Source of the DNA: Albidovulum marisflavi
GTDB lineage: Bacteria; Pseudomonadota; Alphaproteobacteria; Rhodobacterales; Rhodobacteraceae
NCBI RefSeq assembly: GCF_025751435.1
Contig: NZ_JAOWKY010000003.1
Location: 1 to 64,000 of the forward strand
Reading direction: 5' to 3'
DNA length: 64,000 nt
Shown: positions 1 to 64,000 of the stretch, in pieces
How the letters are laid out: every line of letters starts with the position of its first letter
Numbering within the stretch: the first letter of the stretch is position 1
Translations under genes and position numbers: made by a program
The notes under the pieces: generated by a model
Told to the model about the DNA's origin: nothing
The model's input: only the letters and a program-made list of their open reading frames with translations
Database searches by the model: none

Positions 1-116
1 TGAAGTTCGAGGTCGAGCTGATCGCGCCGATCGCCATGGAAGAGAAGCTCCGCTTCGCCATCCGTGAAGGCGGCCGCACCGTCGGCGCCGGCGTCGTCTC
101 CAAGATCATCGAGTAA
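1..116 (+). CDS. tuf: Elongation factor Tu, C-terminal end (partial)
   Basis: Only the last 37 codons are inside the window; they read in frame from base 3 to the TAA at 114-116. The peptide [20 protein letters not shown] followed by [12 protein letters not shown] is the very conserved end of domain 3 of EF-Tu, the GTPase that delivers aminoacyl-tRNA to the ribosome. Its place directly before rpsJ is the usual end of the str operon (rpsL-rpsG-fusA-tuf). The start lies upstream of the window. Confidence 0.95.
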
Positions 117-133
117 TCAAGACCGGGTTCGAA

Positions 134-160
134 GCAGGCCGGGCATGAGGCCCGGTCTGC
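134..160 (+). terminator. Hairpin between tuf and rpsJ
   Basis: A 10-bp stem (134-143 with 151-160, one G-U pair) with a 7-base loop lies 17 bases after the tuf stop. No T-run follows, so it may be an attenuator or an RNA-stability element rather than a full terminator. Confidence 0.35.
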
Positions 161-197
161 CTCTCAACCTTAAAAGAAGCCTGCGAGAGGCAAGACA

Positions 198-506
198 ATG
201 ACTGGTCAAAACATTCGCATCCGGCTCAAGGCCTTCGATTACCGCGTGCTGGACGCCAGCACCGCGGAAATCGTCAGCACGGCCAAGCGCACGGGCGCAC
301 AGGTGCGGGGCCCGATCCCGCTGCCCAACAAGATCGAGAAGTTCACGGTTCTCCGTGGTCCGCACATCGACAAGAAGTCGCGCGACCAGTGGGAGATCCG
401 CACGCACAAGCGCCTTCTCGATATCGTCGATCCGACCCCGCAGACCGTGGACGCGCTGATGAAGCTCGATCTCGCTGCCGGCGTCGACGTCGAAATCAAG
501 GTCTGA
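198..506 (+). CDS. rpsJ: 30S ribosomal protein S10
   Basis: S10 binds in the 3' domain of the 30S head and also works in transcription antitermination with NusB. The 102-residue length is normal. The protein begins [19 protein letters not shown] and carries the family stretch [19 protein letters not shown] near residues 37-55. An AGAGG-type ribosome binding site precedes the ATG. It is the first gene of the S10 cluster and is followed 14 bases later by rplC. Confidence 0.98.
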
Positions 507-520
507 GGAGGGCACCAGAA

Positions 521-1249
521 ATGTTGCGCTCTGGCGTTATCGCGAAAAAGCTGGGCATGACCCGGCTGTTCATGGAAGACGGCAAGCAGGTTCCTGTGAC
601 CGTTCTTCAACTCGACAATCTGCAGGTCGTTGCACAGCGCACGACCGAGAAGGACGGCTACACCGCCGTTCAGCTCGGCGCGGGCTCTGCCAAGGCCAAG
701 CGGACCACGGCTGCGCAACGCGGCCACTTCGCCAAGGCGAACGTGGCACCCAAGCGCAAGATCGCCGAGTTCCGCGTGAGCCCGGAAAACCTGATCGAAG
801 TCGGCGCCGAGATCTCGGCGGCCCACTATGCCGAAGGGCAGTTCGTGGACATCGCCGGCACCTCGATCGGTAAAGGCTTTGCCGGTGTCATGAAGCGTCA
901 CAACTTCGGCGGTCTGCGTGCCTCGCACGGCGTGTCAATCTCGCACCGCTCGCACGGCTCCACCGGTCAGTGCCAGGACCCCGGCAAGGTGTTCAAGGGC
1001 AAGAAGATGGCCGGTCACCTCGGTGCCGTCCGTGTGACCACGCAGAACATCCAGGTCGTCCGCACCGACGCCGACCGTGGCCTGATCATGGTCAAGGGGT
1101 CGGTTCCCGGTTCCAAGGGCGGCTGGGTGACGATCAAGGACGCGGTCAAGAAGCCGCTGCCGAAAGACCTGCCGACGCCGGCCGCGCTGAAAGCCGCCGC
1201 GTCCGCTGCTCCGGCCGAAGAAGCGCCCGCTGAAGGGGGTGAAGCATGA
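521..1249 (+). CDS. rplC: 50S ribosomal protein L3
   Basis: L3 is an early-assembly 50S protein whose extended loop reaches the peptidyl-transferase centre. The start at 521 gives [17 protein letters not shown], the normal L3 N-terminus, behind a GAGGAGGG site; an in-frame upstream extension to 389 would run into rpsJ. The core motif [13 protein letters not shown] is present, followed by [13 protein letters not shown], whose Gln is the site methylated by PrmB in other bacteria. At 242 residues it has the Ala/Glu/Pro-rich C-terminal tail typical of alphaproteobacteria. The stop overlaps the rplD start (ATGA). Confidence 0.98.
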
Positions 1250-1866
1250 AACTCGATGTGATCAAGCTCGACGCCGGCAAGTCCGGATCGATCGATCTCG
1301 CGGATGAGATCTTCGGCCTCGAGCCGCGCGCCGACATCCTGCACCGCGTGGTGCGCTGGCAGCGGGCGAAAGCCCAGGCCGGCACGCACTCGGTTCTCGG
1401 CAAGTCGGACGTCAGCTACTCGACCAAGAAGATCTATCGCCAGAAAGGCACCGGCGGCGCCCGCCACGGTTCCCGCAAGGCGCCGACCTTCCGTCACGGT
1501 GGCACCTACAAGGGCCCGACCCCGCGCAGCCACGCCCACGACCTGCCCAAGAAGTTCCGGGCGCTTGGTCTGAAGCATGCGCTGTCGGCCAAGGCCGGCG
1601 CAGGTCAGCTCGTGATCCTCGACTCGCTCGACATGCAGGACGCCAAGACCAAGGTTCTCGCGAAGGCCGCGAAGGAGCTGGGTTGGAAGCGCGTCCTGAT
1701 CATCGACGGCGCCGACATCAACGAGAACTTCGCCCGCGCTGCCGCGAACATCGAAGGCATCGACGTGCTGCCCTCGATCGGCGCCAACGTCTATGACATC
1801 CTCAAGCGTGACACGCTCGTGCTCACGAAGGCGGCTGTCGAAGCACTGGAGGCTCGTCTGAAATGA
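1246..1866 (+). CDS. rplD: 50S ribosomal protein L4
   Basis: L4 binds domain I of 23S rRNA and forms part of the exit-tunnel constriction; in E. coli it also represses its own operon. The 206-residue protein has the expected [19 protein letters not shown] loop (about residues 67-85) that reaches the tunnel. It overlaps rplC by 4 bases and rplW by 4 bases, so the three are probably translationally coupled. Confidence 0.98.
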
Positions 1867-2159
1867 GCGTGAAGCCTGAACATTACGACGTGATCGTGAA
1901 GCCGGTCATCACGGAAAAAGCGACCCTTGCCTCGGAAAACGGGGCGGTGGTCTTCCGTGTGTCGAAAGACGCGACCAAGCCGCAGATCAAGGAAGCGGTC
2001 GAGGCCGTCTTCGGTGTCAAGGTCAAGGCGGTGAACACCACCGTGACCAAGGGCAAGACCAAGCGGTTCCGCGGTATCGCGGGCACCCGCTCGGACGTCA
2101 AGAAAGCCTATGTGACGCTCGAAGAGGGGAACACTATCGACGTCTCCTCTGGCCTCTGA
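1863..2159 (+). CDS. rplW: 50S ribosomal protein L23
   Basis: L23 sits at the tunnel exit and docks trigger factor and SRP. The 98-residue protein contains the conserved [11 protein letters not shown] near its N-terminus and KGKTKRFRG in the loop region. It starts inside the end of rplD and is followed by a 124-base gap with strong hairpins before rplB. Confidence 0.98.
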
Positions 2160-2180
2160 TAGAAGGCCCGCGAATCTCGC

Positions 2181-2212
2181 GGCCCCGGGCTTCCGGGGCC
2201 GTGACATTTTTT
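2181..2212 (+). terminator. Terminator-like hairpin between rplW and rplB
   Basis: GGCCCCGG (2181-2188) pairs perfectly with CCGGGGCC (2193-2200) around a 4-base loop. A T-run at 2207-2212 follows after six bases, and a second smaller hairpin (CCGCGA/TCGCGG) precedes it. The shape is that of an intrinsic terminator with an offset T-run, so partial termination inside the S10 cluster is likely. Confidence 0.5.
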
Positions 2213-2283
2213 GAAGCTGGGGACCTACGGGGCCCTTAAATCGGAACGGACCGACAGGTCCAAAGCAACGGAAGACAGAGAGC

Positions 2284-3120
2284 ATGGCACTCAAGTCGTA
2301 TAAACCGACGACGCCTGGCCAGCGTGGACTGGTTCTGATCGACCGTTCGGAGCTTTGGAAAGGTCGCCCGGTCAAGTCCCTCACAGAGGGTCTGACCAAG
2401 TCGGGCGGCCGGAACAACACCGGACGGGTGACGGCGTGGCACAAGGGCGGTGGGGCGAAGCGCCTTTACCGCATCGTTGATTTCAAGCGCAACAAACTGG
2501 ACGTCCCCGCGACGGTCGAGCGGATCGAATACGATCCCAACCGGACCGCGTTCATCGCGCTCGTCCGCTACACGGATGGCGAACAGGCCTACATCCTCGC
2601 GCCACAGCGCCTGGCCGTGGGTGACAGCGTCATCGCCGGCGCCAAGACCGACGTGAAGCCGGGCAACGCGATGCCGTTTTCGGGCATGCCGATCGGTACG
2701 ATCGTTCACAACGTCGAGCTGAAGCCCGGCAAGGGTGGCCAGCTGGCGCGCGCCGCGGGCACCTACGCCCAGTTCGTCGGTCGTGACGGCGGTTACGCGC
2801 AGATCCGCCTGTCCTCGGGCGAGCTTCGCATGGTCCGCCAGGAATGCATGGCGACCGTTGGCGCGGTGTCGAACCCCGACAACTCGAACCAGAACCTGGG
2901 TAAAGCGGGTCGCAAGCGGCACATGGGCGTTCGCCCGACCGTCCGCGGCGTCGCGATGAACCCGATCGATCACCCGCACGGCGGTGGTGAAGGCCGCACC
3001 TCGGGTGGCCGTCATCCTGTCACCCCGTGGGGCAAGGGGACGAAGGGCAACAAGACCCGCAAGAACAAGTCGACCGACAAGTTCATCGTCCGCTCGCGCA
3101 ACGCCAAGAAGGGTCGTTAA
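2284..3120 (+). CDS. rplB: 50S ribosomal protein L2
   Basis: L2 is needed for subunit association and sits by the peptidyl-transferase centre. The 278-residue protein begins [16 protein letters not shown] and contains [13 protein letters not shown] followed by [12 protein letters not shown] near the C-terminus, the loop with the functionally important His. An AGAGAG site precedes the ATG. Confidence 0.98.
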
Positions 3121-3123
3121 TCC

Positions 3124-3402
3124 ATGGCACGTTCTGTTTGGAAAGGCCCCTTCGTCGACGCCTATCTGCTGAAGAAAGCAGAAAAGGCGCAGGCTTCGGG
3201 CAAATCGGAAGTGATCAAGATCTGGTCGCGCCGCTCCACCATCCTGCCGCAGTTCGTCGGCCTCACCTTTGGGGTCTACAACGGGCAAAAACACATCCCG
3301 GTCAACGTGACCGAAGAAATGATCGGCCAGAAGTTCGGTGAATATTCGCCGACGCGGACCTATTACGGTCACGCCGCCGACAAGAAAGCCAAGAGGAAGT
3401 AA
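3124..3402 (+). CDS. rpsS: 30S ribosomal protein S19
   Basis: S19 binds the 30S head with S13 and contacts the A-site finger. The 92-residue protein opens [20 protein letters not shown] and has the [11 protein letters not shown] and [17 protein letters not shown] stretches of the family. It begins 3 bases after the rplB stop. Confidence 0.98.
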
Positions 3403-3405
3403 GCC

Positions 3406-3786
3406 ATGGGTAAGGAAAAGAATCCGCGCCGCGTGGCGGACAACGAGGCCTTCGCCAAGTCGAAGATGCTTCGCACCTCGCCGCAGAAACTGAACCTCGT
3501 GGCTGCGCTGATCCGTGGCAAGAAGGTCGAAAAGGCCCTTTCGGACCTGACCTTCTCGAAGAAGCGGATCGCTGGCGACGTGAAGAAGTGCCTGCAATCC
3601 GCGATCGCGAACGCCGAGAACAACCACGGTCTCGACGTTGACAGCCTGATCGTCTCGGAAGCCTATGTCGGCAAGAACCTGACCATGAAGCGCGGCCATC
3701 CCCGTGCCCGCGGCCGGTTCGGCAAGATCGTGAAACCGTTCAGCGAGCTGACCATCAAGGTGCGGCAAGTCGAGGAGCAAGCGTAA
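3406..3786 (+). CDS. rplV: 50S ribosomal protein L22
   Basis: L22 lines the peptide exit tunnel. The 126-residue protein has the conserved [20 protein letters not shown] stretch and the C-terminal [15 protein letters not shown] hairpin that reaches the tunnel. It follows rpsS by 3 bases and shares one base with the rpsC start. Confidence 0.98.
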
Positions 3787-4502
3787 TGGGTCAGAAGGTC
3801 AATCCGATCGGCATGCGCCTCCAGGTCAACCGCACCTGGGACAGCCGCTGGTACGCCGACAGCAAGGACTACGGCAATCTGCTTCTTGAAGACCTCAAGA
3901 TGCGCGACTTCATCCATGAAGAGTGCAAGCAGGCCGGAGTCAGCCGCGTGATCATCGAGCGCCCGCACAAGAAGTGCCGGGTGACCGTTCACACCGCCCG
4001 CCCGGGCGTGATCATCGGCAAGAAGGGCGCCGACATCGAGACGCTTCGCAAGAAGCTCGCGAACTTCACGTCGTCGGAACTGCACCTCAACATCGTCGAG
4101 GTTCGCAAGCCCGAACTGGACGCGATGCTGGTCGCGGAATCGATCGCCCAGCAGCTTGAGCGCCGGGTTTCGTTCCGTCGTGCGATGAAGCGCGCGGTTC
4201 AGAACGCGATGCGCATGGGTGCGCTCGGAATTCGGGTCAACGTTGCGGGCCGCCTTGGCGGCGCGGAAATCGCCCGGACCGAATGGTACCGCGAAGGCCG
4301 CGTGCCGCTGCATACGCTGCGCGCCGACATCGACTATGCGCTGGCCGAAGCCTCGACCCCGTACGGGATCATCGGTGTGAAGGTCTGGATCTTCAAGGGC
4401 GAGATCATGGAACATGATCCCCAGGCCCGTGATCGTCGTATGGCCGAGGCGCAGGACGGACCCGCACCGCGCGGACCCCGTCGTGACCGCGACGCTCGGT
4501 AA
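3786..4502 (+). CDS. rpsC: 30S ribosomal protein S3
   Basis: S3 forms part of the mRNA entry channel and its helicase function. The protein is 238 residues, begins [20 protein letters not shown] and has a KH domain with the GVIIGKKG loop at residues 74-81. The C-terminal domain ends in an Arg-rich tail (GPRRDRDAR). Its start overlaps the rplV stop. Confidence 0.98.
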
Positions 4503-4514
4503 GGAGTAGATAAG

Positions 4515-4928
4515 ATGCTGCAACCGAAACGGACAAAGTTCCGCAAACAGCACAAGGGCCGGATTCACGGCGAAGCCAAGGGTGGTTTCGAACTGAACTT
4601 CGGCGGCTTTGGCCTCAAGGCAACCGAGCCCGAGCGCATCACGGCGCGTCAGATCGAAGCGGCCCGCCGCGCGATCACGCGCCACATGAAGCGTCAGGGC
4701 CGGGTCTGGATCCGCGTCTTCCCGGACACCCCGGTTTCGTCGAAACCGACCGAGGTCCGGATGGGTAAGGGCAAGGGCTCCGTCGATTTCTGGGCGGCCA
4801 AGGTCAAACCGGGCCGGATCATGTTCGAGATCGACGGCGTGAACGAGGTCATCGCCCGCGAGGCGCTCCGCCTCGGCGCGATGAAGCTCCCGGTCAAGAC
4901 CCGCGTCATCCAGCGCGAAGACTGGTAA
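4515..4928 (+). CDS. rplP: 50S ribosomal protein L16
   Basis: L16 binds 5S/23S rRNA near the A-site tRNA. The 137-residue protein begins [16 protein letters not shown] and has the [20 protein letters not shown] and [17 protein letters not shown] motifs. An AAGGAG site precedes the ATG. A strong terminator lies right after it, which is unusual because rpmC normally follows directly. Confidence 0.98.
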
Positions 4929-4962
4929 GCCGCGACGGGATGCCCCCGATCCAAGAAATAGG

Positions 4963-4989
4963 CCCCCGCCGGAAACGGCGGGGGTTTTT
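4963..4989 (+). terminator. Intrinsic terminator after rplP
   Basis: CCCCCGCCG (4963-4971) pairs perfectly with CGGCGGGGG (4976-4984) around a GAAA loop and is followed at once by TTTTT. This is a textbook intrinsic terminator in the middle of the S10/spc cluster. Confidence 0.85.
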
Positions 4990-5155
4990 CATTCACGATG
5001 CGAGACGAAGACACCACTCCCTTAAGCACCAGGAGGGAGACTGGAAGGCAGCGGAAGAATGGGCCGCTGGCATGGGCGAAAGCACATTCTGGGCCCTTCT
5101 GGCACATATCGACCGTCAGTTCGGCCAGAAGAGATGAGCCAGACAACCTTTTCCC

Positions 5156-5184
5156 TTGCCCCCATGCCGGCCCTCCCTTATAGG
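5156..5184 (+). promoter_or_regulatory. Predicted promoter for rpmC and downstream genes
   Basis: TTGCCC (5156-5161) and TATAGG (5179-5184) are separated by 17 bases, a fair sigma-70-type match, about 110 bases before rpmC and downstream of the terminator after rplP. Confidence 0.45.
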
Positions 5185-5292
5185 GACGCATCCTGCGATT
5201 CCGGGTGTCCCGGATTCGCTTGTTGTCGTTGACTCCACCGGACACAGGGTCACCCAAACGGGCCCTCTGGTGATGTTGAAAGGAAGAGGCGA

Positions 5293-5493
5293 ATGAACGC
5301 CAAAGAACTAACCGGCAAATCGCCGGACCAGCTCCGTGACGAGCTGACCCAACTCAAGAAGGAAGCCTTCAACCTGCGCTTCCAGCAGGCCACCGGCCAG
5401 CTTGAGAACACCGCCCGCATGCGTGCCGTCCGCCGTGACGTCGCCCGCATCCAGACGGTCCTGAACGCCAAAGCCGCCGAAGCCGCGAAGTAA
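5293..5493 (+). CDS. rpmC: 50S ribosomal protein L29
   Basis: L29 sits next to L23 at the tunnel exit. The 66-residue protein is the expected two-helix hairpin, with [20 protein letters not shown] and the ending [23 protein letters not shown] precedes the ATG. It begins the second half of the cluster after the long gap. Confidence 0.97.
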
Positions 5494-5506
5494 GAGGTCC
5501 AGATCC

Positions 5507-5740
5507 ATGCCCAAACGCATCCTGCAAGGCGTCGTGACCTCGGACAAGAACGAGCAGACGATCACCGTTCTCGTCGAGCGCCGCTTCAAGCACCCGCTGC
5601 TCCAGAAAACCGTTCGTAAGTCCAAGAAGTACCGGGCGCACGACGCGGAGAACAAGTTCAAGATCGGTGACACCGTTCGCATCGAAGAGTGCGCGCCGAT
5701 CTCGAAGACGAAACGTTGGACGGTTGTGACGGAAGCCTGA
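5507..5740 (+). CDS. rpsQ: 30S ribosomal protein S17
   Basis: S17 is a primary 16S rRNA binder with an OB fold. The 77-residue protein begins [19 protein letters not shown] and has the [16 protein letters not shown] and [13 protein letters not shown] stretches of the family. It lies 13 bases after rpmC. Confidence 0.97.
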
Positions 5741-5809
5741 GGCTTAACCCCACAACCTCCTGCTGAACGAAACCCTGGGACCCAGGTCCCATAGGTCGGG
5801 AGAAACCAA

Positions 5810-6178
5810 ATGATCCAGATGCAGACCAATCTGGATGTCGCTGACAACTCCGGCGCTCGCCGGGTGCAGTGCATCAAGGTTCTGGGTGGTTCCCACCGCC
5901 GCTACGCCAGCGTCGGCGACATCATCGTGGTGTCGGTCAAGGAAGCCATCCCGCGCGGTCGCGTGAAGAAAGGTGACGTCCGCAAGGCCGTCGTCGTGCG
6001 CACCGCCAAGGAAGTTCGTCGCGAAGATGGCACGTCCATCCGCTTCGACCGCAACGCCGCCGTCATCCTGAACAACCAGGGCGAGCCGGTCGGCACCCGT
6101 ATCTTCGGGCCGGTCGTCCGCGAGCTGCGCGCGAAGAACTTCATGAAGATCATCTCGCTCGCGCCGGAGGTGCTGTGA
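5810..6178 (+). CDS. rplN: 50S ribosomal protein L14
   Basis: L14 forms an inter-subunit bridge. The 122-residue protein begins [19 protein letters not shown] and has GVKK-type basic loops and the ending [27 protein letters not shown] site precedes the ATG. Its stop overlaps the rplX start. Confidence 0.98.
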
Positions 6179-6483
6179 TGGCTGCGAAACTCCGTAAAGG
6201 CGACACCGTCGTCGTCCTTGCCGGCAAGGACAAGGGCAAGCAGGGCGAAATTCAGTCCGTCGATCCCAAGGCCAACAAGGCCGTGGTCGAGGGCGTGAAC
6301 GTCGCGATCCGCCACACCCGCCAGACGCAGACCAGCCAGGGCGGCCGCCAGCCGAAGGCAATGCCGATCGACCTGTCGAACCTCGCGCTCATGGACAAGA
6401 ACGGCAAGGCCACCCGCGTCGGCTTCCGTGAGGAAGACGGCAAGAAGGTGCGCTTCGCCAAGACCACCGGGGAGGCGATCTGA
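6178..6483 (+). CDS. rplX: 50S ribosomal protein L24
   Basis: L24 starts 50S assembly by binding the 5' end of 23S rRNA. I chose the ATG at 6178 ([20 protein letters not shown]), which overlaps the rplN stop as TGATG; a GTG one codon earlier is possible but adds only one residue. The KOW motif ([18 protein letters not shown]) spans about residues 8-25. Length is 101 residues. Confidence 0.97.
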
Positions 6484-7043
6484 TGCTTGACGCTCAAACC
6501 TATACCCCGCGCCTCAAGGCGCTTTACAAGGGGACGATCCGCGCCGCTCTGAAGGAGGAATTCTCCTACAAGAACGACATGCAGATCCCGAAGCTCGACA
6601 AGATCGTGCTGAACATGGGCGTCGGCGAAGCGGTCAAGGACACCAAGAAGGTGAAGAACGCGGCTGAAGAGCTGTCGCTCATCGCCGGTCAGAAGGCCGT
6701 CGTCACGAAGGCCAAGAAGTCGATCGCCGGCTTCCGCGTTCGTGAGGAAATGCCCCTTGGCACCAAGGTCACGCTTCGCGGCGACCGGATGTTCGAATTC
6801 CTCGACCGCCTGATCAACGTGGCGCTTCCGCGCGTCCGCGACTTCCGCGGCGTCAAGGGCTCCTCGTTCGACGGCCGTGGCAACTACGCGATGGGCCTGA
6901 AGGAACATATCGTGTTCCCCGAGATCGACTTCGACAAAGTCGACGAAGTTCTCGGCATGGACATCATCATCTGCACCACCGCGGCGACCGACGCGGAAGC
7001 GAAGGCACTGTTGAAGCACTTCAACATGCCCTTCAACAGCTGA
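6483..7043 (+). CDS. rplE: 50S ribosomal protein L5
   Basis: L5 binds 5S rRNA and contacts P-site tRNA. The 186-residue protein has the conserved [15 protein letters not shown] (about 41-55) and the [18 protein letters not shown] stretch near the end. It overlaps rplX by one base. Confidence 0.98.
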
Positions 7044-7060
7044 TCGCGGAGGAACGACGA

Positions 7061-7366
7061 ATGGCAAAGAAATCCATGGTGAACCGCGAGGTCAAGCGCG
7101 CGAAGCTGGTGAAGCAGTACGCTTCCAAGCGCGCCGCACTCAAGGCGGTGATCGAAGACCAGTCCCGGCCGATGGAAGAGCGCTTCAAGGCGACTCTCAA
7201 ACTGGCCGAACTGCCCCGCAACTCGTCGGCGACCCGGCTGCACAACCGCTGCCAGCTCACGGGCCGTCCGCACGCCTATTATCGCAAGCTCAAGCTCTCC
7301 CGTATCATGCTGCGCGACCTGGCCTCGATGGGCCAGATCCCCGGCATGGTAAAGTCGAGCTGGTAA
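7061..7366 (+). CDS. rpsN: 30S ribosomal protein S14 (zinc-free type)
   Basis: S14 binds late in the 30S head. The 101-residue protein is the long form without the two CxxC zinc knuckles; the only Cys is in [15 protein letters not shown]. This makes it the zinc-independent type, normal for alphaproteobacteria. A GGAGGAACG site precedes the ATG. Confidence 0.98.
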
Positions 7367-7379
7367 GGAGGTCAGGATC

Positions 7380-7778
7380 ATGTCGATGAACGATCCTCTC
7401 GGCGATATGCTGACCCGCATCCGGAACGCCCAGATGCGCGGCAAATCCACCGTTCGCACCCCGGCCTCCAAGCTGCGCGCTTGGGTTCTGGACGTGCTGA
7501 AGACCGAAGGCTACATCCGTGGCTACGAAGCTGTCACCGCCGTTGGCGGCCAGCCCGAGCTCGAGATCAGCCTGAAGTACTTCGAAGGCACCCCGGTTAT
7601 CCGGGAGCTGAAGCGCGTTTCCAAGCCGGGCCGCCGCGTCTATGCCAGCGTGAAGGAGATCCCCTCCGTCCGCAACGGCCTGGGCGTATCCATCGTCTCC
7701 ACGCCGAAGGGCGTGATGTCGGACGCAGCTGCACGGACTGCCAACGTTGGCGGCGAAGTGCTCTGCACCGTATTCTAA
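7380..7778 (+). CDS. rpsH: 30S ribosomal protein S8
   Basis: S8 binds the central domain of 16S rRNA, and in E. coli it is the translational repressor of the spc operon. The 132-residue protein begins [18 protein letters not shown] and ends with the conserved [19 protein letters not shown]. It is preceded by AAGGAGGTCAGG, the strongest ribosome binding site in this stretch. Confidence 0.98.
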
Positions 7779-7788
7779 GGAGGGTTCG

Positions 7789-8322
7789 ATGTCTCGTATT
7801 GGCAAGAAACCCGTCGCGGTTCCGGCCGGCGTCACCACCAACATCTCGGGCCAGAAGGTCGAGGTGAAGGGGCCGAAAGGCGCGCTGTCGTTCACCGCGA
7901 CCGACGACGTGACCATCACGCTCGCCGACGGCGCCGTCACGGTCCAGCCGCGCGGCACCTCGAAGCGTGCGCGTCAGCAGTGGGGGATGTCCCGCTCGAT
8001 GATCGAGAACCTGATGACCGGTGTCACCACCGGCTTCAAGAAGGAACTCGAGATCCAGGGCGTCGGCTACCGCGCTGCGATGCAGGGCAATGTTCTGAAG
8101 CTGTCGCTCGGCTACAGCCACGAAGTGAATTTCGAAGTGCCGCAGGGCGTGACCGTCACGACCCCGAAGCAGACCGAAATCGTGGTCGAGGGCATCGACG
8201 CCCAGCAGGTCGGTCAGGTCGCCGCGAACATCCGCGAATGGCGCGGTCCGGAGCCCTACAAGGGCAAGGGCATCCGCTACAAGGGCGAGTTCATCTTCCG
8301 CAAGGAAGGCAAGAAGAAGTAA
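7789..8322 (+). CDS. rplF: 50S ribosomal protein L6
   Basis: L6 sits at the base of the L7/L12 stalk near the factor-binding site. The start at 7789 gives [15 protein letters not shown] behind AAGGAGGG; the in-frame codons upstream lie inside rpsH. The 177-residue protein has the [15 protein letters not shown] signature near the C-terminus. Confidence 0.98.
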
Positions 8323-8333
8323 GGACGCGAGAA

Positions 8334-8693
8334 ATGGCAAACAGCAAACGGGAACTGTTCCTCAAGCGCCGCCTGCGCGTCCGGAACAAACTGCGGTCGA
8401 TGGCCGACGGGCGTGCGCGCCTTTCGGTTCATCGTTCGAACAAGAACATCAGCGTTCAGCTGATCGACGACGTCAACGGTGTGACGCTCGCCTCGGCCTC
8501 CAGCCTCGAAAAGGATCTGGGCGTCGTCGGCAAGAACAACATCGAAGCGGCGAAGAAGATCGGTGCGGCGATTGCCGAGCGCGCCAAGAAAGCCGGTGTC
8601 GAAGAGTGCTACTTCGACCGCGGCGGCTTCCTGTTCCACGGGAAGATCAAGGCGCTTGCCGACGCGGCCCGCGAAGGTGGTCTGAAGTTCTGA
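8334..8693 (+). CDS. rplR: 50S ribosomal protein L18
   Basis: L18 binds 5S rRNA and brings it to the 50S subunit. The start at 8334 gives [20 protein letters not shown], and the 119-residue protein has the [17 protein letters not shown] and [20 protein letters not shown] stretches. It follows rplF by 11 bases. A 123-base gap with GC-rich hairpins separates it from rpsE. Confidence 0.98.
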
Positions 8694-8816
8694 TCCAGGC
8701 GGGTGGCGTTCTGGGAAACAGGCGCGCCACCCCGATGATCCGGGTCCCCGATCCGTTCGGGGGCACCAGGATTGGCCCAACGGCGCTCTACCGCGCCACC
8801 ATGCAAGGAATGCCTT

Positions 8817-9383
8817 ATGGCAGAGAGAGAAAACCGCCGGGAGCGTCGCGAAGACCGTCGCGAGCGCGAGGAAACCCCGGAATTCGCCGATCGTCTCGTC
8901 GCGATCAACCGTGTGTCGAAAACGGTGAAGGGCGGCAAGCGCTTCGGTTTCGCAGCGCTCGTGGTGGTCGGTGACCAGCGCGGTCGCGTGGGCTTCGGCA
9001 AGGGCAAGGCCAAGGAAGTGCCGGAAGCAATCCGCAAGGCGACCGAACAGGCCAAGCGTTCGATGGTTCGCGTCCCGCTGCGCGACGGCCGCACGCTGCA
9101 CCACGACATCGAAGGCCGCCACGGCGCCGGCAAGGTCGTGATGCGGACCGCCGTTCCGGGTACCGGGATCATCGCGGGCGGCCCGATGCGCGCCGTCTTC
9201 GAGATGCTGGGCGTTCAGGACGTCGTCGCCAAGTCGCTGGGTTCGCAGAACCCCTACAACATGATCCGCGCCACGATGGACGGTCTGAAGAAGGAAGCCA
9301 GCCCCCGCCTGGTCGCGCAGCGTCGCGGCAAGAAAGTGGCCGACATCCTGAAGAAGTCCGAGCCGGAAGCGGCCGAAGCGTAA
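8817..9383 (+). CDS. rpsE: 30S ribosomal protein S5
   Basis: S5 is a decoding-fidelity protein that also lines the mRNA channel. The chosen ATG at 8817 follows an AAGGAA site and gives a 188-residue protein. Its first 18 residues are a highly charged Arg/Glu extension, ahead of the usual [18 protein letters not shown] double-strand RNA binding domain. The fidelity loop [15 protein letters not shown] is intact. Confidence 0.97.
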
Positions 9384-9395
9384 GGAGCCTCTGAC

Positions 9396-9587
9396 ATGGC
9401 CAAGAAAACCATCGTCGTGAAGCAGATCGCTTCGCCCGCCCGTCGCCCGGACATCCAGCGCCAGACGCTGATCGGCCTCGGTCTGAACAAGATGCACAAG
9501 ACCCGTGAACTTGAAGACACGCCCGCGGTCCGCGGCATGGTCAACAAGATCCCGCACCTGGTGCAGATCATCGAAGAGCGCGGCTAA
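9396..9587 (+). CDS. rpmD: 50S ribosomal protein L30
   Basis: L30 is a small 50S protein. The 63-residue product begins [18 protein letters not shown] and has the [19 protein letters not shown] core. An AAGGAGCC site precedes the ATG. A strong terminator follows, so the usual link to rplO is broken here. Confidence 0.97.
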
Positions 9588-9609
9588 GCGCCTTCAATCG
9601 ATAGCGAAG

Positions 9610-9638
9610 CGCCCCGAGATAAATCTCGGGGCGTTTTC
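9610..9638 (+). terminator. Intrinsic terminator after rpmD
   Basis: CGCCCCGAGAT (9610-9620) pairs with ATCTCGGGGCG (9623-9633) across a tight turn, followed by TTTTCG and more T. The stem is 11 perfect bp. It separates the spc cluster from the inserted genes. Confidence 0.85.
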
Positions 9639-9813
9639 GTTTTGATCAACAAAGCCGAGGCATCGGTGGGTTTGTGTGCGGGAATCCCGGCCTCAGTTGC
9701 GGCATAAGAAAGATGGGCGTAGCCTTGATCCGGCTGTCGCCGTGCCTGCCTGCAACGGGCGCGGAGACCCATGAGGCCGCTTTCGGCAAGCGGCGCAAGT
9801 GCGGAGTGCTGGT

Positions 9814-10557
9814 GTGTTCGGGTTAGACAAAGTCCTCGGTCGCCTCGCGCGCGTCGATGCGGGCGAAGCGAAGATTTTTTGTATCGGCTTCAACAAGACG
9901 GGCACGACGTCACTTCACACGTTCTTCGGTCGCCTTGGCCTTTCGAGCGTCCACGACATCGTCTGGCCGATTGAATCCCATCGTAGCGAAGGGCGTGAGC
10001 ATTTCGTCGAAGCCACCTGCTACACCGATGGGGAGAACGCCTCTTTCCAGAACCTTGAGATGTGGTTTCCCAAGGCGGTTTTCATCTTGAATACACGGGA
10101 TGAAAAGCGATGGCTGCGCTCGCGTATCAAACATGCGATGCGCTTCGGTGTCCCGACGGGCGAGCCAGGCTGTACAGTGCTTGCCCAACTTGGACAGATG
10201 GGGCACGAATTTTTCGCCTGCCCCGAAATGGCGCTGGTGTCCTGGGTCGCGCAGAGACGTGTGTATGAGGCCGCGGCGCGTCAGCACTTTTCGGGGAAGC
10301 CGAATTTCCTGGAGCTGCGTGTCACCGAGGATCCGGACTGGCCGGCCAAATTGGAGAGCTTTCTGACCGCGAACCATGTGCCGCATCGCTCCAAGTTGCC
10401 GAAGGACGCCCCCGATACCAACAAGCGCGCGAGCAGTGAGGTCCCCGATCAGCAGGAACTGGCTGAGTACCTCGCGCTGGCGGATGAGGTGTTGAGGCGC
10501 ATCGACGCGCTCGGAGCCGGAACGCGGGGCGCCACGCGGGAGTATTGCATGGCGTAG
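9814..10557 (+). CDS. Sulfotransferase family protein
   Basis: This is a predicted PAPS-dependent sulfotransferase-fold protein. GFNKTGTTSL at residues 25-34 is the 5'-phosphosulfate-binding loop, and VFILNTRDEKRWLRS further on fits the 3'-phosphate-binding region. Length is 247 residues. I chose the GTG at 9814 because CGGAG ends 7 bases before it; a GTG at 9799 would add five residues. The substrate cannot be read from the sequence. It sits with a GFA-family gene between rpmD and rplO, behind a terminator and with no clear promoter of its own. A distinct sulfotransferase-like gene lies at 39123-39941. Confidence 0.75.
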   Translation: MFGLDKVLGRLARVDAGEAKIFCIGFNKTGTTSLHTFFGRLGLSSVHDIVWPIESHRSEGREHFVEATCYTDGENASFQNLEMWFPKAVFILNTRDEKRWLRSRIKHAMRFGVPTGEPGCTVLAQLGQMGHEFFACPEMALVSWVAQRRVYEAAARQHFSGKPNFLELRVTEDPDWPAKLESFLTANHVPHRSKLPKDAPDTNKRASSEVPDQQELAEYLALADEVLRRIDALGAGTRGATREYCMA

Positions 10558-10677
10558 TCCGTCCCGCCGGCAAGCAGCCGAGGTCGCGCATCGCACTTTC
10601 GAATCATGGGGGGCATGGTAGCCTGAGGCCGCGTATGCAGGTGCGCAGGTTGCACCGCCGCTCTGGAGGGAGGTTCC

Positions 10678-11115
10678 ATGGCACATAAGTACGAGGGCGG
10701 TTGCGCCCATGTTCACACGCACTCAGACCACGACCCGATCGACAACCATGAATGTCACTGCAACGTGTGCAAGTCGGTGACCGGGCAGCATACGACGCAT
10801 GTCGCCTTCTTCAACCACGGCGACCTGAAGGTCGACCATCCCGAGAAGCTGAAGCGCGTGCCCTTCAACGCGACGAACCCGGACGGACCGCTTGAAATCT
10901 GCCTTTGCACAGAATGTGGGGGCGTCGTCATGCTGGATGACAAGCAGAAGCGCATCCGCGTCGCGGTGCCGAATATCATGGGCTATGATGCGTCGTTTCC
11001 GGCAGCGACCTACCACGCGTTCTGGGATGAAACCAAGGGCTACGACAAGCCCGACGATGGCCGCCCGGTCCACGCAGGCCTGCGCCCGGATTTCGTCTGG
11101 CCCTCGCCATCCTGA
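10678..11115 (+). CDS. GFA-family zinc protein (CENP-V/GFA domain)
   Basis: The 145-residue protein has the Cys pattern of the GFA fold: HECHCNVCKSVTG near residues 24-36 and CLCTECGGVV near 78-87, which bind structural zinc. Founding members were linked to glutathione-dependent formaldehyde handling, but most members have no proven reaction, so I do not assign one. The N-terminus is His-rich (AHVHTHSDHD), which could bind extra metal. GGAGGGAGG precedes the ATG. It is the second gene of the insertion between rpmD and rplO and ends at a terminator-like hairpin. Confidence 0.75.
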   Translation: MAHKYEGGCAHVHTHSDHDPIDNHECHCNVCKSVTGQHTTHVAFFNHGDLKVDHPEKLKRVPFNATNPDGPLEICLCTECGGVVMLDDKQKRIRVAVPNIMGYDASFPAATYHAFWDETKGYDKPDDGRPVHAGLRPDFVWPSPS

Positions 11116-11142
11116 ACCCGCGGCTCTCGGGACACCGGGCAG

Positions 11143-11167
11143 GAGGGCGGTGACTGCCGCCCTCTTG
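11143..11167 (+). terminator. Terminator-like hairpin after the GFA gene
   Basis: GAGGGCGG (11143-11150) pairs with CCGCCCTC (11157-11164) around a 6-base loop; only a short T-pair follows. It overlaps the -35 box predicted for rplO. Confidence 0.5.
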
Positions 11168-11193
11168 ATCCTTTGGGGCCATGGGTCTATACG
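11165..11193 (+). promoter_or_regulatory. Predicted promoter for rplO-secY-adk
   Basis: TTGATC (11165-11170) and TATACG (11188-11193) are 17 bases apart, a good sigma-70-type match, about 97 bases before the rplO start. It would let rplO, secY and adk be expressed independently of the genes upstream. Confidence 0.55.
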
Positions 11194-11289
11194 CCCCCGG
11201 TGGCCCAAGAGGCCCGATTCACGAGAACCAAGAAACGCCGTGTCCCTCCCGCATCGCTTCGGGGAGGTGCTCCGGCAAGGAGAAGCGAC

Positions 11290-11763
11290 ATGAAACTGCA
11301 CGAACTCCGCGACAATCCCGGCGCGGCCAAGAAATCCAAGCGCGTTGCGCGTGGTCCCGGTTCCGGCAAGGGCAAGACTGCCGGCCGTGGTATCAAGGGT
11401 CAGAAATCCCGCTCGGGCGTTGCCATCGGCGGTTATGAAGGCGGCCAGATGCCGCTTTACCGGCGCCTGCCGAAGCGCGGCTTCAGCAAGCCGAACGCCA
11501 AGAAATTCGCGGTCGTGAACCTGGGCGTGATCCAGAAATTCGTCGAGGCCGGCAAGCTCGACGCCAAGACCGACATCACCGAAGACGTGCTGGTCGCGGC
11601 CGGTGTCGTCCGCCGCAAGCTTGACGGCGTCCGCGTTCTGGCAAAGGGCGATTTCTCGTCCAAGCTGAACATCGTCGTCACCGGCGCCTCGAAGGCAGCG
11701 GTGGACGCGGTGGCCAAGGCCGGCGGCGCGCTGACCGTCGCAACCGCGTCGGCGGCTGAATAA
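11290..11763 (+). CDS. rplO: 50S ribosomal protein L15
   Basis: L15 is a late-assembly 50S protein. The start at 11290 behind AAGGAGAAG gives [18 protein letters not shown] and a 157-residue protein with the Gly-rich RNA-binding stretch [12 protein letters not shown] and [16 protein letters not shown]-like residues. It leads the rplO-secY-adk unit. Confidence 0.97.
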
Positions 11764-11865
11764 GCGGTTGTCGGCGGCGTGCGCGCCGCTTACATAGGCT
11801 TCAGTTTTCCAAGCGCCGCCGACCGGAAAACGGTTTGGCGGCGCTCTGCATGAAAGAGACTGCGA

Positions 11866-13227
<1,362 letters not shown>

Positions 13228-13236
13228 GGGGGATCC

Positions 13237-13884
13237 ATGACCAATATCATCCTTCTGGGACCGCCGGGGGCGGGCAAGGGAACTCAGGCCCGCCGTCTGG
13301 TCGAAGGGCGCGGCATGGTGCAGCTGTCCACCGGCGACATGCTGCGCGAGGCGCGCACCAGCGGGACCGAGATGGGCAAGCGCGTCGCGGATATCATGGA
13401 CCGGGGCGAGCTGGTGACCGATGAGATCGTCATCGGCCTGATCGAAGAAAAGCTGAACGGCGAAAACGGCGGCGGCTTCATCTTCGACGGCTTCCCGCGC
13501 ACGCTGGCGCAGGCCGACGCGCTTGGCGCGCTGCTTGACCGTCACGGCATGAAGCTTGATGCCGTGATCGAGATGCAGGTCGATGACGCGGCGCTTGTTT
13601 CCCGCATCACCGCGCGGTCGACCTGCGCGAACTGCGGCGAGGTCTACAACGACGCGACCAAGCCCATTCCCGCCGACGGTGTCTGCACGAACTGCGGCGA
13701 AAAGGCCGAGTTCAAGCGCCGCGCCGACGACAACGAGGACAGCCTCAAGCAGCGTCTCATGGAATACTACAAGAAGACGTCCCCGCTGATCGGCTACTAT
13801 TATGCCAAGGGCAAGCTGCGTACCGTGGACGGCTTGGCCGAGATTGACGCCGTTGCCCGGTCCATCGCGCAGGCGCTTGACTGA
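13237..13884 (+). CDS. adk: Adenylate kinase
   Basis: Adenylate kinase catalyses the reversible reaction ATP + AMP = 2 ADP in the cytoplasm. The 215-residue protein has the P-loop GPPGAGKGT at residues 8-16, the AMP-site FDGFPRT, and a LID domain with four cysteines (C130, C133, C150, C153), meaning the zinc-binding long form. An AAGGGGGATCC site precedes the ATG. It is a usual partner of secY; infA and rpmJ are not found here. Confidence 0.98.
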
Positions 13885-13894
13885 CCATCCTCTC

Positions 13895-13923
13895 TTGACG
13901 GGCCGAACGAAACCCTCTAGGTC
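13895..13923 (+). promoter_or_regulatory. Possible promoter for rpsM-rpsK
   Basis: TTGACG (13895-13900) and TAGGTC (13918-13923) are 17 bases apart in the 186-base gap between adk and rpsM. The -35 is good and the -10 is weak. Confidence 0.4.
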
Positions 13924-14070
13924 ACGGCGTCCCGCAAGGGAATCGCATTGATTTTCTGGCCTTTCAACGGTCCGAATCAATGCGCACGAAACCGGTCCGA
14001 CGCGTTGCGCCGGGCCATGTTGTGAAAAAAGGTTCTGGCAGCACGGAACCGCAACGAAAGGAAGAAACGC

Positions 14071-14439
14071 GTGGCACGTATCGCTGGCGTCAACATCCCG
14101 ACGGGGAAACGCGTCCCCATCGCCCTTCAGTACATCCACGGCATCGGTGCCGACGTCGCGCGCAAGATCTGCGAAGCGGTGAAGATCGACGAAACCCGCC
14201 GTGTGAACGATCTTTCCGACGCCGAAGTGCTCGCCATCCGCGAACATATCGACGCGAACTACACGGTTGAAGGCGACCTTCGCCGTGAAGTTCAGATGAA
14301 CATCAAGCGCCTGATGGATCTCGGTTGCTACCGCGGCCTGCGTCACCGCAAGAACCTGCCGGTTCGCGGTCAGCGCACCCACACCAACGCCCGCACCCGC
14401 AAGGGCCCGGCGAAACCGATCGCCGGCAAGAAGAAGTAA
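14071..14439 (+). CDS. rpsM: 30S ribosomal protein S13
   Basis: S13 sits in the 30S head and contacts P-site tRNA and the 50S subunit. The 122-residue protein begins with a GTG codon ([19 protein letters not shown]) behind AAGGAAG, and ends with the basic tRNA-contacting tail [16 protein letters not shown]. It is the first gene of the alpha cluster. Confidence 0.98.
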
Positions 14440-14454
14440 GGGGAGGGTTCAGAT

Positions 14455-14844
14455 ATGGCACGTGACAAGACCCGCATGAAGCGCAAGGAGCGCAAGAACA
14501 TCGCCGCTGGTGTGGCGCATGTGAACTCCTCCTTCAACAACACCAAGATCCTGATTTCGGACGTCCAGGGCAACGCGATTGCCTGGTCTTCTGCCGGCAC
14601 CATGGGCTTCAAGGGTTCGCGCAAGTCGACGCCCTACGCCGCCCAGATGGCCGCCGAAGACGCAGGCCGCAAGGCTCAGGAACACGGCGTGAAGACGCTC
14701 GAAGTTGAAGTTCAGGGCCCCGGTTCGGGCCGCGAGTCGGCGCTGCGCGCGCTGGCCGCCGTCGGCTTCAACATCACGTCCATCCGCGACGTGACGCCGA
14801 TCGCGCACAATGGATGCCGTCCGCCGAAGCGTCGGCGCGTCTGA
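14455..14844 (+). CDS. rpsK: 30S ribosomal protein S11
   Basis: S11 is on the 30S platform near the mRNA exit. The 129-residue protein contains [20 protein letters not shown] and ends with [18 protein letters not shown], the conserved C-terminus. GGGGAGGG precedes the start. rpsD, which follows rpsK in E. coli, is absent; a very strong hairpin and rpoA follow instead. Confidence 0.98.
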
Positions 14845-14860
14845 CAAGATTTAGTGGCGG

Positions 14861-14910
14861 CCGGGGCCGGGCGAAACGCCCGGCCCCGGTCCGCTTTCGT
14901 GTTTTTCCTC
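14861..14910 (+). terminator. Strong hairpin between rpsK and rpoA
   Basis: A near-perfect stem of 12-13 bp (14861-14873 with 14877-14889, all GC-rich) with a small GAAAC loop lies 16 bases after the rpsK stop. A T-run (GTTTTTCC) follows about 11 bases later. It could terminate or attenuate transcription into rpoA. Confidence 0.6.
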
Positions 14911-14914
14911 GGGC

Positions 14915-14944
14915 GTTCCCGAAAATCGGACATGGTTCGGGAAC
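14915..14944 (+). promoter_or_regulatory. Perfect inverted repeat just before the rpoA ribosome binding site
   Basis: GTTCCCGAA (14915-14923) and TTCGGGAAC (14936-14944) are a perfect 9-bp inverted repeat with a 12-base spacer, ending 6 bases before the GGAGG of rpoA. As RNA it would place a stem right beside the ribosome binding site; as DNA it could be an operator. Confidence 0.5.
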
Positions 14945-14963
14945 AGGTATGGAGGCAAACCTC

Positions 14964-15980
14964 ATGATCCACAAGAATTGGGACGAGCTGATCAAGCCGG
15001 CACAGCTTGACGTGCGGCCGGGCAATGATCCGCAGCGCCAGGCGACACTGGTCGCCGAACCGCTGGAACGTGGCTTCGGCCTGACGCTGGGCAACGCGCT
15101 GCGCCGCGTTCTGCTTTCGTCGCTGCAAGGCGCGGCGATCACCTCGGTTCAGATCGACAACGTCCTGCACGAGTTCTCCTCGATCGCCGGCGTCCGCGAG
15201 GACGTGACGGACGTCGTGCTGAACCTCAAGGGCGTCAGCCTGAAGATGGAAGTCGAAGGGCCGAAGCGCCTGACGATCTCCGCGAAGGGTCCCGGCATCG
15301 TCACCGCCGGTGACATCTCGGAATCGAATGGGATCGAGGTCCTGAACAAGGATCACGTGATCTGCCACCTTGACGACGGTGCGGACCTGTTCATGGAACT
15401 GACGGTCGAGACCGGCAAGGGCTATGTCGCCGCCGACAAGAACCGCCCCGAAGATGCGCCCATCGGTCTGATCCCGATCGACGCGATCTATTCGCCGGTC
15501 AAGAAGGTCAGCTACGAAGTCCAGCCCACCCGCGAGGGCCAGGTGCTTGACTACGACAAGCTGACGATGAAGGTCGAAACCGACGGTTCGCTGACGCCGG
15601 AAGACGCCGTGGCCTATGCCGCGCGCATCCTTCAGGACCAGCTGGGCATCTTCGTCAACTTCGAAGAGCCGGAATCGGCCCAGAAGGGCGCCGAGGACGA
15701 CGGGCTGGAATTCAACCCGCTGCTTCTCAAGAAGGTGGACGAGTTGGAGCTTTCGGTCCGTTCGGCCAACTGCCTCAAGAACGACAACATCGTCTACATC
15801 GGCGATCTCATCCAGAAGACCGAAGCAGAGATGCTGCGCACGCCGAACTTCGGCCGCAAGTCGCTGAACGAGATCAAGGAAGTGCTGTCGGGCATGGGCC
15901 TGCACCTTGGCATGGAAGTCGAGGACTGGCCGCCAGAGAACATCGAGGACCTCGCCAAGCGGTTCGAAGACCAGTTCTGA
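14964..15980 (+). CDS. rpoA: DNA-directed RNA polymerase subunit alpha
   Basis: RpoA dimerises to nucleate RNA polymerase assembly, and its C-terminal domain contacts activators and UP elements. I chose the ATG at 14964 ([12 protein letters not shown]) because a perfect GGAGG lies 8 bases before it; the ATG at 14949 lacks such spacing. The 338-residue protein has [20 protein letters not shown] in the N-terminal domain and the C-terminal domain stretch [20 protein letters not shown] followed by [16 protein letters not shown]. An acidic linker is present near residues 230-250. Confidence 0.98.
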
Positions 15981-16118
15981 TTGACGATTGCGGGGGGCGT
16001 CGTGTAGACGGCCCCCGGAAATGCCCGCGCTGGCGGGGAATATCCGGGCGAAAGCCCCAAGGAGAGCGGAGCGAGGACCACGCCCGCCGGACAAAGCAAA
16101 ACGCGATAGGAGATTGAA

Positions 16119-16538
16119 ATGCGTCACGCTCGCGGCTACCGCCGTCTGAACCGTACTCATGAGCACCGCAAGGCGCTCTGGGCCAACATGGCCGGTTCGC
16201 TCATCGAACACGAACAGATCAAGACCACCCTTCCGAAGGCGAAGGAACTGCGTCCGATCGTTGAAAAGCTGATCACGCTTGCCAAGCGCGGTGATCTGCA
16301 TGCCCGGCGTCAGGCAGCGGCGCAGCTCAAGCAGGATTCGCACGTCGCGCGCCTGTTCGAGATCCTCGGCCCGCGCTACAAGGACCGCCAGGGCGGCTAC
16401 ATCCGCATCATGAAAGCGGGCTTCCGCTATGGTGACATGGCCCCGATGGCGATCATCGAATTCGTTGACCGCGACACCAGCGCCAAGGGCGCGGCCGACA
16501 AGGCGCGCGTTGCCGCCGAAGAAGCCGTCGAGGATTGA
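16119..16538 (+). CDS. rplQ: 50S ribosomal protein L17
   Basis: L17 binds near the exit tunnel. The 139-residue protein begins [20 protein letters not shown] and has the [20 protein letters not shown] helix. A 138-base gap with a bulged GC hairpin separates it from rpoA. It ends the ribosomal cluster and is followed by a strong terminator. Confidence 0.98.
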
Positions 16539-16590
16539 TTTCCGGCTGATGCCCCGGCCGTGCTTCGCCGTGGCCGGTGATTGAATAGTG

Positions 16591-16622
16591 AACCCCCGCG
16601 GTGATTTCCCCGCGGGGGTTTC
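16591..16622 (+). terminator. Intrinsic terminator after rplQ
   Basis: AACCCCCGCGG (16591-16601) pairs perfectly with CCGCGGGGGTT (16610-16620) around an 8-base loop, followed by T. It ends the alpha cluster. Confidence 0.85.
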
Positions 16623-16763
16623 GCGTTTGGCCCCATTCCCGAACAGTCGTGGCGCGCGCATCGCGCCTTGCTGGGCTCTGCTCTATTACTGCGCGCAAAA
16701 GAGGCAGAGCCGTGCCGCAGTCTCACGACGACTTCACTCTTTCGAAAGGACAAGCGAAAGCGG

Positions 16764-16792
16764 TTGACCCAAGGGAAGGGGACTTGTCTAAA
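16764..16792 (+). promoter_or_regulatory. Predicted promoter of the luxR-type gene
   Basis: TTGACC (16764-16769) and TCTAAA (16787-16792) are 17 bases apart, giving a predicted start of transcription near 16799 and a 26-base leader with a GAAGGGGG site. Confidence 0.6.
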
Positions 16793-16801
16793 AAGACATG
16801 T
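16782..16801 (+). promoter_or_regulatory. Lux-box-like inverted repeat over the -10 box
   Basis: ACTTGTCT-AAAA-AGACATGT is a 20-bp inverted repeat with 7 of 8 half-site bases matching. The length and the ACnTGT ends resemble known lux boxes. It covers the predicted -10 and start site, so bound protein would be expected to block this promoter. Confidence 0.5.
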
Positions 16802-16824
16802 CTGCGAGTTGAAGGGGGTCCGCC

Positions 16825-17436
16825 ATGCCGTTGCGGTCCGGCATAGAGTTGCAGCTTCACGAACTGTCCCTGATGTCGCCATTGGGCTACTCGGTGGCGC
16901 TGCACTTCCGGGCCGCGCTGCCGTTGCTTCTCCACCAGACTTATCCGGCGGATTGGGTCGCGCGCTACAACGAAGACTCTTTCGGGCTTCGGGATCCTTT
17001 GTTCGCCTGGGGCTATGGCACGATCGGCACCGCGCGCTGGAGCGAGATCCAGATGCCCGATCCGTTCGACATCCTGGGACAGGCACGGGACTTCGGCCTG
17101 ATCTACGGTCTTGTGGTGTCTTGCGGGCCGGTCTCGTCCAGGACGGTCGCCTCGGCCAGCCGATCGGACCGGGAATTCTCGGATGCCGAGATCGAGTCAT
17201 TCGCGCGCTTGATTCACACCCTGCACGACATGATTGAGCCGCCGACCAAGCTGACCAAGGCGCAAGCCGACGCGCTGCGGCTGATCGCCGAGGGGCATCG
17301 CTATGTGGCTGCGGCCGCCAAGCTCAACATTTCGGAAAGTGCGCTCAAGGCCCGTCTGAATTCTGCGCGGCAATCTCTTCTGGCGCGGACGACCGCCGAG
17401 GCTGTGCAGCGCGCGCGCGATTACCGGCTGATCTGA
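16825..17436 (+). CDS. Solo LuxR-type quorum-sensing regulator
   Basis: A two-domain transcription factor of 203 residues. The N-terminal autoinducer-binding domain keeps W44, Y48, D57, P58 and W72, with exactly the spacing of the ligand-pocket residues W57, Y61, D70, P71 and W85 of TraR. The C-terminal LuxR helix-turn-helix runs from about residue 143 (LTKAQADALRLIAEGH) to KLNISESALKARLNSAR; the usual Glu at the start of this domain is replaced. No luxI-type synthase is in the window, so it may answer an acyl-homoserine lactone made elsewhere or by neighbours. Its own promoter carries a lux-box-like repeat. Confidence 0.85.
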   Translation: MPLRSGIELQLHELSLMSPLGYSVALHFRAALPLLLHQTYPADWVARYNEDSFGLRDPLFAWGYGTIGTARWSEIQMPDPFDILGQARDFGLIYGLVVSCGPVSSRTVASASRSDREFSDAEIESFARLIHTLHDMIEPPTKLTKAQADALRLIAEGHRYVAAAAKLNISESALKARLNSARQSLLARTTAEAVQRARDYRLI

Positions 17437-17560
17437 GATGTGCAAGGATCGGACACAATCACGCGCCCGCTGTCGCCGCGCGACCATGATCCGGCTGGGC
17501 ACGGCCCGGGCCAGCCGAAGCGGCCTTCCGCTTGGTCGTGCGGCGAAGTAATCTGCGCCA

Positions 17561-18871
17561 ATGGCCGATCTTTTCGACACAGCCGAGAAACCCCAGGACC
17601 GCCCCGGCGCACGGCCTTTGGCCGACCGTTTGCGGCCGCGGACGCTTGGCGAAGTCATAGGCCAGGAAAGGGTCCTTGGCCCCGATGGCCCGCTGGGCGC
17701 GATGCTGGGGGCGAAAAGCCTGTCGTCCCTGATCCTCTGGGGGCCGCCAGGGGTGGGCAAGACGACGATCGCGCGCCTGCTTGCCGACGCGACCGAGCTT
17801 GCATTCGTGCAGATCAGCGCAATCTTCACCGGCGTCCCCGAGTTGCGAAAGGTGTTCGAGGCGGCGCGCCTGCGTCACGGCCAGGGCCGCGGCACGCTGC
17901 TTTTCGTCGATGAGATCCACCGCTTCAACAAGGCGCAGCAGGACAGTTTCCTGCCGCATATGGAGGACGGTACGATCCTTCTTGTTGGGGCGACCACCGA
18001 AAACCCGTCGTTCGAGCTGAACGCCGCCTTGCTGAGCCGCGCCCAGGTCATCGTGCTTGAGCGCTTGTCGCTGACCGATCTGGAACGGCTTGTCCAGCGC
18101 GCGGAAATTGAACTGGGCCGTGCGCTTCCGCTGAAGGCCCCGGCGCGCGAGGCGCTGCTGGAAATGGCCGACGGGGACGGCCGCGCGCTTCTCAACCTCG
18201 TGGAACAGGTCGCGGCATGGAAGACGGCGCAGCCCCTGACGGCCGAGGCCCTGGCGCAGCGGCTGATGCGGCGCGCGACCAAGTACGACAAGTCGGGCGA
18301 CGAGCATTACAACCTGATCTCGGCGCTGCACAAATCGGTCCGCGGCTCTGATCCGGACGCGGCGCTTTACTGGTACGCGCGGATGCTGGAAGGCGGAGAG
18401 GATCCGCGCTTTCTGGCGCGGCGCATCACCCGAATGGCGGTCGAGGATATCGGCCTTGCCGATCCGCAGGCACAGACCGTCTGTCTTCATGCCTGGGAAA
18501 CATACGAGCGCCTGGGTAGCCCCGAAGGTGAACTGGCGCTGGCGCAGGCGGTCACCTATCTGGCGCTGGCCCCCAAGTCCAACGCAGGCTATGTCGCCTA
18601 CAAGGCCGCCCGCGATGCGGCGCGACGCACCGGTTCGGAACCTCCGCCCAAACATATCCTGAACGCACCCACCCGGCTGATGCAGGATCAAGGATATGGC
18701 GCGGGCTACGCCTATGACCACGATGCGGAAGACGGCTTTTCCGGGCAGAACTACTTTCCCGGAACCATGCGCCGGCCCGTCTTTTACCAGCCGGTCGAGC
18801 GGGGCTACGAACGCGAATTGAAGAAGCGGGTGGAATGGTTCGCGAAGCTTCGGGACAAGCGGAATGGCTAG
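17561..18871 (+). CDS. rarA: Replication-associated recombination protein A (AAA+ ATPase)
   Basis: RarA/MgsA is a clamp-loader-like AAA+ ATPase acting at stalled replication forks. The 436-residue protein has the family opening ADRLRPRTLGEVIGQ, Walker A GPPGVGKTT at 61-69, Walker B LLFVDEIH at 113-120, sensor 1 in GATTENPS, and the C-terminal tetramerisation region. That region includes DEHYNLISALHKSVRGSDPD and PKSNAGYVAYKAA, both typical of RarA. The upstream gap is 124 bases. Confidence 0.95.
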   Translation: MADLFDTAEKPQDRPGARPLADRLRPRTLGEVIGQERVLGPDGPLGAMLGAKSLSSLILWGPPGVGKTTIARLLADATELAFVQISAIFTGVPELRKVFEAARLRHGQGRGTLLFVDEIHRFNKAQQDSFLPHMEDGTILLVGATTENPSFELNAALLSRAQVIVLERLSLTDLERLVQRAEIELGRALPLKAPAREALLEMADGDGRALLNLVEQVAAWKTAQPLTAEALAQRLMRRATKYDKSGDEHYNLISALHKSVRGSDPDAALYWYARMLEGGEDPRFLARRITRMAVEDIGLADPQAQTVCLHAWETYERLGSPEGELALAQAVTYLALAPKSNAGYVAYKAARDAARRTGSEPPPKHILNAPTRLMQDQGYGAGYAYDHDAEDGFSGQNYFPGTMRRPVFYQPVERGYERELKKRVEWFAKLRDKRNG

Positions 18872-18973
18872 CGTTCGGCGCGGTTGGGTGGCCAAGCCGC
18901 CCAGGCCGCAACGAACCCGCGGCAATACCCCTTGCAGGTTGACATTGGCGCGGCCCGGCCACAGGAAGGCGGC

Positions 18974-19351
18974 ATGATCCAGACCCTGATACAGGTCGCC
19001 CTTGGCGGCGCAATCGGCGCCTCGGCGCGCTACATGACGAATGTCGCCGCGATGCGGCTTGTTGGCCCGGGATTCCCCTGGGGAACCGTCGCCGTGAATG
19101 TTGTCGGCTCCTTTCTCATGGGCGCCATCGTCGTCATTCTGGCCCACAAGGACGCGACGCGGCTGGCGCCGTTCCTGATGACGGGCGTGCTGGGCGGCTA
19201 TACGACGTTTTCCGCGTTTTCGCTTGACGCACTGACGATCTGGGAACGCGGTCAGACCATGATTTCAGTGGCCTACGTGGCAGCCTCCGTCGTCCTGTCG
19301 CTTGCGGCGATCGTCGCGGGCATGTCCGCAACACGGTGGGCATTCGCATGA
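18974..19351 (+). CDS. crcB: Fluoride ion exporter CrcB/Fluc
   Basis: CrcB forms dual-topology fluoride channels in the inner membrane. The 125-residue protein has four hydrophobic segments, the GAIGASARY motif at 12-20, the VNVVGSFLMG stretch at 41-50 with its pore Asn, and GGYTTFSAFS at 74-83 with the Phe and Thr/Ser residues that line the fluoride path. I chose ATG 18974 behind AGGAAGG. The stop overlaps the next start by 4 bases. I see no fluoride riboswitch upstream. Confidence 0.95.
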   Translation: MIQTLIQVALGGAIGASARYMTNVAAMRLVGPGFPWGTVAVNVVGSFLMGAIVVILAHKDATRLAPFLMTGVLGGYTTFSAFSLDALTIWERGQTMISVAYVAASVVLSLAAIVAGMSATRWAFA

Positions 19352-20394
19352 GCGTGCAGATCCTGACTGTATCCGAAGACGAAGGCGAAAGCCGCCTGGA
19401 CCGCTGGCTCAAGCGCCGCTTCCCCCATGTCACGCAAGGCGCGATCGAAAAGATGTGCCGCACGGGCCAGCTTCGGGTGGATGGCGGACGGGTCAAGGCC
19501 TCGACCAGGGTCGCTCCGGGCGCCGAGGTTCGGGTGCCGCCCTTGCCGCAGCCCGGCGCGCCGGTCGAACAGGTCCAGACCCCGGGTCTGCCAGAGGCAG
19601 ACGTGCGCATGATCCAGGCGGCCGTGCTGTGGAAGGACGAACACATCATCGCGCTGAACAAGCCCCCGGGCCTGCCCTCGCAGGGCGGGTCGGGGCAGGG
19701 GCACCGCCATGTCGACGGTCTGACCGAGGCATTGAAGTTCGGCTACAAGGACCGCCCCAAGCTGGTCCACCGGCTGGACAAGGACACATCTGGCGTTCTT
19801 CTGATCGCGCGGACCGACCGCATTGCCAGGGCCTTGTCCGAGGCGTTCCGGTCGCGCACCACGCGCAAGATCTATTGGGCCGCGGTTGCGGGTGTGCCAA
19901 GCCCCCGTATGGGTACGATCCGCTTCGGCCTGGTGAAGGCCCCCGGTCACGGACGCGGCGGCGAGGGTGAAAAGATGATCGCCGTGCATCCCTCGAAGAT
20001 CGATGAGACCGAAGGAGCAAAGCGCGCGACCACCGACTACGCCGTGATCGATGCGCTGGGGTCCCGGGCGGCTTGGGTGGCCTTGGTGCCGGTCACGGGC
20101 CGGACGCACCAATTGCGTGCGCACATGGCCGAGATCGGCCACCCGATCGCTGGCGATGGGAAATACGGCGGTTCGGGTCAGGAAAACCTGGGCGATGGCT
20201 GGGGCGCGCAGCTTGGCGGCGAGATCAGCCGAAAGCTGCATTTGCACGCCCGCTCGATCAGTTTCGACCATCCGATCACAGGCAAGCGCATCACGCTGAC
20301 AGCGCCGCTGCCCGATCACATGAAACGGACGTGGAAAACGGTGGGCTGGGCCGAGGCCGACGCCCCGGCCGACCCGTTCGAGGATCAGGCATGA
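19348..20394 (+). CDS. RluC/RluD-family 23S rRNA pseudouridine synthase
   Basis: Converts specific uridines in large-subunit rRNA to pseudouridine. The 348-residue protein has an S4 RNA-binding domain (about 13-60) and a catalytic domain with HRLDKDTSG at 141-149, where D144 is the catalytic Asp, and the conserved PVTGRTHQLRAHMAEIGHPI stretch. The start at 19348 overlaps the crcB stop. Family members differ in target position, so RluC versus RluD cannot be settled here. Confidence 0.93.
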   Translation: MSVQILTVSEDEGESRLDRWLKRRFPHVTQGAIEKMCRTGQLRVDGGRVKASTRVAPGAEVRVPPLPQPGAPVEQVQTPGLPEADVRMIQAAVLWKDEHIIALNKPPGLPSQGGSGQGHRHVDGLTEALKFGYKDRPKLVHRLDKDTSGVLLIARTDRIARALSEAFRSRTTRKIYWAAVAGVPSPRMGTIRFGLVKAPGHGRGGEGEKMIAVHPSKIDETEGAKRATTDYAVIDALGSRAAWVALVPVTGRTHQLRAHMAEIGHPIAGDGKYGGSGQENLGDGWGAQLGGEISRKLHLHARSISFDHPITGKRITLTAPLPDHMKRTWKTVGWAEADAPADPFEDQA

Positions 20395-21062
20395 GCCCTG
20401 CCAGGCTCGTGGTCTTCGATGTCGACGGCACGCTGGTCGACAGTCAGGATCACATCGTCGCCGCGATGGCCCAAGCCTTTGCCGCAGTCGATCTGCCGCT
20501 GCCGCCCCGGCACCAGGTGCTGTCGATCGTCGGACTGTCGCTGGTCGAGGCGGTAACGGTGCTGTTGCCGCAGGCGACGCCAGCCGCGCGCGGCGCCGCA
20601 GTCGATGCCTACAAGTCGGCATTCGGCCAGTTGCGCGCAGGCCACCTGTCGCCGCTCTTTCCGGGCACGCTTGCCGCGCTTGACGCGCTTTGCACCCGCG
20701 ACAAGGTGTTTCTTGGCATCGCGACGGGCAAGTCGCGCCGCGGTCTGACGCATGTTCTGGACGCCCATGGCCTGTCCGACCGGTTCGCGACCAGCCAGGT
20801 CGCGGACGATCATCCCTCGAAGCCGAACCCGTCGATGCTTTTGGCAGCGCTTGCCGAAACCGGCGTCGATCCGGCAGACGCGGTGATGCTGGGCGACACG
20901 ACCTACGACGTCGAGATGGCGCGCGCGGCAGGAATGCCCGCGATCGGTGTCGGGTGGGGATACCACAAGCCGGACGCGCTTCTGGCGGCTGGAGCCTGCC
21001 GGGTGATCGATGGCTTCGAGGCGCTGAACCCCGCGCTTGACGATCTTTGGAGGCTGACATGA
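20391..21062 (+). CDS. HAD-family hydrolase (phosphoglycolate phosphatase-like)
   Basis: A haloacid-dehalogenase-type phosphatase of 223 residues. Motif I is DVDGTLVDS with nucleophile D10 and acid D12; motif II is the IATGKSRRG region; the conserved Lys is in HPSKPNPSM; motif IV is MLGDTTYDVEMA. The helical cap between motifs I and II is of the C1 type used by phosphoglycolate phosphatases and beta-phosphoglucomutases. The exact substrate is unknown. It overlaps the genes on both sides by 4 bases, so it is part of the crcB to ATP12 unit. Confidence 0.88.
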   Translation: MSPARLVVFDVDGTLVDSQDHIVAAMAQAFAAVDLPLPPRHQVLSIVGLSLVEAVTVLLPQATPAARGAAVDAYKSAFGQLRAGHLSPLFPGTLAALDALCTRDKVFLGIATGKSRRGLTHVLDAHGLSDRFATSQVADDHPSKPNPSMLLAALAETGVDPADAVMLGDTTYDVEMARAAGMPAIGVGWGYHKPDALLAAGACRVIDGFEALNPALDDLWRLT

Positions 21063-21775
21063 GCAGTTGGACCGCGAAAAGGTTTTGGACCGAGGCGACC
21101 GCCCGCCAGACCGAGGGTGGCTGGAGTGTCTGGTTGGATTCGCGCCAGGTGAAAACCCCGGCAAAGGCGCCGCTGGTCGTGCCCTGCGAGGCGCTGGCTT
21201 GCGCGATCGCGGCCGAGTGGCAGGACCAGGAAGGTGTGATCGACCCCCTGTCGATGCCGATGACGCGCGCGGCTAACGCGGCGATCGACAAGGTCGCGGT
21301 GCAGTTCGACGAGGTCGCCGGCCTGATCGCGGCCTACGGCGCCTCTGACCTGCTGTGCTACCGGGCCGAGGGGCCAGAGGCGCTTGCCAAGCGGCAGGCC
21401 GCAAGCTGGGATCCGCTTCTGGACTGGGCGACAGAGCATCTTGGCGCCCCCCTGCTCAGGACCCGCGGCGTCGTGCCAGTCGAGCAGCCGCAGGACAGCG
21501 TCCAGGCGCTTTCGGACGCGGTTCATCGGCTTTCGGCCTTCGAACTGACCGCGCTGCACGATTTCGTCGGGATATCGGGGTCGCTGGTGATCGGGCTGGC
21601 AGTCCTGCATGGCCGACTGACACCCGAAGAGGCTCTGGCAGTGAGTCGAATCGACGAAAACTGGCAGATCGAGCAGTGGGGTACGGACGAAGAGGCCGCG
21701 GAGGCCGCCGAAAAGCGGGCCCAGGCTTTCATGTCTGCGCATAATTTCCTTAAACTGATCGCCTCTCCCGCTTGA
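21059..21775 (+). CDS. ATP12-family F1-ATPase assembly chaperone
   Basis: ATP12 proteins bind the F1 alpha subunit during ATP synthase assembly in mitochondria; alphaproteobacterial homologues are the likely source. The 238-residue protein begins SSWTAKRFWTEA and contains the family landmarks VWLDSRQVKTPAKAPLVVP, PMTRAANAAIDKV and AAYGASDLLCYRA. The start at 21059 overlaps the upstream stop (ATGA); an ATG four codons earlier is possible. It closes a four-gene overlapping operon. Confidence 0.9.
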   Translation: MSSWTAKRFWTEATARQTEGGWSVWLDSRQVKTPAKAPLVVPCEALACAIAAEWQDQEGVIDPLSMPMTRAANAAIDKVAVQFDEVAGLIAAYGASDLLCYRAEGPEALAKRQAASWDPLLDWATEHLGAPLLRTRGVVPVEQPQDSVQALSDAVHRLSAFELTALHDFVGISGSLVIGLAVLHGRLTPEEALAVSRIDENWQIEQWGTDEEAAEAAEKRAQAFMSAHNFLKLIASPA

Positions 21776-21904
21776 AGGATGTTTCCCGCGCACCTCCAAA
21801 GCGCCGGATCCCGGGTCAAAAACAGGCGCTAAGCTTGACGTGGCGGCGCTTTCACAGGAACGCGGCTTGACGGCGGTATGGGAATATTCTCAAACTTGGG
21901 CCGA

Positions 21905-21920
21905 TGAGATCAACATCTCA
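21905..21920 (+). promoter_or_regulatory. Palindrome upstream of bztA
   Basis: TGAGAT-CAAC-ATCTCA is a perfect 6-4-6 inverted repeat 70 bases before the bztA start, within a 215-base gap. It may be an operator or a leader hairpin. TTGACG motifs at 21835 and 21867 have no convincing -10 partner. Confidence 0.35.
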
Positions 21921-21990
21921 GCAAAACGACCAAGCCGTAAGGCTGTAACAGAACCGCCCGCAGAGGGTGGATATTCAGGAAGAGGTAAGC

Positions 21991-23007
21991 ATGAAGAAAT
22001 CCGTTTTTCTCGGCACGCTGGCAGCGTCCGCGTTGCTGGCCGGTTTCGCATCGGCTGGTACGCTTGATGACGTGAAGGCCCGTGGCGAGCTCATCTGCGG
22101 CGTGAACGTGGGTCTGACCGGCTTTGGCGCCCCCGACGCCAGCGGCAATTACCAGGGCTTTGACGTGGCGATCTGCAAGGCTGTCGCCGCGGCCGTCCTT
22201 GGCGATCCGGCAAAGGTCAAGTATGTGCCGACCACGGGCGAGACGCGCTTCACGGCGCTGTCCTCGGGCGAGGTCGACATGCTGGCACGGAACTCCACCT
22301 GGACGTTCTCGCGCGACAACGATCTGAAGCTCGACTTCGTCGCGGTGAACTACTACGACGGCCAGGGCTTCATGGTGCACAAGGACCTTGGTGTTTCCTC
22401 GGCCAAGGAACTGGACGGCGCCACGATCTGCATCCAGACCGGTACGACGACCGAGTTGAACCTTGCCGACTTCTTCAAGGCGAACAACATCAGCTACACC
22501 CCGGTGACCGTGGCCGACGACTCGGAGGCTCAGCGCCAGTATCTGGCCGGCGCCTGTGATTCGTTCACGACCGACGCGTCGGGTCTTGCGGCGGTGCGCG
22601 CGACGATGCCGGATGCCGAAAACCATGTCATCCTGCCCGAGATCATCTCGAAGGAGCCGCTTGGGCCGGCCGTGCGCCATGGCGACAACAACTGGGGCGA
22701 CGTCGTGCGCTGGAGCTTCTACGCGCTGGTCGCGGCAGAGGAAAAGGGCATCACCCAGGCCAATATCGAAGAAGTGGCTGCATCCACGCAGGACCCGGAA
22801 GTCAAGCGGATGCTTGGCCTCGAGGGTGATCTGGGCGCGATGATGGGCCTCGACAAGGACTGGGCCAAGCGCGCCATCGCCGCCAGCGGCAACTACGGCG
22901 AGATCTTCGCCGCCACCATCGGCGAGTCGACCTCGATCGGGCTCGCGCGCGGTCTGAACGCGCTCTACACGCAGGGCGGACTCCAGTACGCTCCGCCGTT
23001 CCGCTGA
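21991..23007 (+). CDS. bztA: Periplasmic glutamate/glutamine/aspartate/asparagine-binding protein
   Basis: The solute-binding part of the Bzt ABC importer for acidic amino acids and their amides. The 338-residue protein has a signal peptide (MKKSVFLGTLAASALLAG, cleavage after ASA at residue 22) and the type-2 binding fold with GFDVAICKAVAAAVLGD and RFTALSSGEVDMLARNSTWT. I chose ATG 21991 behind AGGAAGAGG, because the 21967 start would put charged residues ahead of the signal peptide. A terminator-like hairpin follows directly, likely giving more BztA than the membrane parts. Confidence 0.95.
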   Translation: MKKSVFLGTLAASALLAGFASAGTLDDVKARGELICGVNVGLTGFGAPDASGNYQGFDVAICKAVAAAVLGDPAKVKYVPTTGETRFTALSSGEVDMLARNSTWTFSRDNDLKLDFVAVNYYDGQGFMVHKDLGVSSAKELDGATICIQTGTTTELNLADFFKANNISYTPVTVADDSEAQRQYLAGACDSFTTDASGLAAVRATMPDAENHVILPEIISKEPLGPAVRHGDNNWGDVVRWSFYALVAAEEKGITQANIEEVAASTQDPEVKRMLGLEGDLGAMMGLDKDWAKRAIAASGNYGEIFAATIGESTSIGLARGLNALYTQGGLQYAPPFR

Positions 23008-23021
23008 TCGTCCCAAAGACG

Positions 23022-23048
23022 GGGCGCGCCGCAAGGCGCGCCCTTTTT
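23022..23048 (+). terminator. Attenuator/terminator between bztA and bztB
   Basis: GGGCGCGCC (23022-23030) pairs perfectly with GGCGCGCCC (23035-23043) around a GCAA tetraloop, followed by TTTTT. It is 15 bases after the bztA stop and 95 bases before bztB. Confidence 0.8.
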
Positions 23049-23143
23049 CGTCAAGCGAAAAGAACGATTGGTCCAGCCGGGGCGACAGAACCCCGCGGAC
23101 CGGAGCCCGGACCTGAAACCGGGCCATCGTCGGGGAGAATTAA

Positions 23144-24421
23144 ATGGCTTATGTCGCAAGCACGCCGAAGGAGCCCTTTCGGCTGAGCATGCTCGTATAC
23201 GACACGCGGTATCGTTCCTATACGATCCAGATTGTCGTTCTCTTGCTGTTCCTGGCTTTCCTGGCCTGGCTGCTGAACAACACGGTCGAGAACCTGGCCG
23301 CCAAGGACAAGGACATCAACTTCAGCTTCCTGTTCCAGCGTGCCGGTTACGATATCGACCAGCAGCTGATACCCTATACGAACGACAGCACGCATGGCCG
23401 TGCGTTGTTCGTGGGGCTTCTGAATACGCTGATCGTCGCGTTTTTCGGCTGTATCCTGGCCACGTTGATCGGCGTGTTTGCCGGTGTGCTGCGGCTGTCG
23501 CACAATTGGGTCGTGTCGCGGCTGATGACGGTTTACGTCGAAACCTTCCGCAACGTCCCCTTGCTGCTCTGGATCATCCTCGCCTTCGTCGTCTTTTCCG
23601 AAACGGCCCCGGCCCCTCGCGATTTCCGCGTGACCGAGGAAATGGCCGCTGCTGGCGAAGAACCCGCGGCGTCCAAGATCCTTTTCGATTCGGTCGCCTT
23701 CACGAACCGGGGTGCCAGCATTCCGCGACCCTATCTTGACCACTCGCTTGGCAGCTTCAGTGTGCTGGACGTTCCGATCAACCTGTCGGTCGTTGCGGCG
23801 CTGGCGCTGATCGCGGTCGGCGTCTGGATAAACCGACGGCTTGTCGTCCATGCCAGGTCCGTGCAGGAGGCGACCGGCGTACGGCCCACCATCTGGTGGA
23901 AAAGCCTGCTGATCCTGTTCGGCCCGATCATCGTCTTCCTCTATGCGCTGGGCTTTCACCTGGAGTATCCCGAGCTCAGGGGCTTCAACTTCCAGGGGGG
24001 CATCAATGTCGCGCATTCCTTCACGGCACTGCTGATCGCGCTTTCGCTTTATACCGGCGCCTTCATCGCCGAAGCCGTGCGCGCGGGCATCCTTGCCATC
24101 TCCAAGGGCCAGACCGAGGCAGCCTATGCGCTGGGCCTGCGTCCGGGGCGGACGATGCGACTGGTCGTGCTGCCCCAGGCGCTGCGTGTCATCGTGCCGC
24201 CTTTGATCAGCCAGTACCTGAACCTGACCAAGAACACGACGCTTGGCATGGCGATCAGCTATTTGGACCTCAAGGGCACGCTGGGCGGAATCACCTTGAA
24301 CCAGACAGGGCGCGAGCTTGAATCGATGCTCCTGATGATGGCGATCTACCTGGTCCTGAGCCTGATCATCTCTTCCGGGATGAACGTCTACAACACAGCC
24401 ATGAAGCTGAAGGAGCGCTGA
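23144..24421 (+). CDS. bztB: Amino acid ABC transporter permease BztB
   Basis: One of the two inner-membrane permeases of the Bzt system. The 425-residue protein has an N-terminal hydrophobic segment (about 27-46), a long insert between the first segments that is typical of BztB rather than of small His/Glu permeases, and the C-terminal EAA-type loop EAAYALGLRPGRTMRLVVLP that couples to the ATPase. A GGGGAGAA site precedes the ATG. It ends one base before bztC begins. Confidence 0.95.
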   Translation: MAYVASTPKEPFRLSMLVYDTRYRSYTIQIVVLLLFLAFLAWLLNNTVENLAAKDKDINFSFLFQRAGYDIDQQLIPYTNDSTHGRALFVGLLNTLIVAFFGCILATLIGVFAGVLRLSHNWVVSRLMTVYVETFRNVPLLLWIILAFVVFSETAPAPRDFRVTEEMAAAGEEPAASKILFDSVAFTNRGASIPRPYLDHSLGSFSVLDVPINLSVVAALALIAVGVWINRRLVVHARSVQEATGVRPTIWWKSLLILFGPIIVFLYALGFHLEYPELRGFNFQGGINVAHSFTALLIALSLYTGAFIAEAVRAGILAISKGQTEAAYALGLRPGRTMRLVVLPQALRVIVPPLISQYLNLTKNTTLGMAISYLDLKGTLGGITLNQTGRELESMLLMMAIYLVLSLIISSGMNVYNTAMKLKER

Positions 24422-24422
24422 C

Positions 24423-25898
24423 ATGACCCAGGCGACCTTCGTCCGAAAGGAAATGCTCGCACCGCAGGAGCCGCCGGTCTCTGAAAGGGGCGCCATCAAA
24501 TGGGCGCGCGAGAATCTGTTTTCCTCCCCGCTGAATTCCCTGCTGACGGTGGTCGGCATCGTCGTGGTGTTCATGTTGATCAAGAGCGCACTTCCGTGGC
24601 TCTTGCACGGCGTCTGGAATGCCAGCTCGCTGCCCGAATGCCGGGAGATCATCGAAGCCCGATACGGCGAGGGGGCGACCGGTGCGTGCTGGGCCATGGT
24701 GCGCGAGCGCTGGCACCAATACCTTTACGGCTTCTATCCGCAAGAGCTGTTCTGGCGCCCGACACTGGCTTTCGCCCTGATGTTCGTGGCGCTGGCGCCG
24801 GTCCTGTATCTCGGGAACCGCACGGTCAACACAATCATGGCCGGGATCGTCACGGTTCTGACCACCTTGGCTCTGGTGGGCGTGGCGATGGCCTTCCCGC
24901 AAACCATCGCGGGGGCGGATGCCGGGTTCGGGGCGCTGCTGGTCGCTGTGGTACTGCTTGCCGCGCTGACTGCGGTCGCGTGGCTTGCCCCGCGCAAGCT
25001 GCTGATCTTCACGCTGCTTTATCCGGCGATCGGTTTCTACCTGCTTTGGGGCGGATCCATCTGGGGGCCGATCGGGACGCTGGCGGGCTTTGCCATCCTC
25101 GTCTTCGTCTACAGCCTGACCAAGGGCCAGTTGGGCGTTGTGGTCGCCACCGGCGCCGGCGTGGTCGCGGCCTCGGTCTGGTGGCTTGCCATCCAGTCCC
25201 ACGTCACCGGGGCGCTGCATTCGATCGTTCCGATCGGCACGACCCATGTCGACTCGGATGAATTCGGCGGATTCCTTCTGGCCTTCGTTATCGGCGTGAC
25301 CGCGATCGCGGCCTCGCTGCCGATGGGGATTCTTCTGGCGCTTGGCCGACGGTCGGACATGCCGCTGATCAAGGCGCTATCGGTGGGGTTCATCGAATTC
25401 ATCCGCGGCGTGCCGCTAATCACGATGCTGTTCACCGCGTCCCTGCTGCTGCAGTACTTCCTGCCGCCGCGGACGAACTTCGACCTGATCCTGCGCGTCA
25501 TCATCCTCGTCACCTTCTTCTCGGCGGCTTATATCGCCGAGGTGATCCGGGGCGGGCTTGCGGCTTTGCCGCGCGGCCAGTACGAGGCCGCCGACGCGCT
25601 TGGCCTGGATTACTGGCAGGCGCAGCGCCTGATCATCATGCCGCAGGCTCTGAAGATCTCGATCCCGGGGATCGTCTCCTCGTTCATCGGGCTCTTCAAG
25701 GACACGACGCTTGTCGCCCTTGTCGGTCTGCACGACCCGCTTCAGGGCGTGACCAAGGTCGTTCGTGCCGCGATCGAATGGAAGGGCATCTACTGGGAGC
25801 CCTACATCTTCGTCGGCCTCATCTTCTTCGCCTGCTGTTTCAGCATGTCGCGGTACTCGATGTACCTCGAACGCAAGCTGAAACGCGATCACCGTTAA
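24423..25898 (+). CDS. bztC: Amino acid ABC transporter permease BztC
   Basis: Second permease of the Bzt importer. At 491 residues it is long for the family, with an N-terminal membrane region of several extra hydrophobic segments (about 110-240) before the standard permease core. The EAA loop is [20 protein letters not shown]. Its C-terminal [14 protein letters not shown] is usual for this family. BztC pairs with BztB and BztD. Confidence 0.95.
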
Positions 25899-25908
25899 GG
25901 AGGTTCCC

Positions 25909-26703
25909 ATGTCGGACCCGCACGCCATCACCCGTGAGATCGACCGCAGCCACATGCAGGTGTCGGACGAGGTCGCGATCCAGATCAGCAGTATGAACAA
26001 GTGGTACGGCCAGTTCCACGTGCTGCGCGACATCAACATGACCGTGAACCGCGGCGAACGCATCGTGATCTGCGGCCCCTCGGGGTCGGGCAAGTCCACG
26101 CTTATCCGGTGCATCAACCGGCTTGAGGAACATCAGTCGGGCCACATCATCGTCGATGGAACCGAGCTGACTTCGGATCTCAAGAACATCGACAAGGTGC
26201 GCTCCGAGGTTGGGATGGTGTTCCAGCACTTCAACCTGTTCCCGCATCTGACGATCCTGGAAAACTGCACGCTGGCCCCGATCTGGGTTCGCAAGACCCC
26301 GCGCAAGGAGGCCGAGGAAACGGCCATGCACTACCTGTCCAAGGTCAAGATCCCGGAGCAGGCCCACAAGTATCCCGGTCAGCTTTCGGGTGGCCAGCAG
26401 CAGCGCGTGGCCATCGCCCGGTCACTTTGCATGAAGCCCCGGATCATGCTGTTCGACGAACCGACCTCGGCGCTGGACCCCGAGATGATCAAGGAAGTGC
26501 TCGACACCATGATCGAGCTTGCGGAAGAGGGGATGACGATGCTCTGCGTCACGCATGAAATGGGCTTCGCCCAGGCCGTGGCGAACCGCGTGATCTTCAT
26601 GGACCAAGGCCAGATCGTCGAACAGAACGAGCCGAAGGAATTCTTCAACAATCCGAAATCGGATCGGACCAAGCTGTTCCTGAGCCAGATCCTCGGACAC
26701 TGA
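25909..26703 (+). CDS. bztD: Amino acid ABC transporter ATP-binding protein BztD
   Basis: ATPase of the Bzt importer, cytoplasmic face. The 264-residue protein has Walker [10 protein letters not shown] at 56-64, the signature LSGGQQQR at 159-166, Walker B IMLFDEP at 179-185 and the H-loop in CVTHEMGF. An N-terminal extension of about 20 residues precedes the domain. AAGGAGGTT is the ribosome binding site. It is followed by a terminator. Confidence 0.96.
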
Positions 26704-26724
26704 TTGCAAATGCCGGAAGGCAGG

Positions 26725-26750
26725 CCCCGGCCACAGGCCGGGGTCTTTGT
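26725..26750 (+). terminator. Terminator after bztD
   Basis: CCCCGGCC (26725-26732) pairs with GGCCGGGG (26736-26743) around a 3-base loop, followed by TCTTTGTTTC. It lies between convergent bztD and the sixA-like gene. Confidence 0.8.
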
Positions 26751-26754
26751 TTCT

Positions 26755-27273
26755 TCAGTCCCGCCCGGATGGCACGAAGAAATCCAGAACCGACCCCTTT
26801 CCGGGTTCGACCTGTGACCAGGACGACGTGTCGAAATCGACGACCAGCGTGGCTGCGGTTGGATAGCGGTGGAAATCCGGGTCTACCGGCGCACGGGCGG
26901 GCAGCATTCCGGCAAATGCGGCGATGCCGGGGTTGTGTCCGATCAGCATGACACAATCGCCCGTGGCCTGGCGCAGGGCCTTGAGCATCGCATCTGGCCC
27001 CGCGTGGTAAAGGCCTTCATCGAACTCGACCTTGGGCGTGACCTCAAGCGGCGCTGCGGAAACCGTCGTCCAGGTTTCCCGCGTGCGCTTCGATGAGGAA
27101 CACAAAACCTCTTCGGGTTCGTATCCCCGCGAATGCAGCCATTCGCCCAGCTCCAGCGCCGCGCGGCGGCCGCGTCGGTTAAGCGGCCGGTCGAAATCCT
27201 CAAGCCGGGGATCGTCCCAAGCCGATTTTGCGTGGCGCGTCAGAATGAGGCGGCGGTGCCCGGCTGGTGTCAT
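26755..27273 (-). CDS. SixA-like histidine phosphatase
   Basis: A small histidine phosphatase of 172 residues. The catalytic RHAKSAW has its His at 14, with the second His in IGHNPGI at 113. The short form without extra domains resembles SixA, which removes phosphate from phosphohistidine on signalling proteins, but the target here is unknown. I chose the start at 27273, which overlaps the upstream ferredoxin gene by 4 bases; the longer frame adds an unrelated N-terminus. It is the last gene of the argB unit. Confidence 0.85.
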   Translation of the reverse strand: MTPAGHRRLILTRHAKSAWDDPRLEDFDRPLNRRGRRAALELGEWLHSRGYEPEEVLCSSSKRTRETWTTVSAAPLEVTPKVEFDEGLYHAGPDAMLKALRQATGDCVMLIGHNPGIAAFAGMLPARAPVDPDFHRYPTAATLVVDFDTSSWSQVEPGKGSVLDFFVPSGRD

Positions 27274-27923
27274 CTGTGAAATTGCCTCATGTGATATGCT
27301 GATTGTTCCGGCAGCCTGCCATAGGCTTGCGACACCGGGCAAGCGCGACGAACCGCACAACCCAAAGAAAGGCAATCGTCGCCCTGTTCCTGGTCCAGCC
27401 AGGCATGGCAGCCCGGCAGGTCATAGCCCGCGCCCGTCAAGGCAAGGGCAGGGCACGCGGACAGGCAGGGCTTCGCTTCGCAGACATCACATGGATTCGC
27501 GGGAGGATCCGGGAGCTCCAGTTTCTCACCCAAGGCGAGAGCGCCGCGATAACTGACCCAAAGCCCGGCGCTGTCGTGAACCAGAAGGCGCACCGGAGAG
27601 GCCCAGGCCCGGCCCGACGATAGCGCCCAGCGAAAGAAGGGCGCGTAGGGCGGCCCGTCCGAGGGGAAGATCGCGCGTGCGCCCAGGTCCGCTGCAATCG
27701 ACCCAAGCGCCCGCTTCGACCAGCGGTCGATGGGATCCGGATCCCCGTCCTGCCATTCCGGCTGTGACGTGAGGTGCGGCCAGAATCCGGGCTCCGCCGG
27801 GCCGAACAATAGAAGCGTGCCGGTGCCGGGCGGCGCGCTGTCATCCGGGCCGGGATGGAACGCACCGAATACCGCAAGCGAATGCGGTCTTGCCAGGTCG
27901 GCGATTGCTTGGAGCGTGCTCAC
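27270..27923 (-). CDS. Ferredoxin-like iron-sulfur protein
   Basis: The 217-residue protein has a C-terminal 4Fe-4S region: [14 protein letters not shown] (C-x2-C-x4-C-x3-CP) and then [13 protein letters not shown]. The arrangement and the [11 protein letters not shown] ending resemble the iron-sulfur region of QueG-type proteins, but the corrinoid part is missing. It overlaps argB and the sixA-like gene by 4 bases each, so the three are coupled. I assign electron transfer as a likely role only; no partner is evident. Confidence 0.7.
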
Positions 27924-28813
27924 TGCCCGCGCGGTTTCACCCGTGGCTTGGTCGATCGGATGATCGAGCCCGCGCCATGGTCGGTGAACAGCTCCAGCAG
28001 GCAGGCGTTCGGCACCCGCCCGTCCAGGATCACGACCGCGCGAACCCCGTCCTCAAGCGCTGCAAGCGCGGTTTCGGTCTTGGGGATCATGCCGCCCGCG
28101 ATCACGCCCTTTTCGGTCAGGTCACGGACCTCTTGCGGGCTGAGCTGAGTCACGACGGACCCGCTTTCGTCCTTCACGCCGGACACGTCGGTCAGCAGCA
28201 GCAGGCGATCTGCCTTGAGCGCGCCCGCAATGGCGCCTGCCGCGGTGTCGCCGTTCACGTTGAAGGTTTCATTTTCGTTCTGCCCGGTGGCGACGGGCGC
28301 AACGACGGGGATCATCCCTGCACCGAACAGGTCGCGCAGGATCTGCACGTTCATCTCGACCGGGCGGCCGACGAAGCCAAGTTCGGGATCGTCCGCCTCG
28401 CAGACCATCAGGTCGTCGTCCTTGCCCGAAATGCCGACCGCGCGGCCGCCCTGATCGTTGATCGCCTGCACGATGCGCTTGTTGACCAGCCCCGACAGAA
28501 CCATTTCGACCACCTCGACGGTGGCCTTGTCGGTGACGCGCTTGCCGCGCACGAACTCGGACTTGATGCCAAGCTTGTTCAGCAGGTCGTTGATCATCGG
28601 GCCGCCGCCATGCACGACGACCGGGTTCACGCCCACCTGGCGCATCAGGACGATGTCACGGGCGAATTCCGCCATCGCGTCCTCGTCCCCCATCGCGTTG
28701 CCGCCGAACTTCACCACGACCACCGCGCCCGCGTAGCGCTGAAGATAGGGAAGTGCCTCGGAAAGTGTCCGGGCGGTGGCGATCCAGTCACGGTTCATGT
28801 CTTGCTTTCTCAT
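27920..28813 (-). CDS. argB: Acetylglutamate kinase
   Basis: Phosphorylates N-acetyl-L-glutamate with ATP, the second step of arginine biosynthesis. The protein has the amino-acid-kinase fold with [10 protein letters not shown] near the N-terminus, [12 protein letters not shown] (the glycine loop) and [14 protein letters not shown] chose the start at 28813 ([10 protein letters not shown], 297 residues); an ATG at 28798 beginning MNRDW is equally possible. The long N-terminal helix seen here is the part that mediates hexamer formation and arginine feedback in sensitive enzymes. Confidence 0.95.
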
Positions 28814-28933
28814 CGGGCATCCCATGGGCTTTGCTGCGTTTGTTAGCCCCTTGAGACGCCCCTGCCAAGTGTCTTGGGGGAGTTGCCTTTCCCCCGCGAT
28901 TGCCTAGGTTGCCCAGAACAGAAGGGGAAAGCC

Positions 28934-29665
28934 ATGGCCGAGCAGAAGACACTTTTGTTGACGGGTGCGTCGCGGGGGATCGGACATGCGACGGTAAAAC
29001 GCTTCGCGCGAGAGGGTTGGCGCATCCTGACCTGTTCCCGCCATCCCTTCCCCGAAGGCTGTCCCTGGGGCGGCGGACGCGAGGATCACATCGAGATCGA
29101 CCTGGCCGATCCGGCGGCGACCATGGCCGCCATCGAGGTCATTCGCGACAGGCTGGGCGGCAAGCTGCACGCCCTGGTCAACAACGCGGGAATTTCGCCC
29201 AAGGGGCCGGGTGGAAGCCGGTTGAACTCGATCGAAACGGACCTGCGCGACTGGGGCAAGGTGTTTCATGTCAACTTCTTTGCGCCGATCGTGCTGGCGC
29301 GTGGGCTGAAGGACGAGCTGTCCGCGACAAAAGGCGCGGTCGTCAACGTCACCTCGATCGCGGGCAGCCGCGTCCACCCCTTCGCCGGCGCAGCCTACGC
29401 GACCTCGAAGGCGGCGCTGAAGGCGCTGACGCGCGAGATGGCGCATGACTTCGGCCCCCTGGGTGTCCGCGTCAACGCCATCGCGCCGGGAGAGATTGAA
29501 ACCTCGATCCTGTCGCCCGGAACCGAACGGATCGTCGAGGGATTGCCGCTGCGCAGGCTGGGCCAGCCGTCGGAGGTTGCCGACGTGATCTGGTTCCTGT
29601 GTTCGGACGCGTCGAGTTATGTCACCGGCACCGAGATCGAGGTGAATGCGGGCCAGCACGTCTGA
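28934..29665 (+). CDS. Short-chain dehydrogenase/reductase
   Basis: A classical SDR of 243 residues. The NAD(P)-binding TGASRGIG is at residues 10-17, NNAG at 83-86, and the catalytic S141, Y155 and K159 are in place (YATSK). The ending VTGTEIEVNAGQHV is that of FabG-like SDRs. An R in the loop after the second strand (CSRHP) suggests a preference for NADPH. The start at 28934 follows GAAGGGGAA. The substrate is unknown. It is transcribed away from argB. Confidence 0.85.
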   Translation: MAEQKTLLLTGASRGIGHATVKRFAREGWRILTCSRHPFPEGCPWGGGREDHIEIDLADPAATMAAIEVIRDRLGGKLHALVNNAGISPKGPGGSRLNSIETDLRDWGKVFHVNFFAPIVLARGLKDELSATKGAVVNVTSIAGSRVHPFAGAAYATSKAALKALTREMAHDFGPLGVRVNAIAPGEIETSILSPGTERIVEGLPLRRLGQPSEVADVIWFLCSDASSYVTGTEIEVNAGQHV

Positions 29666-29697
29666 ACGCGGGACGGCCCCGGTCCGGCACAGGGGGG

Positions 29698-30348
29698 CTA
29701 TTCGAGCGATGCGATCAGGGCGCGAAGGGTTTCGATCCCGTCGCCCTTCTCGGACGAGGTCAGGACGATTTCTGGATAGGCCGCCGGATGCTTGGCCAGG
29801 GCTTCGCGCACCTGGGCCAGTGCCTTTTCGCGGTCCTTGACCGAAACCTTGTCCGCCTTGGTCATCACCACCTGAAAGGTGACCGCGGATTTGTCGAGCA
29901 ATGTCAGGATCTCGTCGTCCACGGCCTTGATGCCATGGCGCGTGTCGATCAGCACGAAGGCGCGGCGCAATGTCTGGCGGCCCGACAGGTAGTCCTTCAG
30001 CAGCGCCTGCCATTTCTTGACCACGGCCACCGGCGCCTCGGCGAAGCCATAGCCTGGCAGGTCGACCAGGTAGGGGCCGCCGGGTGTCGTGAAGTAGTTG
30101 ATTTCCTGGGTCCGCCCCGGTGTGTTCGAGGCGCGGGCAAGGCTTCTGCGCCCGGTCAGCGCGTTGATCAGGCTCGACTTGCCGACGTTCGAACGTCCCG
30201 CGAAACAGACCTCGATCCGGTCTGCGGGCGGCAGGCCATCCATGGCCACGACGCCCTTAAGGAAGGCGACATCGCCCGCGAAAAGCTTGCGCCCGCGTTC
30301 GCGCGCGAAGTCGTCGGGTTCTGGGGCAAGCGGAAAGGCAAGCGTCAT
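29698..30348 (-). CDS. engB: Ribosome biogenesis GTP-binding protein EngB (YsxC/YihA)
   Basis: GTPase needed for late 50S assembly. The 216-residue protein has G1 GRSNVGKSS at 51-59, G2 in NTPGRTQ, G3 DLPGYG at 96-101 and G4 TKAD at 163-166, followed by the G5 TSSEKGDG region. Its start overlaps the stop of the MOSC gene by 4 bases, in the conserved yidC-MOSC-engB order. Confidence 0.96.
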   Translation of the reverse strand: MTLAFPLAPEPDDFARERGRKLFAGDVAFLKGVVAMDGLPPADRIEVCFAGRSNVGKSSLINALTGRRSLARASNTPGRTQEINYFTTPGGPYLVDLPGYGFAEAPVAVVKKWQALLKDYLSGRQTLRRAFVLIDTRHGIKAVDDEILTLLDKSAVTFQVVMTKADKVSVKDREKALAQVREALAKHPAAYPEIVLTSSEKGDGIETLRALIASLE

Positions 30349-31103
30349 TGGATCGTGACCTCATCACCAAGGGTAATCGCGCCCGAGCGGGTCACGACGG
30401 CATAGGTGCCGAAATCTTGGTGACCCCATGCCGTCTTGAGCGCAGCAAGGGTATCGGCATCGGAGATGCCGGTATCGGGATCCACGGTCGTCGCCTTGCA
30501 CCGGGTAATGCGTTGCCGGACCTCAAGCTCAGCTCCGCCGATCCGGAGTGTCTTGCCGATCAGGTCAAACTCGGCAAAGGGCGGCAGCCCGTCGATCCAG
30601 AGGTTACCGCGGAAGCGGTGCGGGGAAATTTCCCGTCCCATGCGGGCGGACAGTTCGCCCAAGGAAGACAGACTCAGGATCGAGATGAAGGGGTCCGGCC
30701 AGTCGGTCATCGCCTGGCCGGGGACGCGCCCCACGAAGGCGGGCGACGGACGGTCCGAAGGCCAGAGCGGCCGCAGCCAATCGATCAGCGCCGCCGCGTC
30801 GGCTGCGTCATCGGGCGCGATGGACAGCGGTGAGGCGTCCGGATGGGTCAGGGTTACGCGCCGGCTTTCGGTATCCGACGTGGTCCGGATCGCCATCAGC
30901 TTGTGGCCAACAACGCCGCGCAAGAAGTTCAGCTTCGGCGACCACTCGGTCAGCGCGCGGCCGAACTTGGCGGCCTCGTGCGCGACGGCCCATTCCCGGT
31001 CGAATGGCAGGGCGCGACCCTCTGTCAGGGTCGCGCCTTTGATCTCCTCGTATCCGATCGACTTGATCGGGTGGCGGCAGACAAGGGCGAGCCGCGCGGT
31101 CAT
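30345..31103 (-). CDS. MOSC-domain protein (molybdenum-cofactor type)
   Basis: The 252-residue protein has an N-terminal MOSC-N beta-barrel domain (MTARLALVCRHPIKSIGYEE) and a C-terminal MOSC domain with RFRGNLWIDG and RCKATTVDPDTG. C202 is the candidate ligand to molybdenum, as in mARC-type proteins such as YcbX, which reduce N-hydroxylated compounds. The start at 31103 overlaps the yidC stop. Its conserved link with yidC and engB gives no clear function. Confidence 0.85.
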   Translation of the reverse strand: MTARLALVCRHPIKSIGYEEIKGATLTEGRALPFDREWAVAHEAAKFGRALTEWSPKLNFLRGVVGHKLMAIRTTSDTESRRVTLTHPDASPLSIAPDDAADAAALIDWLRPLWPSDRPSPAFVGRVPGQAMTDWPDPFISILSLSSLGELSARMGREISPHRFRGNLWIDGLPPFAEFDLIGKTLRIGGAELEVRQRITRCKATTVDPDTGISDADTLAALKTAWGHQDFGTYAVVTRSGAITLGDEVTIQ

Positions 31104-32935
31104 TTGCCCGACTGGCCGCGCTTTATCCCGGCCTTGATGTTGCCGAAGATGTCGGGGCGTTTCCCGTGCATCGTCATGATCGTGTACTGCTGGATGAACG
31201 TGATCGTGTTGTTCGCGATCCAGTACAGCACAAGGCCCGACGCGAAGGATCCGAGCATGAACATGAAGATCCAGGGCATCCAGGCAAAGATCGCCGCCTG
31301 TGCCGGATCGGTCGGTGCCGGGTTCAGTTTCTGCTGGAACCACATCGAGATGCCCAGAAGAATCGGCAGCACGCCGAGCGAGAACATGAACAACAGCGAA
31401 CCTTGTTCCGGCGTGGCCCAAGGCAGAAGGCCGAAAAGGTTCAGGATCGAGGTCGGATCGGGCGCCGAAAGGTCACGCAGCCAACCCACGAACGGGGCGT
31501 GGTAAAGCTCGATCGTGACGTAGATCACCTTGTAGAGGGAAAAGAAGATCGGGATCTGGAGAATGATCGGCAGGCAGCCCGAGGCTGGATTGACCTTTTC
31601 CTTCTTGTAAAGCGCCATCATGCCCTGCTGAAGCTTCTGGCGGTCGTCGCCCGCAGCTTCCTTCAGTTTTTCCATCTCGGGCTGCAATTCCTTCATCTTC
31701 GCCATCGAGATGTAGGATTTGCGCGCCAGCGGGAAGACCAGGGTCTTGATGACCAGGGTCAGCGCGATGATTGCCCAGCCCATGTTGCCGATCAGGCCGT
31801 GCAGCAGGTGCAGAAGCCAGAACATCGGCTTGGTGAGGAAGAAGAACCAGCCCCAGTCGATCGAGTCGATGAAGCCTGCGATCTTCGGACGGTCCGGGTC
31901 GGCGTTGATACCGGAAAGCTTGTCAAGCACGCCCGGATCGTTTTCGTAGCGCTTGATGGTTTCCCATTCCTTGGCGCCCGCGAACAGCATCGTCGTCGCT
32001 TCGGCCGTCGCCCCCGGCGCGACCTCGGTCACGGGAAGGCGGGTTTCGGCCTGGTAGATGTCATTGGACGCCGCATAGCGCACGACCGAGGTGAAGGCCT
32101 GACCCGGCGTCGGGATCAGGGTCGCCATCCAGTACTTGTCGGTGAAGCCGATCCAGCCGTTTTGCGCAACTTCGACAATGTCGGCATTGCCTTCGCCCTG
32201 CACGACGTCGAGTTCCGGGATGTCGTCGTACTTGATCTCTTGCAGCTTGCCATCGGACCCGCGGACGAGGCCTTCGTGCAGCACATAGATGCGCTGAGAA
32301 TCCGGGATGCCATGGCGGGCGATGATGCCGTAGGGCGCCAGGCGGACGCTGGCCCCTGTGTTGTTTTCGACCGATTGGGTGATCGTGAACATGTAGTCGG
32401 CGTCGACCGAGATCGTGCGGTTGAAGACAAGGCCCGCGCCGTTGTCCCAGCTCAGCGTGATCGGCGTGTCGACCGTCAGCCGCGCGCCTTCCGGCGCGCT
32501 CCAGATGGTGCGGGCATCGGGTAGCAGTTCGGGATCGAGCCCGCCTGCCGCCTGCCAGCCGTAGACTGCGTAATAGGGCGTGGTCTGGTCTTGTCCGCCG
32601 ATCGGCGCAAGCAGCCGGACGTCAGGGGAATCGGCCGCGAGCGTCTGCTTGTAGTCGCGCAGAAGAAGGTCATCGATCCGGCCGCCGGCCAGCGACAGCG
32701 AACCCTTGAGCCGCGGCGTGTCGATCTCGATTCTGGGCGCGGTCGCGGCGCTGACGGGCGCGGGTGCGGCTGTCGCTTCGGCCACGACGGGGGCGGTCAC
32801 CTGTTCGGCCGCAACGACGTCGGCCGGCACCGTTTCCGGCTGCGGCATCGGCGGCGTGAAGAAGGTGTACCACACGAAAATGACCGCTGCCGAAAGCACG
32901 GTCGCGAGGATGAGGTTCTTGTTCTGATCGTCCAT
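31100..32935 (-). CDS. yidC: Membrane protein insertase YidC
   Basis: YidC inserts and folds inner-membrane proteins alone or with SecYEG. The 611-residue protein has an N-terminal membrane helix (NLILATVLSAAVIFVWYTF), a large periplasmic beta domain (about 60-360), and the conserved C-terminal core with five membrane helices. The groove Arg is likely in the LARKSYISMAKMKELQPEM region. I chose ATG 32935 (MDDQNKNL), the family N-terminus. The C-terminal tail is short and ends KRGQSGK. Confidence 0.97.
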   Translation of the reverse strand: MDDQNKNLILATVLSAAVIFVWYTFFTPPMPQPETVPADVVAAEQVTAPVVAEATAAPAPVSAATAPRIEIDTPRLKGSLSLAGGRIDDLLLRDYKQTLAADSPDVRLLAPIGGQDQTTPYYAVYGWQAAGGLDPELLPDARTIWSAPEGARLTVDTPITLSWDNGAGLVFNRTISVDADYMFTITQSVENNTGASVRLAPYGIIARHGIPDSQRIYVLHEGLVRGSDGKLQEIKYDDIPELDVVQGEGNADIVEVAQNGWIGFTDKYWMATLIPTPGQAFTSVVRYAASNDIYQAETRLPVTEVAPGATAEATTMLFAGAKEWETIKRYENDPGVLDKLSGINADPDRPKIAGFIDSIDWGWFFFLTKPMFWLLHLLHGLIGNMGWAIIALTLVIKTLVFPLARKSYISMAKMKELQPEMEKLKEAAGDDRQKLQQGMMALYKKEKVNPASGCLPIILQIPIFFSLYKVIYVTIELYHAPFVGWLRDLSAPDPTSILNLFGLLPWATPEQGSLLFMFSLGVLPILLGISMWFQQKLNPAPTDPAQAAIFAWMPWIFMFMLGSFASGLVLYWIANNTITFIQQYTIMTMHGKRPDIFGNIKAGIKRGQSGK

Positions 32936-33179
32936 CAGGGACACACCGCCAGTCATTCCAGATCAGCGCCGGTTCAACAGAACGGGCGCTCAAAGGTCAA
33001 GCGGTTTCCTGCGAATGCCTGCGGCGCAAGGCGCTTTGCGGCGGGGATGGCCCGAAGAAGGTTCGTGTATCCCCGTTCGCGCCGGTCCGAGGTGCTCCAT
33101 CTCGGCGCTGCTGCGGCCGATGCCGGGTTGCAAGCTGGTCGCCGCACACCTGCGCATCCGCGCGCGCGCGCCCAGGCGC

Positions 33180-34064
33180 TCAGTCCCCTGCGGGAAGCCT
33201 GGGAGGCGAGACTTGGTCTGTGCCCGCTCCGGTTTCCGCGCGTTCGCGGATGAGGCCCGCAAAATCGAACAGTGCGGGGTCAAGCAGGTGCGAGGGGCGC
33301 GCATTCATGAGCGCGCGGAACATGACCTGCCGGCGACCGGGGCTGCGCGCCTCCCATCCATCGAGGATCTGCTTGACCTGCTGGCGCTGAAGGCCGTCCT
33401 GGGACCCGCAGAGATCGCAGGGAATGATCGGGTAGTTCATGGCGCGGGCGAATCTTTCGCAATCCGCCTCGGCCACGAAGGCCAGTGGGCGGTAGACGAA
33501 TAGATCCCCGTCCTCGTTCACCAGCTTCGGCGGCATCGTGGCCAGCCGTCCGCCGTGAAAGAGGTTCATGAAGAAGGTTTCAAGGATGTCGTCTCGATGA
33601 TGGCCAAGCACGATGGCCGAACAGCCCTCTTCCCGCGCGATCCGATAGAGGTTGCCGCGACGAAGTCGCGAGCAGAGCGAACACATCGTGCCCCCCGGCG
33701 CGATCTTGTCGGTGACGATGGAGTAGGTGTCGGCGTATTCGATCCGATGCTCGACCCCCATCCGGGTCAGGAACTCGGGCAGCACCGTCGCCGGAAAGCC
33801 GGGCTGGCCCTGGTCGAGGTTGCAGGCCAGAAGGTCGACGGGCAGAAGGCCGCGCCACTTCAGCTCGTGCAGAACTGCCAGAAGGGTGTAGCTGTCCTTG
33901 CCGCCCGACAGGCAGACAAGCCAGCGCGCGCCCCGCTCGATCATGCCATAGGCCTCGATCGCCTCGCGCACCTCGCGCACGATGCGCTTGCGGAGCTTCT
34001 TGAACTCGGTCGAGTTCGGCGCCCCCGCGAACAACGGATGGATATCGTCAAGGTCGTCAAGCAT
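33180..34064 (-). CDS. ttcA: tRNA 2-thiocytidine(32) synthetase TtcA
   Basis: Adds sulfur to cytidine 32 of certain tRNAs, using an iron-sulfur cluster. The 294-residue protein has the PP-loop SGGKDS at 53-58, the [13 protein letters not shown] motif with C128 and C131, and a third cluster-ligand region CDLCG with C216 and C219. It begins [17 protein letters not shown] non-coding gap of 244 bases, in which I see no gene, separates it from yidC. Confidence 0.95.
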
Positions 34065-34173
34065 GGGCGTCCCCTAGCGCGAAGTGGGCTTGCCGCCAAG
34101 GGGATTCGCCAGATCTCTTGCTTTACGCGGCGCGGCTGATACCTTTCCGGCAGGGGCGGAAGGAAGGAACAGC

Positions 34174-34716
34174 ATGGCGAAGTCCGCACCGGAAGATGCC
34201 GCCGCGCTCAAGGCCGTGCGTGAGGCGGAAAAGGGGCTGGTCCGGCTTCAGAAAGAGCTGCGCAAGTCGATCAAGAAATTCACCAATGGCGAGTCGGATC
34301 GCCAGAAGATCAAGGCCGCGCAGTCAAAGATCCTCGATTTCATGGCCAGACAGAAGTCGACGCTCAAGCTGCAGCGGTCGGCGGCTTTCGACAAGCTGTC
34401 GGAAGAGGCCCAGGCCGGGTTGGTCTGGCTTGATGGTGTGACGAGCGATCTGAACAACCTTCTGGGACGGCTCGAGTTCTGCAAGCGGATGATGAAGCGC
34501 GACCCGGAGGGCGACCGCAAGATCCTGGTGAAGACGGTGCGCGACTTCCGGGCCGAGATCGGTCAGCCGCCGAAGGGGCTTGGCGTCCTTCTCAAGATGG
34601 TCAAGCAGGGGACAGAGGCTAGGCATCCGGCGGGCGCGCAGCTTGCCGCGCTGCCGATGATCATCCTGTTCTGGCTGATGGTCGAGACGATCGTGCGGGG
34701 CTTGCGCAAGCGCTAG
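34174..34716 (+). CDS. Unknown tail-anchored coiled-coil protein
   Basis: I do not recognise this 180-residue protein. The first 60 residues are highly charged, Lys/Glu-rich and likely coiled coil (EKGLVRLQKELRKSIKKF). The last segment LPMIILFWLMVETIVRGL is a single membrane helix followed by RKR, so the bulk would face the cytoplasm. GGAAGGAA precedes the ATG at 34174. It is the only plus-strand gene inside the rpmH-to-yidC cluster, and its stop codon shares CTAG with the yidD stop on the other strand. Confidence 0.7.
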   Translation: MAKSAPEDAAALKAVREAEKGLVRLQKELRKSIKKFTNGESDRQKIKAAQSKILDFMARQKSTLKLQRSAAFDKLSEEAQAGLVWLDGVTSDLNNLLGRLEFCKRMMKRDPEGDRKILVKTVRDFRAEIGQPPKGLGVLLKMVKQGTEARHPAGAQLAALPMIILFWLMVETIVRGLRKR

Positions 34717-34934
34717 TCTGGGACGTTGTCGACCCCCGATCCGCCCCATGGATGGCAGCGCAGGATGCGCCGGGCGGCAAGCCAGCTGCCCTTTAGCGCC
34801 CCGTGCTTTTGAAGCGCTTCCAGCGCATAGGCCGAACAGGTCGGATGGTAGCGGCAGCCATGACCCACCCACGGGCTGAACAGAAGCCGGTAGGCGCGGA
34901 CCGGAAGCGCGACGATATGGGCAAGCGGGCTCAT
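34713..34934 (-). CDS. yidD: Membrane protein insertion efficiency factor YidD
   Basis: YidD is a small membrane-associated protein that helps YidC. The 73-residue product starts MSPLAHIVALPVRAYRLLFS and carries CRYHPTCSAYALEALQKHG and RRILRCHPWGGSG, the family hallmark with its three cysteines. The start overlaps the rnpA stop by 4 bases. Confidence 0.95.
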   Translation of the reverse strand: MSPLAHIVALPVRAYRLLFSPWVGHGCRYHPTCSAYALEALQKHGALKGSWLAARRILRCHPWGGSGVDNVPD

Positions 34935-35350
34935 CTGTCCTTGCCGTGAACCTGGCCGAGCGCGCGGACCAGATCGCCAAGCAGAAGCTGGAAGTCGCGG
35001 TTGGCGGTGTCGTCGCGGCGCCCGACCAGCACATAGTCCCATCCGGGGCGCCCGTGAAGGGGAAGGGTCAGGCGGGCGGCCTCGCGCAGGCGCCGCTTGG
35101 CACGGTTGCGCGCGACGGCGTTGCCGACCTTCTTGGAACAGGTGAAGCCGACGCGGATCGTGCCGCCACCGGGTTCGTCCGATTTGCGCCTGCGCGCCTG
35201 CAGCAGGAAGGACTGGGTCCCCTGCCTGCGGGCCTGTGCCGCGCGCAGGAAATCCGCGCGCTTGGCCAGAACCTCCAGGCATGGCAAGGCCGCCGGTGAA
35301 ATCGCCGTTTCGGGGACGTGCCCGTCAACGTGGTCCACCGGCGGCGCCAT
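34931..35350 (-). CDS. rnpA: Ribonuclease P protein component
   Basis: Protein partner of the RNase P ribozyme, which trims tRNA 5' ends. The 139-residue protein has the RNR signature GNAVARNRAKRRLREAARL and the VGFTCSKKV strand. The N-terminal 30 residues are an extension. It lies 23 bases after rpmH in the conserved rpmH-rnpA-yidD order. Confidence 0.96.
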   Translation of the reverse strand: MAPPVDHVDGHVPETAISPAALPCLEVLAKRADFLRAAQARRQGTQSFLLQARRRKSDEPGGGTIRVGFTCSKKVGNAVARNRAKRRLREAARLTLPLHGRPGWDYVLVGRRDDTANRDFQLLLGDLVRALGQVHGKDR

Positions 35351-35373
35351 GCCGTGAATTCCGGTTGCTGGCC

Positions 35374-35508
35374 TCAGGCCGAAAGGACCTTGCGGCCCTT
35401 CGCGCGGCGTGCGTTCAGAATCTTGCGGCCACCTTTGGTCGCCATGCGCGCACGGAAGCCATGACGGCGGGCGCGGACGAGGTTCGACGGTTGGAAGGTG
35501 CGCTTCAT
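35374..35508 (-). CDS. rpmH: 50S ribosomal protein L34
   Basis: L34 is a 44-residue basic protein that I found by reading the minus strand directly; it is short. It begins [19 protein letters not shown] and ends with [10 protein letters not shown], both the family form. A good promoter lies upstream. It leads rnpA and yidD. Confidence 0.96.
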
Positions 35509-35576
35509 CGCTTCAACTCCGGTAGGGGCGACCCAAACCCGCTAGGATTCGAGGGCCGCTGTCATTCGAAGCCCGG

Positions 35577-35605
35577 CTCATAGACGCGGTCGGACGCCAA
35601 GTCAA
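35577..35605 (-). promoter_or_regulatory. Predicted rpmH promoter
   Basis: On the minus strand TTGACT (35605-35600) and TATGAG (35582-35577) are 17 bases apart, a good sigma-70-type match, with a 60-base leader before rpmH. Confidence 0.65.
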
Positions 35606-35743
35606 CTCGCCTGCGGCATTTTTCCACCGTCAACATGCCGATAGGCGGGGATGATTTGCCTGCTATTCCCTGTTCTTTGGCGGCCGACTTTGCTAGCCAT
35701 GAACTAAATCATCACGCGCCGGTTGTCAGCCGGGAAAGTTCGT

Positions 35744-37153
35744 ATGTTTTTGAACACGCTGTCAGGCCGTTTCCTGCTGTTGACGATGGTCTTCGTCATG
35801 CTGGCCGAGGTTCTGATCTTCGTGCCTTCGGTGGCGCGTTTCCGTGAAGACTACATCCTGTCCCGACTTGAGCGGGCACAGATCGCGTCGCTTTCACTCC
35901 TTGCTGCCGGCGACATGATCGACCAGGCGGTCGAGCGCGAGCTGCTTGCCAACGCAGAGGTGTTCAACGTTGTCCTGCGTCGCGACGAGATCCGCCAGCT
36001 TGTCCTGTCGTCGCCCATTCCGGGGCCGATCGAACAGACCTTCGACCTTCGGCAGGCCCCGGCGTGGGAGCTGATCCGCGATGCCTTCGCCGTGCTCTTC
36101 GACCCTCGGGATCGCGTGATCCGCGTGATCGGCGATCCCGTGAAACAGGCGGGTCTGCTGATCGAGGCCACGATGGCGACCGCGCCCCTGCGCCAGGCGA
36201 TGATCGACTACGGCCTGCGCATCCTGGGGCTGTCCGCGGTGATTTCCGCCCTGACGGCGGCGCTCCTGTTCTTCGCCGTCCGCCGGGTCCTGGTCACGCC
36301 GATCCGGCGCGTGGTGGACAGCATGCGCACCTATGCCGACGCGCCCGAGGACGCGCGCCGCGTGATCGAACCGCAATCGGACGTCGTCGAACTGCGCGAG
36401 GCCGAGGTCGCGCTTCAGATGATGCAGAAGCAACTGACCCAATCCCTTCGGCAGAAGGAACGGCTTGCCCAGTTGGGCGCCGCCGTCGCCAAGGTCAGCC
36501 ATGACCTGCGCAACATCCTCACGACGGCTCAGCTGTTTGCCGACCGGATCGAGGAAAGCGCCGACCCCATGGTCAAGCGCGCGGTCCCCAAGCTTGTCGG
36601 CTCGATCAGCCGCGCTGTGGGCTTGTGCGAAACGACGCTTGCCTTCGGCAAAGCCGAAGAGCCGCCCCCCAGCGTCAGCCGGTTCGGACTGGCCGCCCTT
36701 GCCCAGGAGGTGGCTGAAACCGAGCGGCTGGCGGCGGGCGACAGCGCGGTCGAGATCGTGACCGACGTCGCGAACGACGTCGTCGTGCGCGCGGACCGCG
36801 ATCAGTTGAACCGCGTCCTGACCAACCTCGTGCGCAACGCGCGGCAGGCCATCGATATGACGGGCCAGCCCGGAACCGTCGAGATCGCCATCGGCGAGAC
36901 AGCGGATGGCTGGTGGGTCAGCGTGGGCGACACCGGACCCGGCCTGCCCGCGCGCGCGCGCGCCCATCTTTTCGAACCCTTCCAGGGCGGCGCCCGGAAG
37001 GGCGGAACCGGTCTTGGCCTTGCGATCGCAGCCGAACTGGTCAGGGGCCACGGCGGCAGGCTCGAGCTGGTCAGATCGGATGCCGAGGGCACGGTGTTCC
37101 GTCTGGTGGTTCCACGCGCGGCCCCTGCCGGCACGGCAGCGCGCGCTTCGTGA
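35744..37153 (+). CDS. Sensor histidine kinase (orphan)
   Basis: Membrane histidine kinase of 469 residues from ATG 35744 (GGGAAAG 8 bases before; a TTG at 35723 would add seven). Two membrane helices (about 9-29 and 157-179) enclose a roughly 125-residue periplasmic sensor region, followed by a HAMP-like linker, a HisKA helix with LAQLGAAVAKVSHDLRNIL (phospho-acceptor H253) and a HATPase domain with NLVRNARQAI, GDTGPG and GGTGLGL. No response regulator is adjacent. The signal is unknown. The HDLRN motif is typical of HisKA family kinases in this order. Confidence 0.88.
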   Translation: MFLNTLSGRFLLLTMVFVMLAEVLIFVPSVARFREDYILSRLERAQIASLSLLAAGDMIDQAVERELLANAEVFNVVLRRDEIRQLVLSSPIPGPIEQTFDLRQAPAWELIRDAFAVLFDPRDRVIRVIGDPVKQAGLLIEATMATAPLRQAMIDYGLRILGLSAVISALTAALLFFAVRRVLVTPIRRVVDSMRTYADAPEDARRVIEPQSDVVELREAEVALQMMQKQLTQSLRQKERLAQLGAAVAKVSHDLRNILTTAQLFADRIEESADPMVKRAVPKLVGSISRAVGLCETTLAFGKAEEPPPSVSRFGLAALAQEVAETERLAAGDSAVEIVTDVANDVVVRADRDQLNRVLTNLVRNARQAIDMTGQPGTVEIAIGETADGWWVSVGDTGPGLPARARAHLFEPFQGGARKGGTGLGLAIAAELVRGHGGRLELVRSDAEGTVFRLVVPRAAPAGTAARAS

Positions 37154-37221
37154 CGATCATGCACGTCATGTCGTTTTCGCCCTTGCAATGCCCCGGCGGC
37201 ATCGCTAAATCCCACTCCCAC

Positions 37222-37298
37222 GCACCCGTAGCTCAGCTGGATAGAGCACCAGACTACGAATCTGGGGGTCAGGAGTTCGAATCTCTTCGGGTGCGCCA
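37222..37298 (+). tRNA. tRNA-Arg(ACG)
   Basis: The 77-base sequence folds as a cloverleaf: acceptor stem GCACCCG (37222-37228) with CGGGTGC (37288-37294), discriminator G and encoded CCA. The anticodon stem is CCAGA/TCTGG, the loop is CTACGAA with anticodon ACG at 37256-37258, and the T arm is present. ACG (read as ICG after A-to-I editing) decodes CGN arginine codons. No integrase or attachment-like repeat is next to it. Confidence 0.95.
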
Positions 37299-37359
37299 CT
37301 TCCCACCAAATCGATCTGAAGCGCATGGGTTCCGCCCGCGATTTCGCGCGAGTCCTGCG

Positions 37360-38976
37360 CTAGACGTATGCCCCCTTCGGCGCAAAGCTTGAGGGATCGG
37401 CGCGCTTCCAGCGAAGCAGGTAACCAAAGCGGTCCTGCTCTTCGCGCAACAGGAAACCCTCGGGCAGATAGGGATAGACTTCATCGCCGGTGACCATGTC
37501 GCGGTCCGTTTCGCGCATGATCAGGTGATAGGGCAGGAAGCCCGATGGATGCTCCAGCCCCGCCGCACCTGTCAGCTCGCCAAGCGCCTTGAGCGTGTTC
37601 TTGTGGAAATTGACGACCCGCTGGGTCTTGTCGGTGACCACCAGCGCGCGGGCGCGCAGCGGATCCTGCGTCGACACGCCCACCGGACAGTGATTCGTAT
37701 GGCAGGCCTGGGCCTGGATGCAGCCGATCGAAAACATGAACCCGCGGGCAGAGTTGGCCCAGTCGGCGCCCAGGGCAAAGGCCTTGGCGATGTCGAAGGC
37801 GGTGATCAGCTTGCCGGACGCGCCCAGCCGGATGCGGTCGCGCAACCCCGCGCCGCGCAGCGTGTTGTGGGTGAACGTCAACCCTTCAACCAGCGGCATC
37901 CCCATGTGATTGGCGAATTCCAGCGGCGCGGCGCCGGTTCCGCCCTCTTTCCCGTCGACCACGATGAAATCCGGCGTGACGCCGGTTTCCAGCATTGCCT
38001 TCACCATGCACATGAATTCGCGCCGGTGTCCGATGCAAAGCTTGAAGCCGACGGGCTTGCCCCTGGAAAGATCGCGCAGCTTCGCGATGAACTCCATGAA
38101 ATCCAGTGGTGTCGAGAAGGCGCTGTGCCCGGGAGGAGATATGCAGTCGACCCCCATCGGAATGCCGCGCGCCTCGGCGATCTCCGGCGTGATTTTTGCT
38201 GCGGGCAGCATGCCGCCGTGGCCGGGCTTGGCGCCCTGGCTCAGCTTGACCTCGATCATCTTGACCTGGGGGTCGGCGGCCTGTTCAGCGAAACGATCGG
38301 GGTCGAAGCGCCCATCGCTGGTTCGGCAGCCGAAGTAACCGGATGCGATTTCCCAGATCAGATCGCCGCCGCCTTCGCGGTGATAGCGAGAGATCCCACC
38401 CTCGCCCGTGTCATGCGCGAAACCACCAGCCTTCGCGCCCTTGCTGAGCGCGAGAATCGCGTTCGCTGAAAGCGATCCGAAGCTCATGGCCGAAATGTTG
38501 TAGATCGACGCGTCATAGGGTTGCGTGCAATCGGGCCCGCCGATCGTCACGCGGAAATCGGTATTCGCGATGTGTTTGGGCTGGATCGAATGCGTGAGCC
38601 ATTCGTATCCCGCCTCGTAAACGCGGGCGCGGGTACCGAAGGGGCGCTTGTCCTCGACGCCCTTGGCCCGCTGATAGACGATCGAGCGATCGTCGCGCGA
38701 AAACGGCAGTTCGTCGTGGTCGCTTTCGATCAGGTACTGACGGATTTCGGGGCGGATGCCTTCGAACATGAACCGCATATGCCCAAGGATCGGATAGTTC
38801 CTGAGGATCGCATGGCGGGTCTGAAGGACGTCGTGCACGCCGATGGCAGCAAGCGTCCCGAATACCCCTGCGCCGACCCAGGCCCAGGGATGGACCGCAG
38901 CCAGCGCAAGCGCCACGAGCGTAAGTGCGATGCTGCCAATGAAGAACGAGAACCGTTCAAGCGATCCCAACCCCAT
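37360..38976 (-). CDS. FMN-binding glutamate-synthase-like protein
   Basis: A 538-residue protein with two N-terminal hydrophobic segments (about 9-50), then a glutamate synthase FMN-barrel domain. It carries PGHGGMLPAAKITPEIA and VDGKEGGTGAAPLEFANH, plus a cluster-binding motif CIQAQACHTNHCPVG (C-x5-C-x4-C). It lacks the glutaminase domain of GltB, so it is not a normal glutamate synthase on its own. Archaeal and bacterial stand-alone forms are known, but their reaction is not settled. The membrane anchor is unusual. Confidence 0.8.
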   Translation of the reverse strand: MGLGSLERFSFFIGSIALTLVALALAAVHPWAWVGAGVFGTLAAIGVHDVLQTRHAILRNYPILGHMRFMFEGIRPEIRQYLIESDHDELPFSRDDRSIVYQRAKGVEDKRPFGTRARVYEAGYEWLTHSIQPKHIANTDFRVTIGGPDCTQPYDASIYNISAMSFGSLSANAILALSKGAKAGGFAHDTGEGGISRYHREGGGDLIWEIASGYFGCRTSDGRFDPDRFAEQAADPQVKMIEVKLSQGAKPGHGGMLPAAKITPEIAEARGIPMGVDCISPPGHSAFSTPLDFMEFIAKLRDLSRGKPVGFKLCIGHRREFMCMVKAMLETGVTPDFIVVDGKEGGTGAAPLEFANHMGMPLVEGLTFTHNTLRGAGLRDRIRLGASGKLITAFDIAKAFALGADWANSARGFMFSIGCIQAQACHTNHCPVGVSTQDPLRARALVVTDKTQRVVNFHKNTLKALGELTGAAGLEHPSGFLPYHLIMRETDRDMVTGDEVYPYLPEGFLLREEQDRFGYLLRWKRADPSSFAPKGAYV

Positions 38977-39122
38977 TCAGATGTCCTCCCAAGACATGAT
39001 GGGGATCAGCTAGCACCCGGATGGCCGGGCAAGCAAGAAAGGCTTGCGCTGCCGCATGCGGAACCCTGGGGCCGCGCGCCATGGGCGGGCGCGGGCCTCG
39101 GCGCGGGCGCGGGGCTCCCTGT

Positions 39123-39941
39123 CTAGCCGGAAAGCTTGGCGTGCACCTCGGCAAGGTCGATATCTGCGGTCGGCATCTTGTTGGCAGGGTTCTCGAAATC
39201 GTACTTGAACAGCGCGAAGTCGCGTTTGTAGATCTCGTAGACCAGGTGCATCGACAGGTCGTCGAAATAGTCCTCGACGGGATGCGCGCGCTTGGGCCCA
39301 TGCCCTTCGCTTTCGTTGAAGCGCGGGATGTCGGACAGGCTGACGGGGCAGGGCGTCTGGATGTTGTCCAGTACCACCTGCATTCCCTCGTTGAATTTCT
39401 CGGTCCAGATGATCTGGTCGTAGCGCCCGCCGTTCGCGATGAATGTGGCGACATGGCCCGACATCGACGACCAATGGATGTCAGGGTCCATCGGGCGGTG
39501 CCAGCGGATCGTGTCCCGCGCGAACAGGAGGAAGCGGCGAAAGCTCTTGATCTGGTCGAACTCGAACCCGCTTTCGGGTTTTCCGACCTCGATCCCATAT
39601 TTCTGGATCAGCATCGGGACAAGCTTGCCGCGATAGCGCTTGCCGTTGCGCTGGATGCCGCAGATCTTGTCGAAGAACGACGACAGGATGCGCGTGTAAG
39701 GATTGCGGACGCAGGTGAAGGAGAACGACTTGTGCGCCAGCACGTTTGCCTCGATCGGTCCCTGGCTGTCGTCCTGCGCCCACTTGTGCAGCCCGGCGGT
39801 CGAATCGTGGATGTCGCCGTCGAAGAAGCGCCCGTGATCCGAATAGAACATGATCTGCCCGATCGTCGAACAGGCGCATTTGGGAACGACGCGATAGACC
39901 ATGCTTTCGCTTTCGGTCATCCACGTGCCGGGGAAACCCAT
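39123..39941 (-). CDS. Sulfotransferase family 2-type protein
   Basis: A 272-residue PAPS-type sulfotransferase-fold protein. VPKCACSTI at residues 19-27 is the 5'-phosphosulfate loop of the carbohydrate sulfotransferase (HNK-1/chondroitin) kind, and CVRNPYTRILSSF at 77-89 is the 3'-phosphate loop with Arg and Ser. The substrate is likely a carbohydrate, but this is inferred from family and from the divergent glycosyltransferase gene next door. A very good promoter lies upstream. It has no signal peptide, so it works in the cytoplasm. Confidence 0.8.
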   Translation of the reverse strand: MGFPGTWMTESESMVYRVVPKCACSTIGQIMFYSDHGRFFDGDIHDSTAGLHKWAQDDSQGPIEANVLAHKSFSFTCVRNPYTRILSSFFDKICGIQRNGKRYRGKLVPMLIQKYGIEVGKPESGFEFDQIKSFRRFLLFARDTIRWHRPMDPDIHWSSMSGHVATFIANGGRYDQIIWTEKFNEGMQVVLDNIQTPCPVSLSDIPRFNESEGHGPKRAHPVEDYFDDLSMHLVYEIYKRDFALFKYDFENPANKMPTADIDLAEVHAKLSG

Positions 39942-39992
39942 GAACCGCTTCCTTTCACTTCTGCCCTTTTGTGAGGCATATACCGAACAACG

Positions 39993-40021
39993 CTTTAAGA
40001 AACAGAAATAACCTCTGTCAA
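39993..40021 (-). promoter_or_regulatory. Predicted promoter of the sulfotransferase gene
   Basis: On the minus strand TTGACA (40021-40016), a perfect -35, and TTAAAG (39998-39993) are 17 bases apart. The 140-base divergent gap is clearly richer in A and T than its surroundings. Confidence 0.65.
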
Positions 40022-40081
40022 TTCGATCGCTGATGAAGCTATTGAGCGAAGGGCAAACACTGTTCCAACCTTACCCGGTTC

Positions 40082-41659
40082 ATGGCCAAGATCGCTTTCA
40101 TTCTGCTTTGTCACAAGGATCCGGAGGGCGTGATCCGTCAGGCCAAGAGCCTTGCGGAGGCCGGGGACGTTGTCGCCATCCATTTCGATGGCCGCTCGGG
40201 CGCCGAGTCCTACAAGAAGATCCGCCAGGGACTGGATGGCGTCGCTGGCGTGACTTTCGCCGCGAGGCGGATCAAGTGCGGCTGGGGCGAATGGAGCCTT
40301 GTCGCCGCGACGCTCGAGGCGGTGAAGGCCGCGCGCGCGGCATTTCCGGATGCGACCTACTACTACATGATCTCTGGCGATTGCATGGCGATCAAGTCGG
40401 CCGAGTACGCACATGCCCTTCTTGATGCGGAAGACGTGGACTACATTGAAAGCTTCGACTTCTTCGAAAGCGGATGGATCAAGACCGGCATCCGCGAAGA
40501 TCGCCTGATCTACCGGCACCTGTTCAACGAGCGAACGCACAAGCCGCTGTTCTACGCAAGCCTGAACCTTCAGCGGCGGCTGGGACTGGCGCGGGCCATC
40601 CCAAAGGGCCTTCGCATGATGATCGGCAGCCAATGGTGGTGCCTGCGGCGGGATACGATCGACAAGGTCTTGGCGTTCTGCCAAAGCCGTCCCGACGTCG
40701 TGCGCTTCTTCCGCACCACATGGATACCGGACGAAACATTCTTTCAGACGCTCGTGCGCCATCTGGTACCCGGAAACGAGATCCGGTCGCGTACGCTGAC
40801 GTTCCTGACGTTTACCGACTATGGAATGCCGACGACCTTTCACAACGATCACTACGAATTCCTGCTGGCACAGGACAGCCTTTTCGCGCGCAAGATCAGC
40901 GCCGAGGCGCTTGGACTCCGGCGCCGCCTGGCGCGGCATTACCAGGGAAGCGACCGTGCGGATGAGGTCTGCGGAGGCGGGCGCCGGACGGTCGCGCTGA
41001 TGACCGGACTGGGGCGCGAGGGCCGCCGCTTTGCCCCGCGGGCCTGGGAAGTTGGGGGCCGCATCGGCAAGGGGCGCGAACTGCTGATCGTCTCGTGCAA
41101 GAAATGGCACGTCGCCAAACGACTGGCCGCGGCAATCCGTGGCGCGACGGACCTGCCGACACTGGATTACGTCTTCGACGAGGCGGGGGCGGCAATGCCC
41201 GACCTCGGGGGCATCGAAAGCAGCCTCGCCAAGCGTTCACGCCACCGCCGCGCGGTCCTGCGGCTTGTCTTCGACCACTACCGGACCAATCGTCTGGCGA
41301 TCTGTCTGGATCCTTCGAACCTGACTTTGGTCCAGGACTGCGCCACGGATGGTGCGCGGCTTCGCATCCTTGAGATCGGCGTGGATTTTTCCGACACTTA
41401 TCTGGAAGGGCACGCCAGGCGCGTCGGACTCGCGGGCGACAGGACCCCGGCCAGCGCCATGGCGGCACTGGTCCCCGCGATCCGCCGGCAGTTCTCGCTT
41501 GAGAGCGAGCGGCTGGCCGAAACCAAAGGGGCCGAGTATCTGCGTCTGGACCCCGGCGACGGATTGCAGGAAAACGCGTCGACGCTTGCACGATTTCTTT
41601 CCATCCCCGAGGAAAGTGCGCGCAAGATCGCATCGGCGCAGCATCTATTCGACGATTGA
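40082..41659 (+). CDS. Core-2/I-branching (GT14-type) glycosyltransferase
   Basis: The 525-residue protein starts MAKIAFILLCHKDPEGVIRQ, like the beta-1,6-N-acetylglucosaminyltransferase family. It has KCGWGEWSLVAATLEA, YYYMISGDCMAIKS and SQWWCLRRDTIDKVL in the catalytic half (1-320). The second half (about 330-525) is a separate domain beginning ELLIVSCKKWHVAKRL that I recognise only as the extension common in Rhodobacterales members (DUF5928-like). It has no signal peptide. With the divergent sulfotransferase it suggests a sulfated glycan. Start ATG 40082 has only a weak ribosome binding site. Confidence 0.75.
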   Translation: MAKIAFILLCHKDPEGVIRQAKSLAEAGDVVAIHFDGRSGAESYKKIRQGLDGVAGVTFAARRIKCGWGEWSLVAATLEAVKAARAAFPDATYYYMISGDCMAIKSAEYAHALLDAEDVDYIESFDFFESGWIKTGIREDRLIYRHLFNERTHKPLFYASLNLQRRLGLARAIPKGLRMMIGSQWWCLRRDTIDKVLAFCQSRPDVVRFFRTTWIPDETFFQTLVRHLVPGNEIRSRTLTFLTFTDYGMPTTFHNDHYEFLLAQDSLFARKISAEALGLRRRLARHYQGSDRADEVCGGGRRTVALMTGLGREGRRFAPRAWEVGGRIGKGRELLIVSCKKWHVAKRLAAAIRGATDLPTLDYVFDEAGAAMPDLGGIESSLAKRSRHRRAVLRLVFDHYRTNRLAICLDPSNLTLVQDCATDGARLRILEIGVDFSDTYLEGHARRVGLAGDRTPASAMAALVPAIRRQFSLESERLAETKGAEYLRLDPGDGLQENASTLARFLSIPEESARKIASAQHLFDD

Positions 41660-41667
41660 GGAGCGAT

Positions 41668-42051
41668 ATGGCCTATAGCTACGACCCCCAGAACGTCTTC
41701 GCCCGCATCCTGCGCGGCGAGATCCCGAACAAGACCGTGCTGGAAACCGAGCATACGCTTGCCTTTCACGATATCGGGCCGCAGGCGCCGATCCACGTGC
41801 TCGTGATTCCCAAGGGACCCTATGTGAATTTCGACCATTTCGCCGCAGAGGCGAGCGCGGAAGAGATCGCCGATTTCACCCGCACCGCCGGCGAGGTCTG
41901 CCGGATCGTGGGCGCGGCGCCTGGAGAGGCCGGTGGCGGCTATCGCACTATCTCGAACGCGGGTGAAGCCGGAGTGCAGGAAGTGCCGCACTACCACATG
42001 CACATCCTTGGCGGCCGCGTTCTGGGGCGCATGCTGCAGCGCCACGACTGA
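41668..42051 (+). CDS. HIT-family nucleotide-binding protein
   Basis: Histidine triad proteins hydrolyse nucleotide-linked phosphoramidates such as AMP-lysine. The 127-residue protein has the HYHMHILGG motif with H108, H110 and H112, and ILRGEIPNKTVLET at the start, as in HINT/PKCI-type members. I chose ATG 41668 behind GAGGAG; it follows the GT14 gene by 8 bases and may share its transcript. Confidence 0.9.
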   Translation: MAYSYDPQNVFARILRGEIPNKTVLETEHTLAFHDIGPQAPIHVLVIPKGPYVNFDHFAAEASAEEIADFTRTAGEVCRIVGAAPGEAGGGYRTISNAGEAGVQEVPHYHMHILGGRVLGRMLQRHD

Positions 42052-42140
42052 GATCGGCCGCACGACAGGGGCGGCTTGCCGCCGCTCGCAGGATCGCTAT
42101 CATGCCGCGCCGGAATTAAACGCCTGACGGAGCTCTGACC

Positions 42141-42326
42141 ATGTCCTTTCCCGCCCCCGAAACCGAGGTTGTGAGCACCCGCAAAGTCGCCTGCGACGGT
42201 GGCGAAGGCGCCTTGGGCCACCCGCGGGTCTGGCTGACCATCCCGCAAGACGCGGGCTTCGTCGAATGCGGATACTGCGACAAGAAGTTCGTCCTCGGCG
42301 CCGACAACGTGCACGACGAACACTAG
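42141..42326 (+). CDS. Zinc-finger CHCC-type protein (NDUFS6-like)
   Basis: The 61-residue protein has [18 protein letters not shown] and ECGYCDKKF, the C-x8-H-x-C-x2-C zinc pattern shared with the NDUFS6 subunit of complex I. Alphaproteobacterial forms are accessory to complex I or stand alone. Its role here is not shown by the neighbours. Confidence 0.8.
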
Positions 42327-42371
42327 GGCTGAGTCGCGGCTGGGCACCGCCCGTCCGGCCGCCCCGACCGG

Positions 42372-42719
42372 ATGGATGCGACCGTGTTCCGAGCCTACGC
42401 GTTTCTGATTGCCGCGATTGTCGCCGAGGTCATCGCGACGACCGCTCTTGCCAGGTCTGACAGCTTCACCCGCCTTTGGCCCAGCGTCGTGACGGTCGCG
42501 GGCTATGCCATCGCCTTCTGGTGCCTGTCCTTTCCGCTGCGCGTCATGCCAACGGGCGTGGTCTATGCGATCTGGTCCGGACTTGGCATCGTGCTGATCG
42601 CGATTGTCGCCTATTTCTGGGCGAAGCAGGCGCTTGACGGCGCCGCCATCGTCGGGCTTGGACTGATCATCGCCGGCGTGCTCGTGATCAATGTCTTCTC
42701 GAAGACCGTCGGCCACTGA
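42372..42719 (+). CDS. SMR-family small multidrug-type transporter
   Basis: The 115-residue protein has four membrane helices and the membrane Glu in AFLIAAIVAEVIATTALARS, the proton/substrate-coupling residue of EmrE-type transporters. The third helix carries TGVVYAIWSGLGIVLIA, a family marker. Members export quaternary ammonium compounds or guanidinium, and the sequence alone does not tell which. I see no guanidine riboswitch upstream. Confidence 0.88.
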   Translation: MDATVFRAYAFLIAAIVAEVIATTALARSDSFTRLWPSVVTVAGYAIAFWCLSFPLRVMPTGVVYAIWSGLGIVLIAIVAYFWAKQALDGAAIVGLGLIIAGVLVINVFSKTVGH

Positions 42720-42740
42720 TCCGCGCGGCAGTTGCCGTTT

Positions 42741-42977
42741 CTAGCCGAATTTCAGGAACAGCCTGGCATAGGCGGGTTTCAGCTTTTCCGCCGCAGCGCG
42801 CAGCCGCGTTTCGTCGCCCGAACGCGCGGCGTCCAGAAGGTTCCGGACCGAGGTTTCGAAGTCGGCCGACAGGGTCGCGTATTCAGGATTTCCCGATGCC
42901 CCGACAGGGGGAGTCGCCAGCACGTCCCGAGCCAGGTAGGCCAGCACCGCCGCCTGTTCGCGGATCATTCCCATCAT
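42741..42977 (-). CDS. Small helical protein of unknown function
   Basis: A 78-residue, probably all-alpha protein with no signal peptide. Its end AAAEKLKPAYARLFLKFG resembles the last helix of four-helix cytochrome b562 proteins, but no heme-ligand Met/His pair is visible. GGAGG precedes two adjacent ATG codons (42977, 42974). It lies 39 bases downstream of the next gene on the same strand and so may be in an operon with it. Confidence 0.5.
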   Translation of the reverse strand: MMGMIREQAAVLAYLARDVLATPPVGASGNPEYATLSADFETSVRNLLDAARSGDETRLRAAAEKLKPAYARLFLKFG

Positions 42978-43016
42978 GTCGGCCTCCGTGTCGGACGGGT
43001 CCGCGGACAGAAAATG

Positions 43017-43454
43017 CTACATCGCCGCATGGTAGGCATTCATGCGGTCCGAGAAGGTCTCGATCCCGTTTCGGGCATGTAGCTCGCCGAACAGGTCACG
43101 AAGGCTTTCCAGCGTTTCGTGCGCCTCGGACAACTCGTGCGCCGCCACCTGATCGTTGGCGGTGCCGACAAGGGCGCGCGCCGTGTCGATGGTCGCGCCC
43201 CACAGATGATCGTCCTGATATTGCGGTGGCGGATCTTCGCCCCAGATTTCGGCCAGCGCCGCAAGCTGGTCGGACAGGTCGGTGACGGCGGTGAAGGATT
43301 CGGCATGCTCCCCGGCATTCGTCTGGAACAGAGCGATGCGGTAGATGCCGTACATCTCGCGAAAGGACGCCTCGAACTCTGCGACAGGACCCGCGTGAGC
43401 CGAGCTGGTTGCAAGCAGCGCGAACGCGGTTATGAGCGGGCCGAGACGTTTCAT
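43017..43454 (-). CDS. Periplasmic four-helix protein, cytochrome b562-like candidate
   Basis: The 145-residue protein has a signal peptide ([21 protein letters not shown], cleavage near residue 21). The rest is rich in helix-forming residues. M34 is in the first helix (SFREMYGIYR) and H142 in the last (DRMNAYHAAM), where b562 puts its two heme ligands; the MNAYH end resembles b562's RNAYH. This is a structural guess, since no CxxCH or proven homology supports it. The start at 43454 follows GGGGGA. Confidence 0.5.
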   Translation of the reverse strand: MKRLGPLITAFALLATSSAHAGPVAEFEASFREMYGIYRIALFQTNAGEHAESFTAVTDLSDQLAALAEIWGEDPPPQYQDDHLWGATIDTARALVGTANDQVAAHELSEAHETLESLRDLFGELHARNGIETFSDRMNAYHAAM

Positions 43455-43636
43455 GGGGGTCCCCCGAAACATGTTCCTGTGCGCCGATCAGTAGGGTGAA
43501 AGGCCCGGCCTGTAAACAATCGGTCCGCGCCGGTCGCCTGCGGTCCCTGAAGGCGCCTGGACGCGCACAGGGTGGAACCGCCCGCCGGAACGTGACATTA
43601 CTCCGACGACCGATGTGCAGGGTGGAGGGACGCGAC

Positions 43637-46474
43637 ATGAGCTTTGGCAAGGGTTGCCATCTGCACCTGATTGACGGGTCGGCCTTCATCTTCCGCGCCT
43701 ACCATGCGCTGCCGCCGCTGACGCGCAAGTCCGACGGTCTGCCCATCGGCGCGGTTGCCGGCTTCTGCAACATGCTCTGGGGGCAGCTGACGCAGAACAA
43801 GGGCAAGACCGGTCCGACCCATATCGCGGTCGTCTTCGACTATTCCTCGAAGACCTTCCGCGACGACATCTACGACAAGTACAAGGCCAACCGCCCGGAA
43901 CTGCCCGAGGACCTGCGCCCGCAGTTCCCGCTTACCCGCGATGCGACGCGGGCGTTCAACGTCGCCTGCCTCGAGATGGAAGGGTACGAGGCCGATGACA
44001 TCATAGCGACCCTGGCGCGGCAGGCGACCGAGGCGGGCGGCGACGTCACCATCATCTCGTCCGACAAGGACCTGATGCAGCTGGTCGGCAACGGCGTCGT
44101 CATGTTCGACGCGATGAAGAACCGCACCATCGACCGCGACGAGGTGATCGAGAAATTCGGCGTCCCGCCAGAGCGGGTCGTGGACGTTCAGTCGCTGGCG
44201 GGCGACAGCGTGGACAACGTGCCGGGCGCGCCGGGCATCGGGGTCAAGACGGCGGCGCTTCTGATCAATGAATACGGGGATCTGGAAACGCTGCTTTCAA
44301 GGGCGGAAGAGATCAAGCAGCCCAAACGCCGTCAGGCGCTGATCGAGAATGCCGACCTGATCCGCGTGTCGAAGCGTCTGGTCACGCTTGATGCGCACGC
44401 CCCGGTGAAGGAAACGCTTGACGAACTCGAGGTGCGCGACCCCGAAGCCGGACCGCTGATGGATTTCCTGTCGCAGATGGAGTTCCGCACGCTGACGCGG
44501 CGCGTTGCCGACGCGCTCAAGGTCGAGCCGCCGGCCATGGCGGAAAACAGTCTGACGCCCGGGCACGTCGACCAGATGGCGGCGGCCGACGCCCCGCCTC
44601 AGCCCGAAACCGTTCCCTTTGTCCATGCCGACTACGAACATGTCCGCGACCGTGGCGCGCTTGACCGCTGGATCGCGGCGATCCGCGAGGCGGGACGGGT
44701 GGCCATCGACACTGAAACGACCAGCCTTGATGAAATGCGGGCGGAACTGGTCGGGATATCGCTGTCGGTGGTGGCGGGGCAGGCCTGCTACATCCCGCTG
44801 GGGCACCGTCAGGGTGGCGGCGACCTTTTCGCGGGCGACGCCCCGAGCGAAGGGCAGCTGCCCGCCGACGCAGTGCTGGCCGCGCTGAAGCCGTTGCTTG
44901 AGGACGGTTCCATCCTCAAGATCGGCCAGAACATGAAATACGACTGGAAGATCTTCGCCCGCCTCGGCATCCGCATAGCGCCCTTCGACGACACGATGCT
45001 GATGAGCTACGCGATGCACGCAGGCCAGCACAACCACGGCATGGACGGGCTGTCAGAGCGTTACCTTGGGCACAAGCCGATCGAGATCAAGTCGCTCCTT
45101 GGGTCCGGCAAGTCCGCGATCACGTTTGACCGGGTGCCGGTCGACGAGGCGGTGAAATACGCCGCCGAAGACGCCGACGTGACGGTCAGGCTGTGGCAGG
45201 CGTTCAAGCCCAACCTGCACCGGGCGGCGGTGACGACGGTCTACGAAACGCTCGAACGCCCGCTGGTGCCGGTGCTGGCCGACATGGAACTGGCGGGCAT
45301 CCGCGTGGATCCGAACGTCCTGTCGCGCATGTCGAACGCCTTTGCCCAGAAGATGGCGGGGCTGGAGGCCGAGATCCATGAGCTTGCAGGCCAACCTTTC
45401 AACGTGGGCTCGCCCAAGCAACTGGGAGAGATCCTGTTCGACGCAATGGGCGTTCCGGGGGGCGAAAAGGGCAAGACCGGCGCCTATGCCACCGGCGCGG
45501 ACGTGCTTGAGGACATCGCGGCCAATACCGATCTGGGGCGTCCGGCCGACCTGGCGGCACGCGTCCTGGACTGGCGTCAGCTGTCCAAGCTGAAATCGAC
45601 CTATACGGATGCGCTGCAGAACCACATCAACCCGGAAACCGGACGGGTTCACACCAGCTATTCCATCGCCGGGGCGAACACCGGGCGGCTCGCCTCGACC
45701 GACCCGAACCTCCAGAACATCCCGATCCGCACCGAGGAGGGGCGCCGCATCCGCGAAGCCTTCGTGGCGGGGCCGGGGATGCGCCTTGTCAGCCTGGACT
45801 ACAGCCAGATCGAACTGCGCATCCTTGCCCATGTCGCGGACATTCCGGCACTGAAGCAGGCTTTCCGCGACGGAATCGACATTCACGCGATGACGGCGAG
45901 CGAGATGTTCGGCGTGCCGCTCGACCAGATGACCCCTGAAGTGCGCCGCCGCGCCAAGGCGATCAACTTCGGCGTCATCTACGGCATCTCGGGCTTCGGC
46001 CTTGCGCGGAACCTGCGCATCCCCCGGGCCGAGGCGCAGGCGTTCATCGACACCTACTTCGAACGTTTCCCCGGGATCCGGGAATACATGGATCGAACGG
46101 TCGCCTTCGCTAAGGAAAACGGCTTCGTCCAGACCCTGTTTGGTCGCAAGATCCATACGCCCGAGATCAATTCAAAGGGGCCGACCGCAGGCTTCGCGCG
46201 CCGTGCGGCGATCAACGCGCCGATCCAGGGCGCCGCCGCCGACATCATCCGGCGCGCGATGATCCGGATGCCGCAGGCGATCCGAGGGCTGCCCGCGACG
46301 ATGTTGCTGCAGGTCCATGACGAACTTCTGTTCGAGGTCGAAGAGGCCGCCGTTGACGACCTGATCTCCGCCGCGCGAGCGGCGATGGAGGGGGCTGCAC
46401 ACCCCGCGGTGCACCTGGATGTGCCGCTGGTCGCCGATGCGGGGCAGGGTGCGAACTGGGCAGAGGCGCATTGA
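43637..46474 (+). CDS. polA: DNA polymerase I
   Basis: Fills gaps, removes RNA primers and repairs DNA. The 945-residue protein has all three domains: 5'-3' exonuclease (1-300, with SSDKDLMQLVG and DNVPGAPGIG), 3'-5' proofreading (D358 and E360 in AIDTETTSLDEM), and polymerase with SLDYSQIELRILA, RRRAKAINFGVIYG and QVHDELLFEV. I chose ATG 43637 behind GGAGGG; the longer frame from 43496 adds an unlikely basic N-terminus. Confidence 0.96.
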   Translation: MSFGKGCHLHLIDGSAFIFRAYHALPPLTRKSDGLPIGAVAGFCNMLWGQLTQNKGKTGPTHIAVVFDYSSKTFRDDIYDKYKANRPELPEDLRPQFPLTRDATRAFNVACLEMEGYEADDIIATLARQATEAGGDVTIISSDKDLMQLVGNGVVMFDAMKNRTIDRDEVIEKFGVPPERVVDVQSLAGDSVDNVPGAPGIGVKTAALLINEYGDLETLLSRAEEIKQPKRRQALIENADLIRVSKRLVTLDAHAPVKETLDELEVRDPEAGPLMDFLSQMEFRTLTRRVADALKVEPPAMAENSLTPGHVDQMAAADAPPQPETVPFVHADYEHVRDRGALDRWIAAIREAGRVAIDTETTSLDEMRAELVGISLSVVAGQACYIPLGHRQGGGDLFAGDAPSEGQLPADAVLAALKPLLEDGSILKIGQNMKYDWKIFARLGIRIAPFDDTMLMSYAMHAGQHNHGMDGLSERYLGHKPIEIKSLLGSGKSAITFDRVPVDEAVKYAAEDADVTVRLWQAFKPNLHRAAVTTVYETLERPLVPVLADMELAGIRVDPNVLSRMSNAFAQKMAGLEAEIHELAGQPFNVGSPKQLGEILFDAMGVPGGEKGKTGAYATGADVLEDIAANTDLGRPADLAARVLDWRQLSKLKSTYTDALQNHINPETGRVHTSYSIAGANTGRLASTDPNLQNIPIRTEEGRRIREAFVAGPGMRLVSLDYSQIELRILAHVADIPALKQAFRDGIDIHAMTASEMFGVPLDQMTPEVRRRAKAINFGVIYGISGFGLARNLRIPRAEAQAFIDTYFERFPGIREYMDRTVAFAKENGFVQTLFGRKIHTPEINSKGPTAGFARRAAINAPIQGAAADIIRRAMIRMPQAIRGLPATMLLQVHDELLFEVEEAAVDDLISAARAAMEGAAHPAVHLDVPLVADAGQGANWAEAH

Positions 46475-46515
46475 CCGACCTGCCAAGGGCGCCGAGACAA
46501 GGATAGGGGGGCCGG

Positions 46516-47427
46516 TTGCCGCACGATCACGCTCACGGGCATCGCCACCACCGGCAGGGTGACGACGGCAAGGGCGACTGGCAGGTCGCAGCCGCCGTCG
46601 CCGTCAACCTGTTCCTGACGGTCGCGCAGATCGTGGGCGGGATCGTCGCGGGTTCGGTCGCGCTTATCGCCGACGCGATTCACAATTTCTCGGACGCGCT
46701 GGCTCTGATCATCGCCTTCGCGGCGCGGCGGATCGCGCGCCTTCCCGCCAATCCGGACATGTCCTTCGGCTATGGCCGCGCAGAGGTCATCGCGGCGCTT
46801 GTGAACTACACGGTCCTGATCGTGATCTGCCTCTGGCTGGGATACAGCGCGGTCGAGCGCCTGATCGATCCGCCGCCCGTTCAGGGGATGATCGTCATGC
46901 TCCTTGCTGGCGTCGCGCTGGTCGTGGACCTTGCGACCGCGGCGCTGACCTATGGACCATCGCGCGACAGCATGAACATCCGCGCTGCCTTCCTGCACAA
47001 CCTGTCGGATGCGGGCACGTCGGTTGCAGTGATCGTCAGCGGGTTCCTGGTGCTCTGGTACGACTGGCGGCTGGCCGATCCCCTGATTACGCTTGTGATT
47101 TCGGTCTGGATTCTATGGCAAAGCCTTGCCGAGATCGGGCCCGCCATTCGAATCCTCATGCTGGGGGCGCCCTCGGACCTGGACCCGCAGGAGATCCGCA
47201 AACGCATCGTCGGGATCGAAGGCGTCGCGGGGATGCACCATCTGCACCTGTGGCAGATCGACGAAGAGCGCAACTCACTCGAGGCGCATCTTGTCCTGGC
47301 CGAAGGGCAGGAGCCCCCGGTCGTGCTCAGGCGGGTCAAGGCGATGCTGGAAGACGACTTCGGGCTCAAGCACACCACGTTCGAGGTCGAGCGGAGCGGG
47401 GACACCTGCGCGGGCGGATCGTGCTAG
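46516..47427 (+). CDS. Cation diffusion facilitator metal exporter
   Basis: A CDF transporter of 303 residues that would export zinc or a related divalent metal by proton exchange. A His-rich N-terminus (HDHAHGHRHHRQ) precedes about six membrane helices. The metal sites are HNFSD (H56, D60) and HNLSD in the fifth helix, the HxxxD/HxxxD form typical of zinc CDFs. A cytoplasmic domain ends in VERSGDTCAGGSC. The start codon is TTG at 46516 with an AGGGGGG site. Confidence 0.9.
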   Translation: MPHDHAHGHRHHRQGDDGKGDWQVAAAVAVNLFLTVAQIVGGIVAGSVALIADAIHNFSDALALIIAFAARRIARLPANPDMSFGYGRAEVIAALVNYTVLIVICLWLGYSAVERLIDPPPVQGMIVMLLAGVALVVDLATAALTYGPSRDSMNIRAAFLHNLSDAGTSVAVIVSGFLVLWYDWRLADPLITLVISVWILWQSLAEIGPAIRILMLGAPSDLDPQEIRKRIVGIEGVAGMHHLHLWQIDEERNSLEAHLVLAEGQEPPVVLRRVKAMLEDDFGLKHTTFEVERSGDTCAGGSC

Positions 47428-47433
47428 GCGCGC

Positions 47434-48192
47434 CTAGCGGATCCATGCCAGCCCTTCGCCGGTCTCGGTTTCGGGCGCGTATTCGCCGCTGACCCAGCCC
47501 GTGTAGCCGTCCGAGTCCAGTCGGGAAAAGAACGCCGGATAGTCGATGTCCCCGCCTCGCGGTTCATGGCGGCCGGGAAAACCCGCGACCTGGACATGGC
47601 GGGCGCGGTGGCCGTGTGCCGTCCAGGAGCCCATCACGTCGCCGGTGATGCGGTGCGCGTGGTAGGCGTCGAACTGAAGCGCAAGGTTAGGGGCTGCGAC
47701 CGCGTCCAGCACCCGCGCCGCGGTGTCGTAATCGGCCAGGAAGTATCCCGGCATGTCGAACCGATTGATCGGCTCGATCGTCAGGCTCTGCTGCGGGGCG
47801 CGGGCGGCCGCCCAGCGAAGGTTGTCGATGAACACCGCCTCGGCCTCAGGCCCTTCCGCGGGGCCGGCCATGATGTGGATATGCAGGGGCTTCAGGACCT
47901 GCGCGAAGCGCAGGGTTCGTTCGAAGTCGTGACGAAATCGATCCGAGAGCCCGGGAACGGCAGCAAAACCCTGTCGGCCGCCGGTCGCGTTCGGCGGGGG
48001 ACAGTTCATCAGGACGAAGGTCAGATTGCAGACGACCAACTGGTCGCGCATGTCCTGTGTCGGACAGTCGTAGGGGAAAAGGACCTCGACCCCCTCGAAG
48101 CCGGCCTCTTTCGCGGCGGCGAACCGGTCCATGAAAGGTAATTCGCGGAACAGCCAGGTGAGGTTTGCGGCGAACTTCGGCACGTCAGGCAA
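47434..48192 (-). CDS. Hydroxypyruvate isomerase-family protein
   Basis: A TIM-barrel sugar-isomerase-fold protein of 252 residues. It begins KFAANLTWLFRELPFMDRFA, and has the metal-site Glu/Asp/His in TIEPINRFDMPGYFL and LALQFDAYHAHRITGD. Family members convert hydroxypyruvate and tartronate semialdehyde or isomerise tetronates (OtnI). The partner genes of the glyoxylate pathway are not adjacent, although the glycolate operon is 8 kb away. It overlaps the DUF1285 gene by 8 bases. Confidence 0.85.
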   Translation of the reverse strand: MPDVPKFAANLTWLFRELPFMDRFAAAKEAGFEGVEVLFPYDCPTQDMRDQLVVCNLTFVLMNCPPPNATGGRQGFAAVPGLSDRFRHDFERTLRFAQVLKPLHIHIMAGPAEGPEAEAVFIDNLRWAAARAPQQSLTIEPINRFDMPGYFLADYDTAARVLDAVAAPNLALQFDAYHAHRITGDVMGSWTAHGHRARHVQVAGFPGRHEPRGGDIDYPAFFSRLDSDGYTGWVSGEYAPETETGEGLAWIR

Positions 48193-48784
48193 GCTCGACC
48201 GATGGGATCACCGGGAAGAACCGGCCGCCGGACCACAGGCCGAACCAGCTTTCGCCGTCGTGGTCTTCGTGCGCGCCAAGCTCGATCAGCCGGTAGAAGG
48301 TCTTGCGGTCGATCAGAGCCTCGAGATTGGTGCGGACAAGGACATAGGGCGAAGGCTCCCCGGTTTCGGGATCGCGCGCGACACGGATCGGATGGCCGGG
48401 GCCTGCCGTCACCTCGTCCTCGACGTTGGTGATGAAGGTGATCGCCTGGTCCCGGCCTTTGCCGCTGGCGTTTGCGTCCACCGCGACGAAGGGCGCGTCG
48501 ACCACCCTGATGCCAACCTTCTCGACCGGGGTGACAAGGAAGTAGTCATCCCCGTCCTTGCGGATGATCGAGGAAAAGAGCTTGACCAGCCCGTGCCGTC
48601 CGATCGGCGTCCCAAGATAGAACCAAGTCCCGTCGCGGCGGATTTCCATGTCCAGATCGCCGCAGAAGGGCGGGTTCCAAAGATGCACCGGCGGCGGCCC
48701 CTTTTTCCCGGCCGCCTTGGCGGCTGCGGCAAGGTTGTCCGCCGAGGGCTTCACGATCTGTTGTTCGGCTGGCGTTTTTGTCAT
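48185..48784 (-). CDS. DUF1285-family protein
   Basis: The 199-residue protein matches the family of PPVHLWNPPFCGDLDMEIRR and DGTWFYLGTPIGRHGLVKLF, with the ending RKTFYRLIELGAHEDHDGES. No function is established. It is transcribed away from the MoxR operon with only 60 bases between starts, so the two promoters must overlap. It probably shares a transcript with the downstream isomerase gene. Confidence 0.8.
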   Translation of the reverse strand: MTKTPAEQQIVKPSADNLAAAAKAAGKKGPPPVHLWNPPFCGDLDMEIRRDGTWFYLGTPIGRHGLVKLFSSIIRKDGDDYFLVTPVEKVGIRVVDAPFVAVDANASGKGRDQAITFITNVEDEVTAGPGHPIRVARDPETGEPSPYVLVRTNLEALIDRKTFYRLIELGAHEDHDGESWFGLWSGGRFFPVIPSVELA

Positions 48785-48844
48785 TGGTGCCGCTTCCGAT
48801 ATCTGCGTTTATGGTGGGACTACCACGACGAAGGAGCGATTGTC

Positions 48845-49848
<1,004 letters not shown>

Positions 49849-49852
<4 letters not shown>

Positions 49853-50742
49853 TCCAGCCCGCGCCAGCGCGTCCCGCGGGCCTTCGGCGGAAGGCAGAGG
49901 CTCTGGCCTCGGCCCTGCCGCCGCTGCTGGCGGATGCGCGACACCTGGCGATGACGGTGCAGATGGGGGAACACGGCCGACGCCGCGCGGGGCTTGGGGA
50001 CGAGTTCTGGCAGTTCCGCCCGGCGCACGCCGGGGACGAAGCGCGAACCATCGACTGGCGCCGCTCGGGCCGGGCCGATCAGCATTTCGTGCGCGAAAAG
50101 GAATGGCATGCCGCGCAGTCGGTCCATCTCTGGGTGGATGACGCGCGTTCGATGGAGTTCTCGGGTCACCGCGATCGCACAACCAAGGCCGACCGTGCGC
50201 GGCTGCTGGCGCTGGCCGTATCGGTCCTGCTGATCCGGGCGGGCGAACGCGTCGGCCTGGCGGATCCCGTCGCGCCGCCGCGTTCGGGCGAAGTGCAACT
50301 GGTGCGCCTTGCGCAGACCTTCACGGCCCCGGCAGGCGATGCCGACTACGGCGCGCCTGTCGCGCGGGCGATGCTGACCGGGTCGCGTGCGGTGTTCATG
50401 TCGGATTTCCTGGGCGATCCCGATGCGATCGAACGGGCGCTGACCCTGGCGGCCGATCGCGGGGTGCGTGGTGCGATCCTCCAGGTGCTTGACCCCGTCG
50501 AAGAGGCGTTTCCCTTCAATGGCCGCACGATCTTCGAAAGCATGACCGGTGCGATCCGGCATGAAACGCGCAGGGCTGCCGATCTGCGCGACCGCTACCG
50601 CGCCCGCCTGGCGGAACGCAAGGACCGGCTTGCCACGCTGGCGCGGCGCGTGGATTGGCAGTTTTCCACCCATCACACCGACCAGCCGGCGCAGGTGCCG
50701 CTGCTGTGGCTGTATCACGCGTTGGAACGGGTTCGGCGATGA
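49849..50742 (+). CDS. DUF58 domain protein
   Basis: The 297-residue protein has the DUF58 core with RPAHAGDEARTIDWRRSGRAD, and a VWA-like loop with VHLWVDDARSMEFSGHRDR, where the usual metal-site DxSxS is degenerate. DUF58 proteins are usual partners of MoxR. It overlaps the moxR-type gene and the next gene by 4 bases each, so translation is coupled across the operon. Confidence 0.88.
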
Positions 50743-53492
50743 TGATGCTTGGACCCATTGGATTCACCGCACCCTGGCTTCTGGTCGGGCTTTTGGCGCT
50801 GCCGGTGCTTTGGATACTGCTGCGCGTGGTCCCGCCGGCTCCGATCCGCCGGCGATTCCCCGGCGTCGCTCTTCTTCTGGGGCTCAGGGACGAGGACCAC
50901 GAAACAGACTGTACCCCCTGGTGGCTGCTGCTGATACGGATGCTGGCGATCGCGGCGCTGATCCTTGGTTTCGCGGGGCCGGTGCTGAACCCCGAGGTGC
51001 GGGAGCCCGGCAGCGGGCCGCTCCTGATCGTCGCCGACGGCAGCTGGGCGGATGCCCGCGACTGGCCGCGGCGCAAGGAGCGGATCACGGCGGTTCTGCA
51101 AGAGGCCGGGCGCAATGGCCGCGCGGCCGCGCTGACCGCCGTCACCCAAGATGCGCGCGATCTCGGTTTCCGGTCGGCGCGCGATGTCGCGTCGGGCTTG
51201 CCCGGTTTCGTCCCGGCCCCCTGGGAACCGGACGCCGCGGCCTACTCTGCGCTTGCGCAAGCGCTGCCAGAGGGCGCGTTCGACACCTTCTGGCTTTCTG
51301 ACGGGCTGGCGCGCGACGGTCGGGAAACGTTGCTGCAAGCGCTGCGGGGCCGGGGCAACGTGACCGTCTTTGAAAGCCCGCGCGAGGTCTTTGCACTGCA
51401 GCCTACCGCCTACGGTGACGGCAAGGTGACGCTGGGCGTTCTGCGCGCGCATTCCGGCGGTGAGGCGACGGTCGAGGTCGTGGGCCTTGGCCTTGACCCG
51501 GCGGGGGTGGAACGGGAACTGGCCCGGCTCGAGGTGGCCTTCGGAACGGGCGAGGCCGCGGCCAAGGCGGTATTCGACCTGCCCGCAGAGCTGCGCAATC
51601 GGATCGCCCGTTTCGAGATCCTGGGGCAGCGGACCGCGGGTGCGGTCGCCCTGACCGATGATGCCATCCGCCGGCGCGAAGTGGCCCTGGTCGAGGGCGG
51701 CGCGGGGCGCGAGGGGCTGGAGCTTCTGTCGCCCGGTCACTACCTTCGCCAGGCGCTCGCGCCGACCGCCGACGTGATCGAGGGGACGGTCGAGGACATG
51801 ATCCGCGCGGATCCCGACGTGATCATCCTGGCCGATGTCGCCAAGGTCGCGGCCTCTGAGCGATTGGCCGAATGGATCGAGAAGGGCGGGCTTCTGGTGC
51901 GCTTCGCCGGGCCACACATGGCCGCAGCCGACTGGACCGCCAGTGACGAGCCGCTTCTGCCGGTACAGCTGCGCAGCGGCGGGCGCAGCGTTGGCGGCGC
52001 ACTGAGCTGGGGCGAGCCCAAGACCCTTGCCCCGTTCCCCCAAGGCTCGCCCTTCGCCGGGCTGGATATCCCGGACGAAGTGCGCGTGTCGTCCCAGGTC
52101 ATCGCCGAACCTGGCCCCGAACTGGCGGCCCGCACGATCGCCGCGCTTGCCGACGGCACCCCGCTTGTCACCCGCAAGGCCCTGGGCCAGGGCTCGGTCG
52201 TGATGTTCCACGTCACGGCGAACGCCGAGTGGTCTGGCCTGCCGCTGTCCGGGCTCTTCGTTCAGATGCTTGAGCGTCTGGCAGTCTCGACCCGCCAGTC
52301 CGCGCCGGGTGCCGAGGACATGAAGGGCACGGTCTGGTCGGTGGAACGCGTCCTGGACGCCTTCGGCGCGCTTGAGGATGCGGGCGACCGTCCCGGAATT
52401 CCCGGAGAAGACCTCGCGGGCGCCCGTTCAAGCGCGCGCATCCTGCCCGGTCTCTATGCCTCGGGTGACCGCACGGTTGCCGTCAATGCGGTGGGTCCCG
52501 ACCGGGCTCTGGCCCCTGCCACCTGGCCCGAGGACGTGACCGTCGAAGGGCTCTCGGACGCGCGTGAACTGCCGCTGTCGGGCTGGCTTCTGGCGGCTGG
52601 GCTTGGCCTGCTTTTCGCGGACGTCCTGGCCGCGCTTGCGCTGTCCGGCCGTCTGATCGGCGGCCGGGCGGGGGCCGCGGCCATCCTTGTCGCCGGACTG
52701 CTTCTTCATGCGCACCCGTCGCGGGCGGAAATGTCCGACGAACAGCTGGTCGATGCCGCCGGCAACGTCGTTCTGGCATATGTGCGAACCGGCGATGCCG
52801 AGGTCGATCGGGTGTCCGAGGCGGGATTGAGGGGGTTGTCCGATGTCCTCTTCTACCGCACGGCGGTCGAACCGAGCGCGCCCATGGGGGTCGATGTGGA
52901 AACCGACGAGCTGTCGGTCTTTACCTTGCTTTACTGGCCCGTCACGGCCGCAGAGCCCACGCCGTCGCCCACGGCCTACCTGCGGCTGAACCGCTATCTG
53001 CGCTCCGGCGGCATGATCCTGTTCGACACCCGCGATGCCGATGTCGCAGGCTTCGGGACCGCGACGCCCGAGGGGCGGAGGCTGCAGGCTCTGGCGGCCC
53101 CGCTGGACATTCCGCCGCTCGAACCGATCCCCTCGGACCATGTGCTGACCCGGGCCTTCTACCTGTTGCAGGACTTTCCCGGCCGCCATGCCGGCCCGCC
53201 GGTCTGGGTAGAGGCCGCGCCCCCCGACGCCGAGCTGGCCGAGGGCATGCCCTTCCGCAACCTCAACGACGGCGTGACGCCCGTGATCATCGGCGGCAAC
53301 GACTGGGCGTCGGCCTGGGCGGTGGACGATGGCGGCTGGCCGATGTTGCCGGTAGGGCGCGGGCTGAGCGGTGAACGTCAGCGCGAGATCGCCTATCGTT
53401 TCGGCGTGAACGTCGTGATGCATGTGCTGACCGGAAACTACAAGTCTGATCAGGTTCATGTGCCCGCGCTGCTGGAAAGGCTGGGGCAATGA
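50739..53492 (+). CDS. BatA-like/DUF4159 membrane protein
   Basis: A 917-residue membrane protein. The N-terminus (PWLLVGLLALPVLWILLRVV) is the BatA-type anchor, followed by a second helix and a large extracytoplasmic region. Near residues 640-685 come two further membrane segments (LSGWLLAAGLGLLFADVL and an AAILVAGLLLHAHPSRA segment). After these a DUF4159-type domain begins MSDEQLVDAAGNVVLAYVRT and contains SGGMILFDTRDAD. The start is the first of three ATG codons in a row. It overlaps genes on both sides. Confidence 0.8.
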   Translation: MMMLGPIGFTAPWLLVGLLALPVLWILLRVVPPAPIRRRFPGVALLLGLRDEDHETDCTPWWLLLIRMLAIAALILGFAGPVLNPEVREPGSGPLLIVADGSWADARDWPRRKERITAVLQEAGRNGRAAALTAVTQDARDLGFRSARDVASGLPGFVPAPWEPDAAAYSALAQALPEGAFDTFWLSDGLARDGRETLLQALRGRGNVTVFESPREVFALQPTAYGDGKVTLGVLRAHSGGEATVEVVGLGLDPAGVERELARLEVAFGTGEAAAKAVFDLPAELRNRIARFEILGQRTAGAVALTDDAIRRREVALVEGGAGREGLELLSPGHYLRQALAPTADVIEGTVEDMIRADPDVIILADVAKVAASERLAEWIEKGGLLVRFAGPHMAAADWTASDEPLLPVQLRSGGRSVGGALSWGEPKTLAPFPQGSPFAGLDIPDEVRVSSQVIAEPGPELAARTIAALADGTPLVTRKALGQGSVVMFHVTANAEWSGLPLSGLFVQMLERLAVSTRQSAPGAEDMKGTVWSVERVLDAFGALEDAGDRPGIPGEDLAGARSSARILPGLYASGDRTVAVNAVGPDRALAPATWPEDVTVEGLSDARELPLSGWLLAAGLGLLFADVLAALALSGRLIGGRAGAAAILVAGLLLHAHPSRAEMSDEQLVDAAGNVVLAYVRTGDAEVDRVSEAGLRGLSDVLFYRTAVEPSAPMGVDVETDELSVFTLLYWPVTAAEPTPSPTAYLRLNRYLRSGGMILFDTRDADVAGFGTATPEGRRLQALAAPLDIPPLEPIPSDHVLTRAFYLLQDFPGRHAGPPVWVEAAPPDAELAEGMPFRNLNDGVTPVIIGGNDWASAWAVDDGGWPMLPVGRGLSGERQREIAYRFGVNVVMHVLTGNYKSDQVHVPALLERLGQ

Positions 53493-55570
53493 ACGGATCG
53501 ACGATCATCTTCGACCCGCTTTTGCCCTGGCCCGCGATCTGGGTCGCCGTGGGATTGGGCCTGGCCTTCGCCGGGCTTGCGCTGTGGCGCGGCCTGTCGG
53601 GCTGGTGGCTGCGCGCGCTTGCCGCCGCGGCGCTGGTATTGGCGCTGACCCAGCCCGCGCTGCAGCGTGAAGACCGCAAGCCGCTGTCCGACATCGTCAT
53701 CCTGGTTGTCGACCGCAGCGCGAGCCAGTCCCTGCCGGGACGGGCCGCGCAAACCGATGCAGCCGTCGCCCGCGTGACGGCCGAGGTGGCCGCGCTGCCA
53801 AATACCGAGCTGCGCGTCGTCGAACCAGGTGACGGTGACGGAGATTCCGGCACCCGAGCGATGACGGCGCTGTCACAGGCCCTTGCCGAAGAGCCGCGCG
53901 GGCGTGTCGCGGGCGCGATCCTGATCAGCGACGGCCAGGTCCATGACATCGACCTGGCCCCGGCCTTGCCCGCTCCGCTGAATGTCCTGCTGACGGGCCG
54001 CCAGACCGATTGGGACCGGCGCATCGGCGTCCTTTCCGCGCCGGCCTTCGGCATCATCGGCGAAGAGTTCTCGATACGGCTGAGGATCGAGGATCAGGGC
54101 AGCGTGCCCCAGGCCGAGGCAGGTGGAATCGTCCGGCTGACGGTCGCCGTCGACGGAGGAGAGCCGCAAACGGTGCTTGTTCCCGTCAACACGGATATCG
54201 AGCTGCCTCTTACCTTGGACCACGGCGGGCGCAACCTGATCCAGTTTTCCGTCGCCACCGCCGAGGGGGAACTGACGGACCGCAACAACATGGCGGTGGT
54301 CGAGATCAACGGGGTGCGCGACCGGCTGCGGGTGCTGCTGGTGTCCGGCGAACCGCACGCGGGCGAACGAACCTGGCGCAACCTTTTGAAATCTGACAGC
54401 GCCGTCGATCTTGTCCACTTCACGATCCTTCGCCCGCCCGACAAGCAGGACGGCGTGCCGGTCAGCGAGCTGTCGCTGATCGCCTTCCCAACGCGAGAGC
54501 TGTTCGTCGAGAAGATCAGCGAATTCGACCTGATCATCTTCGATCGCTACAAGCTTCGTGGCATCCTGCCCGCGTCCTACTTCGACAACATCCGTGACTA
54601 TGTCCTGGGCGGCGGCGCGGTCCTGGTGGCTGCGGGGCCGGATTTCGCCTCGGCCGAGAGCATCTACTATTCGTCGCTTGCCGAGATATTGCCCGCCGCG
54701 CCGACCGGCCGCGTGATCGAAGGCGGATACAAGCCCGGCCTGACCGAGCTTGGCCATCGTCATCCCGTGACCGAAAGGCTTGAGGACTTCGCGCCCGGCC
54801 CGAAGGCTGCGGACGGGAGCCCCGGCTGGGGGCGCTGGCTGCGCATCATCGATCTTGACCCGCCCGAGGGCCAGGTTGTCATGCAGGGGTCGGACGCGCG
54901 GCCGCTGCTGGTTCTGAACCGGGTCGGAGAGGGCCGCATCGCGCTGATCGCCTCGGACCAGGCCTGGTTGTGGAATCGAGGATTCGAAGGCGGCGGACCG
55001 CAGCTTGAACTGCTGCGCCGGCTAGCGCACTGGATGATGAAGGAGCCAGAGCTCGAGGAAGAGGCGCTTCTGGCCGACGCGCAGGGCCTGGACCTGACCA
55101 TCACGCGCAGGTCGCTCGCCGAAGGCGCGCGCGAGGTGACGGTGACGGGACCGGGCGGCTCGGAAACCGTTTTGCCGCTGGACGAAACAGAGCCAGGGCG
55201 TTTCACCACAACATGGGCCGCGCCCGGCATGGGGCTTTACCGTCTGAGCGATGGGGACATGACGCAGGTCGTCGTCCTTGGGCCCGCTTCCCCCAAGGAG
55301 TTCGAGGAGACGATCGCGACGCCTGACAAGCTTGCGCCCGTGGTGGATCCGACCAATGGCGGTTTCCTTAGGCTTGAGGAGGGAATGCCGGATCTGCGGC
55401 AGGTGCGCGCTGGCCGTCCGGCATCGGGGCGCGGATGGATCGGTGTCACGCCGCGCGAAGCCTTCGTGACGCAGGACATCCGCATCCTTCCGTTTCTGCC
55501 GGCGTGGTTGCTGCTGCTCCTGTCCGCCGGGCTCAGCATCGCGGCCTGGCTGCGCGAGGGGCGACGTTAG
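53489..55570 (+). CDS. Large VWA/glutamine-amidotransferase-like membrane protein
   Basis: A 693-residue membrane protein with N-terminal helices (about 14-55) and a last helix LPAWLLLLLSAGLSIAAWL. VILVVDRSASQSLPG is a VWA-like metal-site loop (DRSAS, close to DxSxS). The central region has a glutamine-amidotransferase-like fold with DYVLGGGAVLVAAGPDFA but no evident catalytic Cys. It overlaps the previous gene by 4 bases and closes the operon. Function unknown; related operons occur across alphaproteobacteria. Confidence 0.75.
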   Translation: MNGSTIIFDPLLPWPAIWVAVGLGLAFAGLALWRGLSGWWLRALAAAALVLALTQPALQREDRKPLSDIVILVVDRSASQSLPGRAAQTDAAVARVTAEVAALPNTELRVVEPGDGDGDSGTRAMTALSQALAEEPRGRVAGAILISDGQVHDIDLAPALPAPLNVLLTGRQTDWDRRIGVLSAPAFGIIGEEFSIRLRIEDQGSVPQAEAGGIVRLTVAVDGGEPQTVLVPVNTDIELPLTLDHGGRNLIQFSVATAEGELTDRNNMAVVEINGVRDRLRVLLVSGEPHAGERTWRNLLKSDSAVDLVHFTILRPPDKQDGVPVSELSLIAFPTRELFVEKISEFDLIIFDRYKLRGILPASYFDNIRDYVLGGGAVLVAAGPDFASAESIYYSSLAEILPAAPTGRVIEGGYKPGLTELGHRHPVTERLEDFAPGPKAADGSPGWGRWLRIIDLDPPEGQVVMQGSDARPLLVLNRVGEGRIALIASDQAWLWNRGFEGGGPQLELLRRLAHWMMKEPELEEEALLADAQGLDLTITRRSLAEGAREVTVTGPGGSETVLPLDETEPGRFTTTWAAPGMGLYRLSDGDMTQVVVLGPASPKEFEETIATPDKLAPVVDPTNGGFLRLEEGMPDLRQVRAGRPASGRGWIGVTPREAFVTQDIRILPFLPAWLLLLLSAGLSIAAWLREGRR

Positions 55571-55578
55571 CCGGCGCG

Positions 55579-55953
55579 TCAGCGGGGCAGTTCCAGCCAG
55601 ATCAATCGCGGCGACCATCCGTCAAGATTGCAGCGCACGCGGATCAGCACGTGATCGAAGCCTTCGGGGATGACGACGTGATCAATTGATCGCGTGAAGG
55701 GCTGCTCCTCGACATGCGGGTGCGTCAGCGTCCGGGTTCCAAGGACGCTGTCATCGGGGGCGAGGACCTGCCAGGCGTTGGCATAATGGTCCCAGCCGGT
55801 ATCGGGATGGGAAAGCGTGACGGAAATCGACCAGGCATGATCCAGGCGGTTGGCTTTCGCGGCGATCACTTCGGGCGTGTCGGCCAGGACCGGAGCTCCG
55901 GCAAGGACGATGGACAGGGCGGCGATGGGCAGGACAAGGCTGAGCCGATTCAT
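55579..55953 (-). CDS. Secreted protein of unknown function
   Basis: I do not recognise this 124-residue protein. It has a signal peptide (MNRLSLVLPIAALSIVLAGA, cleavage near VLA-DT) and a small beta-rich domain including GWDHYANAWQVLAPD and TRTLTHPHVEEQPFTRS. It contains one Cys (VRCNLDGW). The start at 55953 fits a signal peptide better than the ATG three codons upstream. It is convergent with the MoxR operon, 8 bases apart. Confidence 0.65.
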   Translation of the reverse strand: MNRLSLVLPIAALSIVLAGAPVLADTPEVIAAKANRLDHAWSISVTLSHPDTGWDHYANAWQVLAPDDSVLGTRTLTHPHVEEQPFTRSIDHVVIPEGFDHVLIRVRCNLDGWSPRLIWLELPR

Positions 55954-55990
55954 GCGCGCCATTCTGGCACAAGTTGGGCCGCCGTGGGCT

Positions 55991-56692
55991 TCACTTCGGC
56001 GTGCCCCGCATCAGCGCCTGCTTGGAGTGCGAGGCGAATTCGCGCCGCCAGAGGACCGAACCCGTCACGATCGTGCCAAAGACAAGCGCCCAGGGGCTTG
56101 CCAGCCAGGCAAGTGCCCCGAGGGAAAAGTAGATCGACCGCATTCCGCGATTGAAGTTCTTGGCGGCCGATATGTTGATCTCGGCCGCCTGTTCGACCCT
56201 GAGCGATGCGTCCGCGTGCCCCGCGTCGTTCGGGACCGCCGCCATGATGATCGCGCAATAGCCGAACAGCCTGTGCGCCCATACGAACTTCAGGAAACTG
56301 TTCGTCAGGAACAGAAGGACCAGCAGGATCTTGACCTCCCAAACGATGGCGGGGGCGCTGGACAGCGTCAGGTCCTGTGCCAGTCCCAGCAGCCGTTCGG
56401 TGTTGCCGATCAGGGCGAGCCCCCCGCCGATTGCGATCATGCAGGCGGATGCGAAGAAACTGGTTCCCTGCCGAAGGTTGGCCATGATCGCGGCATCGAA
56501 CATGCGCGCGTCGCGGGCGACGAATTGGCGCATCCATTCGCGCCGGAATCCCACCATCAGCGTCGCGACAGAGGGGTTTCGGGTGGAGGGATTTTCGATT
56601 CGCCAGCCGATCGCCAGCCATGCGGCAAGGATGAAACCCACCGCGGCGAAGTCGATTGCGCCAAAATGCGCGAGTGCAGATTGCAGGTTCAT
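55991..56692 (-). CDS. DUF599-family membrane protein
   Basis: The 233-residue protein has about four membrane helices. The family stretch FRREWMRQFVARDARMFDAAIMANLRQG follows the first helix, and GYCAIIMAAVPNDAGHADASLR precedes a long helix. No function is established. Its first bases lie against the glycolate operon promoter, transcribed the other way. Confidence 0.8.
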   Translation of the reverse strand: MNLQSALAHFGAIDFAAVGFILAAWLAIGWRIENPSTRNPSVATLMVGFRREWMRQFVARDARMFDAAIMANLRQGTSFFASACMIAIGGGLALIGNTERLLGLAQDLTLSSAPAIVWEVKILLVLLFLTNSFLKFVWAHRLFGYCAIIMAAVPNDAGHADASLRVEQAAEINISAAKNFNRGMRSIYFSLGALAWLASPWALVFGTIVTGSVLWRREFASHSKQALMRGTPK

Positions 56693-56719
56693 TTGCGGGG
56701 ACAGTATCGTGTCGCGAGT

Positions 56720-56749
56720 TTGCTTGCCATACGCTTATATTGGTAATAT
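56720..56749 (+). promoter_or_regulatory. Predicted glcD promoter
   Basis: TTGCTT (56720-56725) and TAATAT (56744-56749) are 18 bases apart in an A/T-rich patch, giving a start near 56756 and a leader of about 22 bases. Confidence 0.5.
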
Positions 56750-56759
56750 TATTTTACCA
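56741..56759 (+). promoter_or_regulatory. GntR-like operator before glcD
   Basis: TGGTAA-TATTATT-TTACCA is a perfect 6-bp inverted repeat with a 7-base spacer, with half-sites of the TGGT/ACCA form typical of FadR-type GntR regulators such as GlcC, LldR and PdhR. It overlaps the -10 box and the predicted start. No regulator gene is adjacent. Confidence 0.55.
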
Positions 56760-56777
56760 GATTATACAGGATTTCCA

Positions 56778-58211
56778 ATGCACCTGCCCCAACCCGATCC
56801 TGCGGTCCTGTCGAACAAGGAGCGAATTGTCCGTCGCCTGAGGGAGGTACTGCCCGAGGACGCCGTGATCGATGATCCGTCGGAAACACGCGCCTATGAA
56901 TGCGACGGCTTGTCGGCCTATCGCTGCCCGCCGCTGGCCGCGATCCTTCCAAGGACGACGGCGGAAGTGTCGGCTGCGCTGAGGATCTGCCATGAAGAGC
57001 GCGTTCCGGTCGTGCCCAGGGGGTCCGGCACCTCGCTTGCCGGGGGGGCGCTGCCGACGGCAGATTGCGTCGTGCTGGGCATTGCGCGCATGAACCGTGT
57101 GCTTGAGGTCGATTATCCCAACCGCTTCGTCCGGGTCGAGGCGGGACGAACGAACCTGTCGGTGACAGGGGCAGTGGAATCCGACGGCTTCTTCTATGCG
57201 CCAGACCCGTCAAGCCAGCTTGCCTGCGCGATCGCAGGCAACATAGCGATGAATTCGGGCGGGGCGCACTGCCTGAAATACGGTGTGACGACCAACAACC
57301 TGCTGGGTGTGACGCTCGTCCTTATGGACGGCACGGTCGTGGAACTGGGCGGCGCGCAGATGGATTCCGGCGGACTTGACCTTCTGGGCGTGGTCTGCGG
57401 ATCGGAGGGACAGCTTGGGGTCGTGACCGAAGCAGTGCTGCGCATCCTGCCCAAGCCCGAGGGCGCGCGACCCGTGCTGATCGCCTTCGGTTCGAACGAG
57501 GTGGCCGGGGCCTGCGTCGCCGACATCATCAAGGCCGGCGTCCTGCCCGTCGCGATCGAGTTCATGGACCGCCCCTGCATCCGCGCCTGCGAGGATTTCG
57601 CCCATGCCGGCTATCCCGACTGCGAGGCGCTGCTGATCGTCGAGGTCGAGGGCAGCCCCGCCGAGATTGACGAGCAGCTTGGCCTGATCCGCCAGATCGC
57701 GACACGGCACGATCCGCTTGAGTTCCGCGAAAGCGGCTCCGAGGCCGAAAGCGCCAAGATCTGGCTGGGTCGCAAGTCGGCTTTCGGGGCGATGGGGCAG
57801 ATCAACGACTACATGTGCCTTGACGGCACGATCCCGGTTTCGGCGCTGCCAGAGGTCTTGCGCCGCATCGCAGAGATGAGCCGCGACTACGGCCTGGATG
57901 TCGCCAACGTGTTCCATGCTGGCGATGGGAACATGCATCCGCTGATCCTGTTCGACGCCAACAGACCCGGCGATCTGGAACGGTGCGAATCGCTTGGGGC
58001 CGCGATCCTGAAACTATGCGTCGAGCTGGGCGGGTGCCTGACCGGCGAACACGGGGTGGGGATCGAGAAGCGCGATTTGATGACCGTGCAGTTTTCGCCG
58101 CAGGACATGGAGGCGCAGATGTGGGTGAAGGATGTCTTCGATCCGAAGTGGCTGCTGAATCCCGCCAAGGTCTTTCCGCTGTCGGTCAGCGCCGGACGGC
58201 GCGCGGCATGA
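56778..58211 (+). CDS. glcD: Glycolate oxidase subunit GlcD
   Basis: FAD subunit of glycolate oxidase, which turns glycolate into glyoxylate at the membrane. The 477-residue protein has a PCMH-type FAD domain with VPVVPRGSGTSLAGGALP and FYAPDPSSQLACAIAGNIAM, and the C-terminal substrate cap with VANVFHAGDGNMHPLILFD and GGCLTGEHGVGIEKRD. It is first in glcDEF. The 67-base gap to glcE is small, so one transcript is likely. Confidence 0.93.
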   Translation: MHLPQPDPAVLSNKERIVRRLREVLPEDAVIDDPSETRAYECDGLSAYRCPPLAAILPRTTAEVSAALRICHEERVPVVPRGSGTSLAGGALPTADCVVLGIARMNRVLEVDYPNRFVRVEAGRTNLSVTGAVESDGFFYAPDPSSQLACAIAGNIAMNSGGAHCLKYGVTTNNLLGVTLVLMDGTVVELGGAQMDSGGLDLLGVVCGSEGQLGVVTEAVLRILPKPEGARPVLIAFGSNEVAGACVADIIKAGVLPVAIEFMDRPCIRACEDFAHAGYPDCEALLIVEVEGSPAEIDEQLGLIRQIATRHDPLEFRESGSEAESAKIWLGRKSAFGAMGQINDYMCLDGTIPVSALPEVLRRIAEMSRDYGLDVANVFHAGDGNMHPLILFDANRPGDLERCESLGAAILKLCVELGGCLTGEHGVGIEKRDLMTVQFSPQDMEAQMWVKDVFDPKWLLNPAKVFPLSVSAGRRAA

Positions 58212-58278
58212 GTTGCGGGTGGCAAGGGCGTCGGCTTGATCCGACCCAGGGAAAGTCCGCAATCAGGAAGGACAGCGC

Positions 58279-59379
58279 GTGAGGGTTTCAGACGAGGCGG
58301 AACTGGCCGACGCGGTGCGCGCCGCCAAGGGCCCCCTGATTGTCAGGGGCGGGGGCACGCGCGACATCGGCTGCCCGGTCGCGGGCGCGGTGATTGAAAC
58401 GTCCGGTCTGACAGGGATCAGGCTTTACGAACCGGGCGCCCTGACGCTGGTCGCCGGTGCCGGCACGCCGCTTGCCGAAATCGAGGCGGCGCTGGCGTCT
58501 GAGGGCCAGCGGCTGGCCTTTGAGCCTGCGGACTGGAGCGCCCTGCTGGGAAGCCAGGGCACGCCGACCCTGGGCGGGATGGTGGCTGCCAATGCGTCCG
58601 GCCCCCGCCGGGTTCAGGCCGGCGCGTGCCGGGATTCGCTTTTGGGGGTGCGATTCGTCGATGGCGCGGGCACAATCATCAAGAACGGCGGCCGTGTGAT
58701 GAAGAATGTCACCGGATACGACCTTGCCCGGCTGATGGCGGGGTCATGGGGCACGCTTGGCGTGCTGTCCGAGGTGTCGCTGAAGGTCCTGCCCGCAGCG
58801 GAAACCTCGGCCACGCTCGTCCTGCCCGGATTGACCGTCGCCAACGCCGTTGCCGCGTTGTCGGCGGCGCTCTCTTCCCCCTACGACATCACCGGCGCGG
58901 CGTTTCTTCCGGGCACCGGCGCGTTGGTCCGTGTCGAGGGTTTCGCCGGTTCTGTCGCCTATCGCGCTGGGCGTCTGGAAACGCTTTTGTCGCCGCATGG
59001 CGAGGTTCATCGTGCCGAGAATGGTGCAGCCCTGTGGCGCCAGGTGGCGGAGGTCACGCCTTTCCACGGGCGCGATGGCGATGTCTGGCGATTCTCTCTG
59101 AAGCCGTCCGAGGCGCCGGAGGTGGCCAATCGACTGGGCCAGCAGGTGATGCTGGACTGGGGCGGCGGGCTCTTGTGGGCGCTCATGCCCGAGGGCACCG
59201 ACGCGCGTGCGCTTGCGCGCCCCTATCATGGGCATGCGACCCTGGTTCGCGCGGCAACGGAGACGCGCGCGCGTCTTTCCGTGTTCGAACCGGAAGCACC
59301 GGCGGTCGCGGCGATCACCAAGGGAATTCGGGCGCGTTTCGATCCCAGGGGCATATTGAATCCGGGGCGGATGGGCTGA
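58279..59379 (+). CDS. glcE: Glycolate oxidase subunit GlcE
   Basis: Second FAD-fold subunit of glycolate oxidase. The 366-residue protein starts with GTG behind AGGAAGGAC and has LIVRGGGTRDIG and RFVDGAGTIIKNGGRVMKNV, with the ending ITKGIRARFDPRGILNPGRM. It shares a base with glcF. GlcE is shorter than GlcD and probably helps FAD binding. Confidence 0.93.
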   Translation: MRVSDEAELADAVRAAKGPLIVRGGGTRDIGCPVAGAVIETSGLTGIRLYEPGALTLVAGAGTPLAEIEAALASEGQRLAFEPADWSALLGSQGTPTLGGMVAANASGPRRVQAGACRDSLLGVRFVDGAGTIIKNGGRVMKNVTGYDLARLMAGSWGTLGVLSEVSLKVLPAAETSATLVLPGLTVANAVAALSAALSSPYDITGAAFLPGTGALVRVEGFAGSVAYRAGRLETLLSPHGEVHRAENGAALWRQVAEVTPFHGRDGDVWRFSLKPSEAPEVANRLGQQVMLDWGGGLLWALMPEGTDARALARPYHGHATLVRAATETRARLSVFEPEAPAVAAITKGIRARFDPRGILNPGRMG

Positions 59380-60662
59380 TGCAGACGAATTTCACCGAAG
59401 AACAACTCAAGGATCCGGGTATCGCGCGCGCGAACCAGATCCTGCGGTCCTGCGTGCATTGCGGGTTCTGCACCGCGACCTGCCCGACCTACCAGGTTCT
59501 TGGCGACGAACTGGACAGCCCGCGCGGGCGCATCTACCTGATCAAGGACATGCTGGAAAATGGACGGCCGGCCGATGCCAAGACCGTCAAGCATCTTGAC
59601 CGCTGCCTGTCCTGCCTTGCCTGCATGACGACCTGTCCGTCGGGCGTGCACTACATGCACCTCATCGACCACGCCCGCGCGCATGTCGAGGCGACCTACC
59701 GCCGGCCCTGGCGCGACCGCGCGTTGCGCTGGGTTCTTGCCAGGGTGATCCCGAACCCGATGGTGTTCCGCCTTTCGTTGCTGGGGGCGAAGATCGCCCG
59801 GCCTTTCGCCGGGGTCCTGCCCGACGCGCGGCTCAGGGCGATGATCGCCATGGCGCCCAAGACCATTCCGCCGGTCAGCCGCAATGACGATCCGCAGGTC
59901 TTTCCGGCCCGGGGGGAGCGGAAGCTGCGCGTCGCCCTGATGACCGGCTGCGCGCAGAAGGCGCTGAACACGGACATCAATGACGCCACGATACGCCTGC
60001 TGCGCCGCCTTGGGTGCGAGGTGGTCGTGGCCAAGGGCGCGGGCTGCTGCGGGGCGCTGACCCACCACATGGGCCGGACCGACGACAGCCACAGGTCCGC
60101 CGAGGCCAACATCCACGCCTGGATGGCCGAAAAGCGCGCGGCCGGGCTGGACGCGATCGTGATCAACACATCGGGCTGCGGGACCACGGTCAAGGACTAC
60201 GGGCACATGTTCCGCACCTCGGCGCTGGCCGATGAGGCGGCCGAGGTCGCGGGGCTTGCCTGCGACATCACCGAGCTTCTTGCGCGTCTGGCGCCCGAGG
60301 CCCGCGCGCCCGAGCGGCTGCGCGTGGCGTATCACGCGGCCTGCTCGCTCCAGCACGGGCAGAAGGTCAAGACCGCGCCGAAGGACCTGCTGAAGGCGGC
60401 GGGTTTCGAGGTGGTCGAACCGGCGGATTCCCACCTGTGCTGCGGGTCGGCGGGTACCTACAACCTGCTGCAGCCTGAGATTTCCGGCGAGTTGAAGCGG
60501 CGCAAGGTCGCCACGCTGGAAGCGAAGGCACCCGATCTGATTGCCGCCGGCAACATCGGCTGCATGATGCAGATCGGGTCGGGGACCAAGGTGCCCGTGG
60601 TCCACACCGTCGAACTGATCGACTGGGCGACTGGCGGGCCCAAGCCGCGCGCGCTGGCGTAG
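59379..60662 (+). CDS. glcF: Glycolate oxidase iron-sulfur subunit GlcF
   Basis: Passes electrons from the FAD subunits to the quinone pool. The 427-residue protein has two 4Fe-4S motifs, CVHCGFCTATCP at C25-C35 and CLSCLACMTTCP at C76-C86, and two CCG domains with GAGCCGALTHH and HLCCGSAGTYN. It ends the operon. A secreted protease gene follows after 75 bases. Confidence 0.95.
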   Translation: MQTNFTEEQLKDPGIARANQILRSCVHCGFCTATCPTYQVLGDELDSPRGRIYLIKDMLENGRPADAKTVKHLDRCLSCLACMTTCPSGVHYMHLIDHARAHVEATYRRPWRDRALRWVLARVIPNPMVFRLSLLGAKIARPFAGVLPDARLRAMIAMAPKTIPPVSRNDDPQVFPARGERKLRVALMTGCAQKALNTDINDATIRLLRRLGCEVVVAKGAGCCGALTHHMGRTDDSHRSAEANIHAWMAEKRAAGLDAIVINTSGCGTTVKDYGHMFRTSALADEAAEVAGLACDITELLARLAPEARAPERLRVAYHAACSLQHGQKVKTAPKDLLKAAGFEVVEPADSHLCCGSAGTYNLLQPEISGELKRRKVATLEAKAPDLIAAGNIGCMMQIGSGTKVPVVHTVELIDWATGGPKPRALA

Positions 60663-60737
60663 GGCTTGCGATTCGGCGGCTTGGCCATAATCTTGCCCGA
60701 ACTGCCCGCCAGCATGGGGGCACGAAAAGGATGCCCG

Positions 60738-61523
60738 ATGCGCCGCCTTGTCTGGACTCTTTTGCTGGCGTTGCTGCCGTCCTCTGCCCCGGCGCAGGAC
60801 GCGGCGCTGCGCGCACTCACGACGCTGGATTCCGTGCGCGGCTGGGAAGCGGTCGGCCGGATCGACATCGGCCACGGCCGTGGCTTCTGCACTGGAACCC
60901 TGATCGAACCCGACCTTGTCCTGACCGCGGCGCACTGCCTTTACGATCCTGGCAGCAAGATGCTGATGCCGCCCGACGCGTTCGAGTTTCGCGCAGGCTG
61001 GCAGACCGGCCATGCCGCCGCCGTGCGAAAGGGACGGCGGGTGGTGCCGCATCCCGACTATGTCTTCGGGGCGGAAGACTGGGTTTCGAGGGTCTCGGCC
61101 GATCTTGCCTTCATCGAGCTTGACCTTCCGATCCGGGCGCCCACCGCCAATCCGCTCCCCACCGGATCCAGCCCGCGCCGGGGCGACAGGGTCGCGGTCC
61201 TGTCCTATGCGCGGGAGCGTTCCGAAACCCCGTCCTTCCAGTCCGAATGCCGGACCAGAGAGCGCGCCCGAGGCGTGATCATACTGACCTGCGAGGTTGA
61301 TTTCGGCGCCTCCGGTTCACCCGTGCTGAGCTTGGCGGATGGCGCGCCGCGGGTCGTCTCGGTCCTTTCGGGCATGGCCGAGACCAAGGAGGGCACGGTG
61401 GCGCTTGGCATGTATCTTGACCAGCGGCTGGGCGAATTGCGCGCGGTTTTCGACCGGAGCGGAATCAAGGGCTTGCCGGCCTTCACCAAGGGCACTGCAG
61501 GGGCCAAGTTCCTCAAACCCTGA
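60738..61523 (+). CDS. Secreted trypsin-like serine protease
   Basis: A periplasmic or secreted S1-type protease of 261 residues. The signal peptide is MRRLVWTLLLALLPSSAPA. Catalytic residues are H66 in LTAAHC, D122 in SADLAFIEL and S192 in FGASGSPV. Likely disulfides pair C51-C67 and C171-C185. The GxSGSP form resembles the V8/glutamyl-endopeptidase branch. It has no PDZ domain, so it is not DegP. ATG 60738 is chosen for the signal peptide, with AAAAGGATG nearby. Confidence 0.85.
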   Translation: MRRLVWTLLLALLPSSAPAQDAALRALTTLDSVRGWEAVGRIDIGHGRGFCTGTLIEPDLVLTAAHCLYDPGSKMLMPPDAFEFRAGWQTGHAAAVRKGRRVVPHPDYVFGAEDWVSRVSADLAFIELDLPIRAPTANPLPTGSSPRRGDRVAVLSYARERSETPSFQSECRTRERARGVIILTCEVDFGASGSPVLSLADGAPRVVSVLSGMAETKEGTVALGMYLDQRLGELRAVFDRSGIKGLPAFTKGTAGAKFLKP

Positions 61524-61526
61524 GGG

Positions 61527-61555
61527 CTTGAAAGCCCGCGCCTCATTTCCCAAAT
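61527..61555 (+). promoter_or_regulatory. RpoH (sigma-32)-type promoter of hsp20
   Basis: CTTGAAA (61527-61533) and CCCAAAT (61549-61555) are 15 bases apart, close to the heat-shock sigma consensus CTTGAAA with CCCATnT. A transcript would start near 61562, giving a leader of about 82 bases. Confidence 0.65.
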
Positions 61556-61561
61556 CCTGAG

Positions 61562-61646
61562 TGTCGGGACGCCACAACGGGTCCCGGAAAACCTGCCCGT
61601 CCCAAACCGGGAGGGCGTCAGCATCGCTCGATGGAGGATGAACATG
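61562..61646 (+). promoter_or_regulatory. ROSE-like RNA thermometer in the hsp20 leader
   Basis: The leader folds into three hairpins: 61565-61586 (6 bp), 61595-61616 (8 bp with one bulged G), and 61622-61640. In the third, CAUC-CUC pairs with GAG-GAUG around a GAUG loop. G61626 bulges inside UCGCU, the UYGCU signature of ROSE elements, and the GGAGG ribosome binding site (61633-61637) is sequestered. Warming would free the ribosome binding site. Confidence 0.65.
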
Positions 61647-62108
61647 CGCAGTTACGATTTCGCCCCGCTGTACCGTGCGACCGTCGGTTTCGACAGGATC
61701 GCCGACATGATGGACAGGGTCCTGTCCACCGATGGCGGGCAACAGACCTATCCCCCCTACAATATCGAGAAGACGGACGACAACGCCTATCGGATCTCGA
61801 TCGCGGTGGCCGGATTTTCGGCCGATGAGCTGAACGTCGAGGTCAAGGAAGGCGCGCTTCTTGTGACGGCCCGCAAGTCGGCAGAGGAAAGCGAGCGCAA
61901 GTATCTTTACCGCGGCATCGCCACGCGCGCGTTCGAACGCCGTTTCGCGCTGGCCGATCATGTGCGGGTCACGGGCGCGAGCCACGTCGACGGCATGCTG
62001 CACATCGATCTCGTGCGCGAGGTGCCAGAGGCGCTCAAACCGCGCCGGATCGAGATCGCCAAAGGCGATACGGTCGAGGCGAAGGCCGTGGAAACGGTTC
62101 AGGGCTGA
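61644..62108 (+). CDS. Small heat-shock protein Hsp20 (IbpA-like)
   Basis: An alpha-crystallin-domain chaperone that holds unfolded proteins. The 154-residue protein begins MRSYDFAPLYRATVGFDRI and carries the alpha-crystallin domain (about 35-130) with YRISIAVAGFSADELNVEVK and YLYRGIATRAFERRFALADH. The C-terminus lacks a clear IxI motif, though RRIEIAK is similar. I chose ATG 61644 because the GGAGG is six bases before it; the ATG at 61638 abuts it. A terminator follows. Confidence 0.92.
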   Translation: MRSYDFAPLYRATVGFDRIADMMDRVLSTDGGQQTYPPYNIEKTDDNAYRISIAVAGFSADELNVEVKEGALLVTARKSAEESERKYLYRGIATRAFERRFALADHVRVTGASHVDGMLHIDLVREVPEALKPRRIEIAKGDTVEAKAVETVQG

Positions 62109-62130
62109 TCCGCCCCTTTACGATGTCGAA

Positions 62131-62156
62131 GGGCGCGCGGTTGCGCGCCCTTTTTT
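62131..62156 (+). terminator. Terminator between hsp20 and the VWA gene
   Basis: GGGCGCGC (62131-62138) pairs with GCGCGCCC (62143-62150) around a GGTT loop, followed by TTTTTT. It lies between two convergent genes. Confidence 0.85.
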
Positions 62157-62190
62157 CATTGCGCTGCACGGATGGCAGGGAAAGCGCCGG

Positions 62191-64000
62191 TCACTGGCGG
62201 GCAAGGCTTTGCGCAAGCCTCATCAGTTGCACGGCCTCTGCCCTGTAACCGAACGAGTCTTCGCCCTTGGCGCCGTTGGCCAGGCTGATCGCGTCATCCC
62301 AGCCCCAGTCGCCCAGATACCTGGCGCCTGTCAGAAGCTGCCCCATGCCGGCGACCGCCGCCGCGAACCGGGCGTCGTCGTCGGCGTTGTCCATCGCAGC
62401 AGGGATCCGCGTTTCGATCAGCACGGACGCGTTCTTGCCGGGCTCCTTGTAGCGCAGCTTGAGAAAGCCTAGTTCGCCTGCATCGCCCTGAACCGGCGTC
62501 AAGCCATACCGCAGCGGGTCGTTCAGGATGGCCGGGCTGCCGACGGGCGTCACCTCGTAAAGCGCGGTGACCTGATGGCCAGCGCCGATCTCGCCCGCGT
62601 CGACCTTGTCGTTGTTGAAGTCCTCGCGTGCCAGCGCGCGCGTCTCGTAGCCGATAAGACGGTATTCGGCGACGGCGGCGGGGTTGAATTCGACCTGGAT
62701 CTTGACGTCGTTGGCGATCGGGAACAGCGCGCCCGAAAGCTGGTCGACCAGGACCTTCTGCGCCTCGGAAAGCGTGTCGATATAGGCTGCCGTCCCGTTG
62801 CCGTTCTGGGCAAGCGCCTGCATCGTGGCGTCGTCAAGATTGCCGCGCCCGAAGCCCAGGACGGACAGGTAGATGCCGCCGTCGCGCTTGGCCGCAACGA
62901 AGTCCTTCAATTCCTCGGGATCCGAGATGCCGACGTTGAAGTCGCCGTCGGTTGCCAGAAGGATCCGTCCGACATGCCCGTCGCCGCCCATCGTCTCTGC
63001 CACGCGATACGCGAGCGCCAGCCCCTCCGCCCCAGCGGTGGAGCCGCCCGCGTCAAGCCGGTCCAGCGCCGCCAGGATCTGTCCGCGGTCGGACGCCGCG
63101 GTGGCTTCGAGAACCTGGCCAGCGGACCCCGCGTAGGTGACGATCGCGATCCGGTCTTCGGGGCGCAGTTCGGACAGCATCAGGCGCAGCGACTGCTTGA
63201 GCAGGGGCAACTTGTTCGCGTCCTGCATCGACCCCGAGGTGTCGATCAGGAACACCAGGTTCAGCGGCGGGCGGTCGTCCGTGGCGGGCAGCGCCCCCTG
63301 GATGCCAATGCGAAGCAACCGCGTGTCCGCATTCCAGGGCGTCTGGAACAGGCTGACCGCAGCGCGGAAGGGCGCCGTGCCCGCTTCGGGGGCGGCGTAG
63401 TCGTAGGGGAAGTAGTTCACCATTTCCTCGATCCGCACCGCCGCGGGGTCCGGCAGATAACCGCTGCTGATCGAGGATCGCAGGACCGCCCAGGCCGCCG
63501 TGTCGGTATCGATCGAGAAGGTCGAAACCGGGTCCTCGACCGTGACCTTCACCGGGTTGCGATCAGCGTTGGCAAAGGTCTCGGTGTCGGCTTCGGGCAT
63601 CGGCGCGATCACATCCGGCGCGATCCGTTTCGCGCCAAGTGTCGGGGGCGGGGCTGCGGGGGGGGCGGGCTGGGCCTCGGACGAAAGGCCGCTGGCGGCC
63701 AGTCCCTCTACCGGCGCCCGCAACTGCGCCTGCGGTGCCATTTCCATCGCGGGCTCGCCTACGGCAAACGCTTCGGCCGCGTCGCTTTCCGTCCGTTCCG
63801 CGGACTGGGGCGCGACCGACTTTTCCGCCTCGGACAGAACGGTGTCGTCCAACTGGGTTGTGGCCCCTGTCATCGTGCCGTCGGCCGGGGCCGTTGCGGG
63901 CCTGGGCTGGGAAGCCGTGGGCATCGGTGCTTCGGTCCGCAGTTGCGGATAGATCGTCAGCGCCACCGCGAGGGCGGCAAGCGAGGCGGTCATGGTCAGC
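62191..64000 (-). CDS. VWA-domain protein (YfbK-like), partial at N-terminus
   Basis: At least 600 residues; the frame stays open to the window edge. The first visible Met (63993) lies within a hydrophobic segment (TASLAALAVALTIYP), so the true start is probably beyond the window, as in related proteins with a longer N-terminal part before this helix. A Pro/Ala-rich linker follows, then a VWF-A domain with LNLVFLIDTSGSMQDANKLP (MIDAS DTSGS), TGG-type residues in DAGGSTAGAEGLA, and ILLATDGDFNVG, then a DUF3520-type C-terminal domain. It is likely membrane anchored with a large extracytoplasmic part. Confidence 0.88.
   Translation of the reverse strand, partial: LTMTASLAALAVALTIYPQLRTEAPMPTASQPRPATAPADGTMTGATTQLDDTVLSEAEKSVAPQSAERTESDAAEAFAVGEPAMEMAPQAQLRAPVEGLAASGLSSEAQPAPPAAPPPTLGAKRIAPDVIAPMPEADTETFANADRNPVKVTVEDPVSTFSIDTDTAAWAVLRSSISSGYLPDPAAVRIEEMVNYFPYDYAAPEAGTAPFRAAVSLFQTPWNADTRLLRIGIQGALPATDDRPPLNLVFLIDTSGSMQDANKLPLLKQSLRLMLSELRPEDRIAIVTYAGSAGQVLEATAASDRGQILAALDRLDAGGSTAGAEGLALAYRVAETMGGDGHVGRILLATDGDFNVGISDPEELKDFVAAKRDGGIYLSVLGFGRGNLDDATMQALAQNGNGTAAYIDTLSEAQKVLVDQLSGALFPIANDVKIQVEFNPAAVAEYRLIGYETRALAREDFNNDKVDAGEIGAGHQVTALYEVTPVGSPAILNDPLRYGLTPVQGDAGELGFLKLRYKEPGKNASVLIETRIPAAMDNADDDARFAAAVAGMGQLLTGARYLGDWGWDDAISLANGAKGEDSFGYRAEAVQLMRLAQSLARQ

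Follow-up and report, generated by a model that had tools for sequence, protein, structure and literature searches.

The 82 bases before a small heat-shock gene near the end of a 64,000-nucleotide stretch of Albidovulum marisflavi DNA (hereinafter the window) raise two questions: is the gene controlled by temperature twice, at transcription by an RpoH-type promoter and at translation by an RNA thermometer, and what is the role of those hairpins of the leader that lie away from the start site? To the first question the answer is very probably yes: we interpret the locus, with high confidence, as a ROSE-type RNA thermometer situated behind an RpoH promoter and controlling an IbpA-like small heat-shock protein, with the use of RpoH, the melting of the RNA and the translational control being ascribed to it by analogy with studied relatives. 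Such double temperature control is not new because it has been experimentally shown for the ibpA gene of Pseudomonas putida, where sigma32-dependent transcription is combined with a ROSE thermometer (PMC3669281). ROSE-like motifs have also been reported, in a single sentence, before ibpA and hspD of the Roseobacter Nautella sp. R11 (PMC3230580); these are likewise found in a Roseobacter and before the same kind of gene, but the passage in question mentions the motif without a structure, covariation or a promoter. The literature already records ROSE motifs for this clade as well as control by sigma32 plus ROSE, and in this family a three-hairpin thermometer following a heat-shock promoter is nothing unusual. 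The second question, which is the less conventional one, is taken up after the description of the locus.

The gene (61644..62108, forward strand) codes for a protein of 154 residues beginning MRSYDFAPLYR, which matches the Pfam HSP20 profile with an E-value of 1.1e-19 and is identical to Escherichia coli IbpA in 70 of 138 aligned columns. Its ATG at 61644 is separated by six bases from a Shine-Dalgarno sequence, GGAGG, that can be read directly from the letters of the forward strand at 61633..61637, and an ATG is found at the matching place in the 109 relatives compared. A second ATG at 61638 is also in frame, and we rejected it as the start since it abuts the GGAGG and the ATG of the relatives matches 61644. 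Just 3' of the gene there is a terminator-like hairpin with a T run (62128..62153, forward strand; three overlapping sites found against 0.9 expected), which suggests a single-gene transcript.

Upstream, on the same strand, lie the -35 element CTTGAAA (61527..61533) and the -10 element CCCAAAT (61549..61555). Both could be read from the letters with the spacing of 15 bases that the original prediction had given, and the assignment to the RpoH type that it had made on these grounds is borne out by pattern counts and by comparison with the relatives. Set against the RpoH (sigma32) consensus of CTTGAA, 13-18 bases and CNCCATAT (PMC3669281), the window has the full CTTGAA, a spacer of 15 bases and, as counted by eye, five of the seven specified letters of the -10 element. 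The window contains the pattern CTTGAAA-N13-16-CCCANAT a single time, as against a mean of 0.01 in shuffles. Across the 3.8 Mb genome the strict promoter pattern likewise occurs once and its reversed form not at all; a looser pattern yields 10 matches in the whole genome against three for its reversed form, which provides no evidence for a regulon. Among the relatives, all 103 distinct leaders with sufficient DNA upstream (counting the window; L087, the remaining one of 104, has too little) have a promoter-like element that scores at least 6 over the nine positions scored, as opposed to 2.4 in dinucleotide shuffles; it is located 85-109 bases (median 97) upstream of the start codon. The source genome codes for one RpoH above the cut-off (371.9 bits); another match, which falls below the threshold and lies in a long frame, is probably RpoD. 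Within the wider group, RSP_1016 and RSP_1572 of Rhodobacter sphaeroides are genes that we take to be hsp20 genes. Both are listed in the regulon table of a paper on the RpoH factors of that organism (PMC3441632). Further upstream in the window a trypsin-like protease is encoded at 60666-61523 of the forward strand, with the -35 element beginning four bases past its stop codon.

The original prediction had proposed an 82-base leader with three hairpins. The three hairpins were recovered, while the length presumes that transcription starts near 61562, a point placed by its distance from the promoter; this gives a presumed 5' leader at 61562..61643 of the forward strand. Hairpin I (61564..61587) has the core C-G-CC / GGG, hairpin II (61595..61616) has the form GCCC-G-UCCC / GGGA-GGGC, and hairpin III (61622..61640) contains the anti-Shine-Dalgarno sequence UCGCU at 61624-61628; all three are on the forward strand and emerge from both folds and covariation. 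As had been claimed, this UCGCU pairs with the ribosome binding site leaving G61626 bulged, and its partner, which is thereby masked, can be specified as the AGGA at 61635-61638. The bulged G of this hairpin had further been held up as the hallmark of ROSE elements. It is indeed present there, but it is not special to hairpin III because hairpins I and II likewise carry one, and only one, each: in all three a single unpaired G sits on the 5' strand, at 61571, 61599 and 61626, respectively.

When either 61562-61643 or 61562-61646 is folded, all three hairpins are complete. If the fold is extended into the coding bases as far as 61660, hairpin II retains just two of its outer pairs, since the outer strand is drawn into pairing with the start of the coding sequence, and this pairing also encloses hairpin III. 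The energy of 99 bases comprising the leader and the first coding bases has a z-score of -1.53 relative to dinucleotide shuffles, 18 of 200 of which are as good. Folding energy alone is hence weak evidence, and the case for the leader rests on conservation.

To assess the latter, we assembled the window and 109 further leaders, of which 80 are from the best loci among 283, while another 29 come from family genomes through a search that matched 246 of 248 genomes. The removal of six duplicates from these 110 left 104 distinct leaders; in a joint parse of the hairpins seven of the 104 had no parse, and 88 had the G in both upstream hairpins. A covariance model, R1, was trained on 28 of the relatives with the window left out. 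It matches the window with 68.1 bits (E 2.9e-11) and recovers all 82 held-out leaders, of which the lowest-scoring has 33.0 bits, with the caveat that its training leaders were picked for having both upstream hairpins parse with a bulged G. Thus, the hairpins, whose lack of conservation in relatives would have counted against the original prediction, are conserved. In the source genome the window is the only match above noise (E 3.1e-10, the next being at E 5.1): the search returned it along with just three chance-level matches, and gave no match to the second Hsp20 leader of that genome (L003). Applied blind to 101 genomes sampled from the order, all of which are labelled as belonging to the window's family or genus, R1 matched 95 at E<=0.001 with one match in each, and had none in the other six. 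The top 30 matches of R1, including the window, all end at the start codon of an Hsp20 gene.

For covariation, we realigned the 82 held-out leaders, 76 of them distinct, using R1. In this alignment, which leans towards the structure of R1, 94.8% of the pair cells are standard pairs and changes on both sides are seen in 15 of the 22 pairs, namely 7/8 in hairpin I, 6/7 in hairpin II and 2/7 in hairpin III. An alignment of 89 rows gives 17/22; as it includes seven distant or doubtful rows (the second match in L069 and the leaders L114, L115, L116, L117, L119 and L122), we use the value of 15/22. Hairpin III has 98.7% of its cells paired and three of its seven pairs never vary, and the two helices of hairpin II (helices 2 and 3) have 90.4 and 84.6% paired. 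None of 500 shuffles of the 76 leaders reaches any of five measures of covariation, and the covariation score of 0.36 drops to no more than 0.11 once the partners are shifted by one to three columns. A sequence-only alignment of the 28 training leaders points in the same direction: its covariation score is 0.265 as against 0.173 in shuffles (0/500) and 0.158 upon sliding by one column, with 0/500 shuffles attaining the observed values on four measures and 14/500 on the fifth, i.e., the number of pairs with double changes. The comparison that the original prediction had called for, looking for compensatory changes that keep the bulged G, hence gave a positive result, with 15 of 22 pairs covarying and a G as the bulged base of hairpin III in each of the 76 leaders.

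These features agree with what is described for ROSE elements. The leader precedes a small heat-shock gene, its last hairpin has a U(U/C)GCU imperfectly paired with the Shine-Dalgarno sequence with one bulged G, and its three hairpins, with their conserved structure, fall within the two to four known for ROSE-like thermometers (PMC4166951). The ROSE-like reading is thus upheld by the anatomy, the place before an Hsp20 gene, the compensatory changes and the invariant bulged G.

The Rfam models give a more qualified picture. A search at the gathering threshold missed the element and one at a lower threshold recovered it: RF00435 aligns end to end with the window and scores 25.3 bits where the cut-off is 45, and RF02523 gives 14.8 bits against a cut-off of 43. 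Searching the leader with the ROSE covariance models, the first check proposed for it, therefore yields a full-length alignment with RF00435 but a score below the gathering cut-off for every ROSE model. With the stricter filters of Infernal, RF00435 has six matches at E<=0.01 over 142 genomes sampled from the class, with the cut-off being reached in none of them, and has no match in the source genome or in 14 control genomes. We do not treat this cut-off as class-defining because 0/142 genomes of the class reach it; rather, RF00435 probably under-detects alphaproteobacterial ROSE elements. The comparison presented here cleanly describes a ROSE subclass scoring under the Rfam cut-offs.

The members of RF00435, which we take to be rhizobial (the hspA ROSE elements), share with the window a hairpin I with a bulged G and a Shine-Dalgarno hairpin with UYGCU and a bulged G. 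They differ in that the Shine-Dalgarno hairpin of the window is shorter and the bulged G of its hairpin II is absent from the structure line of RF00435. The structure line of RF02523 (ROSE_3), which we infer to represent the Pseudomonas ibpA type, shows, as in the window, a hairpin I with a bulged G, drawn there as UGCC/GGG; the Pseudomonas element resembles ours in combining a sigma32 promoter with ROSE, but has two hairpins as opposed to three (PMC3669281). The E. coli ibpA thermometer, which matches RF01832 (ROSE_2) at 100.4 bits, shows three bulged-G hairpins in its minimum-energy fold, just as the window does, and CCUGUCC/GGAAGG, the form of its hairpin II, is frequent among the relatives of the window too. 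However, its first hairpin region is longer, its Shine-Dalgarno loop differs and R1 gives it only 24.5 bits (E 0.013). Finally, the ROSE-G motif also has a bulged G facing the Shine-Dalgarno sequence, but is distinguished by a CUGCU, a second bulged G in the Shine-Dalgarno sequence itself and a location upstream of ABC transporter genes (PMC12857270).

We then turn to the single bulged G, which recurs through the leader. In the 76 distinct held-out leaders the unpaired base is a G in 76/76 for hairpin I, 69/76 for hairpin II and 76/76 for hairpin III, i.e., it is about as conserved in the hairpins away from the start site as in the sensing hairpin. Single 5' G bulges number 237 in the minimum-energy folds of the 104 leaders, where shuffles would lead one to expect 7.6, with three such bulges in 48 leaders, two in 39, one in 15 and none in two; other single bulges are rarer than in shuffles, with the exception of the 3' G, which is about equal (8 versus 8.5). 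Furthermore, hairpin I has two pairs inside its bulge whose orientation is fixed as C-G (76/76 and 75/76), whereas the outer pairs are freely exchanged between C-G, G-C and A-U. These fixed inner pairs amount to a demand on the sequence on top of that on the structure.

Beyond the family, we considered 80 further stretches, 16 loci (from a phylum search with matches in 102 of 219 genomes) and E. coli K-12, the loci being hand-picked, and took, from the 80 bases preceding the anti-Shine-Dalgarno sequence, the best hairpin with a single bulge, a measure by which shuffles give a G about one third of the time or less. The bulged base is a G in 43/44 leaders from other genomes of the class, in 23/29 from other classes, in 19/20 of a second Hsp20 subtype (with the match beginning at residue 10-14; source genome included) and in 1/3 of those taken as ibpB. 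The signal is weaker in minimum-energy folds, where 11/44, 10/29 and 8/20 of the first three sets, respectively, have no G bulge upstream of the anti-Shine-Dalgarno sequence. The ibpA-ibpB spacer of E. coli K-12 (L122) has a YGCC/GGG hairpin with a single bulged G preceding ibpB.

The upstream bulged G is already in the database because the Rfam structure lines draw it, either in hairpin I (RF00435 and RF02523) or in the hairpin preceding the Shine-Dalgarno hairpin (RF01832). Passages on the bulged G in PMC3669281, PMC9450479, PMC12857270 and PMC4166951 discuss it only for the sensing hairpin; for the rhizobial Shine-Dalgarno hairpin a G-G arrangement of the syn-anti type is described (PMC9450479). 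A literature search, outside which the founding ROSE papers fall such that a prior mention is possible, gave no text remarking on it in the upstream hairpins. Its recurrence sharpens the question of what the upstream ROSE hairpins do and makes their role directly testable.

The function of the 5' ROSE hairpins is described as not fully understood in PMC3669281, which proposes that they help folding or transcript stability. Correspondingly, hairpins I and II might do no more than assist folding or shield the 5' end of the message, with the bulged G tuning stability or avoiding the cleavage of a long, perfect stem. We give this explanation about an even chance: in Pseudomonas, disruption of hairpin I derepresses a reporter and disturbs the whole fold (PMC3669281), but a role of this kind leaves unexplained both why the bulge of hairpin I is a G rather than an A or U in 76/76 leaders and why its inner pairs have a fixed orientation.

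A more speculative proposal, which we consider rather unlikely, is that hairpins I, II and III constitute an array of bulged-G modules serving for recognition, with the small heat-shock protein itself as the likeliest partner; the protein would then repress its own translation until drawn away by aggregates. Such an array would accommodate the retention of the G in the two hairpins not involved in masking the start site (76/76 and 69/76) and the inner pairs of hairpin I holding their orientation as the outer ones flip. It also has a precedent in E. coli, where IbpA binds its own leader and represses its own message; this binding requires R93, and repression depends on R97 and K98 as well (PMC10474464). 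At these three places the window protein has R, R and R, all of them cationic, so that the cationic character of the residues of E. coli self-repression is kept. In 103/103 distinct relatives the first two places are occupied by R and the third by R or K. Further, IbpA represses IbpB too (PMC10474464), and the spacer between the two genes also has a bulged-G hairpin. In Pseudomonas, hairpin I stays unmelted and the sensing hairpin is still heat-responsive on its own (PMC3669281). On the other hand, L226 has a Q at the arginine place and yet has a bulged-G hairpin, and of the three leaders taken as belonging to ibpB, which lacks the arginine, one has the hairpin and two (L205 and L206) do not. 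A clean correlation between the arginine and an upstream bulged-G hairpin is hence broken by L226, by one of the three ibpB leaders and by the E. coli ibpB spacer, and we do not use it as proof because it is not clean, with L205 and L206 likewise counting as exceptions to its simplest form; moreover, the conservation of the arginine may have other reasons.

By analogy with E. coli, then, the upstream bulged-G hairpins could conceivably be binding sites of the heat-shock protein, though we think this rather unlikely. In its general form, the proposal would hold ROSE leaders to be arrays of two or three YGYY/RRR bulged-G hairpins, of which only the last senses temperature, with the others being Proteobacteria-wide recognition sites for an aggregate-sensing, self-repressing small heat-shock protein; this too we regard as doubtful. 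Were the array real, the sensing of temperature and of aggregates would meet on one leader.

As for the thermometer, which is our preferred reading of the leader as a whole, heat would increase RpoH-driven transcription of hsp20. At low temperature hairpin III would hide the Shine-Dalgarno sequence, and rising temperature would open its weak, G-bulged stem for ribosome binding. Hairpins I and II, computed to be much more stable, would probably stay folded: the calculated stabilities at 37 C are -13.7 and -13.1 kcal/mol for them as against -6.4 kcal/mol for hairpin III. If G61626 is deleted in silico, opening the site at 37 C costs 8.9 instead of 4.5 kcal/mol. With the G in place, the cost falls in the nearest-neighbour model, only gradually, from 5.3 kcal/mol at 15 C to 3.9 at 50 C, over which range the mean computed unpaired probability moves from 0.17 to 0.20; the computed energies show only that hairpin III is predicted to be the weak one. 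This small predicted opening would also suit a heat-shock promoter followed by a structured leader indifferent to temperature, which we nevertheless deem very improbable in the face of the conserved hairpin joining UYGCU, bulged G and Shine-Dalgarno sequence, with its covariation and position like those of tested ROSE elements.

The source genome has other Hsp20 genes. One of these (L001/L231), the third, has neither a UYGCU nor an upstream G bulge in the minimum-energy fold of its leader. The second (L222) lies outside the window, near 228532 of contig C4. Its leader is ROSE-like with two hairpins, and RF02523 matches it at 23.3 bits (E 0.38), under the cut-off of that model; the hairpins are AGGGUU-G-CC..GGGGCCCU followed by GUCGCUU..GAGGAC. 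Elsewhere in the window, at 2219-2281 of the forward strand, Rfam identifies an L2-Alphaproteobacteria ribosomal protein leader with 50.6 bits.
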